The notes under the pieces: model-generated
What the model was told of the DNA's origin: nothing
What the model saw: the letters and a program-made list of their open reading frames with translations, nothing else
Database searches by the model: none
In this document: piece after piece, positions 1 to 40,680 of the stretch
How the letters are laid out: every line of letters starts with the position of its first letter
Position numbering within the stretch: the stretch's first letter is position 1
Source of the DNA: a virus
IMG/VR virus record: IMGVR_UViG_3300020281_000052
Location: 1 to 40,680 of that record
Direction: 5' to 3' (one strand)
Length of the DNA stretch: 40,680 nucleotides
Translations under genes and position numbers: made by a program

Positions 1-467
1 GTTCTTCTATTGAATCCTGTAAACTGTTTCCAGTTTCTACTACCACTACCTGTCCTGTATTGGTTATTGGATCGGTTCATGTTGGTAGAAGTATTGGTAT
101 TACCACTGTAACCAACACTATGGTTATGAATAGGTAGATGACTATTACTCAATGATGCATTATTTGTATTACCAGGATCACTACCAAACGTCTGACCTTG
201 GTTTCCTATTGCTGCACCACGTCCCAGTAATCTATTTTGTAGATTAGGAACTCTGAAATAATTAGATGTTTCCCCACCAGTATTGTATGTAGTACCAATT
301 TCCTGATACAATTGCCAATACACATCACCACCACTGGCACTAGGACCAGGATACTCACTCCCATCACATAACAACCATCCACTTGGGGCACCAGTTTCCC
401 TATTCGGCCATGGCATGATGGTTCCTACTTTATTACTGTCTTTAAATCTATCAAGAAATAATGGCAC
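1..467 (-). CDS. Tail-collar domain protein (tail fibre tip), 3' end outside window
   Basis: Partial gene reading off the left edge. The visible N-terminal ~155 residues hold the phage tail-collar signature: VGTIMPWPN, then APSGWLLCDGSEYPG, then a FRVPNLQNRLLGRG stretch, then Ser/Asn/His-rich sequence containing HLPIHNHS. In this family the domain sits at tips of tail fibres and short fibres and is involved in trimerisation or receptor contact. The frame opens after a TAA. The likely start is GTG at 467, preceded by AAAAGG; an ATG at 416 would cut off the VGTI part that belongs to the domain, so GTG is preferred. The long open frame of another reading at 206-391 is a shadow of this gene. Product class is sure; the start is less sure. 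Confidence 0.8.
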   Translation of the reverse strand, partial: MPLFLDRFKDSNKVGTIMPWPNRETGAPSGWLLCDGSEYPGPSASGGDVYWQLYQEIGTTYNTGGETSNYFRVPNLQNRLLGRGAAIGNQGQTFGSDPGNTNNASLSNSHLPIHNHSVGYSGNTNTSTNMNRSNNQYRTGSGSRNWKQFTGFNRR

Positions 468-503
468 TTGACCTTTTTATAACATGCTACTTTGTATTTA
501 GCA

Positions 504-872
504 TCATTGTGGATCCAAATATCTGTGTTGTTGTGACTTATATGCACCATAACTCAGTTCATCAGGGTTAGTGTCATCTTGCTTGCTTACTCTTCTCTTA
601 ATATATTCTAATTCATGCCAGTTATCCTCATAACAACAAAGACAAACATGGATACGTTTATGAAAGAATGTCGATAGATCACACTGTGGTCTTGGTTTTG
701 TTGCTATCTCAATTGTGATGTAGTTTGATACTGGAACCCATGAATTTTTAATTCTCTTCTCATTATCATCTGGTTTTCCTTTATAATATACCCATCCCTC
801 ATGTACCATACCGAGGGCAGTAGTCCATCTTACATAGTCATTGACCTTGGGAACATAACTGTAATTATTCAT
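504..872 (-). CDS. Conserved hypothetical protein, Cys-containing
   Basis: About 122 residues beginning MNNYSYVPKVNDYVRW. I do not recognise a named domain. It has a Tyr/Trp-rich N-terminal half (YVRW, GWVYYKGKP) and a CLCCYEDNWHE segment in the middle, with a basic patch IKRRVSK after it. The start at 872 is chosen because its ATG overlaps the TAA of the oxygenase gene upstream by the usual few bases. A longer frame from 890 would overlap far more. It is co-transcribed with the 2OG oxygenase and lies just before the tail-collar gene; this gives no firm clue to its role. Confidence 0.7.
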   Translation of the reverse strand: MNNYSYVPKVNDYVRWTTALGMVHEGWVYYKGKPDDNEKRIKNSWVPVSNYITIEIATKPRPQCDLSTFFHKRIHVCLCCYEDNWHELEYIKRRVSKQDDTNPDELSYGAYKSQQHRYLDPQ

Positions 873-1602
873 CAGGCATTGCCCTTGCAAAGTCTTTTAC
901 ATATGCCTTGAACATTAAATTAAACACAATGACTGTTCTGGGTTTTACACTTCTATTCTGAGTTGTGTAGTGTAATACATTACCAGGAATCACCACAATA
1001 TCACCTTCTTTGACATGAGGATGATAATGAAATGTCATACCATCAGGAGACTTATAAGGAGATATAATTGCTACTGGTTCATGGGAGTCTTCATCATATC
1101 CTGCGTATAAAATACATGAGAATGCTTCATGTCCGTGATCATGTGGTAAATGTTGATGAAAAGTCTGTGCCTGTTCAATCCATGCACTTGTAACTACCAT
1201 ACCATGTGTCTCTTCATCATACACTGTGTCTCCACCTTCATAAGGATAGTCTTGTATGTGTCCTTTTGAGTTTTCATAGGTATCAACCATGTAGTCAAAG
1301 AATGCCTTGGATATTAGTTCTATCTCCTTGGCAAAGAAGTTAGTAAATAACTTATTTTTCCAGTCATAATAATCTTCATCCTGATTATAGAAATCAGTGG
1401 GAGTATTATAATCAGTATTACTCTGTAGTTCTAACTTATCTCCCATCAATTGTTGCAACTCGTCTGATCTCTTCACAAAATCTTCCATCGGAAATACCAT
1501 GTGAGGCACACTGAATGCATGGATGGGTTCAAATCTCTGTCTTATTGGATTATCCTTGCCCCAAAACTCTTTACTAATTGGTTGCTTTTGCTCATCAATC
1601 AT
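865..1602 (-). CDS. Putative 2OG-Fe(II) oxygenase
   Basis: A 245-residue protein with a double-stranded beta-helix core in its C-terminal half. The HQHLPHDHGHEAFSCILYAG segment (about residues 149-168) offers His ligands. The later GDIVVIPGNVLHYTTQN (about 200-216) gives the distal His, and the following SVKPRTVIVFNL places Arg where 2-oxoglutarate is usually bound. This pattern is common in T4-like cyanophage proteins annotated as 2OG-Fe(II) dioxygenases; substrates are unknown and could be protein, nucleic acid or a small metabolite. It overlaps the small gene upstream by 8 bases. A plain cupin without oxygenase activity is the alternative. One of four such folds in this window. Confidence 0.7.
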   Translation of the reverse strand: MIDEQKQPISKEFWGKDNPIRQRFEPIHAFSVPHMVFPMEDFVKRSDELQQLMGDKLELQSNTDYNTPTDFYNQDEDYYDWKNKLFTNFFAKEIELISKAFFDYMVDTYENSKGHIQDYPYEGGDTVYDEETHGMVVTSAWIEQAQTFHQHLPHDHGHEAFSCILYAGYDEDSHEPVAIISPYKSPDGMTFHYHPHVKEGDIVVIPGNVLHYTTQNRSVKPRTVIVFNLMFKAYVKDFARAMPDE

Positions 1603-1801
1603 TTTGTGTTAGTTCCCTCAGTTGTTGCATCATGTCAAGTGATTCATTCTCTAATAACATAGAATCAATCGCTGCTTTGACTTCAAGTAAATCCTCTTGA
1701 GTCATACTAAAATTTACAGACAAATGTTGATCAGTCAGGGTCATGGTGTAGACCTCAAACTGATCAACATATCTACCAGATACTTTGATTTTACTGCTCA
1801 T
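1595..1801 (-). CDS. Small conserved hypothetical protein
   Basis: 68 residues: an N-terminal beta-like half (KIKVSGRYVDQFEVYTMTL) and a C-terminal acidic, Leu-rich helix (EVKAAIDSMLLENESLDMMQQLREL). No known motif, signal peptide or membrane span. It is translationally coupled at both ends: its ATG overlaps the TAA of the 47-residue gene upstream (TAATG), and its stop overlaps the oxygenase start. Function unknown. Confidence 0.65.
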   Translation of the reverse strand: MSSKIKVSGRYVDQFEVYTMTLTDQHLSVNFSMTQEDLLEVKAAIDSMLLENESLDMMQQLRELTQND

Positions 1802-1944
1802 TAGTCAAATACGGCAGTCACTCCAGTAACGGTGGCACCAGGGTTACGAGCAAGTGCAACTTGTTTTGCATCCTGATAATCTCTAGCAATTACTCTCTCT
1901 TCAAAGATAGTACCTGCTTTAAAAAGTGTGACTTTAACTTTCAT
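1801..1944 (-). CDS. Small conserved hypothetical protein (47 aa)
   Basis: A short frame read by hand. It begins MKVKVTLFKAGTIFEERV and ends GVTAVFD. The pattern (beta strand, ARDYQDAKQVALARNPGA helix, beta strand) resembles the many tiny alpha/beta cyanophage proteins with a DAKQ-type helix. It is supported by TAATG overlap with the gene downstream and by tight spacing to the gene upstream. No function can be given. Confidence 0.65.
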   Translation of the reverse strand: MKVKVTLFKAGTIFEERVIARDYQDAKQVALARNPGATVTGVTAVFD

Positions 1945-1950
1945 AATAAT

Positions 1951-2124
1951 TTATGTAGCAAGGGAAAGATAGTGGTGTAATTCATCAACAGTAATTTCTA
2001 CTTTTGATGCGATTTGTTCATAGGTGTATCCACCTGTGGTCATCATATCATCAACAGTTTGTTTGAACTGAGGTGAATAACGGAAAGATTCCATGTCATG
2101 GAGTAGTTGTTTCATTCTTGCCAT
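1951..2124 (-). CDS. Small helical protein with HTH-like pattern (57 aa)
   Basis: Begins MARMKQLLHDMESFRY and ends VDELHHYLSLAT. The second half (GGYTYEQIASKVEITVDELHHYL) looks like a helix-turn-helix: a helix with YEQIASK, a short turn, then a recognition-like helix. It could bind DNA or RNA, but this rests on pattern alone. The ATG overlaps the stop of the membrane-protein gene upstream (TAATG). It may be a small regulator, or simply a small helical protein. Confidence 0.6.
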   Translation of the reverse strand: MARMKQLLHDMESFRYSPQFKQTVDDMMTTGGYTYEQIASKVEITVDELHHYLSLAT

Positions 2125-2276
2125 TAGTTGTTATCCTCGTTGAATGGTGAACTGAAGTATTTTCTGTTGGCAACATACAATACTGCTAGTGCTGTGATGA
2201 TACCAAAGAATCCAATAATGAGAATTGGACTTTGTGGGAAGTCATATGTTGGAATGACTGAATTGAATGATTGCAT
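2124..2276 (-). CDS. Small single-span membrane protein (50 aa)
   Basis: Begins MQSFNSVIPTYDFPQSP and has one clear hydrophobic span (ILIIGFFGIITALAVLYVA), then a short charged tail NRKYFSSPFNEDNN. Topology (short N-terminus, one helix, acidic tail ending in PF.ED) recalls the small photosystem-associated proteins such as PsbN, but identity is not strong enough for a name. The start follows AAAGAAAC without a strong Shine-Dalgarno. Likely inserted in host cytoplasmic or thylakoid membrane. Confidence 0.65.
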   Translation of the reverse strand: MQSFNSVIPTYDFPQSPILIIGFFGIITALAVLYVANRKYFSSPFNEDNN

Positions 2277-2297
2277 GTTTCTTTGTTTTACTTATCT

Positions 2298-3260
2298 TTA
2301 TTGTATCAAGTCTAGGATGTTAATGGTAGGTTCTTGTGCCACTTCATTAACTGGGTGATAATCTTGTATTCTTTCTTGAATTAGGTTACCATACTCTTCA
2401 TGGAGTTCACATCCAGTATAATATCTGCCTAGTGACTTCGCAACCATCGCACTTGTTCCTGATCCCATGAATGGATCAAGGATTGTATCTCCAACTTCAC
2501 TACCTGCTAGTATGCATGGTTCAATTAGTTCAGGTGGAAATACAGCGAAGTGTGCTCCTTTATAAGGTTTCTTTGTTACTGACCAAACAGACCGTTTGTT
2601 TTTTGTAGCATAAGACTTGGTAAGCCCACTATGAGGAGCCAAGCCACTACCAGGATTGTGGTACTTGCCATTTGTGCGATCTCTTGTTCCCCAATCTTTT
2701 GCTGGTTCTTTGATTGCTTCATTATCATAGAAATAGTTTTTGCTTTTACTTAATAAAAATATGTACTCATGTGCTTTTGTACACCTATCTTGTACTGACT
2801 CTGGCATTGGATTTGGTTTATGCCATATTATATCCTGTCTCAGATACCATCCGTCTGCTCTCAATGCAAATGCTAACATCCAAGGGATACCGATTAAATC
2901 CTTACTCTTTAATCCTTTTAACTTATTACCTCTTACTGGTGTACTCTGTGGTAAATCCTGTCTTGTTTTTGATACTGTCTGTTTTGGATAGTTACCATCA
3001 GATCTGTAATTATAATATGAGTCACCAATATTCAACCATAGTGTACCATCATCAGTTAATACATCACGTACTAGTCGGAATACCTCCACCATTTGTTTTA
3101 CATACTCTTCTGGTGACTCTTCTTGCCCTATTTGGTTTTTCTCTCCTCCATAGTCCCTTAGACCATAATATGGTGGGGATGTAACACACATGCGAGCACT
3201 TGAATTTGTTAGATTCTTAAGTGTTTCACGACAGTCTCCAAATAAGATTGTATCTTTCAT
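2298..3260 (-). CDS. Site-specific DNA methyltransferase (N4-cytosine or N6-adenine, beta class)
   Basis: A 320-residue amino-methyltransferase. The catalytic motif TSPPYYGLRDYG (from about residue 27) precedes the S-adenosylmethionine-binding motif LDPFMGSGT (about 261-269). This order defines the beta class. TSPPY is most often found in N4-cytosine enzymes, but N6-adenine enzymes of this class exist. WHKPNPMPESVQDR (about 146-159) and FPPELIEPCI (241-250) are also typical of the class. No endonuclease partner is adjacent, so this is an orphan methylase. It probably protects phage DNA from host restriction or marks it for packaging or transcription. The specificity region around residues 85-120 and 185-230 is not recognisable by eye. 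Confidence 0.9.
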   Translation of the reverse strand: MKDTILFGDCRETLKNLTNSSARMCVTSPPYYGLRDYGGEKNQIGQEESPEEYVKQMVEVFRLVRDVLTDDGTLWLNIGDSYYNYRSDGNYPKQTVSKTRQDLPQSTPVRGNKLKGLKSKDLIGIPWMLAFALRADGWYLRQDIIWHKPNPMPESVQDRCTKAHEYIFLLSKSKNYFYDNEAIKEPAKDWGTRDRTNGKYHNPGSGLAPHSGLTKSYATKNKRSVWSVTKKPYKGAHFAVFPPELIEPCILAGSEVGDTILDPFMGSGTSAMVAKSLGRYYTGCELHEEYGNLIQERIQDYHPVNEVAQEPTINILDLIQ

Positions 3261-3262
3261 CC

Positions 3263-3472
3263 TTAATCCTTGATTAAAAAGTGTTTTTTGATCACTGATA
3301 CCTGATCTTCATACTTGGCGATCATGTTTAGTTCCTGTTCTATTGCTTCCATTACATCAGGATGCTCACCAATACCAACAGGATTACTTAAATACACTTC
3401 TACATTCATTTTATGCTTTTGAATGTCTCCTTGAGCATGAGCAAGGAGTGCTGAAATAATTTGATTTCTCAT
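3263..3472 (-). CDS. Conserved cyanophage protein (69 aa)
   Basis: An all-helical 69-residue protein: MRNQIISALLAHAQGDIQKHKMNVEVYL, then NPVGIGEHPDVMEAIEQELNMIAKYEDQ. I recognise this type (helical hairpin with a conserved PVGIGEHPD turn) as widely shared among T4-like cyanophages, always unnamed. It is coupled to the methyltransferase downstream with a 2-base gap, and its start overlaps the preceding stop by 4 bases. Role unknown. Confidence 0.75.
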   Translation of the reverse strand: MRNQIISALLAHAQGDIQKHKMNVEVYLSNPVGIGEHPDVMEAIEQELNMIAKYEDQVSVIKKHFLIKD

Positions 3473-3582
3473 TTGTCTAAAACTTCAATGTGCGATTTGA
3501 ATAATGGTGGAGTCTGGAACCAAAGTAAGTTTACTTGTTCCCAATCATCTAAGATAACAGGATCTGCACCAGTGAATACCAT
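3469..3582 (-). CDS. Very small hypothetical protein (37 aa)
   Basis: Begins MVFTGADPVILDDWEQVN and ends KSHIEVLDK. The same frame is open up to 3693, but the extension would lie almost wholly inside the neighbouring gene. The ATG at 3582 sits 7 bases after that gene's stop and is preceded by AGG, so it is the better start. Its stop overlaps the next start (ATGA). Hydrophobic and acidic; no motif known. Confidence 0.55.
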   Translation of the reverse strand: MVFTGADPVILDDWEQVNLLWFQTPPLFKSHIEVLDK

Positions 3583-3589
3583 TTTGTAC

Positions 3590-3802
3590 CTATGCCTGTC
3601 GTAAGGTGTTTCGCTTGTACATGAAAATTGCGTCGGCAATTTCTTTTTGTCCGTCTTCCCATGTGAGAATGACTTGTTGTTCTTTTTTCCCATAACTGTT
3701 CTTTACTCTTAAGTGTGTTACATCAGCATCAAGGTATTTGATAACATCTATCAGATTGTTTATTGCAACAATCTTATCTGCTTGTTCTTGTGTAATAGCC
3801 AT
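3590..3802 (-). CDS. Small conserved hypothetical protein (70 aa)
   Basis: Begins MAITQEQADKIVAINNLIDVIKYLDAD and continues with a beta-like part (VTHLRVKNSYGKKEQQVILTW), then KEIADAIFMYKRNTLRQA. Compact alpha/beta layout without Cys or membrane segments. Translationally coupled by TAATG to the gene upstream. No function assigned. Confidence 0.65.
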   Translation of the reverse strand: MAITQEQADKIVAINNLIDVIKYLDADVTHLRVKNSYGKKEQQVILTWEDGQKEIADAIFMYKRNTLRQA

Positions 3803-3999
3803 TAATCGTCAGGTTCAATTCCAAAGGGTGTCAAATCATATTTAACCTTGGCAATTCCCTCGTGTTTTATCCTTGTTGGTTCTCCTATCTTAGATAAGAT
3901 ATCAGCAGGTATTTTCTTTTTGGTTATGTCATAAGGTATGGGTGCATTAGCAACACATACCCTTACACACTCCCACTCTTCCTCAGTCAGTTCGTACAT
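3802..3999 (-). CDS. Small conserved hypothetical protein (65 aa)
   Basis: Begins MYELTEEEWECVRVCVANAP and contains a KKKIPADILSKIGEPTRIKHEG stretch followed by a beta-like tail VKYDLTPFGIEPDD. A start 5 codons further upstream (4014, MWRYT) is possible but has more overlap with the zinc-ribbon gene; GGAGG lies just before the 3999 ATG. No recognised domain. Confidence 0.6.
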   Translation of the reverse strand: MYELTEEEWECVRVCVANAPIPYDITKKKIPADILSKIGEPTRIKHEGIAKVKYDLTPFGIEPDD

Positions 4000-4123
4000 G
4001 GTATACCTCCACATAAGAATTACACTGTGGACATGATAAGTTAGTAACTATATCATACTCTGGGTCATCAAGGTCATGATCTCCTCCCCAGATAAGTTCA
4101 GTTTGACAGTGCCAACAGTTCAT
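3983..4123 (-). CDS. Zinc-ribbon protein (46 aa)
   Basis: Begins MNCWHCQTELIWGGDHD and ends YVEVYHVRTD. Two CxxC knuckles (CWHC at residues 3-6, CPQC around 31-34) define a rubredoxin-type zinc ribbon. The protein type is common in T4-like cyanophages; the D/E-rich linker between knuckles suggests protein contact more than DNA binding, which is inference. The frame can be read back to a TTG at 4192, but the ATG at 4123 has GGATGAT before it and gives the usual compact protein. Confidence 0.7.
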   Translation of the reverse strand: MNCWHCQTELIWGGDHDLDDPEYDIVTNLSCPQCNSYVEVYHVRTD

Positions 4124-4150
4124 ATCATCCGTATAAATGTGACCTGTAGT

Positions 4151-4164
4151 GCCTACGAATAGGC
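4151..4164 (-). other. UUCG-loop hairpin in the 5' leader of the zinc-ribbon gene
   Basis: The minus strand reads GCCTA-TTCG-TAGGC: a perfect 5-bp stem with a UUCG loop, closed by A-U rather than the classic C-G. It lies 28 bases before the 4123 start, in the longest gene-free gap of this part (4124-4229). No U-run follows, so it is not a terminator. It may stabilise the 5' end of the message or mark a processing site. Confidence 0.4.
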
Positions 4165-4229
4165 GGATACTCAACCTTTTGTACAGTGACAATCTTGAGT
4201 ATCTTTAATAATGTTTCAGATGAGATAGT

Positions 4230-5036
4230 TTACCTCCTGTTGTTACGGTTGAGAGTTCCACGTTCTTTGCCATGGGTAGATTTCTTGACTCCTATGACAT
4301 TAACTGCTTCAGTTATTATACATGATCCATCGACAGATTGCAACTGCTCTTGTTCTGATTTCGTAAACAAACTAAGAGGTATGGTTTCTATCTCACGTCC
4401 ATCAGTATTGAACTCCTTGAACTCAACATCAACTTCATCACTGAGAGAAACATTACAATCCACTAGCATTTTAGGTGATGACATGTAGAAATCACGACCA
4501 AGTGGCATAAAGTTCTTATGTGCTTTCTTACCATGCTCTAACTGATAGCAAAGCATATCATTAAAAAACTTATTCTTAGTGTCAATACGATAGACTTGTA
4601 TGTTAAACTTAGGATTCTCTACACTACGATTTAAAGGAGTGATGATAGTGAAGCAGTAGTATGGCATTTGATCAACATACTTGAAATGTGCTTCAGTATC
4701 AATACCCCAACGAGTATCATTAGGGTCTCTACGCTCAGTGCTACCACACTTGTGACACTCATGAGCATAATAGTTGTTCTTAGAACCACAATCAGGACAC
4801 ACATATGTCTGTGCCTTGTTACATGCCTTTGCTTCTGCACCGTTAGCAGCATCAAATGCACATCCACCATTAGATGGAACACCTGTGGTATCATGTAGAA
4901 CAAAGTTCACACGCTCACCAAACTTACCAGTGTCAAAGGAGACACCATCGTTAAACTTAAGAGAGTTCTTAATCTCTTGACGTAGACCACTGAAGTGATG
5001 ATCTATTAAATTAATAAATTCTGTTTGCTTATCCAT
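4230..5036 (-). CDS. Zinc-ribbon containing protein of unknown function
   Basis: 268 residues from MDKQTEFINLIDHHFSGLRQ. A Cys4 ribbon lies near residues 79-99 (CPDCGSKNNYY...CHKCGS), flanked by acidic/Asn-rich sequence. The remainder has alternating beta-like segments (PYYCFTIITPLNRS, FNIQVYRIDTKN, KMLVDCNVSLSDEVDVEF). No catalytic motif was recognised. A frame extension to 5072 would overlap the oxygenase gene; the ATG at 5036 leaves a clean 7-base gap. A TATAAT lies at 5042-5047, too close to this ATG to serve it with a normal leader. It could be a nucleic-acid-binding or host-takeover protein. Confidence 0.6.
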   Translation of the reverse strand: MDKQTEFINLIDHHFSGLRQEIKNSLKFNDGVSFDTGKFGERVNFVLHDTTGVPSNGGCAFDAANGAEAKACNKAQTYVCPDCGSKNNYYAHECHKCGSTERRDPNDTRWGIDTEAHFKYVDQMPYYCFTIITPLNRSVENPKFNIQVYRIDTKNKFFNDMLCYQLEHGKKAHKNFMPLGRDFYMSSPKMLVDCNVSLSDEVDVEFKEFNTDGREIETIPLSLFTKSEQEQLQSVDGSCIITEAVNVIGVKKSTHGKERGTLNRNNRR

Positions 5037-5043
5037 GTTATTA

Positions 5044-5880
5044 TTATACCCCAGTATGCACCCTCCATGCAAGCATTTTTAATATTTTTCTTAGAAAATC
5101 AGCCACTCTTCCAACTGGTCCTGAGTGTCTATAAAATATCATTGAAGCAAAACTATTTCTAACAATAGCAGGTTGATTACGGAAGAAGAATACCTGATTT
5201 ATCCTTTCTTCTTCTAACTCTTCTCCTATATCACATACGTATTGTTCATCCCCAATATGCATACCATGAAAGTACTTGACTCCATTGTAAAATGCAAACT
5301 TATTGAATGTTGATGGTATGTAAGCAAGACGATCTATTTGACTTTTTGAAATATATGGGTAATGATGTTCATGGGAGTTCATGTTCCTATCAATGATCCG
5401 TTTTTTATTTCTCATGACCGAATATATGTTTGTACCATTCTTCCCTGAGTCATTCTTATTCAAGTATACAATTCCATTCCACCCTGAGTCAATGTGAGGA
5501 TACCAATAGGAGTCCTTCAATTCATTAAATGGATGTCTATAAATTGTGGCATGATTAGTGTACAAAGTTCCCATCTTATACTCTTCCATTTGATCTGTAT
5601 TGATGGGTTTTTGTTTTATAATCTTACCTAGATCATAGGTCAATCGATACAGACCTCTGTACATTCCTTCTCCTCTATGATCTCTAAAAAACTTATCATT
5701 ATATGATGATTCATCTTCTTCAATCTGTCTAATTTTAAAGGTAGCAGGAGTTAACTTCTTGATCTCTTTTACTACAAGATCAGGATACTTATAAAATTCA
5801 TCCATGACATAGTAAAAGTCCCCCTTTGGTAAGGGGACTCTACGCATATTAGACAGGTCGTGTGTTTCCCAAATGTTCAT
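5044..5880 (-). CDS. Putative 2OG-Fe(II) oxygenase (DUF6445-like)
   Basis: A 278-residue protein. The metal site is visible as SYWYPHIDSGWNGIVYLNKND (HxD near residue 128-130) and, downstream, NKFAFYNGVKYFHGMHIGD (distal His). RINQVFFF follows with an Arg that could bind 2-oxoglutarate. The order HxD, later His, then Arg fits the non-haem iron dioxygenase superfamily and resembles DUF6445 proteins; the substrate is unknown. The start overlaps the helicase stop by 4 bases (ATGA). The C-terminal ~30 residues (GRVADFLRKILKMLAWRVHTGV) form a basic amphipathic helix. Confidence 0.7.
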   Translation of the reverse strand: MNIWETHDLSNMRRVPLPKGDFYYVMDEFYKYPDLVVKEIKKLTPATFKIRQIEEDESSYNDKFFRDHRGEGMYRGLYRLTYDLGKIIKQKPINTDQMEEYKMGTLYTNHATIYRHPFNELKDSYWYPHIDSGWNGIVYLNKNDSGKNGTNIYSVMRNKKRIIDRNMNSHEHHYPYISKSQIDRLAYIPSTFNKFAFYNGVKYFHGMHIGDEQYVCDIGEELEEERINQVFFFRNQPAIVRNSFASMIFYRHSGPVGRVADFLRKILKMLAWRVHTGV

Positions 5881-7064
5881 CGTGTAATCACTGTAGTTGC
5901 TGCTTCTCCTCTGTTGAATATAGTATCTACTACTGCTTCAACCTTTCTTGCTGTAGAGATACCAACATTAGAGTAAACTGGAACACAAACAAGACCGAAT
6001 ACTTTGTCCACATCTCCTTTACGAATGACCCTCCCAATCGTCTGACTTATACCTATGTAGTCCATGGATCTCATGAACAATACTGCTTCAAGACCATTGA
6101 CATTGATGCCCTCTGAGAGTATGCTGTGATGCAGTACAACAAACTTCTTGCCTGTTCTACCCCAATCATTAAGTGTATCAAAGAATGTCTCTCTGTCAAC
6201 CTTCTCACCATCAATGATAGCACCTGTCTTTGATGTAATAGTCATCCAAGAATAACCACGGATAGCAAGTTGCTGTACAAAATCTGTCTGTGATACAAGT
6301 GCAACAATCTGTTTAGTTGACTTGGCACATATCAGTACCTTGTCCTTATCAAGATTGTCAATCGCACTGATCATTTGCTCATTGTCTCTTTCTGCAACTA
6401 ACTCATCTTTCTTGAGTATTCTTGAACGAAACACCTGAACTTTAGGTGGTAGTATGTATCCTTGCTTGACTAACTTAGGTGCAGGTACTTGACAAATAAC
6501 ATTACCAAAGATGTCAGTATCATTCATACCAACTTTCATAGGTGTGAAACTATGCTTTGGTGTTGCAGTAAAGAAGTATGATCTACCTGCATATATTGAG
6601 AAATACTCAACTGGTTCAATAAAGTTCTTTTGAACTGAGTTGTGTGCTTCATCAAAGTAGATAGTATCAACATCGATACCACTTTCTTGAACTCTGTGTA
6701 ATGAATGATATGTTGTGAATATAATAGTTCTACTAATAAAGTTTACTGAGTTTTGCTCAACAAATGCTTGTATCTCAAATGGACTAGTGCTACTGAATAC
6801 ACCTTTGATTCTACCACTGTGTACATGCATTACATCAACATCACTGTAGTGATCATTAATGATTTCCATAAACTCATGTGATAGTTGCTCTGCAAGTAGT
6901 ATGCGTGGTGCAACAACTACAACTGTACCATAATCTTCTAACTGCTTGACAGCATCCATAATCATACAGATGGTCTTACCACCACCAGTAGGAACAATGA
7001 CTTGTCCTTTGTCATTATCAGTCATTGATTGAATTGCTTGCTCTTGGTGTGGTCTTAGTTGCAT
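5877..7064 (-). CDS. Superfamily 2 DNA/RNA helicase (DEAH box)
   Basis: A 395-residue SF2 helicase. An N-terminal Q-like motif (LRPHQEQAI, residues 3-11) is followed by Walker A VPTGGGKT (24-31), APRILLAEQ (52-60, motif Ia), FDEAH (137-141, motif II) and FTATP (165-169, motif III). Motif VI is ISQTIGRVIRKG near residue 340. It resembles type III restriction/UvsW/XPB-like ATPases, though shorter than T4 UvsW and lacking its N-terminal domain, so I do not name it uvsW. Likely roles are branch migration, recombination-dependent replication or repair. It is preceded by a promoter and terminator (7086-7118), and it is coupled to the oxygenase downstream. Confidence 0.9.
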   Translation of the reverse strand: MQLRPHQEQAIQSMTDNDKGQVIVPTGGGKTICMIMDAVKQLEDYGTVVVVAPRILLAEQLSHEFMEIINDHYSDVDVMHVHSGRIKGVFSSTSPFEIQAFVEQNSVNFISRTIIFTTYHSLHRVQESGIDVDTIYFDEAHNSVQKNFIEPVEYFSIYAGRSYFFTATPKHSFTPMKVGMNDTDIFGNVICQVPAPKLVKQGYILPPKVQVFRSRILKKDELVAERDNEQMISAIDNLDKDKVLICAKSTKQIVALVSQTDFVQQLAIRGYSWMTITSKTGAIIDGEKVDRETFFDTLNDWGRTGKKFVVLHHSILSEGINVNGLEAVLFMRSMDYIGISQTIGRVIRKGDVDKVFGLVCVPVYSNVGISTARKVEAVVDTIFNRGEAATTVITR

Positions 7065-7085
7065 CAGTTTTCTTTAGATACTAAT

Positions 7086-7115
7086 ATTATAGCACTAAAA
7101 AACCCCTTATGTAAG
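7086..7115 (-). promoter_or_regulatory. Sigma-70-like promoter for the helicase gene
   Basis: On the minus strand TATAAT (7086-7091) lies 22 bases before the helicase ATG. A CTTACA at 7110-7115 stands 18 bases upstream as a -35 (4 of 6 matches). This -35 is formed from the loop and arm of the terminator hairpin. The -10 is perfect, the -35 weak. Confidence 0.55.
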
Positions 7116-7118
7116 GGG
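7097..7118 (-). terminator. Rho-independent terminator after the 7133-7516 gene
   Basis: Minus-strand CCCCTTA-CA-TAAGGGG is a 7-bp perfect stem followed directly by six T. It ends the transcript of the 9016-to-7133 gene group and overlaps the helicase promoter. No comparable U-run exists on the plus strand. Confidence 0.8.
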
Positions 7119-7132
7119 CTTGTGACAGTTAC

Positions 7133-7516
7133 CTATCCTCCATATTGTTCAAGTTTTCTCTTGTTCTCGTATTCTTCTATCATAAGAAGTTTCCGTTCAT
7201 CAGTACAATCACAATTTTCTAAATTATACTTAAGTCTTTGTATACTTAAATGGTTACTAATCTTTTCAGGTACAGAAGTAATAAAGATTGTTGTTATCAT
7301 AACACCCGAACCAATTTTATAAATTGGAAAGTCTTTGTATCCTTTCGCCCACTTGAAGTTTTCTTTTACCTTTTCAATGTATAATCTGACAAATTCTTTC
7401 GGACTCTTTCGCATACCTTTCCATCTTTCTTTAAGGTCTGCCCATTCTTTATCATGATCAACGTTAACTAATTTTCCACAAAATTTAGTATACGATTTCC
7501 AAAGTTTAGCCAGCAT
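7133..7516 (-). CDS. Hypothetical protein, basic, with one hydrophobic segment
   Basis: 127 residues, Lys/Trp-rich at the N-terminus (MLAKLWKSYTKFCGKLV, DLKERWKGMRKSPKEF). One moderately hydrophobic stretch (IGSGVMITTIFITSVP, about residues 68-83) precedes a charged C-terminal helix with CDCTDERK. The stretch could be a single membrane span. It overlaps the nuclease stop by 11 bases and is followed by a clear terminator, so it is the last gene of its transcript. Not recognised. Confidence 0.6.
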   Translation of the reverse strand: MLAKLWKSYTKFCGKLVNVDHDKEWADLKERWKGMRKSPKEFVRLYIEKVKENFKWAKGYKDFPIYKIGSGVMITTIFITSVPEKISNHLSIQRLKYNLENCDCTDERKLLMIEEYENKRKLEQYGG

Positions 7517-7970
7517 CTAGAGTACCAAATGATCTACGTATCTCACGTAGTGCTTCTAAGTTCATGTCTTTTGTACCTCCATCATATGCGTGAGCATATC
7601 CTTCAGTAATCATTTGTTCATTAAGCGACACGTCCCCATCCCCGATATATAACCACCCCAGAAGACGACCATATTTGCCGACGCCACCATCAAGTTCAGT
7701 CCTAATAGTAAGCTCGTCGTCACCAGCAATGGCACCATCCAATTTCTCTTTGAGCCAGTTTGTTGCGTCGATTCCAAGTGCTTTCTCCTCCAAATTGCGT
7801 GTACGTTTTTCAGGTGTATCAACCCCTGCTATTCTAACACGTTCTTTCTTATAAAGGTCAAATCCTAAGTCAATTGTAACATCTATTGTATCTCCGTCTA
7901 ATACTCTGTTAATCTCTGTCACTCGGAAGTTGTAACAACTCTTCCGACTCGGTGGTATCATTGCTGCCAT
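7506..7970 (-). CDS. Staphylococcal-nuclease-like (thermonuclease) protein
   Basis: 154 residues with the TNase fold. RVLDGDTIDVTIDLGF (about 22-37) carries the metal-binding Asp residues, ERVRIAGVDTPE (43-54) the catalytic Arg and acidic residue, and GKYGRLLGWLYI (about 98-109) the second Arg. The C-terminal helix EQMITEGYAHAY is typical. It hydrolyses phosphodiester bonds in DNA or RNA in a Ca-dependent way in characterised relatives. No signal peptide is seen, so it may act in the cytoplasm. The first ~16 residues (MAAMIPPSRKSC) overlap the lipoprotein gene by 62 bases; a GTG at 7922 would give a shorter protein starting at VTEINRV. Confidence 0.85.
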   Translation of the reverse strand: MAAMIPPSRKSCYNFRVTEINRVLDGDTIDVTIDLGFDLYKKERVRIAGVDTPEKRTRNLEEKALGIDATNWLKEKLDGAIAGDDELTIRTELDGGVGKYGRLLGWLYIGDGDVSLNEQMITEGYAHAYDGGTKDMNLEALREIRRSFGTLDAG

Positions 7971-8166
7971 GGTTGAATTCTAGTAGTGCACTATTTAGCA
8001 TGGATTCAATATCAGGATTTATTACTGTTGTTCTATATCCCTCTGCATAACGCATTATCTTTTCTATTGCATTCTCATCAACATCCAAGGCATGTGCAGG
8101 TGGATCTGTCACTGGTGCAGTACCACATGCTGTGATTATTATTGGTAGTAACCATGTATACTTCAT
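7909..8166 (-). CDS. Putative lipoprotein (85 aa)
   Basis: Begins MKYTWLLPIIITACGTAPVT. A Lys, a short hydrophobic run and the lipobox ITAC (Cys14) form a classic lipoprotein signal. The mature part is acidic and helical (DVDENAIEKIMRYAEGY) and ends SEELLQLPSDRD. Expected to be lipid-anchored in the host envelope after export. Its 3' end overlaps the nuclease 5' end by up to 62 bases and its start overlaps the cupin stop by 4. Envelope lipoproteins of phages are sometimes superinfection-exclusion or lysis factors; here that is only a possibility. Confidence 0.7.
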   Translation of the reverse strand: MKYTWLLPIIITACGTAPVTDPPAHALDVDENAIEKIMRYAEGYRTTVINPDIESMLNSALLEFNHGSNDTTESEELLQLPSDRD

Positions 8167-8636
8167 TCGCCTAGTGTGTGTACAACAGGTTTTTCGTGTC
8201 TTAATATATTATATAGATCTCTGTTCTCTGCTGTGGATACTGGGTCGAACTCACAATTAGGATCAAACCCATCATATCTCTTTGCCTGATTGATTACTAT
8301 TGATCCACTCTCTCCTGATTCTGACCTATGAAATGTACCACGAGGTATTACTAGTGCACCACTATGTACATTAAGATGTACTATGTGATATGGATATTTC
8401 CAATCTTTATTTACTAACTCAAAGGTTCTCTCACCTTGTATTACTCTATTAACATCGTCTTGAAAACTATGGATATAAAACTGTTTACTTCCAACACAAT
8501 CAGGTGGTGGAGATATAGCAGGACCTGTGTGTACCACAAGGTCACTGGCATTAGATTCCTCTACAGATATATCATAAAAGATAACACTGTCCGTTTCTCT
8601 GAACACACGGTGTCTTCTAAATTGTATATCACTCAT
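8163..8636 (-). CDS. Cupin-fold protein
   Basis: 157 residues. VHLNVHSGALVIPRGTFHRSESGESGSIVINQAKR (about 86-120) matches the second cupin motif: Pro-x-Gly-x-x-His with flanking beta strands. The first cupin motif is weak (QFYIHSFQDDVNRVIQGE). No complete HxH...E metal site is evident, so it may be a non-catalytic cupin or a small-ligand binder. It is coupled on both sides by TAATG and ATGA overlaps in a cluster with exported proteins. Function not assigned. Confidence 0.65.
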   Translation of the reverse strand: MSDIQFRRHRVFRETDSVIFYDISVEESNASDLVVHTGPAISPPPDCVGSKQFYIHSFQDDVNRVIQGERTFELVNKDWKYPYHIVHLNVHSGALVIPRGTFHRSESGESGSIVINQAKRYDGFDPNCEFDPVSTAENRDLYNILRHEKPVVHTLGE

Positions 8637-9016
8637 TAACCACCATCCACATCACAACCAATAGTACTACCTACCACAATACCTAGTGGAATTGCCCACC
8701 ATCTTCCATCGTCTCTTGACATGGCAGCACCAGCAGCACCTCCAAGAAGACCACCTGCTATCTTTCCATCTGTACAATCATTGTTATCGTACTCAATTGT
8801 CTCTCTTCTGGTGTATCCACCACGATCTCTACAAGGAACTTCTACTGTTTCATTGTATGTTCTTATGTAACCTGGATTCTCTAGAGTGCCTGGTACATAC
8901 TCTTCTCTGTATTCAGTTTTATAGCAAGTTCTATCTTCTGAATATCCTGCCTTTTGATCTGCAAAAACAGGTGATATAGAACCTAGTGTGATTAGGGTTG
9001 TTAGTAAAATTTTCAT
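8636..9016 (-). CDS. Exported glycine-zipper protein (17-kDa surface antigen-like)
   Basis: 126 residues. An N-terminal signal peptide (MKILLTTLITLGSISPVFA, cleavage after Ala19) leads to a Cys-containing mature part. The C-terminal third GKIAGGLLGGAAGAAMS and PLGIVVGSTIGCD holds small-residue repeats (GxxxG) as in Rickettsia 17-kDa antigen and other glycine-zipper envelope proteins, which insert in or pack against membranes. Cys residues at CYKTEY, VPCRDR, NDCTDG and IGCDVD could make disulphides in the periplasm. A good sigma-70 promoter (9023-9051) sits directly upstream. The product probably acts on the host envelope. Confidence 0.75.
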   Translation of the reverse strand: MKILLTTLITLGSISPVFADQKAGYSEDRTCYKTEYREEYVPGTLENPGYIRTYNETVEVPCRDRGGYTRRETIEYDNNDCTDGKIAGGLLGGAAGAAMSRDDGRWWAIPLGIVVGSTIGCDVDGG

Positions 9017-9022
9017 AATATT

Positions 9023-9051
9023 ATTGTAGTGTATTTTTAACTTCTTGTCAA
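9023..9051 (-). promoter_or_regulatory. Sigma-70 promoter TTGACA-N17-TACAAT
   Basis: Minus strand: TTGACA at 9046-9051, 17-base spacer, TACAAT at 9023-9028, seven bases before the ATG at 9016. The -35 lies in the last codons of the degenerate glutaredoxin gene. The very short distance to the ATG would give an almost leaderless message. It should drive the group 9016 to 7133 that ends at the 7097 terminator. Confidence 0.65.
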
Positions 9052-9276
9052 CATACCTTTCTTACTCATATATTGTAGAGTCTCTTTTAATGTACCTCTG
9101 AACATACCAACAGTAATCATAGGATAATTGGCATCCCCACCAAACTCCATTTCAAATTCTGTCTGCGTGAAGTCATCTCCCACCTTGTACTCATGTATAT
9201 CATGACCCAAAGTTTTTAGAAGTGAAACAGCACGTTCACATTCTTGGTTTCCGTTAGAATAAATTACTGATTGCAT
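9037..9276 (-). CDS. Degenerate glutaredoxin-like protein
   Basis: 79 residues with the glutaredoxin layout: a first strand SVIYSNG, an active-site helix ECERAVSLLKTLG, then EYKVGDDFTQTEFEMEFG and the cis-proline region NYPMITVGMF. It aligns position by position with the intact glutaredoxin at 38642, but GCPYC is replaced by GNQEC. The nucleophilic first Cys is Asn, and only the second Cys (residue 13) remains. Normal dithiol chemistry is therefore unlikely; it may bind a partner, act through the remaining thiol, or have a structural role. ATG overlaps the previous stop (TAATG). Confidence 0.7.
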   Translation of the reverse strand: MQSVIYSNGNQECERAVSLLKTLGHDIHEYKVGDDFTQTEFEMEFGGDANYPMITVGMFRGTLKETLQYMSKKGMLTRS

Positions 9277-9635
9277 TAGTAATACAGTGCCTTCATTATA
9301 TATTCTTTACTTAAAATAGGATCCTCTCCTAGAAGATTTAATTGTAACTCATCTGCATCGACATATACATCATCCTTTTCTTTACGACAATGATGCCAAT
9401 AATATGTGCCATCCTCTCTCTTATAAAAGTAACTGGTATTATGTGAGTCAAGAGTGAACAAAGCAATAACACAAGGATATTCAATCTTTCTATTTGGATC
9501 TGGTTTACATGACTTACCCATGTCAGCATACATGGGTCTTGCACCACTACCATGAGGAGTGGGTAGGTTTCTACCATGATCTCCAAATAAATCGTATCCT
9601 TTAGTCACGTTGTCTCCAATCGTCTGATCTATCAT
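9276..9635 (-). CDS. Conserved hypothetical protein (119 aa)
   Basis: Begins MIDQTIGDNVTKGYDLFGDHGRN. A Gly/Pro-rich N-terminal third (LPTPHGSGARPMYADMG) precedes a beta-rich region (IEYPCVIALFTLDSH, SYFYKREDGTYYWHHCRKEKDD) and a C-terminal helix. Cys and His at YYWHHCRK and KSCKPD could bind metal but do not form a known ribbon. It overlaps the gene upstream by 35 bases. No name. Confidence 0.6.
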   Translation of the reverse strand: MIDQTIGDNVTKGYDLFGDHGRNLPTPHGSGARPMYADMGKSCKPDPNRKIEYPCVIALFTLDSHNTSYFYKREDGTYYWHHCRKEKDDVYVDADELQLNLLGEDPILSKEYIMKALYY

Positions 9636-9894
9636 TCTTGAACCAATCTGCTATATCATCTGCACCATTAAATCCTCTCTTGTCTGTTTTTGGATCTCCT
9701 ATGTCTAGAAATTTTAAACAAGATCCATCTGGATCAGTTGCCATCCTTCTTGCCTTACTTAACATTCCCCTTGCACTTGTATTTGCTTTTGCTAATTTCT
9801 GTGCCCATATCATATCGTCTATGCTGACTTGTGTTCCTGATGCAATGTCCTTGCAAATGCCTTCTAGTCTAAGGCGATATTGGGTTGATAACAT
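9601..9894 (-). CDS. Conserved cyanophage protein (97 aa)
   Basis: Begins MLSTQYRLRLEGICKDIASG and ends DIADWFKNDRSDDWRQRD. Mostly helical; DMIWAQKLAKANTSARGMLSKARR and the WRQRD tail are features I recognise from many T4-like cyanophages, where it lies near tail or late genes and is unnamed. A frame extension to a GTG at 9930 is possible, but the ATG at 9894 gives the usual form. Function unknown. Confidence 0.7.
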   Translation of the reverse strand: MLSTQYRLRLEGICKDIASGTQVSIDDMIWAQKLAKANTSARGMLSKARRMATDPDGSCLKFLDIGDPKTDKRGFNGADDIADWFKNDRSDDWRQRD

Positions 9895-9962
9895 AAACTG
9901 ATGAGTGTGATTAGTATTATTTAACCACACTTTTTTCGGGACATCAAGTAATGTCAGGGGTA

Positions 9963-12728
9963 TTAGACATTACCTATAACATGTCCGATAAAGTTACCAC
10001 CAATATTAATAACATGGACTTCTGCTATACCATTTGAACCAGTACCATCACCAAGAGTAAATGTAGTTAACTCTGATCCATCATTAGTATCATCATCTGC
10101 TAATTTTACATCACCATATCCTGAAGTACTGGTTGATGCCTGAACAGTGATGTTCTCTTGAGTACCAGTGTTTCTAATCCAAACAGTAATTTCTCTTCCT
10201 GCTGTTAGATTACTAATATTCAGATCTCTGTTATTACTGAATGCTGCTGTCCAGTAAATTTTATTATACACCGCAGCATCTACAGTTTTATTACTGTTAC
10301 CAGTGATATCATTTACACTATTCAATCCGATAACAGTTGTTGGTACAGAAGCACTTGATGCTTTTGTTTCAACTTCCGTCTCTAATTGCTGTAGGGCATT
10401 CTTGATCGTGGTGTTGTTAGTGATCGTACCACCAGTAAATGTTCCCAACTGATATGCAGTATTGGTTGTTACTGTGGCAATACCAACCAATTCAAAAATA
10501 TCCTTAGAACTAACTACCCTCCTGAACGAAGCATCATAACCAGAAGTAAAGTCCTCAGGTCTTCCCAGATATGCCATTCGTTCTGACGTCTGATCCCAGA
10601 ACAACATACCAGATGAAATACCCACAGAGTTCGCCCATAAGTAATCTGTTTGATTTCTTGCTTCTACACTACACTTAGGTAATCCGAACCATTGTACAAC
10701 GTTTGGAGTAGGAGCATGACAGTTGAACTGCATGGTAATACCAAAGTTGGTAGTTCCAAGACCAACTCTTGTCTTTGTTACGGGTGCAATGAACTCGAAA
10801 CCAACTTCATTAGTAAATGCTTCTAGACCCCAGAATCCTGTGTCTTCTGCTGCTGAATAAGTACCAGGAGTGAAGATACCACTTTCTCTTTGGTCTCCGT
10901 TAACAGGTAACCTTAGGAATCCTGAAGTAATACCAGTGTAACCACCTAATCCTGAAGAGAGATAATATGGTGTTAAGTCAGCAACAATACCAGGTAAGTA
11001 ATTATCAGTTGCGAATGCAATACAGGCATCATTGGCAATAACAATTTTACTTGCTAAACCTTGAGCACCTATGTACATAGATCCACCGTTTGCAAATGTT
11101 GTATACTGAGCATCAATGGTACTTGAAACACCAGCAGGATTAATAACAACTCTTGGTTGACCGACATACAATCCTGAGGTTTGTTCACCAATAGAAACAC
11201 CTAAACCAGTAGATGTATTAAAGTGAGTTAGACCAAATGTACTTCTTTCACCTGTCGCATAGTTTATATCTTCTGCCTTAACCGCAGTCAGACCAGTCAG
11301 AATACCTGCAAATGTTCCTTGAGTAAAGAGTTCAACATTTAAGTTTGTACCATTACTGAATGTTACTCCTGAACCAATAAATTCTGCATTACCATAGTAT
11401 TCAGCATCGCCTATCACGGAAAGTGGTTTGCCTGGTCGTGAGGTACCGACACCAACGTTTCCTTCTTGACCTACAGTAAATCTTCTTTGTGCTCTTGCAC
11501 TTGTTGAATTTCTTGTATATACCGAAATATTACCACCTTCATTACCAGTTTGCTCATAAACAAGTGCACCACCAGCAGTATTACCCATGCCGATACCAAA
11601 TCCCACACCAATAGTGGCAGCATCTTTATCATCCGTATTTCTTAGGAATACATGATAATTAGGTGGTTCGTTGTCTGTAGCAATACCAGAATAAGTGTTA
11701 CCAGTTGGGTCTAATAGACCATCAATAAGTACACCACCATTACTTGTTACTGCAATACCAGTATTTGTAGTACCAATACCAACTGTTTTGGCAAATATAT
11801 TACTTACGGAAATATCAGGATCTAATCGTAGACCTGTGGCATTACCTGTTACATCACCAGTAATCGAACCTGCAAAACCTGCTGTTGCTGTTACAATACC
11901 AGTAACACTAACACCAGCACCTATAATCTCATGGTTAATTGACGTATTAATTGCAACCTTACCATTAATTGTTGCAGCACCCAATGCAGTCAGGGTTGTA
12001 ATACCAATAGTGGGATCTCCCTGTAATCCAAATGCCGTCCTAGCAAATCCTGCAGTCTGGGCGATACCAGACATGAATGATAAATCACCTCTATAAGAAG
12101 CTGCTGTTACAATACCACCAAACTGTCCATGTTGATCTACAAAAATATCTCCCTTTATATCATCCCCGTCAAAATTACCTGTCTTCACCGTTAATCGGTG
12201 GGTTACAATCGTAGTACCAATACCTACACTACACAGTCTATAAATGTCTTCCGTATTTGCTGCAACCAGAGCTGGCGGTTGTTCAGATGTAGATGTCCAA
12301 CCAGAGATAGGAACATTAGATAATGTAGATCCATCACCATGAAATGCAACTGCTTCAAATCTACCTGAATTGGCAAACATTGTAATACCAAATCCAACCT
12401 GCATTGTTGCACCAGTCTGAATACCAGCGTAACTAGTACCAATACCAATAACAGTACCTGGATTAGTTGTACCCGCACCTAATCCTTTATATCCCGTTAC
12501 ATCATCAAACTCATAGAAAGTTGTTATACCAGATAATTCTAAGTTTCGGAAAGAAACCACACCAGTGTTGGATAGTTTACCAGAAACTAAGAGTTCGCCA
12601 ACTACTTCTGCCTGTCTTGACGGGGTAGAAGTACCAATACCAACTCGATTATTAGCGACGACTAGAGATTCTCCAGATACCTGGATACCATCTCTGACCG
12701 TAAATACCTTTCTAAAATTTTGTGCCAT
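9963..12728 (-). CDS. Tail-fibre-like virion protein with VGIGT repeats (921 aa)
   Basis: N-terminus MAQNFRKVFTVRDGIQVSGESLVV is a short attachment-type module. The body is Gly/Thr/Ala-rich with repeats of the form (N)VGIGTxxP found about every 60-120 residues (NRVGIGTSTPS, CSVGIGTT, TVGIGTTNTG, NVGVGTSRPG, RVGLGTTNFG). This is the beta-structured repeat seen in trimeric phage fibres and other surface fibres. The C-terminal ~100 residues (SNLTAGREITVWIRN...GGNFIGHVIGNV) form a separate beta domain, likely the distal receptor-facing end. It follows the 1721-residue virion protein with a late-type promoter between. It is probably a side or tail fibre; host-range role is inference. Confidence 0.75.
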   Translation of the reverse strand: MAQNFRKVFTVRDGIQVSGESLVVANNRVGIGTSTPSRQAEVVGELLVSGKLSNTGVVSFRNLELSGITTFYEFDDVTGYKGLGAGTTNPGTVIGIGTSYAGIQTGATMQVGFGITMFANSGRFEAVAFHGDGSTLSNVPISGWTSTSEQPPALVAANTEDIYRLCSVGIGTTIVTHRLTVKTGNFDGDDIKGDIFVDQHGQFGGIVTAASYRGDLSFMSGIAQTAGFARTAFGLQGDPTIGITTLTALGAATINGKVAINTSINHEIIGAGVSVTGIVTATAGFAGSITGDVTGNATGLRLDPDISVSNIFAKTVGIGTTNTGIAVTSNGGVLIDGLLDPTGNTYSGIATDNEPPNYHVFLRNTDDKDAATIGVGFGIGMGNTAGGALVYEQTGNEGGNISVYTRNSTSARAQRRFTVGQEGNVGVGTSRPGKPLSVIGDAEYYGNAEFIGSGVTFSNGTNLNVELFTQGTFAGILTGLTAVKAEDINYATGERSTFGLTHFNTSTGLGVSIGEQTSGLYVGQPRVVINPAGVSSTIDAQYTTFANGGSMYIGAQGLASKIVIANDACIAFATDNYLPGIVADLTPYYLSSGLGGYTGITSGFLRLPVNGDQRESGIFTPGTYSAAEDTGFWGLEAFTNEVGFEFIAPVTKTRVGLGTTNFGITMQFNCHAPTPNVVQWFGLPKCSVEARNQTDYLWANSVGISSGMLFWDQTSERMAYLGRPEDFTSGYDASFRRVVSSKDIFELVGIATVTTNTAYQLGTFTGGTITNNTTIKNALQQLETEVETKASSASVPTTVIGLNSVNDITGNSNKTVDAAVYNKIYWTAAFSNNRDLNISNLTAGREITVWIRNTGTQENITVQASTSTSGYGDVKLADDDTNDGSELTTFTLGDGTGSNGIAEVHVINIGGNFIGHVIGNV

Positions 12729-12763
12729 TATTCAATAGTTATAGCGCGGGATACTATTTTAAG

Positions 12764-12770
12764 TATTTAG
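12764..12770 (-). promoter_or_regulatory. T4-late-type promoter CTAAATA before the fibre gene
   Basis: Minus-strand CTAAATACTTAAAATAG lies 36 bases before the 12728 ATG. CTAAATA differs from the T4 late octamer core TATAAATA by one or two bases and is a frequent cyanophage late variant. Position relative to the ATG is right. Moderate confidence because seven AT-rich bases occur by chance. Confidence 0.5.
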
Positions 12771-12775
12771 TGCGA

Positions 12776-15700
12776 TTAGAACTCGGTAGGATACCAATTA
12801 TTATCGTTGGTATTGAATACAAATCCAATCGCTGCATGATCTTGGTTAATAATGAATGAAGTTTCACTGTATCCCATCACATTTCTTGTGGGATTAGGTG
12901 CAGTTGTCTGGAATGTAAGTGTAATATTATTGACAGATGCATTACCAGCAACATCAATAACTTTAAATGACTTAGCAGCAGTTCCTGGATCTGGAACAGT
13001 AAGTGCAACAGTTCCAGAAGTAGTATTAACAAATGCGACTGTACCAAGTTCAATAGTATCACCATCTACTTTTTGGTTAGTGTTAAGTGAACCAACTGTT
13101 AGTGCACCTTGAATAATTACATCACCACCGAAACTACCATTTCCACCAAAGGAACCGATACCAGTTGCAGTTATATCACCAGTGACATTGAAATCTCCAG
13201 TTAATTGTGTCTTAGCATCAATAATAAATTTATCACCATCAATCAATACATCATCGTTAATTTTTATCTCATTCTGGAATGTTACAGGACCATCGAACTG
13301 AGATAAGATCGTCTTAGACGCACCACCCTCAACCTTAAGTCTCTGGGAGATAGTAACTTCATCAAAGTCACCTATAACAGCAGTTCCCTCTTCACCTGTA
13401 ACAGATGCAATTGGAGTATCATAACTTGTCTCTCTACCAGTTGCAGAAGAAACAGACTTGTTACCAATAAAGAAGTCACCATCGTTGTTCATACCAGTGT
13501 ATACAATAACACCACCAGATAATTCCTGTGCTTGTGCAAGGAAAGTTTCCATAGGTGTCAGTGTGATGTTCTGAACAGCAGGTAGACCAGTAGAGTAGTT
13601 ACCTGGACCATAACCAAGATATTCAAACGTGTGACCTGATGCTCTTAGAATTGAGTTTCTACGAAGTTCTACAGGAATTGCCCTAATCTTCTTGACTCTG
13701 GAATCAATAGGTTGAGATTTCTTCTCTGTACCAAAGTAACCTCTAATAACAGTAAGACCATCATTATTAACACCAGAAAGATCATTTCTGGATACTCTCA
13801 TAATCTCATTGTTGACCTGTACATAATCACCAATCTTGTATCTTGCAGTAGATCCAACACCAACAGAACCAGAAGTATCAGTGAAGATACCAACTCTGAT
13901 AATATTATCAGCATCAGTATCACCAATTGCTTCTTTTAATGAACCTATTTCATTATCATAAAATGGCATACCTCTACCACCAATCTTCTCGTCAGCAGAT
14001 CCTAGAATTGAACCATCATTAGCTGCCATACCACCCTTATAAATGTAGAAGGCATTAATAACATTAGGATTATAAGTTTTAGTAGAGAATTGTGTTGTGT
14101 TTACAACGTCTTGAACAAGGAAGTTGAAATATTTTGGTTGAGCTGGAGTTTGTGTATCAGCAGCAGATACCTTATTGTTGGTAGAATCAACAATCCTGAA
14201 AGAATTACCTTGTACAAGACCGTGACCACCAGCAAGACCTGTAGTTGTAATTGTTGCAATACCAGCAGAGGCATTATAATCAACAGATGAAACTTCAACA
14301 GCAGGACCTGTGTTCAAGTAGAACTGTTCGGATGCTAATACTTGGTCACCTTCAGTCATTGCGATTGAGACAGTTGTAGAAGATGGAACTTTTATAACTC
14401 TGTAGTAACAGTCAGTTACGGTAGATATACCAGTAAATTGTAGAACATCACCAATACCATGTGATATTTCATTTGGTGCAGTTGTTACTTGAGCACCAGG
14501 GAAACCTTGAACATCTAAAACTTCACCACCAACATAACCTGCACCACCAGCAGTGACAGTACATTCAATAACTGATCCACCATTAATAACAATCTTTGCT
14601 AGTGCACCATCCCAATTAGTTGTACCAGTATTAAAGAGTTTCTTATTATAGTAAACTCCATCAGCAAAACCAGAACCAGCATTACTAATATTAGATACCA
14701 GTTGTAGTTTTCCAAATTCATGGAATGTTGATGTTGTAATTGTTGCAATACCAGATGCTTCGGAAGTTGCAATACTTACCATAGTAATACCAATACCAAT
14801 ATCCTTGACGAAATTGTCTATTGCTTCTCTAGTAAGAGACTTTTTCTTATCATTAAGAACAGTCAATCCAATTGGAGTTCTCTTTGCATAAGTTTGAGAA
14901 GGTAGTGGGTTATCATCCCAGTTGTCTCTATCTAACTGTGGGTAGAAATCTTCAACAGGTTGAGTAAAATTACGATCATCAAACTCAATGTCTAGTGGAT
15001 AAGATGCACTAACAAAGTCTGCCTGTGAGATACCATCATTAAATCCTTGTTCAAAGTTCTCAAGAATATTTGGACGGAAGATGTAGAAGTTTGCATTAAT
15101 TTGGTTCTTTTCAAATCTTGGTAACTTACTATCTCTTACAGATGTATCACTCTGGAATACACCAGGATCACCAGTAGTAAGTGCATACTTAAGTGTATGT
15201 GAATCTATAATATCAGTAACTTTAAAACGACCATTATAACCTTGAGTATCGATTGAATTAACATTATTTGCACTCTTAACTCCCTTAACCACGATCATAT
15301 GTCCAACCTGCATTGTATGTGGTTTCTCTGAGAAGAGAGTTACCTTTGCTAATACAGAATCATAGGAACATGTACCAATAAATCTTGGGTTTCTACCATA
15401 CTGGTATTGTTCTTGAGTAATTTGGACTGGATCGAAAAGAATATCACTAGTATTCTTAGATTCCTGAACAACGAAACCATCACTAGGATCTCTTGCATCG
15501 TCTGCTTCCTTAGGAATAAACATTCTAGCAGTATAGATTCTTTCATCAAGAGATCTATTTTCCTGAACTCTATTAAACCATGATTCAGAAGTCGCATCAC
15601 CAATACCTGCTACACCTTTAGAAAGTAATTGAGGGTATATGTCATTATTTCTCTCAACTTTAATAAACCAGTTATTCTGGTTAGGGTCAAATTGAACAGG

Positions 15701-17941
15701 ATGTCCTACATTACCAGGTATTTTATCAGAAACTCTAGAGATAATCTGTAAACTACCATCAATCTTGACGTTATTGAGGTTAAGACCTTTTCCGTTTAGA
15801 GCGTTAGTTAAGTTTGATGCTAACTTAATTGTGTTCGTTGATGTACGAATGATATAATATAATCTGTGATCACTAATACCATCAGGAATATTACCCTGAT
15901 CCTGAATTACGATTACTGACTCACCAGTAATGAATGTATGATTACCATTAGTGTTTAAAGTTGTTTCATCATTTGGACCACCAATTGTACCAACACACTG
16001 TGTCTGTTTATATCCAATATTTTCACCAGCAGCAATAGTCTGTCCCACAGAAACAGTATTATCTAACATCTGAATAGGTGCTGAATATGTTTCTGCAATA
16101 CCAGTATTACTGAGGTTTACATAGATCTTATCAAAATCTTTTGCACCAATTTTAAAACCCTGTGCACCTGATGGTGGTACACCTGTTTCTTGTACGAAAT
16201 CTTTGAGGTATAAGTGAGAAGAAACACCAACTGCTGTTGTTAAACCAACATCAAGGGTAACATAACTAATCTTAGTTTCTACAGAACTTGGAATTGCTTT
16301 TGGTGGAACTAAACCAGTAATATAAATTTGATCATCCTTACCGAAAGATTCTTTCTTAAATCCATCTGAATATAGAGAAACTTGACCAAAGTTAGAGTTA
16401 GAGTTAGTAATTGATTGGTCAGCACCAGATCTTGCTTGGAAGTGTCTTGCAAATCCGATAGCGAAAACCGAAACGACCTGACATACACCATCATTGGTGA
16501 ATTTCATATGGCATGTTTCCCAACCCTTTCTATAAACTGCTCTACTATCTAAGTGATATACTTGCTCACTGTTTGTTGAGGAAGAACCAGCAGGTAGGTC
16601 AGCACCATAAGAAGGTGTACTAATATTAATACCATCATATGTACCAGCGTTCTTGTTATATTTTACAAATGCTCTGTCATCTTTTTGTAGAGAAATTGCC
16701 GTATACTGCGCTGTAACCATGGAACGGAAACCATCTGACTTACTACCATCTCCATGACATCCATTTAAACCATAAACAGAACGTAGAGAGCAGTTGAAGA
16801 TATATGGTGATGCACCCTTAACAGTATCAGATTCAACTGTAACTCTTGGACTTGATGTTGATGGTGTTGGGTCTAGGTTTACAGGGATAAGTGGTAGGGT
16901 ATATGTAAACTTAGTGTCAGTAACAACATTGGTTACAGTCGTACTGACGTTGTAGTTAGCAACGTTGATTCCAGTAATTCTAATAGGAGTACCAATATCA
17001 AGTAAGTGTGGTACATCTGTGTCAACAGTAATAGTTGTAGTTGGAGTAGTACCGTCACCAGATATAATATTAGAAATAGCAATAGGATCAGATGCTAGTG
17101 CACCAACAATTTCCCACTCTGTTCTTTGCTTATCAAAGTCACCCTGTTGGTCTGGCCACTGGAATGCAATAGGTCTGTTAGTATTAGGACCAAAAGCATG
17201 ACTCATCTTATAATAATACATGCTCAAGTCAGTATAATTATAACCTTCTGCCTTATTAACACCGTCTGCAAACTCAAATGCAGTTAGTTTATGGTGAGAG
17301 AATAGAGGTCTTGAGACATATAACTGGTTTGTAAAATTCTGATGGTTAGTATATACTGTGCCATTAGGGTCAGCATCAAAGACAGTAAACTGCCAAATGT
17401 AACATAGACCTGTGATTCTGAAGATAGCACTTTCAGGAGTAGCAGGATCTGTTGGGTTTGGAACATATTTCGGTCTGATTTTTGTTTTTCTAAGGTCAAG
17501 ACCAACTATAGAAGTACCACGGGGAAGTATTACACCACCATTAACACTATTAAACTTATATAAATCGTTATCTTCTTGGGAAAGGTCAAAGTTTGAGTTT
17601 AAGGTTAGTCCAAACTCAGTGGACGCAACAGACTGTGCACCAGCAGGTGAAACTGCTTTAGCACCAAGATTATCTACAATACCATATCCAGGTCTATTAT
17701 CAATTAAATGCTCACCAGGGAACAATAGAATTGTTGTTTTATCAATAATATCATTATCTTTTCCTCGTACATACGAGAAACGGGCAGATTCTAACATCGC
17801 CCTCTGAATTGTTTTAAAGGGTTTCGTTAGCGAGTTACCCTGATTATCAAGACTGTCGGTAGAGTCAATATCACTCGGATTGACATATAAAATACGACCT
17901 TCAGTGTTCTTAATAAAATTTTCTAGCTTACTAAGAGGCAT
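12776..17941 (-). CDS. Large virion structural protein, pectate-lyase-like N-terminus (1721 aa)
   Basis: The N-terminal MPLSKLENFIKNTEGRILYV then SLTKPFKTIQRAM (about 30-50) is the entry motif of right-handed beta-helix proteins (xPFKTIQxA). Long Gly/Asn/Thr-rich beta sequence follows, with internal GIATIT-type short repeats (SIATSEASGIATITTST, YNASAGIATITTTG, ATGIGSFGGNGSFGGD). The C-terminus ends FNTNDNNWYPTEF. This protein type is conserved in T4-like cyanophages as a virion structural protein, likely a tail- or baseplate-attached fibre or tailspike. No catalytic residues for polysaccharide cleavage could be identified. The size (5.2 kb) makes it the largest gene here; a late promoter precedes it. 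T4 gp10/gp12-like equivalence is possible but not shown. Confidence 0.75.
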   Translation of the reverse strand: MPLSKLENFIKNTEGRILYVNPSDIDSTDSLDNQGNSLTKPFKTIQRAMLESARFSYVRGKDNDIIDKTTILLFPGEHLIDNRPGYGIVDNLGAKAVSPAGAQSVASTEFGLTLNSNFDLSQEDNDLYKFNSVNGGVILPRGTSIVGLDLRKTKIRPKYVPNPTDPATPESAIFRITGLCYIWQFTVFDADPNGTVYTNHQNFTNQLYVSRPLFSHHKLTAFEFADGVNKAEGYNYTDLSMYYYKMSHAFGPNTNRPIAFQWPDQQGDFDKQRTEWEIVGALASDPIAISNIISGDGTTPTTTITVDTDVPHLLDIGTPIRITGINVANYNVSTTVTNVVTDTKFTYTLPLIPVNLDPTPSTSSPRVTVESDTVKGASPYIFNCSLRSVYGLNGCHGDGSKSDGFRSMVTAQYTAISLQKDDRAFVKYNKNAGTYDGINISTPSYGADLPAGSSSTNSEQVYHLDSRAVYRKGWETCHMKFTNDGVCQVVSVFAIGFARHFQARSGADQSITNSNSNFGQVSLYSDGFKKESFGKDDQIYITGLVPPKAIPSSVETKISYVTLDVGLTTAVGVSSHLYLKDFVQETGVPPSGAQGFKIGAKDFDKIYVNLSNTGIAETYSAPIQMLDNTVSVGQTIAAGENIGYKQTQCVGTIGGPNDETTLNTNGNHTFITGESVIVIQDQGNIPDGISDHRLYYIIRTSTNTIKLASNLTNALNGKGLNLNNVKIDGSLQIISRVSDKIPGNVGHPVQFDPNQNNWFIKVERNNDIYPQLLSKGVAGIGDATSESWFNRVQENRSLDERIYTARMFIPKEADDARDPSDGFVVQESKNTSDILFDPVQITQEQYQYGRNPRFIGTCSYDSVLAKVTLFSEKPHTMQVGHMIVVKGVKSANNVNSIDTQGYNGRFKVTDIIDSHTLKYALTTGDPGVFQSDTSVRDSKLPRFEKNQINANFYIFRPNILENFEQGFNDGISQADFVSASYPLDIEFDDRNFTQPVEDFYPQLDRDNWDDNPLPSQTYAKRTPIGLTVLNDKKKSLTREAIDNFVKDIGIGITMVSIATSEASGIATITTSTFHEFGKLQLVSNISNAGSGFADGVYYNKKLFNTGTTNWDGALAKIVINGGSVIECTVTAGGAGYVGGEVLDVQGFPGAQVTTAPNEISHGIGDVLQFTGISTVTDCYYRVIKVPSSTTVSIAMTEGDQVLASEQFYLNTGPAVEVSSVDYNASAGIATITTTGLAGGHGLVQGNSFRIVDSTNNKVSAADTQTPAQPKYFNFLVQDVVNTTQFSTKTYNPNVINAFYIYKGGMAANDGSILGSADEKIGGRGMPFYDNEIGSLKEAIGDTDADNIIRVGIFTDTSGSVGVGSTARYKIGDYVQVNNEIMRVSRNDLSGVNNDGLTVIRGYFGTEKKSQPIDSRVKKIRAIPVELRRNSILRASGHTFEYLGYGPGNYSTGLPAVQNITLTPMETFLAQAQELSGGVIVYTGMNNDGDFFIGNKSVSSATGRETSYDTPIASVTGEEGTAVIGDFDEVTISQRLKVEGGASKTILSQFDGPVTFQNEIKINDDVLIDGDKFIIDAKTQLTGDFNVTGDITATGIGSFGGNGSFGGDVIIQGALTVGSLNTNQKVDGDTIELGTVAFVNTTSGTVALTVPDPGTAAKSFKVIDVAGNASVNNITLTFQTTAPNPTRNVMGYSETSFIINQDHAAIGFVFNTNDNNWYPTEF

Positions 17942-17976
17942 CTTTCCCTATGCTGATACAAAATGTTATGCTAATC

Positions 17977-17983
17977 TATTTAG
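17977..17983 (-). promoter_or_regulatory. T4-late-type promoter CTAAATA before the 1721-aa gene
   Basis: Minus-strand TTCTAAATAGATTAG, 36 bases before the ATG at 17941, the same distance as for the fibre gene. It lies in the 88-base gap 17942-18029, which otherwise holds only AT-rich sequence with no gene. Confidence 0.5.
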
Positions 17984-18029
17984 AAGACTAAAAGACCCAT
18001 ATAATATATGTATGCTTATTTCTAGCTAA

Positions 18030-18359
18030 TTATGGTAGATCTTCCCATTTTACAGGTCTTTTTAACTCCATATCCATCAATCCTTCCACTTCAGATGGAG
18101 TTTCTATGTACTCTGGAGCAAATTGTCTTTTCTCTTCTTCATCATACTGATCCCATATCTTTTTAATTTCTTCTGATTGTCTATCTATATCTCTCATCGT
18201 ATTTGCAATTTTAATATCAATCCATTTATTCTTTAACCACTCAATAATACCTGACGCAAGGAAAGAGATAGGAAAGCGTTGCTTCTTTGCCCATCTCTCT
18301 GCCTTTTCGTACCAAGGATCTGTACCTTCACCAAAGGATTTTTGAAACTCGAACTTCAT
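18030..18359 (-). CDS. Conserved hypothetical protein (109 aa)
   Basis: Begins MKFEFQKSFGEGTDPWYEKAERWAKKQRFPISFLASG. Helical and charged in the middle (KIANTMRDIDRQSEEIKKIWDQYDEEEKRQ, coiled-coil-like), acidic near the end (ETPSEVEGLMDMELKRPVKW). No Cys and no membrane span. The start overlaps the stop of the preceding gene by 4 bases. It lies between spike and large fibre genes, so a virion-assembly role is possible. Confidence 0.65.
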   Translation of the reverse strand: MKFEFQKSFGEGTDPWYEKAERWAKKQRFPISFLASGIIEWLKNKWIDIKIANTMRDIDRQSEEIKKIWDQYDEEEKRQFAPEYIETPSEVEGLMDMELKRPVKWEDLP

Positions 18360-18643
18360 TCGGATTTTGCTATATCAGGTAATAATTCTGGATGATCCAC
18401 TGGAACTACAAAAATACATGGATGCATTTGTTCTTGAATTAGATAGTTAGAAACCTTCCACATATCTTCTGGTTCAAGAGGTTCATGTGAATCTGCTTCT
18501 GCTATTACTTCTGGATGATCTTGCATTAATGAAGGCAATTCATCAAAAGTGAATGGAGCACCTTGAATGTAATAGAATAAACAAATTGTAGTTTTATTAT
18601 CATACCAACGATAATTTACCGTCAGTTCATATTGAAAAGACAT
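18356..18643 (-). CDS. Conserved hypothetical protein (95 aa)
   Basis: Begins MSFQYELTVNYRWYDNKTTICLFYY, beta-rich, then QGAPFTFDELPSLMQDHPEVIAEADSHEPLEPEDMW and a second alpha/beta part VSNYLIQEQMHPCIFVVPVDHPELL. Small soluble alpha/beta protein. A late-type promoter lies 19 bases upstream and a TATGAG just before the ATG. Unknown role. Confidence 0.65.
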   Translation of the reverse strand: MSFQYELTVNYRWYDNKTTICLFYYIQGAPFTFDELPSLMQDHPEVIAEADSHEPLEPEDMWKVSNYLIQEQMHPCIFVVPVDHPELLPDIAKSE

Positions 18644-18661
18644 CTCATATCATCTTTTCAA

Positions 18662-18669
18662 TATTTATT
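18662..18669 (-). promoter_or_regulatory. T4-late-type promoter AATAAATA
   Basis: Minus-strand GTGAATAAATATTG, 19 bases before the 18643 ATG and overlapping the stop codon of the gene upstream. Seven of eight bases match the T4 late consensus TATAAATA. It should serve the 18643-to-18030 pair. Confidence 0.5.
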
Positions 18670-18887
18670 CACCTAAGACTTACTGCAGGTTCTGCATATA
18701 GAACTTGGTTAGGTTCCAAACTTCCTCTGACAAACTCAAGGACATTGGTAAATTGTTGGTAACTATCACATTGGACTTCCTTTTCTTCACCTTGATCACT
18801 GAGTAATACAAATGTGCGGGTGCAGATGTCCACAACAACACCGAAAACGAAAGAGTCTGTTTCTTCGATAGAGAAATCTGGATTCAT
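18669..18887 (-). CDS. Conserved cyanophage protein, small beta protein (72 aa)
   Basis: Begins MNPDFSIEETDSFVFGVVVDIC and has alternating beta strands (FVFGVVVDICTRTFVLLSDQGEEKEVQCDS), then a helix and VLYAEPAVSL. The pattern suggests an SH3- or OB-like small barrel. It has its own sigma-70 promoter (18911-18940), unlike its late neighbours. That may mean early or constitutive expression. No function known. Confidence 0.65.
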   Translation of the reverse strand: MNPDFSIEETDSFVFGVVVDICTRTFVLLSDQGEEKEVQCDSYQQFTNVLEFVRGSLEPNQVLYAEPAVSLR

Positions 18888-18910
18888 GGGGTTTTGTTAA
18901 TTACTCTTAT

Positions 18911-18940
18911 AGTATAGGGCAAAACCCACCCCCTTGTCAA
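18911..18940 (-). promoter_or_regulatory. Sigma-70 promoter TTGACA-N18-TATACT
   Basis: Minus strand: perfect TTGACA at 18935-18940, 18-base G-rich spacer, TATACT at 18911-18916, 24 bases before the ATG at 18887. It lies in the short gap 18888-18958. It makes the 18669-18887 gene an early-type insertion in a late gene block. Confidence 0.65.
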
Positions 18941-18958
18941 TGCCCGTGTGCCAGTTTT

Positions 18959-19495
18959 TTATCTGACATTAGGTGCTCTGGTAAGGAGTTGCTCCTTTGC
19001 TACACGCGATCCTTTGAAGGCAGATCCACTGAAACTGGATGCACCACCTGGAAGCAGTTTTCTATTTGCTTGCCAACTTCCTTTACTAAAAGAACTACTG
19101 GCAGCTGTTGCAGTTGCAGTATAGTTTTTTGAATTATGAGAAAATGTCTTTGCCTTGATCGAAACTCCATTAGTTGCCTCAATAACAACGTTTTCTCCTT
19201 TTAAAACAATTGTGCCATTATCAGCAGTTACTTGATAACTTCCATTATGACACATAAACATCATATCAAGTCCACCGTCTCCAGTGATACCTGCATCTAC
19301 TTCTATACTTTTATCACTATGCCATCTAAAAGTTCCGTTTTCTGCAAAACTATGGAAGGCAACATCCTCCTGTAAGTTTACAGAATACATTTTATATGCT
19401 TCTTCTCCACCAGTCCCAACATTATTAGCAGAAGAAATTGCTAAGTTAGGTCCGAATTGTTTTATGTATGCTGGTTCTTTTGTTTGTCTTGCCAT
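18959..19495 (-). CDS. Baseplate spike-like virion protein (178 aa)
   Basis: Begins MARQTKEPAYIKQFGPNLAISSANN. The middle has beta-helical sequence (FRWHSDKSIEVDAG, GSYQVTADNGTIVLKGENVV, IEATNGVSIKAKTFSHN) resembling the repeat prism that forms the gp5 needle of T4. The C-terminus is Ser/Ala/Gly-rich and basic (RKLLPGG, GSRVAKEQLL). It lies directly after gp5 with a 8-base gap, so it likely extends or caps the central spike, or forms a separate piece of it. No enzyme motif. Confidence 0.6.
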   Translation of the reverse strand: MARQTKEPAYIKQFGPNLAISSANNVGTGGEEAYKMYSVNLQEDVAFHSFAENGTFRWHSDKSIEVDAGITGDGGLDMMFMCHNGSYQVTADNGTIVLKGENVVIEATNGVSIKAKTFSHNSKNYTATATAASSSFSKGSWQANRKLLPGGASSFSGSAFKGSRVAKEQLLTRAPNVR

Positions 19496-19503
19496 GTCAA
19501 TAT

Positions 19504-22500
19504 TTAGTATCCGCCACCGCCACCACTAGGTGGAGAACTTGGAGGACTTGGAGGTGGGGTTGATTGATTACCAGTTGTTGTAGTCTGTGTACCACCACCA
19601 GAAGTGGTAGATGTCTGGGTCGGATTGGCCGCGAATCCAGATTGAGAACTTACTGCATCTGTTAATGACGTTGTAGTTGTCGTAGCTGCATCTGTACCTT
19701 GTAATGGTAATACAACTTGATCAGCAGTAGATGTTGTACCTGATACAGTCGATGCATCTGGGATTGCATCAGCATTTGCAATACTTGCATCAGGAGTAGT
19801 GTAGATAATAACACTAAACTTAGTATGAACTGCACCTGTCATCAAAATTCCATTGTTATGTGAATGATATGCACCATAGTAAGGACGACCATTTACAAAT
19901 CCAACTGGTATTTTAGCAGATTGAGTTGACCAGTAACCTACACAATCAATAATTCTCTTATATCCATATGTTTCAACGGGTTCTTGGTTATCCAAGATAG
20001 GATAAATCTTTGCACCTTTACCAGTTTCAGAAAGAAGTTTGATGTTTGGTAATTCATCATATAAAACTGGTTCAAGAATATCGGCACCAACCAATTTACC
20101 CAAAGAGACAACAGGTTTAAGTGCAGTTGTATTGAAATTGTCAGTATCTTTATAACCAGATCCAGTATTAACAATATTGATAGTGTTGATGTAACCACCT
20201 TCTTTTGCTGCTCTGACTACTCTATTAGGAGTATCATTTGTAATAGTCTCTGGACAAACATTAGGTGGATATGATTGACCAGGAGATTTAACAGTGATTC
20301 TTAATAACTGACCATATGTAGAAGATCCCGTATTAAAATCAATCTTTGCCTCGGCAATACATCCAAACCCTTGGTTTGAGTGATCCTTTACAACAATTTT
20401 TGGTGTTTTCTTATATCCCTCACCAGGATCCACAACTTGAATTGCAAGAACACCAGTTCCACCAACGGCAGCAGCAAATTGTCCAACTTCTTCCTCTGTT
20501 GGTATTCTTTCAAAAATTGGAGATACTGTTGCATTTTTAGTTGCATTACCACCAATAATTTCAACAATCAAACCACTGCATATAGGTGGTCCTGTATAAC
20601 ACTTACCTAATACTCCTCCATCATATGTTGGATCAGCAGAGTATGGGGTTTCATTTTGGAACAATAATTGTTTATCTCTTGATTCACCAGCAGCAATTGG
20701 AGTTACTCTCATTACTCTGTCCTTATCTACAACTGGAACAGTGTATCCACCACCACCTAAAACTATACCAAAATTAGGTGCACCATCAACAGGTTCAATA
20801 GGTTCGTAAACTTCTGGTGATGACCAGACATAATCAGTAACATCAATATTACCATTGATTGGTTCTAATGGAATGAGATATGGTTTACATGCTTCTTCTA
20901 ATCCATAACCAATTTCAACTGTTGCTCTAACCATTAAATTTTCTGCAACACATTTGGGAACATCTGCAGGACTTTCTGCAATAAATCTTAGTGTTCTTGC
21001 CACATGAGTGTTCATTCTGGATGTGACATCATCTTCTACAGTTTGTAAGATATCATTTTGTGCTTCTTCAAATGCAACAATAGGATCTTCAAATTCAAGT
21101 TGTCTATCTAATCCTGCTTGATGTGCTGCTACAGTCATTGCAGTTGTAATACCAGTATTTCCTGCTTGAAACTGTCCAATACCTGACGTTGTAATACCAA
21201 GAGCTTGATAGTACAATGCATTAAGTTTTCTCTCATAGAAAAGTTTATATTGTTTCTCTAAACCATCAGGAGTTCTACTTGTAACTTCATTATTAACTTG
21301 CTTCAAAGAAATCTCAATCATCGGTCTAATGACCTTAATTATTTTTTCTGCTGTTCTTGCAATTTCCTTATTTGAATCGTAAACTCCTCTAGTTGTTTGT
21401 AGTTTAGTAACAGTATTATTGATAGCAGAATCGATACTAGAAATAGCAGTGCTTCCACCCGCAGGTTCAACTCTTAGACCATTTGCCAAACTATCTGTAT
21501 TTGGTGTACCAGACTTTTTATTTCTTGCCATCTGTGAACTGGCATTTCTTGCAGAGATTAAATTGTCCAGTGCATCATTACCTGAAGGAATAATCGCAGG
21601 TAGAGTTGATTGGTTTTGATATCCACCTGGTTGAGTAATATACTTGGCAAGGTTTGCATTTGATATTGATGCAAATGACTTAATATTATTTGCAATCGTG
21701 GCAGCATCTTGTCCAATAGAAGCAACAATACCAGTAGCAGCTTCTGTTGCCTTTAGTGCCTGTGTTGCAGCACCTAAAAGATCACCTGCTTGTGCTGATT
21801 TAACTGCTCCAGAAATTGCCTCTGATATTACACTTGATGATCCACTCAAAACACCCTGAGTAGCACCTCTAATTGCTCCACCAGCATTACTAATAACATT
21901 TGCTTGTTGACCAGCAACACCTGGAACCTCTGCTATTCCTTGACTTACTGCTCCTAATGCACTATCTAACGATCCTGATACAGACTCTAATTGATCTGTT
22001 AAGTTTCCACCTAATAAACCATCAACAACTCCCCCTTGAGAATTCTTGGGGTTTCTTGCATCAGGAAGATTGACAACTCCTTGGTTATCATTTGCTTCTT
22101 CCTGACCCATCTTGGAAGTTGCAACAATCTCATCAGTGTAACCACTAAAAGGTTTAAATTCTTGACTATCTCCATCCTTTGCTTCTCCACTCTTTACCTG
22201 AGGAGTTCTTCCAAATAAACCTAAAATAACAGGGAGTTGTCCATCATCTCCATCTAAGAAGAATCCGAATACAACGTCTCCCTGTCTAATCATACAAGAC
22301 TCCGACGTGTTCGCTGCACCACTACCTGCAGTAGGTGGCATTAACACATGTGCATACGGTAGGTCATCATCTGTAATAGTATCATTAAAGGGATGGTACC
22401 CCATGATTCTAATTTTATATCTATTGCCCCAACCACCTTTTCTTTGTTTTCTATTTTTCTTGGAAGGTGCTACTTGAGCAATAAACCATCTAAATCCATC

Positions 22501-22542
22501 ACGTCCTACAAAATTACTTTTAAACGTTGCTTCATCTATCAT
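19504..22542 (-). CDS. gp5: gp5-like baseplate hub / spike protein (1012 aa)
   Basis: The N-terminal ~115 residues form the gp5/VgrG OB-fold: DGFRWFIAQVAP, then YKIRIMGYHPFND, LPYAHVLMPPTAGSG and GDVVFGFFLDGDDGQLPVILG. In T4, gp5 makes the trimeric puncturing spike on gp27. The central ~450 residues are Ala/Ser-rich helical sequence. The T4 lysozyme domain is absent: no Glu-Asp-Thr pattern of the E-D-T family was found. The protein is nearly twice the length of T4 gp5 and ends in Thr/Ser/Pro/Gly-rich low complexity (TTTTSLTDAVS, PPPSPPSSPPSGGGGG). Its ATG overlaps the CP12 stop (TAATG). Cell-wall cleavage is probably supplied by the neighbouring M15-domain protein. Confidence 0.8.
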   Translation of the reverse strand: MIDEATFKSNFVGRDGFRWFIAQVAPSKKNRKQRKGGWGNRYKIRIMGYHPFNDTITDDDLPYAHVLMPPTAGSGAANTSESCMIRQGDVVFGFFLDGDDGQLPVILGLFGRTPQVKSGEAKDGDSQEFKPFSGYTDEIVATSKMGQEEANDNQGVVNLPDARNPKNSQGGVVDGLLGGNLTDQLESVSGSLDSALGAVSQGIAEVPGVAGQQANVISNAGGAIRGATQGVLSGSSSVISEAISGAVKSAQAGDLLGAATQALKATEAATGIVASIGQDAATIANNIKSFASISNANLAKYITQPGGYQNQSTLPAIIPSGNDALDNLISARNASSQMARNKKSGTPNTDSLANGLRVEPAGGSTAISSIDSAINNTVTKLQTTRGVYDSNKEIARTAEKIIKVIRPMIEISLKQVNNEVTSRTPDGLEKQYKLFYERKLNALYYQALGITTSGIGQFQAGNTGITTAMTVAAHQAGLDRQLEFEDPIVAFEEAQNDILQTVEDDVTSRMNTHVARTLRFIAESPADVPKCVAENLMVRATVEIGYGLEEACKPYLIPLEPINGNIDVTDYVWSSPEVYEPIEPVDGAPNFGIVLGGGGYTVPVVDKDRVMRVTPIAAGESRDKQLLFQNETPYSADPTYDGGVLGKCYTGPPICSGLIVEIIGGNATKNATVSPIFERIPTEEEVGQFAAAVGGTGVLAIQVVDPGEGYKKTPKIVVKDHSNQGFGCIAEAKIDFNTGSSTYGQLLRITVKSPGQSYPPNVCPETITNDTPNRVVRAAKEGGYINTINIVNTGSGYKDTDNFNTTALKPVVSLGKLVGADILEPVLYDELPNIKLLSETGKGAKIYPILDNQEPVETYGYKRIIDCVGYWSTQSAKIPVGFVNGRPYYGAYHSHNNGILMTGAVHTKFSVIIYTTPDASIANADAIPDASTVSGTTSTADQVVLPLQGTDAATTTTTSLTDAVSSQSGFAANPTQTSTTSGGGTQTTTTGNQSTPPPSPPSSPPSGGGGGY

Positions 22543-22769
22543 TAGTCGTCATAAATCAAACACTCTGGTTCGTCTGGGTGAATATCACAAAATAATTCTA
22601 ATACATCTGGATCATGGTGATCTCCTGCTTTGATCTCTTCTTTGTGATGATCCACATATTCTTCTAAATCATGTAACTCATCTTCAACATGATGTCGCAT
22701 TGGTTCAGAGGTTTTAGGATCAGCAAGGATCTCTTTGTCTTTTGCGATGTGGTCTTCTATGGTTTTCAT
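22542..22769 (-). CDS. cp12: CP12-like Calvin cycle inhibitor
   Basis: 75 residues. The C-terminal motif LELFCDIHPDEPECLIYDD (57-75) matches the GAPDH-binding tail of CP12 (Cys, eight residues, Cys: C61 and C70, with Pro65 and acidic end). The core VEDELHDLEEY (28-38) resembles the CP12 AWD_VEEL helix. In host cyanobacteria CP12 bridges GAPDH and phosphoribulokinase and shuts off the Calvin cycle in the dark; phage copies are thought to divert carbon to the pentose phosphate pathway for NADPH and ribose. The N-terminal Cys pair that contacts phosphoribulokinase is absent. It lies between gp27 and gp5, in the structural operon, without a clear Shine-Dalgarno. High confidence in family. Confidence 0.85.
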   Translation of the reverse strand: MKTIEDHIAKDKEILADPKTSEPMRHHVEDELHDLEEYVDHHKEEIKAGDHHDPDVLELFCDIHPDEPECLIYDD

Positions 22770-22787
22770 GTTTTTTTAGGAATTAGG

Positions 22788-24098
22788 TTATTTTCTACCG
22801 TAAGAATCTCTCACTAATAACATTGATGTAAGGGAGTCTAACTGGGTAAATTGATGGCAAAGTTCTTTTATCATATATAGTCCACTTGTGTGCTCATCAT
22901 ATTCATTTGACTTATCAAAACTTTGATTTCTAAAGTTTAATTTAATAATCATACCAACTCTTAGATCAGAATTACATGCTACTGTAACACGAACTGCCTG
23001 AGTCATTAATAGATTATAACGAGCAATAGCTTGGGACTGGATTTTTTCAGGTTCTGCGTTTTTTTCAATTTTGACATCTTTATCCATTGTACCACGATCT
23101 AGTATTCCTGTCATTATCCTTGTTGGATAATCTCCAAGACTTTCACTACTACCTGCTTCCATTGGTGGTAATACAGGAGGTTCTCCCATTACGTCCAGTT
23201 GTTCTGCGAAGTCTTTTAACTTATATGTAAACTGTGGAAATTCAAATGTCAGGGGATCAAAGAAAATGTTTTTAGATGACATGGCACCAGTTCTAAGTTT
23301 TTCTAGAATATTTGTATTCTGCTTAAAAGCATAAGACATAATCTTAGTTCCTGTATCTTCGACACCAGATTCAAGTTCTGTTTTACTTACACTATCTTCT
23401 TTATATTCTGCGTATGCTTCTTGCTTGATTAGTTCATCAATTGACCTAAAGTAATGTCCATCAAGTGTTTCATAAAAAAGATATCCTGCTGTTGAGTCTT
23501 TTTTACCACTGGCAGGAATTGCCTTGGCTGCTAACCATGTTAGTACAGTAAATGGTTTTCTGAGATTACCAATAAATCCATATTGATTTTTAGAATCGTC
23601 AAGGTTTTCACTTGGTAACTCAACTAATAAAAATTCTTTGGCAATTTGTTTTACAGATTCAGAAATCTTTTGAGTAGTTGGATATTTCTTTGTTACTCTG
23701 GCAGTTTCATTTGTAATTGCAGCTTTAGAAACTAAATTCAATGTAAATACTTCCTTATTACCATCAGCAGCAGATATATCACTAACACCACCAACATAAA
23801 GTGGATTACTACTCAAATCAATTCCATCACCGATACGAGTTTTTAATTTAACGGATACTCTTTCTCCACCAACAATAGGTAAACCTTGTAATATTGCTTT
23901 CTTACCACCAGTTCCTTTATAATCATCAACATCACCACCACCAGAACTCATAACCAATACTTTGGCAGTTAATGTTGGAGAAAATAAATCTTCAAAATAT
24001 TGAAAAGATATCACACCAAATCTAAGGTCTACGGTTTTAGAACCATCGTTAGACTCGATTATAAATTCTTCGTATCTTGCTGCTTGATCTGCTGCCAT
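22788..24098 (-). CDS. gp27: gp27-like baseplate hub protein
   Basis: 436 residues with the hub-ring layout of T4 gp27/VgrG: EEFIIESNDGSKTVDLRFGVISFQYFEDLFSPTLTAKVLV at the N-terminus, VSVKLKTRIGDGI and YVGGVSDISAADGNKEVFTLNLVSKAAITNETARV around 90-140, then a second barrel near residues 320-420 (VACNSDLRVGMIIKLNF). It forms the trimeric central ring that carries gp5 and attaches to the tail tube. Located immediately before CP12 and gp5, its usual partner. Longer than T4 gp27 (391 aa). No enzymatic motif. Confidence 0.85.
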   Translation of the reverse strand: MAADQAARYEEFIIESNDGSKTVDLRFGVISFQYFEDLFSPTLTAKVLVMSSGGGDVDDYKGTGGKKAILQGLPIVGGERVSVKLKTRIGDGIDLSSNPLYVGGVSDISAADGNKEVFTLNLVSKAAITNETARVTKKYPTTQKISESVKQIAKEFLLVELPSENLDDSKNQYGFIGNLRKPFTVLTWLAAKAIPASGKKDSTAGYLFYETLDGHYFRSIDELIKQEAYAEYKEDSVSKTELESGVEDTGTKIMSYAFKQNTNILEKLRTGAMSSKNIFFDPLTFEFPQFTYKLKDFAEQLDVMGEPPVLPPMEAGSSESLGDYPTRIMTGILDRGTMDKDVKIEKNAEPEKIQSQAIARYNLLMTQAVRVTVACNSDLRVGMIIKLNFRNQSFDKSNEYDEHTSGLYMIKELCHQFTQLDSLTSMLLVRDSYGRK

Positions 24099-24099
24099 G

Positions 24100-25548
24100 T
24101 TATACGTACGCTAATGAGGTTAGTATGTTTTCTTTATGCATAGTATTTAACACCTGTTCTTTGTTAGGTGCATCATCAAGTGTTCCATCACCTCCAGATG
24201 AAACTATTACTTTTCCTTGTCCCGTAGCTGCCTTCTCTTGTGCTTCTTGACCAAATAATGGCAGTAATGCCTTCATAAGTTCACCTTGCATTTGTGCCTC
24301 TTTAGATTTTTCTTCAACATCTCCAGAAGAAGAAATATTTTCTGTAGTTGCAGCTTTATTACTTGGTTTTGGATCAACTTTTGCTCTATAAGATCTACCC
24401 CTTCGGTGTCGTCTACCTCTGGTCTTTGCTTCTACACCTTTGAAAGAAACATGGATATGATCCATATGGTCAGCATCAGTTTTCCACTTTATTTCATTAA
24501 TACCATATTTCTTCTTATTAGTCTTAAGCATTGCAGCGATCTTATCTAATCCCTTTTCACCTTGTCCTAAGATAGGAATATCAAGTGCTTCACCAAAATT
24601 ATGGAAAGACTTGGCAGATCTCTGCATTACAGCTTCTTGACCAGAACCAGTGTAACCTTGTTCTATATTGAAATCTGGATGCTGCCAGACAGCAACACCC
24701 TGTGAATTGAGGAACTTACCAAGAGCAACTGCTGCCTGATAACCCTTAGTTGGTTTAGTTTTTGCTTTACCATCACCAGACATATCACTATTCTTATCGT
24801 TAGACTCTTTATCTTCTGGGAAATCTTCTTCGTTATCTTCTATCTCATTATCCTTTTCCTTATTCTTATCCTTTTTATCTAACAACTTATCTTTGTTTAC
24901 TTTTTTATTCTCTAATTTATTATACTTTTCATCAATATCCTTTGGATCTTCATAGTCATATCCCCACAATGCATTAAAAGCATTACCCATTCTTTGGAAC
25001 ATTTCACCCCATCCCTCTGTCATACCTTTAAATATTTGTGCTATCCCTTCTTTATCTAATGGTTCTCCTGTAAATAAAGACTTACCTATTTTCCAGAAAA
25101 CTCGGATTATACCCCACGTTACTTTGGCAATCTGTTTAAAAACTGACATTATGCCATCAAAATATGCTTTCGCTCTTGGTAATATTTTTTTAACATGTCC
25201 AACAAGTTCAGGTATTTTACCTGCTAACCATCCTGTAAGAACAGCTCCAAGAGCCATGATAACACCTTCCAACATGTTACCTGCCTTTTCCTTGGCAAAC
25301 CTAGCAACTGGGTTTTCTTGTCCTTCTTTTTTCTCTACTTTTAGACTTGCTGCTTCATCTTTTTTCCTTTCCTGACCTTTAATCATTGCTTCTTGAGCTT
25401 TCAAAAACTTTCGTCTCTTCTCTACAAAATTACCTTTCTTACCTAGAAGTTTAGATATATTAAGAACAGTAGTATTAATACTCTTCATTTGAAGAGTTGA
25501 GTTTCTTAATTGATTTTGATTAACCTTTGGTAGTTCTACTTTTGCCAT
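24100..25548 (-). CDS. Tape-measure-like tail protein with M15 peptidase domain (482 aa)
   Basis: Three regions. Residues 1-90 are basic and coiled-coil-like. Residues 91-195 are hydrophobic (MLEGVIMALGAVLTGWLAGKIPELVG, FKQIAKVTWGIIRVFWKIG), matching the paralogue encoded next to it. Residues 205-265 are a Lys/Asp/Glu/Asn-rich linker. The domain at about 268-370 holds SFHNFGEALDI (H316, D323) and KTDADHMDHIHVSF (H361-H366), the zinc site pattern of M15 D,D-carboxypeptidases and L-Ala-D-Glu endopeptidases. It likely cleaves host peptidoglycan during DNA entry, standing in for the lysozyme domain missing from gp5. The C-terminus is basic (RGRRHRRGR), then Ser/Glu-rich. Placement next to gp27 and gp5 supports a hub location. 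Confidence 0.75.
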   Translation of the reverse strand: MAKVELPKVNQNQLRNSTLQMKSINTTVLNISKLLGKKGNFVEKRRKFLKAQEAMIKGQERKKDEAASLKVEKKEGQENPVARFAKEKAGNMLEGVIMALGAVLTGWLAGKIPELVGHVKKILPRAKAYFDGIMSVFKQIAKVTWGIIRVFWKIGKSLFTGEPLDKEGIAQIFKGMTEGWGEMFQRMGNAFNALWGYDYEDPKDIDEKYNKLENKKVNKDKLLDKKDKNKEKDNEIEDNEEDFPEDKESNDKNSDMSGDGKAKTKPTKGYQAAVALGKFLNSQGVAVWQHPDFNIEQGYTGSGQEAVMQRSAKSFHNFGEALDIPILGQGEKGLDKIAAMLKTNKKKYGINEIKWKTDADHMDHIHVSFKGVEAKTRGRRHRRGRSYRAKVDPKPSNKAATTENISSSGDVEEKSKEAQMQGELMKALLPLFGQEAQEKAATGQGKVIVSSGGDGTLDDAPNKEQVLNTMHKENILTSLAYV

Positions 25549-25558
25549 TTATCTTACC

Positions 25559-26983
25559 TCAAAAGTGTGCTGTGCAATTATACTGAATTGCAGAGAATAA
25601 AGTGTAGAAATTACTAGGATTATTAGATGGAATTGACTTAGATGCAGTGCTTCCAGTACTACTAGGTCTAGGATTAGGACCTGAAGGACCGCCCATACCA
25701 CCTGCATTAGCAACAGGTAATGGTGGAATGACAAATGTAGCTTGAGACTTTGGTTTTTCTTGAACAAATGTTTTATCTTTTGTAATTCCTTGCACCTTAC
25801 CAGTAGGAGTCACTCCAGAAATTTGCTCTTCATACATTGCTCGTACTTTTGGTGAGAAATTCATATAATTACTCTCAGACATTCTCTTTGATATTCCAAT
25901 CATTTTCATTTGATCTTCAGTAAGTTTATCACCTACAGGTTGACCAGCGATTAAATTAGCTTTAAATTTAGTACCCGTACCCTTCATATCACCAACTACA
26001 TTATTTTTATTAGTGATATTTGCAGACTTACCTTTCTTTTGTCTCTCTTGTTCTTTAAGCCAACTTTTCTTTAGTGCTTCCTCAAAACCCTCGTCACCTT
26101 CTTTTAAACCATTTATAGATGTGTCTGAAGCATCATAATTTGCTCTCCACTTATCATAAGTCTCACCTTTTCCTTTTTTATTCCTTCTTTTATTTCTCCT
26201 GCTCTTTCTTCCAGACGACACTGATGATACCTTCTCAGTTTTGTCTTCACTATCACCAAATCCTAAGAATCCTGCTATTGCTCCGAAGGTATTAGAAATT
26301 TTCTTCTTAACGTTTTGCACAAAATCAACCATTTTCTTTATGGTTTTAAAGACTTTTTGTGCAATACCATAAACAAAATCTATAAATTTCTTGATTATAC
26401 CTCCAACAAATTCAAATCCTTTCTTTAAGAAATCAACTATAGTTCTTATAGTTTTCACAATGAAGTTAAATGTCCACTTAATTGCCTTCCACAATACATT
26501 AAAAATTTTAGTTATAGTCGGACCAACTTTTTCCCATGCTTTCTTAAGACCATCTATTATCTCTGGTAATTTACCTGCTAACCATCCCCCAAGAATAGCT
26601 AAGAATCCATTTATCAGTCCATCTAATATACCACCAAAATTAGTTACTTCCTTGGCAATATTACCAATCTTCTTTATTCCTCCACCGATAGCACTACCAA
26701 GTCCTTTTCCTTCTTCTTTCTTTCTTACCTGACCCTTTGCTTGTACTGCTGCTTTCTTTTTGTCTACTAAATCCTTTTTATCTTTTTTCAAACCATCTGC
26801 TAACATAGCATAGATTGCTTGTAAATTTTTATTAATACCTACTAAAAGTGAATCATTAAAACCAGCAACAACAACTTGTTGAACACCAACAGCAGCACCC
26901 TGAGGCTGACTATTTCTGCCCATCATATTTTTAGCAAGAGCTCTGCCCGTGCTTCGTTGTCCTCTTTGGTATGAATCAGCCAT
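25559..26983 (-). CDS. Tape-measure-like tail/hub protein (474 aa), paralogue of the M15 protein
   Basis: Residues 1-115: basic with Lys-rich linker (LKKDKKDLVDKKKAAVQAKG). Residues 117-250: amphipathic hydrophobic helices (FLAILGGWLAGKLPEIIDGLKKAW, FNVLWKAIKWTFNFIVKTIRTIVDFLKKGF), the same GWLAGKLPEI motif and helical pattern as the M15-domain neighbour. Residues 270-310: very basic (SSGRKSRRNKRRNKKGKG). The rest is polar. This looks like a baseplate hub/tail-lysis-type structural protein related to gp29 tape-measure function. It starts 8 bases inside the gp51 gene end. T4 gp29 homology is not visible by eye, so the name is by position and composition. Confidence 0.65.
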   Translation of the reverse strand: MADSYQRGQRSTGRALAKNMMGRNSQPQGAAVGVQQVVVAGFNDSLLVGINKNLQAIYAMLADGLKKDKKDLVDKKKAAVQAKGQVRKKEEGKGLGSAIGGGIKKIGNIAKEVTNFGGILDGLINGFLAILGGWLAGKLPEIIDGLKKAWEKVGPTITKIFNVLWKAIKWTFNFIVKTIRTIVDFLKKGFEFVGGIIKKFIDFVYGIAQKVFKTIKKMVDFVQNVKKKISNTFGAIAGFLGFGDSEDKTEKVSSVSSGRKSRRNKRRNKKGKGETYDKWRANYDASDTSINGLKEGDEGFEEALKKSWLKEQERQKKGKSANITNKNNVVGDMKGTGTKFKANLIAGQPVGDKLTEDQMKMIGISKRMSESNYMNFSPKVRAMYEEQISGVTPTGKVQGITKDKTFVQEKPKSQATFVIPPLPVANAGGMGGPSGPNPRPSSTGSTASKSIPSNNPSNFYTLFSAIQYNCTAHF

Positions 26984-27149
26984 TCTGCTGTGCCTTTAGG
27001 TTTTCCTCTTCGATGTGTTGTTGGAGGAGTGAAACATAAATCTCCCTTTCCCAAGGAATCATATTTTCAAGCTCTGTCAAAGAGTATTTATGGTACTGCA
27101 TCAAGGCAAAATTTAACTTAAAATATGACACAAGATCCTCATGTGCCAT
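26976..27149 (-). CDS. gp51: gp51-like baseplate hub assembly protein (57 aa)
   Basis: A short frame read by hand: MAHEDLVSYFKLNFALMQYH, then SLTELENMIPWEREIYVSLL and a Gln/Glu/Lys-rich tail ending KAQQNG. This composition and length (helical, IPWEREIYV) matches the cyanophage gp51 baseplate hub assembly catalyst. In T4 gp51 is needed for hub assembly but is absent from the finished virion. It lies between gp26 and the hub proteins and overlaps the next start by 8 bases. Confidence 0.75.
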   Translation of the reverse strand: MAHEDLVSYFKLNFALMQYHKYSLTELENMIPWEREIYVSLLQQHIEEENLKAQQNG

Positions 27150-27151
27150 TA

Positions 27152-27868
27152 TTAGACGAAAAAAGATGCCAAGCCCTCAAGTACTACATTATTATCAACC
27201 CCAGTGTTGGGATTCTTAACTACCAACTTATGTGATAGTTTAGGCATGGTATCAAAAAACTGTTCTACTTCTTTGAACTGTTTGGTGTTTAGTTGATCCA
27301 AGAATTCGATTCTTTCTTTTTCAGAATAATCAGTTGCTGGCCATGCTTCTTCATCAGTATAAATTTGGTCAATGCATCCAGCAATCATTTTGAATGATGC
27401 ATCTACATTAGTACCTTCAAAATCAAAGTTACTCTTAATAAACTGTTCCATTGAAGGATACTTTAACCTTAAGGAAAGGTTTTTATCCAGTTTAATGTCT
27501 TGCTTATGTTTTTTATTTCTCTCTACTTTAATATCATCAAGGTTGACTGATATATCTACTTTTGTTTCACCGTCATCTTCACAGGTTACAACTAAATCTA
27601 CAACTTCACCGACAGACTTAGCACGAACATTTAAGAAGAGATACTCAATATCAAAAGTAGGTAATGAGTCTATCTTAACACCTCTAGTGAGGATACATGC
27701 ATTAAGAACATCAGTAATTGCAGCAGTTATTTGTTTTGTATCTTCCGATTCCATTGCAAGGATAAGGATTTTCTCTTCCTTGACTAGAAATGGACGATAT
27801 TTAACTTTCTTGTTATTTGATGGTAAAGTCAACTCATAAGTAGGAGTCGCAATGGTTGGTAATGGCAT
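27152..27868 (-). CDS. gp26: gp26-like baseplate hub subunit
   Basis: 238 residues. The N-terminal PTYELTLPSNNKKVKYRPFLVKEEKILILAMES is the recognisable T4 gp26/baseplate family opening. IEYLFLNVRAKSVGEVVDLVVTCEDDGETKVDIS (about 80-113) follows, then helical charged sequence with EQFFDTMPKLSHKL near the end. In T4 gp26 belongs to the central hub; in this family it is also likened to the T4 baseplate protein family that includes phage-tail assembly chaperones. The ATG is preceded by an AT-rich CTATATAATATACTG. The stop precedes the gp51 start by 2 bases. Confidence 0.8.
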   Translation of the reverse strand: MPLPTIATPTYELTLPSNNKKVKYRPFLVKEEKILILAMESEDTKQITAAITDVLNACILTRGVKIDSLPTFDIEYLFLNVRAKSVGEVVDLVVTCEDDGETKVDISVNLDDIKVERNKKHKQDIKLDKNLSLRLKYPSMEQFIKSNFDFEGTNVDASFKMIAGCIDQIYTDEEAWPATDYSEKERIEFLDQLNTKQFKEVEQFFDTMPKLSHKLVVKNPNTGVDNNVVLEGLASFFV

Positions 27869-27897
27869 AATTACAATTTCAGTATATTATATAGGGG

Positions 27898-28881
27898 TCA
27901 AATAAAACGTTGTCTGATGGATTCAACAGATCCCTGTAAAGATCTGGCATTTCTAGAAATACCAGCAAGACTATTGGCAGCACTATTGATTTGACCTAGT
28001 GCTGAGGTTCCACCAAAGGCAGCTGCAGCACCAATAGCAAGACCACCTAATTGAGGAATAAAGTTGCCGAAAGTTCCTTGAGATATAGATTTACTATCAA
28101 TAGAACCACAAACATAACGATCGTATGCCATGGTAACAGTCATCTGAAGTATCTGTGATCCTTGATATGAAACTGGAATAGCAACAATATCAAGAGGAAA
28201 ACATCCAACAAAGTTATATTCTATCTGATATTGGTAGTCTCTGTCAAATTTTTTAATTTGGATAGTATCACATTTGTAACCTTGTTGTGGATATTTCATT
28301 CTTACATAATATCCTGGTCTTGCTTTATCAAAAACTCCATCAGCAGATTCTGCACCACTAACAATATATTCCATCCAGTGCTCGAAAAACTTTAATGTCT
28401 TATATTCTGCATCAACATAAAAAGTAAGATCAATAGGAACAAAAGTTCTTGTATGTGCAATGTTTTCTCTAACACCCATGAAGTTTGTTACTTCAGAAAT
28501 AGCAAAACGGGACGTTGGGAGAGACGCACTGCTACACAATAAACCAAGTTCTCTAGTAATAAAATCTGTATCAACTCCTTTTTGTGCTAAGTATCCACTA
28601 AGATTAGATAGATTCATAAAACCAGCAAAGGATGCTTCATAATGAGAGGTCTGTGCTAGTCTACCAAATGAAGAAATGACTTCTGACATTCCTTTTGGTG
28701 TTCCTCTACCTGATTTATTAGTAAATCCATTACCACTACCACCACTTAAAGCGTCAGCAATAGCTGTGGCACTATTAAGAATACCAGATACTTTCTTTAC
28801 TTCTTTACTATTAGGGAATATGCTTGCTGCTAATCTTCCATATCCAGCAGCAATCTGTGCACCCTTTGCAAGATTTTGCAC
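27898..28881 (-). CDS. gp54: gp54-like baseplate tail-tube initiator
   Basis: 327 residues: VQNLAKGAQIAAGYGRLAASIFPN at the N-terminus, then a beta-rich core (HTRTFVPIDLTFYVDAEYKTLKFFEHWMEYIV, PGYYVRMKYPQQGYKCDTIQIKKFDRDYQYQIEYNFVGCFPLDIVAIP) like tube-type proteins, and a small-residue C-terminus. In T4 gp54 caps the hub and starts tail-tube polymerisation together with gp48; both are present and encoded on opposite strands here. The only start with support is GTG at 28881. The frame extends to 28902 with an ATA preceded by AGG, so a non-standard start may be used. The core resembles the gp48 gene 29778-30770. Confidence 0.8.
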   Translation of the reverse strand: MQNLAKGAQIAAGYGRLAASIFPNSKEVKKVSGILNSATAIADALSGGSGNGFTNKSGRGTPKGMSEVISSFGRLAQTSHYEASFAGFMNLSNLSGYLAQKGVDTDFITRELGLLCSSASLPTSRFAISEVTNFMGVRENIAHTRTFVPIDLTFYVDAEYKTLKFFEHWMEYIVSGAESADGVFDKARPGYYVRMKYPQQGYKCDTIQIKKFDRDYQYQIEYNFVGCFPLDIVAIPVSYQGSQILQMTVTMAYDRYVCGSIDSKSISQGTFGNFIPQLGGLAIGAAAAFGGTSALGQINSAANSLAGISRNARSLQGSVESIRQRFI

Positions 28882-28933
28882 GTTTGTTGTTATGATTTGC
28901 CTATACTATATAGGAGAGTAACGATAAATATTA
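28882..28933. promoter_or_regulatory. Divergent intergenic region gp54/gp4 with dyad
   Basis: The only divergent gene pair in the window. A perfect inverted repeat CCTATA-CTA-TATAGG spans 28900-28914 and carries TATACTATA on one strand and TATAGTATA on the other. It could provide a -10-like or late element in both directions. GATAAATA at 28922-28929 lies only 4 bases from the gp4 ATG and may be chance. The plus-strand AGGAG at 28912-28916 is 17 bases from the ATG, a long spacing. Confidence 0.45.
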
Positions 28934-29371
28934 ATGGCATATAAAGGGAAGTATAGACCAACTAACCCTAAGAAGTACAAAGGTGATCCAACAAACATCA
29001 TCTATCGTTCTCTTTGGGAGCGTAAGTTTATGTTTTACTGTGACTTAAATGATAATATTTTAGAATGGGGAAGTGAAGAGTTTTTTATACCATATCGTTC
29101 TCCGTTAGATAATAGAGTGCATAGATATTTTCCCGATTTTTATATTAAATACATAAAATCCAATGGATCGATTTGTAGATCCATTATTGAAGTGAAACCA
29201 GATAGACAAACAAGACCTCCTAAGAAACCAAAAAGAAAATCAAAAGGATACTTATATGAGGTAACCCAATATGTCACAAATGAGGCAAAATGGAAAGCTG
29301 CCAAAGAGTTTTGTAAGGACAGACTTTGGGAATTCAAAATTTTTACCGAACATGAACTAGGTATTAAGTAA
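28934..29371 (+). CDS. gp4: gp4-like head completion protein (T4 gp50/gp4 family)
   Basis: 145 residues. The motif series YRSLWERKFMFYCDLNDNILEWGSEEFFIPYRSPLDN, RYFPDFYIKYI, IIEVKPDRQTRPP is the T4 gp4 head-completion family, which has a PD-(D/E)XK-like nuclease fold (W-x-SE, FPDF, EVKP). In T4 gp4 (also called gp50/65 family) joins the head and tail by finishing the portal neck. It opens the plus-strand block and overlaps the next start (TAATG). Strong match. Confidence 0.9.
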   Translation: MAYKGKYRPTNPKKYKGDPTNIIYRSLWERKFMFYCDLNDNILEWGSEEFFIPYRSPLDNRVHRYFPDFYIKYIKSNGSICRSIIEVKPDRQTRPPKKPKRKSKGYLYEVTQYVTNEAKWKAAKEFCKDRLWEFKIFTEHELGIK

Positions 29372-29742
29372 TGGTATTAAATCCACCAACAGAAAATAGA
29401 CTTACTCCTATTATAGATGAGATGACTGGTATGGAAGATCCAGATGATATGATGTTGTCAATTATATCAGTTTTAGGAGAAAGTGGATCTGTTCCAGAGG
29501 TAGGACAATATTACACATTCATCTATAAACCAAAGACAGCTAATATTACATATGATGAGCACCCATTAATAGCATGCACAGAGATTACAGAATGGGGATT
29601 TAAAGGTATTAATTTTCATCATAATGGACAATTAAGATTCTATACATTCCCAGAAATTGTAGGTCAAGTGCACCAAGTTAGGAGCACTGAATTTGAAGAT
29701 CTTAAGTCAATTCCTTACGCTAGAATAAAAACTAACAGATAA
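29371..29742 (+). CDS. Conserved T4-like cyanophage structural-operon protein (123 aa)
   Basis: Begins MVLNPPTENRLTPIIDEMTGMEDPDDMMLSIISVLGES. A helical N-terminal part is followed by a beta-rich domain (QYYTFIYKPKTANITYDEHPLIACTEITEWGFKGINFHHNGQLRFYTF). I recognise it as a conserved protein lying between gp4 and gp48 in cyanophages, with no T4 gene number. TAATG coupling to gp4 suggests a virion or assembly role. Confidence 0.75.
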   Translation: MVLNPPTENRLTPIIDEMTGMEDPDDMMLSIISVLGESGSVPEVGQYYTFIYKPKTANITYDEHPLIACTEITEWGFKGINFHHNGQLRFYTFPEIVGQVHQVRSTEFEDLKSIPYARIKTNR

Positions 29743-29745
29743 CTC

Positions 29746-29753
29746 TATAAATA
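29746..29753 (+). promoter_or_regulatory. T4 late promoter TATAAATA before gp48
   Basis: Plus-strand CTCTATAAATAGTTTTGG contains the exact T4 late octamer, 24 bases before the GTG start at 29778. A short inverted repeat TTTGG-AAA-CCAAA follows in the leader. gp33 (sliding-clamp-dependent late transcription factor) is encoded in this window, so this is the site it would serve. Confidence 0.7.
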
Positions 29754-29777
29754 GTTTTGGAAACCAAATAAAAGATA

Positions 29778-30770
29778 GTGGTTAGATTTACTGAAGTACC
29801 TACACAATTAGGCAAAATAGCAGATTATTCCTCAAGGTTGAGCAATGCTTTGGGATCTATTGCAGGTTTTTTTGGTGGAGGAAATGTTTTAAGATATCCT
29901 ATGGATATGATAGACTCTTCAACTGATTATATGAAAATTAGTTGTCTTGAGTATACACCATCTGGAGGATTTGTAGCAGAAGGTAGCCTTAAGGTTGCAG
30001 AAGGTAGTGAGGTAAATGCTTCTGTTAGTAAAATAAAATCGACAATTATATTACCAATGCCAAATGGTATTGCAGATTATCAGGCTGCTGGTTGGGCTGA
30101 AGATGAAGTAGATGCATTGAATATGACAGCATATACTGCAGCATCAGGACTTATAAACAATGATGCACCACTAACAAAACCAAAGGAAGCACTTGACAAT
30201 GCTGGTAAGACAATTCAAGGTACAGTGGATAGAATAACTGGATCTGGTGGTGCTCTTATTAAACAGTTTCAAAACAGGATGGCAGCAACAGCAATAAATG
30301 CCTTACCAGGTGGAAACATTGATACTCAAGCAATTCTTTCAAGAACTGAAGGAAGAATTATCAATGGAAACAAAGAAGCACTATTCAATGGTGTTTCTCT
30401 AAGAAAATTTGAATATTCTTTCCAGATAATTCCAAGAAGTCCGAAAGAAGGTCAGGAAGTTAAAGAAATTATTAGAACTTTCAAACAATGTATGTCTGCA
30501 TCAAAAGGAAGTCAAGGAGTTTTCTTGAATAGTCCAGATGTATGGAGAGTTGAATTTATGACAGGATCTCAACCACATAGATTTTTGAAGAGACATAAGA
30601 TTTGTGCTTTAGAGCAATGTAGTATTAACTACACTGCTGCTGGACAGTATAGTACATATGAAGATGCAACACCAACTCATATGAATTTAGCATTGTCTTT
30701 TGCGGAACTCAACCCAATTTACAAAGAAGATTATGACACTGGTGAAGGTCTAAGAGGAACAGGATACTAA
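29778..30770 (+). CDS. gp48: gp48-like baseplate tail-tube cap
   Basis: 330 residues with GTG start. N-terminus VRFTEVPTQLGKIADYSSRLSNALGSIAGFFGGG, a central beta-rich core (FEYSFQIIPRSPKEGQEVKEIIRTFKQCM, VWRVEFMTGSQPHRFLKRHKICALEQCSINYTAAG), and C-terminal HMNLALSFAELNPIYKEDYD. The FEYSFQIIPRSPKE and FAELxPIYKxDY patterns are those of T4 gp48. With gp54 it closes the top of the hub and starts the tail tube. The core shares with gp54 (27898) the tube-protein fold. It overlaps gp53 by TAATG. Confidence 0.85.
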   Translation: MVRFTEVPTQLGKIADYSSRLSNALGSIAGFFGGGNVLRYPMDMIDSSTDYMKISCLEYTPSGGFVAEGSLKVAEGSEVNASVSKIKSTIILPMPNGIADYQAAGWAEDEVDALNMTAYTAASGLINNDAPLTKPKEALDNAGKTIQGTVDRITGSGGALIKQFQNRMAATAINALPGGNIDTQAILSRTEGRIINGNKEALFNGVSLRKFEYSFQIIPRSPKEGQEVKEIIRTFKQCMSASKGSQGVFLNSPDVWRVEFMTGSQPHRFLKRHKICALEQCSINYTAAGQYSTYEDATPTHMNLALSFAELNPIYKEDYDTGEGLRGTGY

Positions 30771-31396
30771 TGGGTTATTTCAGAGAACTACCAGACTTTG
30801 AAGTTCAAAGTCCTTTTTCAACTTATAGAAACTCGAAAGACGAGTACATAAAAACTAAAAACCTCTTCAAGAGAATGAAAATGATTGATGAGGTTTATAA
30901 TGATGTGACTAATTTTGATAGATTTATTATTCCAGATGGAACTAGACCTGATCAGGTTGCCTTAGAATATTATAAAGATGAAGAACTGGACTATGTTATA
31001 TTAATCACAAATAATATTATCAATCTAAGAGATGAGTGGCCACTAGGAGGAGAAGACTTTTATAACTTTATCTACAGAAAGTATGGTAAAAACAATATTC
31101 AAAACATTCATCACTACGAAACAACTGAATTAAAAGATCTCAATGATAAATTAATTGTTCCCGAAGGTAAGTGGGTTGATTCTAATTTTACAGTATATTT
31201 AAATGGAACTGCCGTAAATCCAGTAAAAAGTGTTTCCAACCTAGCATATGAATTTGAAGAAAACAATAAAAAAACTGAGATCTATTTGTTAAGACCTCAG
31301 TTCTTAGGAATGTTTATTAATGATATGAGAACAGCATATAAGTACACTGTTTCATCTCAACGAAGAGATGGAAAAACAAAGAGAGGATCTTATTAA
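30770..31396 (+). CDS. gp53: gp53-like baseplate wedge protein
   Basis: 208 residues. MGYFRELPDFEVQSPFS, then FDRFIIPDGTRPDQVALEYYKDEELDYVILITNNIINLRDEWPLG (about 48-93) is the strongly conserved gp53 core with LysM-like region. In T4 gp53 completes the wedges and links them around the hub. Last gene of the plus-strand block; its TAA stop shares the palindrome TTAA with the stop of gp32 on the other strand. Confidence 0.9.
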   Translation: MGYFRELPDFEVQSPFSTYRNSKDEYIKTKNLFKRMKMIDEVYNDVTNFDRFIIPDGTRPDQVALEYYKDEELDYVILITNNIINLRDEWPLGGEDFYNFIYRKYGKNNIQNIHHYETTELKDLNDKLIVPEGKWVDSNFTVYLNGTAVNPVKSVSNLAYEFEENNKKTEIYLLRPQFLGMFINDMRTAYKYTVSSQRRDGKTKRGSY

Positions 31397-32325
31397 GCCT
31401 CAGCAAGTTTCTGGAACTTTGCCATAATATCATCAAGGTCATCATCATTTGATGGTGGTGCAACTTCTACTTTAGGTGCAGCAGTTACCTCAATTTTATT
31501 GTGTAAACCTTCACTGTAGTCTTCTAATTCACCTCTACTATCATCTTCATCAGCAACTTCTGGATCAGGACGACGTACTGCTCCTTCTAGACCTAAAACA
31601 GTCTTCATACGTTTTTCAAGAATTGCATAATCCTTGAACTTATCAGCAGCAATAATCTCTGCAAGTCCATATTCTTTCTTCCAGATTGCTTCAAGTGCAT
31701 CATCATCGTCTAAAAGTGGACTAACACCAGCAAACTCAGAAGAATCATAGTTCCAGTAACCTGCAACTTTCTTGATCTTTAGTTTGAAGTTAGCACCTTT
31801 CCAGAAATCGAAAGGATCGATTGCTTCTTCATCTTCAAATTCAGGTTGCATAGCAGCAAGGATCTTATCATAGATCTTCTTACCAAACTTGAATAAGAAT
31901 ACACCACCCTCATTTTCAGGGTTAGTAGGATCTTTCACTACATAGATGTTTGCGTAATATGATAGTTTACGCTTCTGATTACGGGCAATTTCTTTATTAG
32001 CATCGCTACCACTATTCCAAAGTTCGGAATTGTACGCAGATACAGGATCTTTTTGACCTATAGTAGTCAAAGAGTTCTCAATATACCATCCACCAGGACC
32101 TTTAAATGCGTGAGTATATAGTTTTACGAATGGGATATCTTCACCTTCTGGTGGTGGAAGAAATCTGATAACAGCATAACCGTTACCTGCTTTATCTACT
32201 TCGGGTTTCCATAAGCGATCATCGCCAGAACCACCCTTTGAGTTGTTTTGTTTTTCGATTTCCTTGACCAGTTTACTGGTAAGAGAACCTAATTTAGATT
32301 GTTTTTTTAGATCGGAAAAAGACAT
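31393..32325 (-). CDS. gp32: gp32-like single-stranded DNA-binding protein
   Basis: 310 residues. An N-terminal basic LAST-like motif (SLTSKLVKEIEKQ, about 14-26) is for cooperative self-interaction. The OB core holds AGNGYAVIRFLPPP, PGGWYIENSLTTIG, KLSYYANIYVVKDPTNPENEGGVFLFKFGKKIYDKI and DPFDFWKGANFKLKI. The C-terminus is acidic (DEDDSRGELEDYSEG, NDDDLDDIMAKF), the T4 site for partner proteins such as gp59. The Cys/His zinc site of T4 gp32 is missing: no Cys in the KDPV...KRKLSYY region. A near-perfect sigma-70 promoter lies upstream (32358-32386). Its partners gp59 and gp33 are next door. Confidence 0.95.
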   Translation of the reverse strand: MSFSDLKKQSKLGSLTSKLVKEIEKQNNSKGGSGDDRLWKPEVDKAGNGYAVIRFLPPPEGEDIPFVKLYTHAFKGPGGWYIENSLTTIGQKDPVSAYNSELWNSGSDANKEIARNQKRKLSYYANIYVVKDPTNPENEGGVFLFKFGKKIYDKILAAMQPEFEDEEAIDPFDFWKGANFKLKIKKVAGYWNYDSSEFAGVSPLLDDDDALEAIWKKEYGLAEIIAADKFKDYAILEKRMKTVLGLEGAVRRPDPEVADEDDSRGELEDYSEGLHNKIEVTAAPKVEVAPPSNDDDLDDIMAKFQKLAEA

Positions 32326-32357
32326 TAGATTTGGCCTGTGTTTGTACGGATTTGGTT

Positions 32358-32386
32358 ATTATAGTGTATGATTGATCAGTTGTCAA
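32358..32386 (-). promoter_or_regulatory. Consensus sigma-70 promoter TTGACA-N17-TATAAT for gp32
   Basis: Minus strand: TTGACA at 32381-32386, a 17-base spacer, TATAAT at 32358-32363, 33 bases before the gp32 ATG. Both hexamers and the spacing are perfect. The -35 lies in the last codons and the stop of the DUF1825 gene. gp32 can thus be read by host RNA polymerase on its own. Confidence 0.85.
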
Positions 32387-32714
32387 GTCCACTGGTTTTG
32401 ATCACTTGTATAAGTGTCTCATCCATTGTGTCGAAGACTTCTGACATGTTTGTGCCTTCAGGAAATCCAAGCATCATTGCTGATTGCTCGATTTTATCTT
32501 TAAGTTCAAGTGCTTCGGGATCGTCTGTAAGACTTAGTCTTGCATACATATTCCTTTGCTTTTCAATAAGGACACGCAACTGGTCAATGTGCTCTTGTTT
32601 ATCCTCTTCGGAAAATGTCCGATATGTGAAGAGAGAATTAAATATCGTCTCTTGAATATCAGTAATTTCTTTCAAGGACTGTTGTACGATGTTAGAATCG
32701 AAAAACTCACTCAT
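32376..32714 (-). CDS. DUF1825 family protein
   Basis: 112 residues: MSEFFDSNIVQQSLKEITDIQ (FFDSxIVQ motif), a helix with EEDKQEHIDQLRVLIEKQRNMYARLSL, then LKDKIEQSAMMLGFPEGTNMSEVFDTMDETL. It fits the cyanobacterial DUF1825 family, which also occurs in cyanophages; function unknown in the host. It sits between gp59 and gp32, with 4-base overlap to gp59, and hosts the gp32 promoter in its 3' end. Likely a gene acquired from the host. Confidence 0.75.
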   Translation of the reverse strand: MSEFFDSNIVQQSLKEITDIQETIFNSLFTYRTFSEEDKQEHIDQLRVLIEKQRNMYARLSLTDDPEALELKDKIEQSAMMLGFPEGTNMSEVFDTMDETLIQVIKTSGLDN

Positions 32715-33298
32715 TGACTTGTCACCTCCTTTAGCATTTTTTTACATGAAAACACATTAATATTTAGGAAAGGACTATACTTTTTAATTTTCAAACTTAC
32801 GGTTTCCCATACAGGATCTTTCAGTTGATTATCAAAGTAAGGAACAAAATTAAGAATCTTGTTCATAATAACCAGTGTCTCCAAATTAATTTTACCAGAT
32901 AAATATTTTTTTAGCAACTTCGGGTGACCCTTACACTCCATCACACTTTTAAAATCTTCAGTTTCAAATAATATCCCTAAATCTTCCTTATAATAATATG
33001 CAAGACTTTGATTGATCTTCAACCAAGTATTATAATTAGTCTCACCTTGTTTTATAATTTCACCAATCCAAACTGATTGTGGATTGGATGGATAAACAAA
33101 ATTTGCCACAAAATATTCCTTAATCTCACTATCTGTCTTCTGACGAGACATCTTCTCAAAAAAATACTTATCCTTCCTTTTATTAAAAGATACCACAGAT
33201 CCCTTAGTAGCACCATGATATCGGAAGTAATCGTAGGTAGGTTGAGTGAAGTGCTGTTTGATCGCTAGATATGTTTTGTAGCAATCAAAGGCAGTCAT
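32711..33298 (-). CDS. gp59: gp59-like replicative helicase loader
   Basis: 195 residues beginning MTAFDCYKTYLAIKQHFT. FNKRKDKYFFEKMSRQKTDSEIKEYFVANFVYPSNPQSVWIGEI (about 37-80) and SGKINLETLVIMNKILNFVPYFD match the T4 gp59 layout. gp59 loads the gp41 helicase onto gp32-covered forks. A longer frame to 33355 reaches into gp33 coding sequence; the ATG at 33298 overlaps the gp33 stop as ATGA and matches the protein family, so it is preferred. Confidence 0.85.
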   Translation of the reverse strand: MTAFDCYKTYLAIKQHFTQPTYDYFRYHGATKGSVVSFNKRKDKYFFEKMSRQKTDSEIKEYFVANFVYPSNPQSVWIGEIIKQGETNYNTWLKINQSLAYYYKEDLGILFETEDFKSVMECKGHPKLLKKYLSGKINLETLVIMNKILNFVPYFDNQLKDPVWETVSLKIKKYSPFLNINVFSCKKMLKEVTSQ

Positions 33299-33552
33299 AG
33301 AGGTAGTTTTGCGCGACTTGTTTTCTTTAGAAAATTCAATTGCGTGGCATCCCATCTTAATTTTTCTTTCAGTGGTTTAGATACTAATTTTACCACAGAA
33401 TCAACTTCTATCTCATTATTTTCGCAAAACAAAATAATTGCGTCAATATAATTTAGATTTTCTTGCGTGGCAAGATTTTCAATTTCAAGAGCAAAACTCT
33501 GTTTGCACATGAATTTCTCTTTTAGGACTTCATCTAGGGTTTCTTTAGGCAT
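33295..33552 (-). CDS. gp33: gp33-like late transcription co-activator
   Basis: 85 residues: CKQSFALEIENLATQENLNYIDAIILFCENNEIEVDSVVKLVSKPLKEKLRWDATQLNFLKK is the conserved gp33 core of T4-like cyanophages. In T4 gp33 binds the RNA polymerase beta flap and, with gp55 and the gp45 clamp, allows transcription from TATAAATA-type late promoters. Such promoters occur in this window (29746, 12764, 17977). It is coupled to gp59 and overlaps the nuclease gene by 8 bases. Confidence 0.9.
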   Translation of the reverse strand: MPKETLDEVLKEKFMCKQSFALEIENLATQENLNYIDAIILFCENNEIEVDSVVKLVSKPLKEKLRWDATQLNFLKKTSRAKLPL

Positions 33553-34222
33553 ATTCTTTTAGTTTGTATGTGATGAATTCTTGGATGTATTGTACAAGTT
33601 CTTTGATATACTTTGTTTTATCTCTTTCAATATAGACTTCACATTCACCATCTTCACATGCCATGATAATAACAAACTTTTTTACAGTAAGTCCAGTGAG
33701 TTCATACAACATACATGCATATGCACAACACTGTACGAAATAGTGGTCAATCCACTTTCGTGGTTTAGGTGATTTGGAAGTTTTGAAATCAATGATAGCA
33801 AGTTCACCGTCATATTCTGCTATGCAGTCAACAGTTCCAGCAATTCCAAGTTCTTTGCTGTACATTGATGACTCTAATGCGTGAATATTGGTGATACTAT
33901 CCAGAAAAGGTTTTGCTATATTGAATAGCATTTTGGAGATAGGCAATACATCTGTAGGTGCATCCTCATTTTTTAAATAATACTCTGTAAGAGTATGCAT
34001 ATCAGTACCACGACTTGTAGCCGCTTTCGTGATACGGTCGGCTTCCTTATCACCAACCTTTTTTCTCCACTTTGCAAACTTTGCTCTATTCCTGTGACTA
34101 GTAACAGAGGTAATGGACACTAAATCTAGCATCTCACCACCATCTTCTACTTGGTAATATCTGACTCCATCAACAGTCTTACGACTGAGTTTAGGAAGGT
34201 TCAAATTGACATGATTAAACAT
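33545..34222 (-). CDS. PD-(D/E)XK nuclease superfamily exonuclease
   Basis: 225 residues. Catalytic region GIAGTVDCIAEYDGELAIIDFKTSKSPKP (about 125-153): an Asp before the strand and a D-F-K motif (IIDFKTSK) as in RecB/Cas4-like nucleases. Preceding RGTDMHTLTEYYL (71-83) gives the conserved His/Glu helix. C-terminal basic and hydrophobic helices. In T4-like cyanophages this is annotated as exonuclease. Likely role: processing DNA ends for recombination or degrading host DNA. It lies between PhoH and gp33; ATG follows an AT-rich gap. Confidence 0.85.
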   Translation of the reverse strand: MFNHVNLNLPKLSRKTVDGVRYYQVEDGGEMLDLVSITSVTSHRNRAKFAKWRKKVGDKEADRITKAATSRGTDMHTLTEYYLKNEDAPTDVLPISKMLFNIAKPFLDSITNIHALESSMYSKELGIAGTVDCIAEYDGELAIIDFKTSKSPKPRKWIDHYFVQCCAYACMLYELTGLTVKKFVIIMACEDGECEVYIERDKTKYIKELVQYIQEFITYKLKEYA

Positions 34223-34229
34223 TGAGTAT

Positions 34230-34979
34230 TTAAATATTTAGGGCAAGTTTAGTAGCGATGTATTTTTTGACTAAACCTGATCTGACAATATCATTTACCG
34301 TAAACTCAGTGATTCCAAACTCATCTTCCATGTTACGGATGATTTTAATAAAGTCAAGAATACCGTTTCTTTCGTAAGTTTTAGTCAAGTCAGATTGTGA
34401 TGCGTCACCGCAGAACATAATTTTGGTATTTTCACCAGTACGAGTGATTATACTATCAAGTTCGTGAAAATTCAAGTTTTGGCATTCATCAATTAACAAA
34501 ATTGAATTATCAAATGTTGTACCTCGGATGAAACTAGTAGACCAGAATGAAATAGTTGCCTGTGCTTTAAGATTACCATACAACATTTCAAAATCTGCGT
34601 CTGATGGCATTTCAAACATGTACTTTACCATATTCTTATAAGGAATCTGATAAAGAGCAGATTTATCTTCGTGATCTCCTGGTAAAAAACCAATTTCACG
34701 AGTAGAAACTAAAGAACGAACAATATAAATTTTTTCATATGGTGTTCTTTGATCTAACACTTCTTTTAGTGCATTATACAGGACAATAAAGGTTTTTCCT
34801 GTACCTGCTGCACCATATGCAAAGATGTTTTTACCTTTTTTATAGTCATCAAAGAGTTTTTCTTGATTTTCTGTAAGAGGTTTCACATCAAGTAAGAAAT
34901 CAGAATTAATTGGTTTCTTACGCTTCATCTGTTTAGCCGTCATTCCTACTCCGATCGGAGAATCTTTTTTTCTGGGCAT
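34230..34979 (-). CDS. phoH: PhoH-like P-loop ATPase
   Basis: 249 residues. Walker A GAAGTGKT (56-63) and ILLIDECQN (Walker B) with KIMFCGDASQSDL are typical of PhoH; TENQEKLFDDYKKGKN (37-52) is the family opening. Host PhoH belongs to the phosphate regulon; in phages it is a common marker with uncertain role, maybe RNA metabolism. The lys-rich N-terminus (residues 1-24) is basic. Followed by the nuclease gene with a 7-base gap. Confidence 0.9.
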   Translation of the reverse strand: MPRKKDSPIGVGMTAKQMKRKKPINSDFLLDVKPLTENQEKLFDDYKKGKNIFAYGAAGTGKTFIVLYNALKEVLDQRTPYEKIYIVRSLVSTREIGFLPGDHEDKSALYQIPYKNMVKYMFEMPSDADFEMLYGNLKAQATISFWSTSFIRGTTFDNSILLIDECQNLNFHELDSIITRTGENTKIMFCGDASQSDLTKTYERNGILDFIKIIRNMEDEFGITEFTVNDIVRSGLVKKYIATKLALNI

Positions 34980-34983
34980 GTGT

Positions 34984-35235
34984 TTAAGTAATTTTCTTTA
35001 CTGTTGATCCTGGTGATTTTGATGCTCTATCTAGAACTTCATTCCATCCTGGTTTAGAGCGAATTAGTTTGTTTTGCCAATCTCCAACCTCTCCAGGTTG
35101 AGGGCAAGTTGATGGATCAGACCAGTCGCGTTTCCAGTCTGGGTTGTCTTCACACCACTGCGACCATTTGGTGACGCTCATTACGACTTCTTTTTGTTCT
35201 CCAGTTTCTTTATGAATAACGGGATACGTTGCCAT
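34984..35235 (-). CDS. Conserved hypothetical protein (83 aa), FmdB-like remnant
   Basis: Begins MATYPVIHKETGEQKEVVMSVTKWSQWCEDNPDWKRDW and ends SKSPGSTVKKIT. The opening (tyrosine, strand, TGE, helix) resembles FmdB-type zinc ribbons, but the Cys pairs are lacking: only two Cys (WCED, TCPQ) remain. Common in T4-like cyanophages near phoH and unnamed. A late-type promoter lies 20 bases upstream. Confidence 0.65.
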   Translation of the reverse strand: MATYPVIHKETGEQKEVVMSVTKWSQWCEDNPDWKRDWSDPSTCPQPGEVGDWQNKLIRSKPGWNEVLDRASKSPGSTVKKIT

Positions 35236-35254
35236 ACTTTTCCTTAGGTAAAAA

Positions 35255-35262
35255 TATTTATC
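35255..35262 (-). promoter_or_regulatory. T4-late-type promoter GATAAATA
   Basis: Minus strand GTGATAAATATTTTTACC, 20 bases before the 35235 ATG, with AAGGA as Shine-Dalgarno. It overlaps the stop codon of thyX. It would add late transcription of the FmdB-like gene and phoH to any early transcription from 36261. Confidence 0.55.
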
Positions 35263-35920
35263 ACCACTCTAGGGCGGTTGCAATATCAGGGAATTGTTCC
35301 TTGAATATTACTCTGACTTCTTCCGCAATCTGCATGTGCTCTTTCTGAGTACCATGTGCAGAACGAAGATCAATATAATGAATCCACGATCTAACAGAAC
35401 CTTTCATATAGAGTCTGGTAGGAGTTGCCAATGGTAATACAAAACGGGCACTCTCTTTTGCGACACCTAATTCAAGCATCTGTTCATATAGAGACTCAGC
35501 AGAAGAAAACAAAGTTTTCATTTGTACTTCTAGTTTCTGTTTTGTAAATTCATCAAGATCATCAGTAGAGTTCTGACGATTCTTGGTATCCTGTCTACGA
35601 AGTTGTGGAGTTTTAATTTCTCCCAATTTAGTCGTATCAGCATATCTTTGTGAAAACTCTTGATATGTAAATGAACGGTGACGTAGCACCTGAGCAGCAA
35701 GACCACGAGTGGTATTGATTTCCACAGTCATATCTGCTTGCTCAAAGATACTCCAATGTTTGTGATTAATACAATACTTCAAAAGACCTGCAGAAGTATC
35801 AAACTTAGTTTGATTGCTTGGGTTACTTACACGAGCACAATAGGTAATAACTTCTTGGGCATCTTTACCCTCAAGTTCACCTGCTCCTTTAGAAACAGAG
35901 ATCAGTTTAACATTACTCAT
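35261..35920 (-). CDS. thyX: Flavin-dependent thymidylate synthase
   Basis: 219 residues. The ThyX motif RHRSFTYQEFSQRY (80-93) is complete (RHRxxSxxxxSxRY type, with T in one position). CARVSNPSN (28-36) and KHWSIFEQADMTVEINTTRG (54-73) are further conserved segments. It makes dTMP from dUMP with FAD and methylene-tetrahydrofolate, supplying thymidine for phage DNA. It replaces the T4 td enzyme. It is coupled to the small gene upstream (ATGA), from a strong host-type promoter at 36261-36289. Confidence 0.95.
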   Translation of the reverse strand: MSNVKLISVSKGAGELEGKDAQEVITYCARVSNPSNQTKFDTSAGLLKYCINHKHWSIFEQADMTVEINTTRGLAAQVLRHRSFTYQEFSQRYADTTKLGEIKTPQLRRQDTKNRQNSTDDLDEFTKQKLEVQMKTLFSSAESLYEQMLELGVAKESARFVLPLATPTRLYMKGSVRSWIHYIDLRSAHGTQKEHMQIAEEVRVIFKEQFPDIATALEW

Positions 35921-36069
35921 CCGAATCCTTTACCTCTAGTTGCGTTTTTTTGTCGTTCTTCTGCTTCTCGCAGTTGTTCCTTGAGATACTCCATTTCTTC
36001 AATATTATAATTGAAAGGTTGTTTGAGTGCCTCTTTGATGTTTTTAATTAACCATTTGTTTTCATTCAT
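35917..36069 (-). CDS. Small helical protein (50 aa)
   Basis: A short frame read by hand. Begins MNENKWLIKNIKEALKQP and ends EERQKNATRGKGFG. A helical protein with a coiled-coil-like EEMEYLKEQLREAEER. It ends with ATGA overlap to thyX and starts one base after the previous stop, so it is part of the thyX operon. Not recognised beyond conserved cyanophage gene. Confidence 0.65.
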   Translation of the reverse strand: MNENKWLIKNIKEALKQPFNYNIEEMEYLKEQLREAEERQKNATRGKGFG

Positions 36070-36070
36070 A

Positions 36071-36241
36071 TCAATCTGGGTAACCATCGTCATCACCTAA
36101 AACTTCATCATAACTTGCGTAAGTATCTTTAGGTGGGGTAGAAGGAACATATGCTTCAGTATCTGAATAAACTTCAGATTCTAATTCATCAACCACTTCT
36201 TTAAGTGCCATGAGTAGAACTTTTAGTTTTCCTTTATTCAT
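36071..36241 (-). CDS. Small acidic conserved protein (56 aa)
   Basis: Begins MNKGKLKVLLMALKEVVDEL, then an acidic Tyr-rich tail (YSDTEAYVPSTPPKDTYASYDEVLGDDDGYPD). It is the first gene after the promoter at 36261-36289, with AAAGG before the ATG. The cyanophage family is unnamed. Its head-of-operon place before thyX suggests early expression. Confidence 0.65.
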   Translation of the reverse strand: MNKGKLKVLLMALKEVVDELESEVYSDTEAYVPSTPPKDTYASYDEVLGDDDGYPD

Positions 36242-36260
36242 GTTTATTACCTTTCGACTA

Positions 36261-36289
36261 ATTATACTATAAAAAAAGGGGGCTGTAAA
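36261..36289 (-). promoter_or_regulatory. Sigma-70 promoter TTTACA-N17-TATAAT for the thyX operon
   Basis: Minus strand: TTTACA at 36284-36289, 17-base spacer, perfect TATAAT at 36261-36266, about 20 bases before the 36241 ATG. The -35 is the loop and one arm base of the terminator at 36271-36294, and the spacer holds the terminator U-run. Confidence 0.75.
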
Positions 36290-36294
36290 CCCCC
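36271..36294 (-). terminator. Rho-independent terminator nested in a promoter
   Basis: Minus strand GGGGG-TTTACAG-CCCCC followed by seven T (a-run 36271-36277). It ends the transcript of the small genes from 36995 to 36301 and provides the -35 and spacer of the thyX-operon promoter. Confidence 0.85.
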
Positions 36295-36300
36295 TCTATT

Positions 36301-36387
36301 TTATTTTCCGTATAGGAACTTGACTTCAGCAGTTATGATTGTGAGAAAGATAGCAGATGCTATGCATATCTCTAGAGTTTCAATCAC
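36301..36387 (-). CDS. Very small membrane protein (28 aa), GTG start
   Basis: A GTG-started frame read by hand: VIETLEICIASAIFLTIITAE, then VKFLYGK. One hydrophobic segment with a charged end. The GTG overlaps the TGA of the DUF4278 gene (GTGA), typical of coupled phage genes. Small membrane peptides of this size occur in cyanophages and photosystems. The lack of an independent Shine-Dalgarno lowers confidence. Confidence 0.5.
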   Translation of the reverse strand: MIETLEICIASAIFLTIITAEVKFLYGK

Positions 36388-36509
36388 TTAAGACTTGTAA
36401 GTTCTTTTTCTTGTCTTACACCACGGTAAGATAGATCGACCTTGTTAGTCTGCTTTGCCTTGTCCCTGTTTGTATCATATTTGATACCACGGTATGTGAC
36501 TTGTGCCAT
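36384..36509 (-). CDS. DUF4278-like protein (41 aa)
   Basis: Begins MAQVTYRGIKYDTN and contains two YRG motifs (TYRGIKY, SYRGVRQ) as in the cyanobacterial DUF4278 family; between them is KAKQTNKVDL. The family is abundant in cyanobacteria and cyanophages, with unknown function. GGAGAAACC before the ATG is a good Shine-Dalgarno, which is shared with the stop of the gene upstream. Confidence 0.75.
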   Translation of the reverse strand: MAQVTYRGIKYDTNRDKAKQTNKVDLSYRGVRQEKELTSLK

Positions 36510-36519
36510 TTGGTTTCTC

Positions 36520-36624
36520 CTAAAGTAGTTGGACTTTTACATCCGTTCCTTCAGTCGGCTTTTGCGTCCCTTTCGGGATGAACGTACCCGTTCCGAGTCG
36601 GCTTACTTGCGTCCAATGCTCCAT
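36520..36624 (-). CDS. Small hypothetical protein with internal repeat (34 aa)
   Basis: Begins MEHWTQVSRLGTG and ends TDVKVQLL. It holds two copies of a TQxxxxGT pattern 15 codons apart (TQVSRLGT and TQKPTEGT), made by a 45-base DNA repeat. It overlaps the end of the gene at 36603 by 22 bases in another frame. Its stop lies in the Shine-Dalgarno of the DUF4278 gene. Coding is likely but not sure; the region could instead act as structured RNA. Confidence 0.5.
   Translation of the reverse strand: MEHWTQVSRLGTGTFIPKGTQKPTEGTDVKVQLL
36543..36614. repeat. Imperfect 27-base direct repeat, 45-base period, GC-rich
   Basis: Copies at 36543-36569 and 36588-36614 share CCGTTCC...AGTCGGCTT...GCGTCC with compensating small differences. 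The region is clearly richer in GC than its surroundings. Between the copies lie two perfect minus-strand hairpins: TCCC-GAAA-GGGA (36567-36578, GNRA-type loop) and GAACG-GGTA-CGTTC (36580-36593). Confidence 0.7.
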
Positions 36625-36809
36625 GGTCTGCAATCAGGATCTGGTACTTTGGTATAGAAGTAATCTATAAGATACTCCTTAGCATCAGGTATGTGGTTCT
36701 CATCGCTGAGAATCTCAACCCTTGCTTCGTTCCATTCGTCACATGACATTTCCCAATGGGTTGCATCATGTTCAGCGAATAGAAATACCAGTAGTGCTAG
36801 ACTATGCAT
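36603..36809 (-). CDS. Small hypothetical protein with hydrophobic N-terminus (68 aa)
   Basis: Begins MHSLALLVFLFAEHDATHWEMSCDEW. The first 12 residues are hydrophobic, but no positive charge precedes them, so a signal peptide is only possible. The rest is acidic and ends CRPWSIGRK. It is the first gene after a promoter with operator-like dyad (36825-36856). No family recognised. Confidence 0.55.
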   Translation of the reverse strand: MHSLALLVFLFAEHDATHWEMSCDEWNEARVEILSDENHIPDAKEYLIDYFYTKVPDPDCRPWSIGRK

Positions 36810-36824
36810 TTGGATGAACGTAAA

Positions 36825-36856
36825 GGTATGTTAGCATACCCACACTATATAGTCAA
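36825..36856 (-). promoter_or_regulatory. Promoter with operator-like dyad over its -10
   Basis: Minus strand TTGACT (36851-36856), 17-base spacer, TAACAT (36828-36833), 19 bases before the 36809 ATG. A perfect 6-bp inverted repeat GGTATG-CTAA-CATACC covers 36825-36840, centred on the -10. This looks like a promoter controlled by a dimeric repressor, or a -10 hidden in a hairpin. Moderate confidence because the -10 is not consensus. Confidence 0.55.
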
Positions 36857-36860
36857 CCAG

Positions 36861-36995
36861 TTATGTAATTTTTGTTACAGTTTTTGGATTATATTTTCTT
36901 AATAACTTTGCATATTGAACTTCTTGGTCGGTATACAAATCAGGATTTTCTTTTGCTCGGTTTATTAAGATCTTTGCTGCTTTTCTTGTCTTCAT
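36861..36995 (-). CDS. Small basic conserved protein (44 aa)
   Basis: Begins MKTRKAAKILINRAKENPDL and continues YTDQEVQYAKLLRKYNPKTV. Helical and strongly basic; I recognise the KAAKILI...YAKLLRK pattern as common in T4-like cyanophages, unnamed. Could bind nucleic acid. A TATAAATA octamer lies 6 bases before its ATG. Confidence 0.65.
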   Translation of the reverse strand: MKTRKAAKILINRAKENPDLYTDQEVQYAKLLRKYNPKTVTKIT

Positions 36996-37000
36996 ATAAG

Positions 37001-37008
37001 TATTTATA
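37001..37008 (-). promoter_or_regulatory. T4-late octamer TATAAATA
   Basis: Minus-strand GCGTATAAATACTTATATG has the exact octamer. But it ends only 6 bases before the ATG at 36995, so a normal start would leave no leader. It may drive a leaderless message or only downstream genes. Confidence 0.4.
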
Positions 37009-37020
37009 CGCATGAAGAAC

Positions 37021-37338
37021 TCAATGTGAATGATTATCTAACTCAATACTAACTCTTTCTATTCTGTTATGGTTAACATCGTACAAATTACGTAGTTCCA
37101 TATTATCTTGTTCACATTGGAATAATTTGAGAGATAATGAATTAATTTCATCTTCACGTTCACATAACCTAGTATGTAAATCTTGGGATGCGTCTTTCAA
37201 ATCGATCAGGTGTCTCTGCTGCTCATCAAGATCTTCTTTTAGTTTTTTATTAATTTCGTAAAGTTCGTTTATCAAATCCTGCAAATCCTCCATTTTGTTG
37301 GTTGACGGATTTTCGTACTTTCTGTATACGTAGGTCAT
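37021..37338 (-). CDS. Coiled-coil protein (105 aa)
   Basis: Begins MTYVYRKYENPSTNKMEDLQDLINELYEINKKLKEDLDEQQRHLI. Almost entirely heptad-like helix (residues 17-100), ending with ELDNHSH. Probably a long dimeric coiled coil, but partners are unknown. It has its own late-type promoter at 37359-37366. Confidence 0.7.
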   Translation of the reverse strand: MTYVYRKYENPSTNKMEDLQDLINELYEINKKLKEDLDEQQRHLIDLKDASQDLHTRLCEREDEINSLSLKLFQCEQDNMELRNLYDVNHNRIERVSIELDNHSH

Positions 37339-37358
37339 AATGATACTTTATAATGAAT

Positions 37359-37366
37359 TATTTATG
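37359..37366 (-). promoter_or_regulatory. T4-late-type promoter CATAAATA
   Basis: Minus-strand GCATAAATAATTC, 20 bases before the 37338 ATG. Seven of eight bases match the T4 late octamer. It lies just after the bidirectional terminator 37380-37414, so it begins a new transcript. Confidence 0.55.
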
Positions 37367-37379
37367 CGACCCTCTGGGC

Positions 37380-37414
37380 AAAAAAATTGGCGGAATTTTT
37401 TTTCCGCCTTTTTT
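37380..37414. terminator. Bidirectional rho-independent terminator
   Basis: GGCGGAA (37389-37395), loop of T, TTCCGCC (37402-37408). The stem has T-runs on both sides, so it can work on the plus and minus strand. The minus strand is the useful direction here, ending the operon 39336-37419. Confidence 0.85.
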
Positions 37415-37418
37415 GTAA

Positions 37419-37817
37419 TTATTTCTTCTTTTTGGTTTGAGGTTTTTGTGCATACTTCCATAGAGTTGGACTGATAGTACCAGATCCAAAGTCAATTGAC
37501 TTCACGACACCTGTACCAAAGTAATCATAATATAAATCGAAGATGTCACCTCGTCTACCTCTAATAAGGTCACAAGATTTAGAACCACCAAATTCATAGG
37601 TGATAATCATTGCGTCAGAAGGTTGGTTTTTATCTTTCAATTGCTCAGGGGTAGCATTCTCCAGAAGAAGTTGACATGAGTACTTCTTTTGGAGATTAGT
37701 TTTCTCCTCTTGAGTCCACTTCTCTGGAACCTGTTTCACCTTAGCCCCAGGTTCTTTCTGGGAAGGCTTCTTTGACTGTGTCGTAGGTGAGTTTGTACTT
37801 TTCTCCAAGTTTTCCAT
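37419..37817 (-). CDS. Conserved hypothetical protein (132 aa)
   Basis: Begins MENLEKSTNSPTTQSKKPSQKEPGAKVKQVPEKW, a disordered basic N-terminus. Then a compact beta/alpha part (KYSCQLLLENATPEQLKDKNQPSDAMIITYEFGGSKSCDLIRGRRGDIFDLYYDYFGTG) and a Lys-rich tail (KPQTKKKK). It overlaps the DUF6433-like gene by 77 bases, so the true start may be lower, for example near QVPEKWTQ. Not recognised. Confidence 0.6.
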   Translation of the reverse strand: MENLEKSTNSPTTQSKKPSQKEPGAKVKQVPEKWTQEEKTNLQKKYSCQLLLENATPEQLKDKNQPSDAMIITYEFGGSKSCDLIRGRRGDIFDLYYDYFGTGVVKSIDFGSGTISPTLWKYAQKPQTKKKK

Positions 37818-38199
37818 CCTTTGCTAAACAAATAACTTCTGCTTCATCCTCGTGTAAACCCTCAAGAAGTTGAATGAACAACATTTCTCTACGATTACGA
37901 GTTATTGTTGGATCTCCACCTTTACAGAATTTGTAGAGGTTACGATACTCATGAATTAAACGTGTATGCTCAGTTCCTGTTGGAGCATCGTTGGGAGTAT
38001 AAGGAACCTCCCCATCAGGAACTGCTGACTCAATGTTAGGGTCATAATTCCATACAAGAACAGCAATCAATCCTTGGTTTTTGGATCGTTCCTGTAGTAT
38101 TTCAATCTTTTTTGCTTTAGTTCTCTGTTTTGAAACCGCTTCTAGGATTTCAGAGACAAGAGCATCTTTAGGTAACTTTGTTTTTGTTTTTGTGGGCAT
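37741..38199 (-). CDS. DUF6433-like conserved phage protein (152 aa)
   Basis: Begins MPTKTKTKLPKDALVSEILEAVSKQRTKAKKIEILQERS. VLVWNYDPNIESAVPDGEVPYTPNDAPTGTEHTRLIHEYRNLYKF is the conserved segment that I associate with DUF6433, found in T4-like phages with no function. It ends with a helical part (YDTVKEAFPERTWG). The 3-base gap to the membrane gene upstream shows operon context. Confidence 0.7.
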   Translation of the reverse strand: MPTKTKTKLPKDALVSEILEAVSKQRTKAKKIEILQERSKNQGLIAVLVWNYDPNIESAVPDGEVPYTPNDAPTGTEHTRLIHEYRNLYKFCKGGDPTITRNRREMLFIQLLEGLHEDEAEVICLAKDGKLGEKYKLTYDTVKEAFPERTWG

Positions 38200-38201
38200 A
38201 A

Positions 38202-38447
38202 TTAATCATCTAATGGTTCAATGTCTTCGCTATTATCAAATCGAAATGCGATTAGTTGATCTGTTAACAGATTTCCATGTTCGTCGTACATCAGTTCTGG
38301 ATGCATAGTATATTCCTCTTCGGAATCATTATTTTCATGATAAGTTAACATGTATTCTCTTGCTATCCATCCTAGCATAGTTCCAACCACTAATGCAATA
38401 ATAGAAACGATGGAACCAATGGTAAGTGCTGCTACGGGATCTAACAT
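38202..38447 (-). CDS. Single-span membrane protein, acidic tail (81 aa)
   Basis: Begins MLDPVAALTIGSIVSIIALVVGTMLGWIA: one membrane helix at about residues 6-28, then a cytoplasmic-type acidic tail with HPELMYDEHGNLLTDQLIAFRFDNSEDIEPLDD. Conserved in T4-like cyanophages. No function. Confidence 0.65.
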   Translation of the reverse strand: MLDPVAALTIGSIVSIIALVVGTMLGWIAREYMLTYHENNDSEEEYTMHPELMYDEHGNLLTDQLIAFRFDNSEDIEPLDD

Positions 38448-38466
38448 TTGATACTCCTTGAACTTT

Positions 38467-38649
38467 TTACTCTTCTATCTTCGATACATTCAAAGAAATT
38501 TTAAAGTAAAACTTGATTTCTCTTCGGAGAAAAGAAACAGTTTTATCCAAAACTACTTTAAAAGTTTCTGGTTTTGGCTTTGGTTGTTCTTTTTTCTTAC
38601 CTCCATTAAGTAATAGCTCAATACCTCTATTTATCTTGATGTCAGACAA
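38467..38649 (-). CDS. Small basic hypothetical protein (60 aa)
   Basis: Begins MSDIKINRGIELLLNGGKKKEQPKPKP and continues with an aromatic/basic part (FLRREIKFYFKISLNVSKIEE). A short helix, a Lys/Pro linker and beta strands. Overlaps the glutaredoxin stop by 8 bases. No family recognised. Confidence 0.6.
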   Translation of the reverse strand: MSDIKINRGIELLLNGGKKKEQPKPKPETFKVVLDKTVSFLRREIKFYFKISLNVSKIEE

Positions 38650-38893
38650 TGTTTCTTTCCTTTAAGAATTTAACAGTTTCACTACAACCACCAACGGTTT
38701 TTTCATCACCAAGATCAGATGACATCGTTACTTTTGGGAACGTAGAACCTTCACCGAACTTAGAATAAAATTCTTCTCGGTCAAAGTCAGTTCCTAATTT
38801 TAAGACATCATGTTGTAGTTCTGTCAATTGTAGCACCTTTTCTACTTTAGTGCAATAGGGACATCCATTTTTGGAATAAACTGTGAATTTCAT
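38642..38893 (-). CDS. Glutaredoxin
   Basis: 83 residues. Active site GCPYCTKVEKVL (C11 and C14), a TFPKVTM cis-proline region near residue 72 and a GGCSETVKFLKE C-terminal helix (GG and Cys). All glutathione-site features of classical dithiol glutaredoxin are present. In phages it serves as the electron donor to ribonucleotide reductase. It is coupled to the oxygenase gene upstream by ATGA. The degenerate relative at 9037 lacks the first Cys. Confidence 0.9.
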   Translation of the reverse strand: MKFTVYSKNGCPYCTKVEKVLQLTELQHDVLKLGTDFDREEFYSKFGEGSTFPKVTMSSDLGDEKTVGGCSETVKFLKERNIV

Positions 38894-39336
38894 GAAAAAC
38901 TTAATGTTACTCTGGGTTCTAATGTTGTAGGATCATGATACGTTCCTTCAGGTATGAATAAAGAATCTCCAGGACTCAATATAAACTCTTGAGGAATTTG
39001 ATGAGTGTATAATGTGTATTTCATTCTTCCAATAGCTTGTACTATCAATACATCATCAGTATCTTTATGCTTACCAAATGACTCAGCACCACCAGTGAAT
39101 GAGACATATACATCCATTTCATTATAACCATCTATTCTTAATGGACAATTCGAGAGTACTTCATCATAAGCATCTTGAAATGTCTTAGGTCTGTAACGAC
39201 CACTAAGATAATATGTATCACGCATTCTGTATGCTACATCAAGACCTTCTGCATCCTTACCCATTTGTATTTCTTTATCTAACTTATCAATAGTATCTTC
39301 CCAAGTTATCTTAGTAGGGTATTCGTACTTCTGCAT
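38890..39336 (-). CDS. Cupin-type 2OG-Fe(II) oxygenase-like protein
   Basis: 148 residues. SFGKHKDTDDVLIVQAIGRMKYTLY (HxD near residues 93-95) followed by ILSPGDSLFIPEGTYHDPTTLEPRVTLSFS (distal His near 134) makes the JmjC/ROXA-like cupin oxygenase pattern (HxD...H). Hydroxylases of this fold act on proteins or nucleic acid; this target is unknown. The ATG follows directly after the T-run of the upstream terminator and has no Shine-Dalgarno, so start or leader is odd. A good promoter overlaps the end of the gene upstream. Confidence 0.7.
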   Translation of the reverse strand: MQKYEYPTKITWEDTIDKLDKEIQMGKDAEGLDVAYRMRDTYYLSGRYRPKTFQDAYDEVLSNCPLRIDGYNEMDVYVSFTGGAESFGKHKDTDDVLIVQAIGRMKYTLYTHQIPQEFILSPGDSLFIPEGTYHDPTTLEPRVTLSFS

Positions 39337-39362
39337 AAAAAAAGAGGGTTGTTACACCCTCT
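39337..39362 (-). terminator. Terminator hairpin abutting the ATG of the 38890 oxygenase
   Basis: Minus strand AGAGGGT-GTAACA-ACCCTCT (7-bp stem), then seven T, and the next bases are the ATG at 39336. It ends the petE transcript and stands between the promoter at 39364 and its own first gene. Confidence 0.85.
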
Positions 39363-39363
39363 A

Positions 39364-39392
39364 ATTATATCACAAAGGTTCAAGGTTATCAA
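39364..39392 (-). promoter_or_regulatory. Sigma-70 promoter TTGATA-N17-TATAAT
   Basis: Minus strand: TTGATA at 39387-39392, 17-base spacer, TATAAT at 39364-39369. The -35 and spacer are the last codons of the small membrane gene 39370-39498. Transcription would begin at the edge of the terminator hairpin, so the RNA would begin with that hairpin. Confidence 0.75.
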
Positions 39393-39498
39393 CTAGCGTC
39401 CAAATGATCAGTGAGACAGTACCCAACCATGATCCAATAAGAAACCAGAACAGGAAGACTGGGAAAGAAGCAGTTGATAACTTTACTTTTCTATTCAA
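39370..39498 (-). CDS. Small membrane protein after petE (42 aa), TTG start
   Basis: A TTG-started frame read by hand. Residues 1-10 are basic (start, then NRKVKLSTA), then two hydrophobic stretches (SFPVFLFWFLIGSWLGTVSL and IIWTLVD) and NLEPL. An AGGAG 9 bases before the TTG is a strong Shine-Dalgarno and lies inside the end of petE, with 8-base overlap. The frame carries the -35 of the next promoter in its last codons. Hydrophobic content and placement suggest a thylakoid or cytoplasmic membrane protein; a link with plastocyanin is inference. Confidence 0.6.
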   Translation of the reverse strand: MNRKVKLSTASFPVFLFWFLIGSWLGTVSLIIWTLVDNLEPL

Positions 39499-39847
39499 CG
39501 TGTATAACTCCTATCATACCTGCTCCTGCGTGTGGATCACACTGGAACCTATAGTCTCCTGCCTTATCGAATGTTACATCGAATGATTCGCCAGGTGCGA
39601 ATGCTAATTCAGAGTGTGAATACTCTGGATGGTCTGCAACCATCATATTGTGCGGTGGTAGTTCGTTGTTCCTAAACGTAACTGTGTCTCCGACATTGAC
39701 AGTTACTTCACATGGTTCAAAGACGAGCATTCCTTCACTGCCCATCAGTATTTCGATAGCATATGCTGTGCTACCCCAGAAGAAACAGAAGATTAGTAGT
39801 ATACAAACTACAAGGCACCTCTGACTCCAGTGTAAAATTTGTTTCAT
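39491..39847 (-). CDS. petE: Plastocyanin
   Basis: 118 residues. The signal peptide (hydrophobic VCILLIFCFFWGSTAYA, cleavage near residue 30) targets the lumen. The mature part has the copper ligands PPHN (H66), C103 and H106, M111 in QCDPHAGAGM, with FEPCEVTVNVGDTVTFRN before. Plastocyanin carries electrons from cytochrome b6f to photosystem I. Phage copies are thought to keep electron flow during infection. Length is slightly short (about 88 mature residues). It ends in a coupled small membrane gene and a terminator. Start coupled to the gene upstream by TAATG. Confidence 0.95.
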   Translation of the reverse strand: MKQILHWSQRCLVVCILLIFCFFWGSTAYAIEILMGSEGMLVFEPCEVTVNVGDTVTFRNNELPPHNMMVADHPEYSHSELAFAPGESFDVTFDKAGDYRFQCDPHAGAGMIGVIHVE

Positions 39848-40008
39848 TAATCCTCTTTAATACAGTACTCACAAGAAAGAGGACTTGCCTTCATGTTAGG
39901 TAAATCCTCTCTTGCTTGTTTTATTGCGTCGTAAGCACTACTTGCGTATTCGCAGATTTCGTAGCGATTATTCTGTAGGTCGTGATAACCAATAACGTAA
40001 TGGGACAT
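39847..40008 (-). CDS. Small conserved cyanophage protein (53 aa)
   Basis: Begins MSHYVIGYHDLQNNRYEICEYA and ends SCEYCIKED. Conserved pattern YxIGYHDLQNNRYEICEY and CEYC near the end; seems a small beta-alpha protein with possible metal or disulphide Cys. Common in T4-like cyanophages, function unknown. It starts after CTGGAG and a TATAATAAATA element. TAATG overlap joins it to petE, making a two- or three-gene unit. Confidence 0.7.
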   Translation of the reverse strand: MSHYVIGYHDLQNNRYEICEYASSAYDAIKQAREDLPNMKASPLSCEYCIKED

Positions 40009-40033
40009 GATAGTTTCAACTCCAGTACACTAA

Positions 40034-40044
40034 TATTTATTATA
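40034..40044 (-). promoter_or_regulatory. Combined late and -10 element TATAATAAATA
   Basis: Minus strand GATATAATAAATATTAG holds both a perfect -10 TATAAT (40039-40044) and the late-type AATAAATA (40034-40041), 26 bases before the 40008 ATG. No convincing -35 was seen. It may permit petE transcription early and late. The gap 40009-40101 has no gene. Confidence 0.5.
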
Positions 40045-40101
40045 TCATATGAGTATTTTTACGCATTAATGTGTGGACTCGCTGATTATTGTTACGTGCT
40101 G

Positions 40102-40293
40102 TTACCAATGACATTCATATCCTCTTTCATCTAGTACCTCTTTCATAATATCTTTTAACTCTTTCTTCAAAGCATCAGATATTAAGTTGACTTTGTTGAA
40201 CTGAGCAGGTGGTATTGCTGCACGTTGTTCTTCTATACTTTTACCACTGTCCTTACCTGTATCTAAGGACATTCCTTGTGTGTCGATCTTCAT
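40102..40293 (-). CDS. Small hydrophilic hypothetical protein (63 aa)
   Basis: Begins MKIDTQGMSLDTGKDSGKSIEEQRAAIPPAQFNKVNLI and ends DERGYECHW. A disordered Gly/Ser/Asp-rich first third, then a helix (DALKKELKDIMKEVLDERG). No membrane span. ATGA overlap with the membrane gene upstream. Not recognised. Confidence 0.6.
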   Translation of the reverse strand: MKIDTQGMSLDTGKDSGKSIEEQRAAIPPAQFNKVNLISDALKKELKDIMKEVLDERGYECHW

Positions 40294-40556
40294 AGTCCGT
40301 TCCAGAATGTATCAGATGGTGTCTGCATGTTTCTTGATATAACATACAAACCTACGTTACATAGAAACCAATAAACATTGGTCATCCATGCCTGTCTCCA
40401 ACAGTATCTTCTATTGCTCTGTACAATGTACAAGCTTCTTTCGTTCTCCTTAACAGTTGGTAGTTGTTCTAGTATCAATGCAATTATAAAACCAATAGCA
40501 AAGATATAAAAAAGCAGGTTCAATAAACCTGCACTTGCGAATAAAAAACTAATCAT
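40290..40556 (-). CDS. Small membrane protein (88 aa)
   Basis: Begins MISFLFASAGLLNLLFYIF with an adjacent ATG one codon upstream. At least two hydrophobic segments (residues 2-30 and VYWFLCNVGLYVI near 61-73) with a basic and aromatic loop (SNRRYCWRQAWMTNVYW) between. It starts inside the stop of the psbN-like gene. Its first codons form a terminator hairpin. Function unknown, likely a membrane or photosystem-associated protein. Confidence 0.65.
   Translation of the reverse strand: MISFLFASAGLLNLLFYIFAIGFIIALILEQLPTVKENERSLYIVQSNRRYCWRQAWMTNVYWFLCNVGLYVISRNMQTPSDTFWNGL
40508..40532 (-). terminator. Terminator-like hairpin inside the membrane-protein gene
   Basis: Minus strand GCAGGTT-TATTG-AACCTGC (7-bp stem) then TTTTTT, lying about 24 bases into the coding sequence of the 88-residue gene, encoding AGLLNLLFY. 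It has all elements of a rho-independent terminator and follows the psbN stop, so it may end or dampen that transcript. Confidence 0.65.
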
Positions 40557-40680
40557 CATGATCGTCCCATGGGTCTGTTAAGTTTGAGTTTGCAAAGAAC
40601 CCCTTGTATACTCCATAACCTGCCAACAGTATTGTAATTACTGCAATTGAAATAGGAAATGTGATATTAGGGTCAAGATT
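40549..40680 (-). CDS. psbN: PsbN-like protein, 5' end outside window
   Basis: The visible 43 C-terminal residues: NLDPNITFPISIAVITILLAG, GYGVYKGFF, then NSNLTDPWDDHDD. Single membrane helix followed by LTDPWDDHDD, the signature tail of PsbN (LxDPFDDHED in hosts). PsbN is a single-span thylakoid protein needed for assembly of photosystem II reaction centres. Host length is about 43 residues, so probably only a few residues are cut. Stop TAG is shared with the next ATG. A terminator-like hairpin follows. Confidence 0.75.
   Translation of the reverse strand, partial: NLDPNITFPISIAVITILLAGYGVYKGFFANSNLTDPWDDHDD

Follow-up and report, generated by a model that had tools for sequence, protein, structure and literature searches.

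Where does a T4-like virus keep its wall-opening enzyme when gp5 has none? In T4 a GH24 lysozyme domain lies inside gp5. The DNA analysed here (the window: all 40,680 nt of IMG/VR record IMGVR_UViG_3300020281_000052, a fragment of an incomplete genome) encodes a gp5 that has the OB domain in common with T4 gp5 but lacks GH24; the job of wall cutting during tube penetration presumably falls to a predicted peptidase domain in a nearby protein instead. Because the nearest annotated relatives of the window are P-SSM2/P-SSM5 and single-cell marine viruses, we assign it to the cyanophage-type T4-like viruses. The genes concerned follow each other in the order gp26, X, Y, gp27-like and gp5:

27152..27868, minus strand: gp26 baseplate hub (T4_baseplate, Pfam E 8.7e-75)
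25559..26983, minus strand: X, 474-aa helical paralogue of Y (E 3e-8 to Y), tape-measure-like (tape-measure PHROGs, E 5e-6)
24100..25548, minus strand: Y, 482 aa, helical N-terminus and predicted M15-like zinc peptidase; proposed tail-associated lysin (ORF, domain searches, locus survey)
22788..24098, minus strand: gp27-like tail protein (phrog_350; homologue of T4-GC 15; PHROG match and annotations of homologues)
19504..22542, minus strand: gp5, 1012 aa, OB-type N-terminus, no wall-hydrolase domain (family matches)

No lysin domain was detected in window X, and the profiles found no further lysin among the ORFs of this 40.7-kb fragment.

An M15-like domain in Y

The first-pass annotation, which was made from the sequence alone, had pointed to an M15 zinc pattern (H316, D323, H361-H366) in Y. 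This pattern is indeed present, as S-F-H316-N-F-G-E-A-L-D323 followed by H361-M-D-H364-I-H366, and its His and Asp residues are nearly or fully invariant in relatives. The protein can be divided as follows:

24904..25548, minus strand: Y residues 1-215, predicted long helices with a GWLxxKxP motif (secondary structure at low confidence; profile with controls)
24766..24903, minus strand: Y residues 216-261, charged linker (alignment A8)
24433..24765, minus strand: Y residues 262-372, predicted M15-like (clan MD, VldE-like) zinc peptidase domain (profile, conservation, model)
24619..24621, minus strand: R310, candidate catalytic or substrate arginine (invariant; putative equivalent of VldE R294)
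24601..24603, minus strand: H316, zinc ligand by analogy with VldE H301 and the SRHMYGHAAD motif of 1LBU (invariant; register; PMC11667670)
24580..24582, minus strand: D323, zinc ligand by analogy with VldE D308 (invariant; register)
24457..24468, minus strand: H361-M-D-H364, in which H361 would be the catalytic base and H364 would assist it, like VldE H370 and H373 (PMC11667670)
24451..24453, minus strand: H366, zinc ligand by analogy with VldE H375, forming an HxH motif together with H364 (invariant; register)

Eight loci matched all or part of Y, and a profile of the domain extended the family to 34 loci in IMG/VR. Among the full-length proteins R310, H316, E320, D323, D363, H364, H366 and the stretch W288-Q-H-P-D-F293 are invariant (24 of 24), and H361 nearly so. 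In a set of 29 domain sequences, with identities down to 29%, the invariant residues include H316, D323, E352, H364 and H366.

Matches to known families are weak when single proteins are used. Pfam M15_4 hits window Y below threshold (E 0.97), the search of the window by family gave no PF08291 match, and phmmer with Y alone found nothing in the PDB. Even the best family members (E 0.009-0.019) stay short of the curated Pfam M15 cut-offs (PF08291, PF13539); we therefore call the domain M15-like and its family a divergent subfamily. A search of a bacterial and archaeal genome collection found no relatives of this subfamily. A profile of the 29 sequences was more informative: against PDB sequences it ranks VldE first (9flh, E 7e-4), and weaker matches in the same search are 1LBU, LysB4 and Ply500 (E 0.1-0.4), all of them wall peptidases of clan MD. 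In the profile alignment SxHxxGxAxD is in register with 1LBU, LysB4 and Ply500, and HxDHxH with 1LBU. Unlike the domain of Y, which is joined to a helical tail protein, the zinc peptidase 1LBU of Streptomyces albus and the phage endolysins LysB4 and Ply500 are free enzymes.

The model of full-length Y is poor (pLDDT 51), and in a fold search its helices dominate, yielding no meaningful match; the domain was therefore modelled alone. This AlphaFold model has a pLDDT of 74 and a pTM of 0.70. Foldseek against the PDB returned VldE as the best two matches (probability 1.00 for 9flk, 0.98 for the second), followed by LdcB, although the VldE match is modest (E 5e-3, TM about 0.5); a P-SSM3 protein is among the best viral matches. 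Modelling thus agrees with the proposed fold. The loop that bears H316 (model residues 51-60) has a pLDDT below 50, so the zinc site is a prediction from the alignments and not from the geometry of the model.

The C-terminal domain of VldE (Spr1875; PDB 9flh/9flk/9flm) thus comes out on top in both profile and structure searches. In VldE, a proven peptidoglycan L,D-endopeptidase, H301, D308 and H375 bind the catalytic zinc, with H370 as proposed base and H373 assisting (PMC11667670). These residues correspond to H316, D323, H366, H361 and H364 of Y, respectively. The arginines are spaced slightly differently: R294 of VldE sits 7 residues ahead of the zinc histidine and R310 of Y 6. Differences are considerable elsewhere, as VldE is a bacterial enzyme of cell-wall remodelling with a cell-wall-binding module and a multi-zinc loop, and shares about 20% identity with the domain of Y. 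Taken by its profile, conservation and model, the region of Y from about residue 262 to 372 is a predicted M15-like zinc peptidase of a divergent subfamily.

Two further observations on Y proteins were discarded. A sub-threshold match of Y to DAGK_cat (E 0.0013) is attributed to chance, given that it concerns a low-complexity C-terminus and is absent from other members. A domain swap suspected in one relative (L009) was rejected since the contig ends within Y.

No recognisable wall hydrolase in gp5

Only the N-terminus of window gp5 (residues 1-158) aligns with gp5 families (phrog_1922, E 1e-62). The absence of a lysozyme from this protein, as claimed initially, is borne out by a search for glycosidases at the sequence level, which found none in residues 120-700. 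Pfam recognises Gp5_OB in 31 of 57 gp5 proteins including that of the window, and wall-hydrolase families in none of the 57. Likewise, profiles of GH24, glucosaminidase, M23, M15, VanY and Amidase_5 matched none of 61 gp5 proteins. A GH24 profile built from cassettes found in Y proteins (see below) recovers T4 gp5 at 5.8e-9 as positive control and has no match in window gp5 or 60 relatives. Some relatives have a gp5 of only 162-271 aa.

Near the C-terminus of window gp5 (residues about 886-906) lies YYGAYHSHNNGILMTGAVHT, which includes HxH. Presumably this recalls the metal-binding tip of phage spikes.

Survey of the X/Y locus in T4-like cyanophages

Since the gp27 sequences (alignment A2) diverge too much to scan contigs with, gp26 served as the anchor for a survey of 80 further contigs and reference genomes. 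The order gp26-gp51-X-Y-gp27-gp5 recurs around gp26, and gp26-gp51-X-Y-gp27 is kept in about 60 loci. Residues 1-215 of Y represent a region common to X and most cyanophage Y proteins: of 92 X proteins the profile of the Y N-terminus matches 69, whereas the controls (reversed and shuffled sequences, gp27, gp5 and other ORFs) gave no match. On this sequence evidence, X and Y are paralogues.

Wall hydrolases are frequent at this position. According to Pfam, M23 is found in 28 of 73 Y proteins, which also contain SLT_3, SLT, glucosaminidase, Phage_lysozyme2, Hydrolase_2, Phage_lysozyme and Amidase_5/CHAP; they are fewer in X (Phage_lysozyme2, Phage_lysozyme, SLT, VanY and Hydrolase_2). With six home-made profiles alone, a lysin was recognised in X or Y at 42 of 73 loci, and at the other 31 these profiles found none, some of them having other Pfam lysin matches. 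Among named phages, Y carries GH24 and M23 in ACG-2014f, M23 in S-PM2 and S-B05, and Amidase_5/CHAP in S-CAM7. P-HM2 has VanY in X, and S-CREM2 combines GH19 in X with GH24 in Y. For P-SSM5, the nearest annotated relative, Pfam detects no lysin in X or Y.

The M15 subfamily itself is seen only at the X/Y locus, apart from one distant match, and never as a free enzyme. Where it shares an IMG/VR contig with gp27 it is always in Y, the ORF directly upstream of gp27, with the exception of S-H35, where it is in X. Both S-B64 and S-H35 have the M15 domain in X and in Y a glucosaminidase close to that of another relative (L011). Their X gene (832 aa, L001/L002 6252-8750), M15 domain included, is absent from both deposited annotations.

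The locus has several variants. A single ORF of about 670-860 aa replaces X and Y in S-CRM01 (L138, 5410-8004) and two further loci (L085, L101). One of 75 X proteins (alignment A5) matches the NAD:arginine ADP-ribosyltransferase family PF01129 (E 1.3e-5) and PF03496 is matched once, which is possibly another cargo of the slot. In three Y proteins the C-terminal domain has the M15 motifs the other way round: L086 (12968-15829, aa about 716-855), L035 (3481-5208, aa about 386-520) and L094 (3869-5704, aa about 408-539). Here YH[ED]H[IV]AF comes first, followed by a His...Asp motif resembling SxHxxGxAxD, as might be expected of a circularly permuted M15-like peptidase; hhalign aligns the halves out of order, weakly, and Pfam has no match for this domain in L035 and L086. 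In the more distant T4-like Sinorhizobium phage phiM12 (L022, 8202-11380), the annotation gives gp5 a muramidase and the gene after it a Peptidase M15 domain.

Exchange of cassettes

In M15-bearing relatives Y is usually composed of the helical N-terminus, a cassette of about 130 aa, the M15 domain and a tail. The cassette is a glucosaminidase, GH24, Phage_lysozyme2, Hydrolase_2 or a sequence with no Pfam match. An alignment of 24 full-length proteins shows that in the window and its closest relatives (L004-L010) the charged linker stands in place of this cassette, usually a glycosidase, which leaves the peptidase alone.

Among close pairs, L112 and L114 share 89% identity over the N-terminus, 100% over M15 and 95% over gp27, against 17% over the cassette (glucosaminidase versus GH24), and the same pattern is seen in the pairs L121/L128 and L117/L119. 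L114 and L119 show the reverse, with cassettes 88% identical and N-termini 30%. From these alignments, X/Y looks like a slot where different wall hydrolases were exchanged, near-identical phages differing only by the cassette.

These results refine the first interpretation, according to which the M15 module had been moved from gp5 to a neighbour as tail lysin, attacking a peptide rather than a glycan bond. This reading is supported in substance, with an M15-type zinc peptidase predicted in Y and no glycosidase recognised in gp5. 'Moved' is too narrow, however, because the slot is family-wide and the enzyme interchangeable: even GH24 of the T4 gp5 class occurs in some Y proteins. Similarly, 'peptide instead of glycan' describes the small clade of the window and not the family as a whole, as most relatives pair M15 with another cassette, usually a glycosidase, in one protein. 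It seems somewhat more probable than its opposite that T4-like cyanophages as a group lack the gp5 lysozyme and use the paralogous helical X/Y proteins as a plug-in hydrolase slot, reshuffled among close relatives, in which glycosidase plus peptidase is common and single-enzyme forms such as that of the window are reductions.

Virion proteins and tail length

S-CREM2 offers data on the virion. There, 73 unique peptides came from ORF208 and 71 from ORF209, which were named endolysins and tentatively placed in the capsid (PMC10665884). These two proteins (1565 aa with GH19 and 1456 aa with GH24) occupy the positions of X and Y. The profile of the Y N-terminus does not match S-CREM2 Y, which is therefore recognised as Y by its place in the gene order and its hydrolase domain. 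Since the genes adjoin the hub, the tail appears a likelier place for them than the capsid. The homologue of the gp27-like protein (T4-GC15) and gp5 were detected in virions of S-SM1 (PMC3037559).

Y had also been described as tape-measure-like. For Y itself this is less certain: its paralogue X matches tape-measure PHROGs, and Y matches none of them. S-CREM2 has a tail of 418 nm, the longest of isolated cyanomyoviruses, as well as the longest X and Y seen (3021 aa together), compared to 138 nm and 1655 aa for S-N03 and 129 nm and 1671 aa for S-H34. With three phages only, this relation fits a tape-measure role. X and Y of Syn19 are also long (1548 and 1212 aa).

Proposed role of Y and alternatives

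We consider it likely that Y is a tail-associated lysin, with the helical N-terminus at the tail tube, the C-terminal M15-like peptidase directed at the wall, and X/Y as a slot for exchange. The N-terminus of about 215 residues would anchor Y above the gp27/gp5 hub, either inside the tail tube or at its distal end. Upon tail contraction the C-terminal zinc peptidase would be released or exposed, and by cutting a peptide bond of the host's peptidoglycan it would let the tube reach the inner membrane. Y would thereby do the job of the GH24 lysozyme inside T4 gp5; the clade of the window has the peptidase only, and in most M15-bearing relatives another cassette, generally a glycosidase, precedes it. 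For window Y we infer the enzyme activity, the bond cut, the position in the tail, the timing of release and the presence in the virion.

Some records label homologues of X or Y as 'endolysin' or 'peptidase', and many phage endolysins, among them LysB4, EndoT5 and Ply500, are M15 enzymes. Y might accordingly lyse the cell from within when the infection ends and be located among baseplate genes by chance. We regard this as very improbable: the catalytic domain belongs to a protein whose helical region is shared with tape-measure-like X, the gene order around it is conserved in about 60 loci, free enzymes of the subfamily were never seen, and the X/Y pair of S-CREM2 is well represented in virions.

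The other alternatives concern the domain itself. Still less credible is an inactive remnant or a non-catalytic peptidoglycan-binding module, as might be argued from the sub-threshold Pfam matches and the poorly modelled H316 loop; drift after loss of activity would not yield zinc ligands and an HxH motif that are invariant among such distant sequences. We give the least credence to a maturation protease for tail proteins rather than the cell wall. The zinc peptidase fold and the processing of some phage tail proteins speak for it, yet in relatives the slot holds GH24, GH19, glucosaminidase and Phage_lysozyme2, glycan cutters that are unable to process proteins, and the closest structure acts on peptidoglycan (PMC11667670). 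A tail-associated lysin hence remains the preferred reading.

Relation to known systems and significance

Lysins attached to phage tails and the shuffling of domains among tail proteins are already known in general (PMC10684548, PMC10966104); the X/Y arrangement appears to be new. A literature search for M15 enzymes or other lysins in the tails of T4-like cyanophages found no description of the slot. The tail of the Anabaena myophage A-1(L) likewise has wall hydrolases in the hub region, its hub protein gp15 carrying endoglucanase and peptidase domains active on host cells (PMC10966104), but there the domains lie within the hub protein itself, and in the window type in the helical X/Y proteins. 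Lysin-bearing and mosaic tape-measure proteins also combine a tail-tube protein with a wall hydrolase (Smug et al. 2023, PMC10684548). X/Y differs from these in being a two-gene pair of T4-like myoviruses at a fixed position with interchangeable cassettes.

Summarizing, our analysis indicates the likely location of the wall-opening enzyme in an abundant group of ocean myoviruses. It also corrects widespread annotations: 'gp5 tail lysozyme' is used for proteins without lysozyme, and 'endolysins' at this locus are probably tail proteins. Close phages that differ in one lysin cassette form a natural series, and the relation of the tail lysin to host wall and host range therefore becomes testable.
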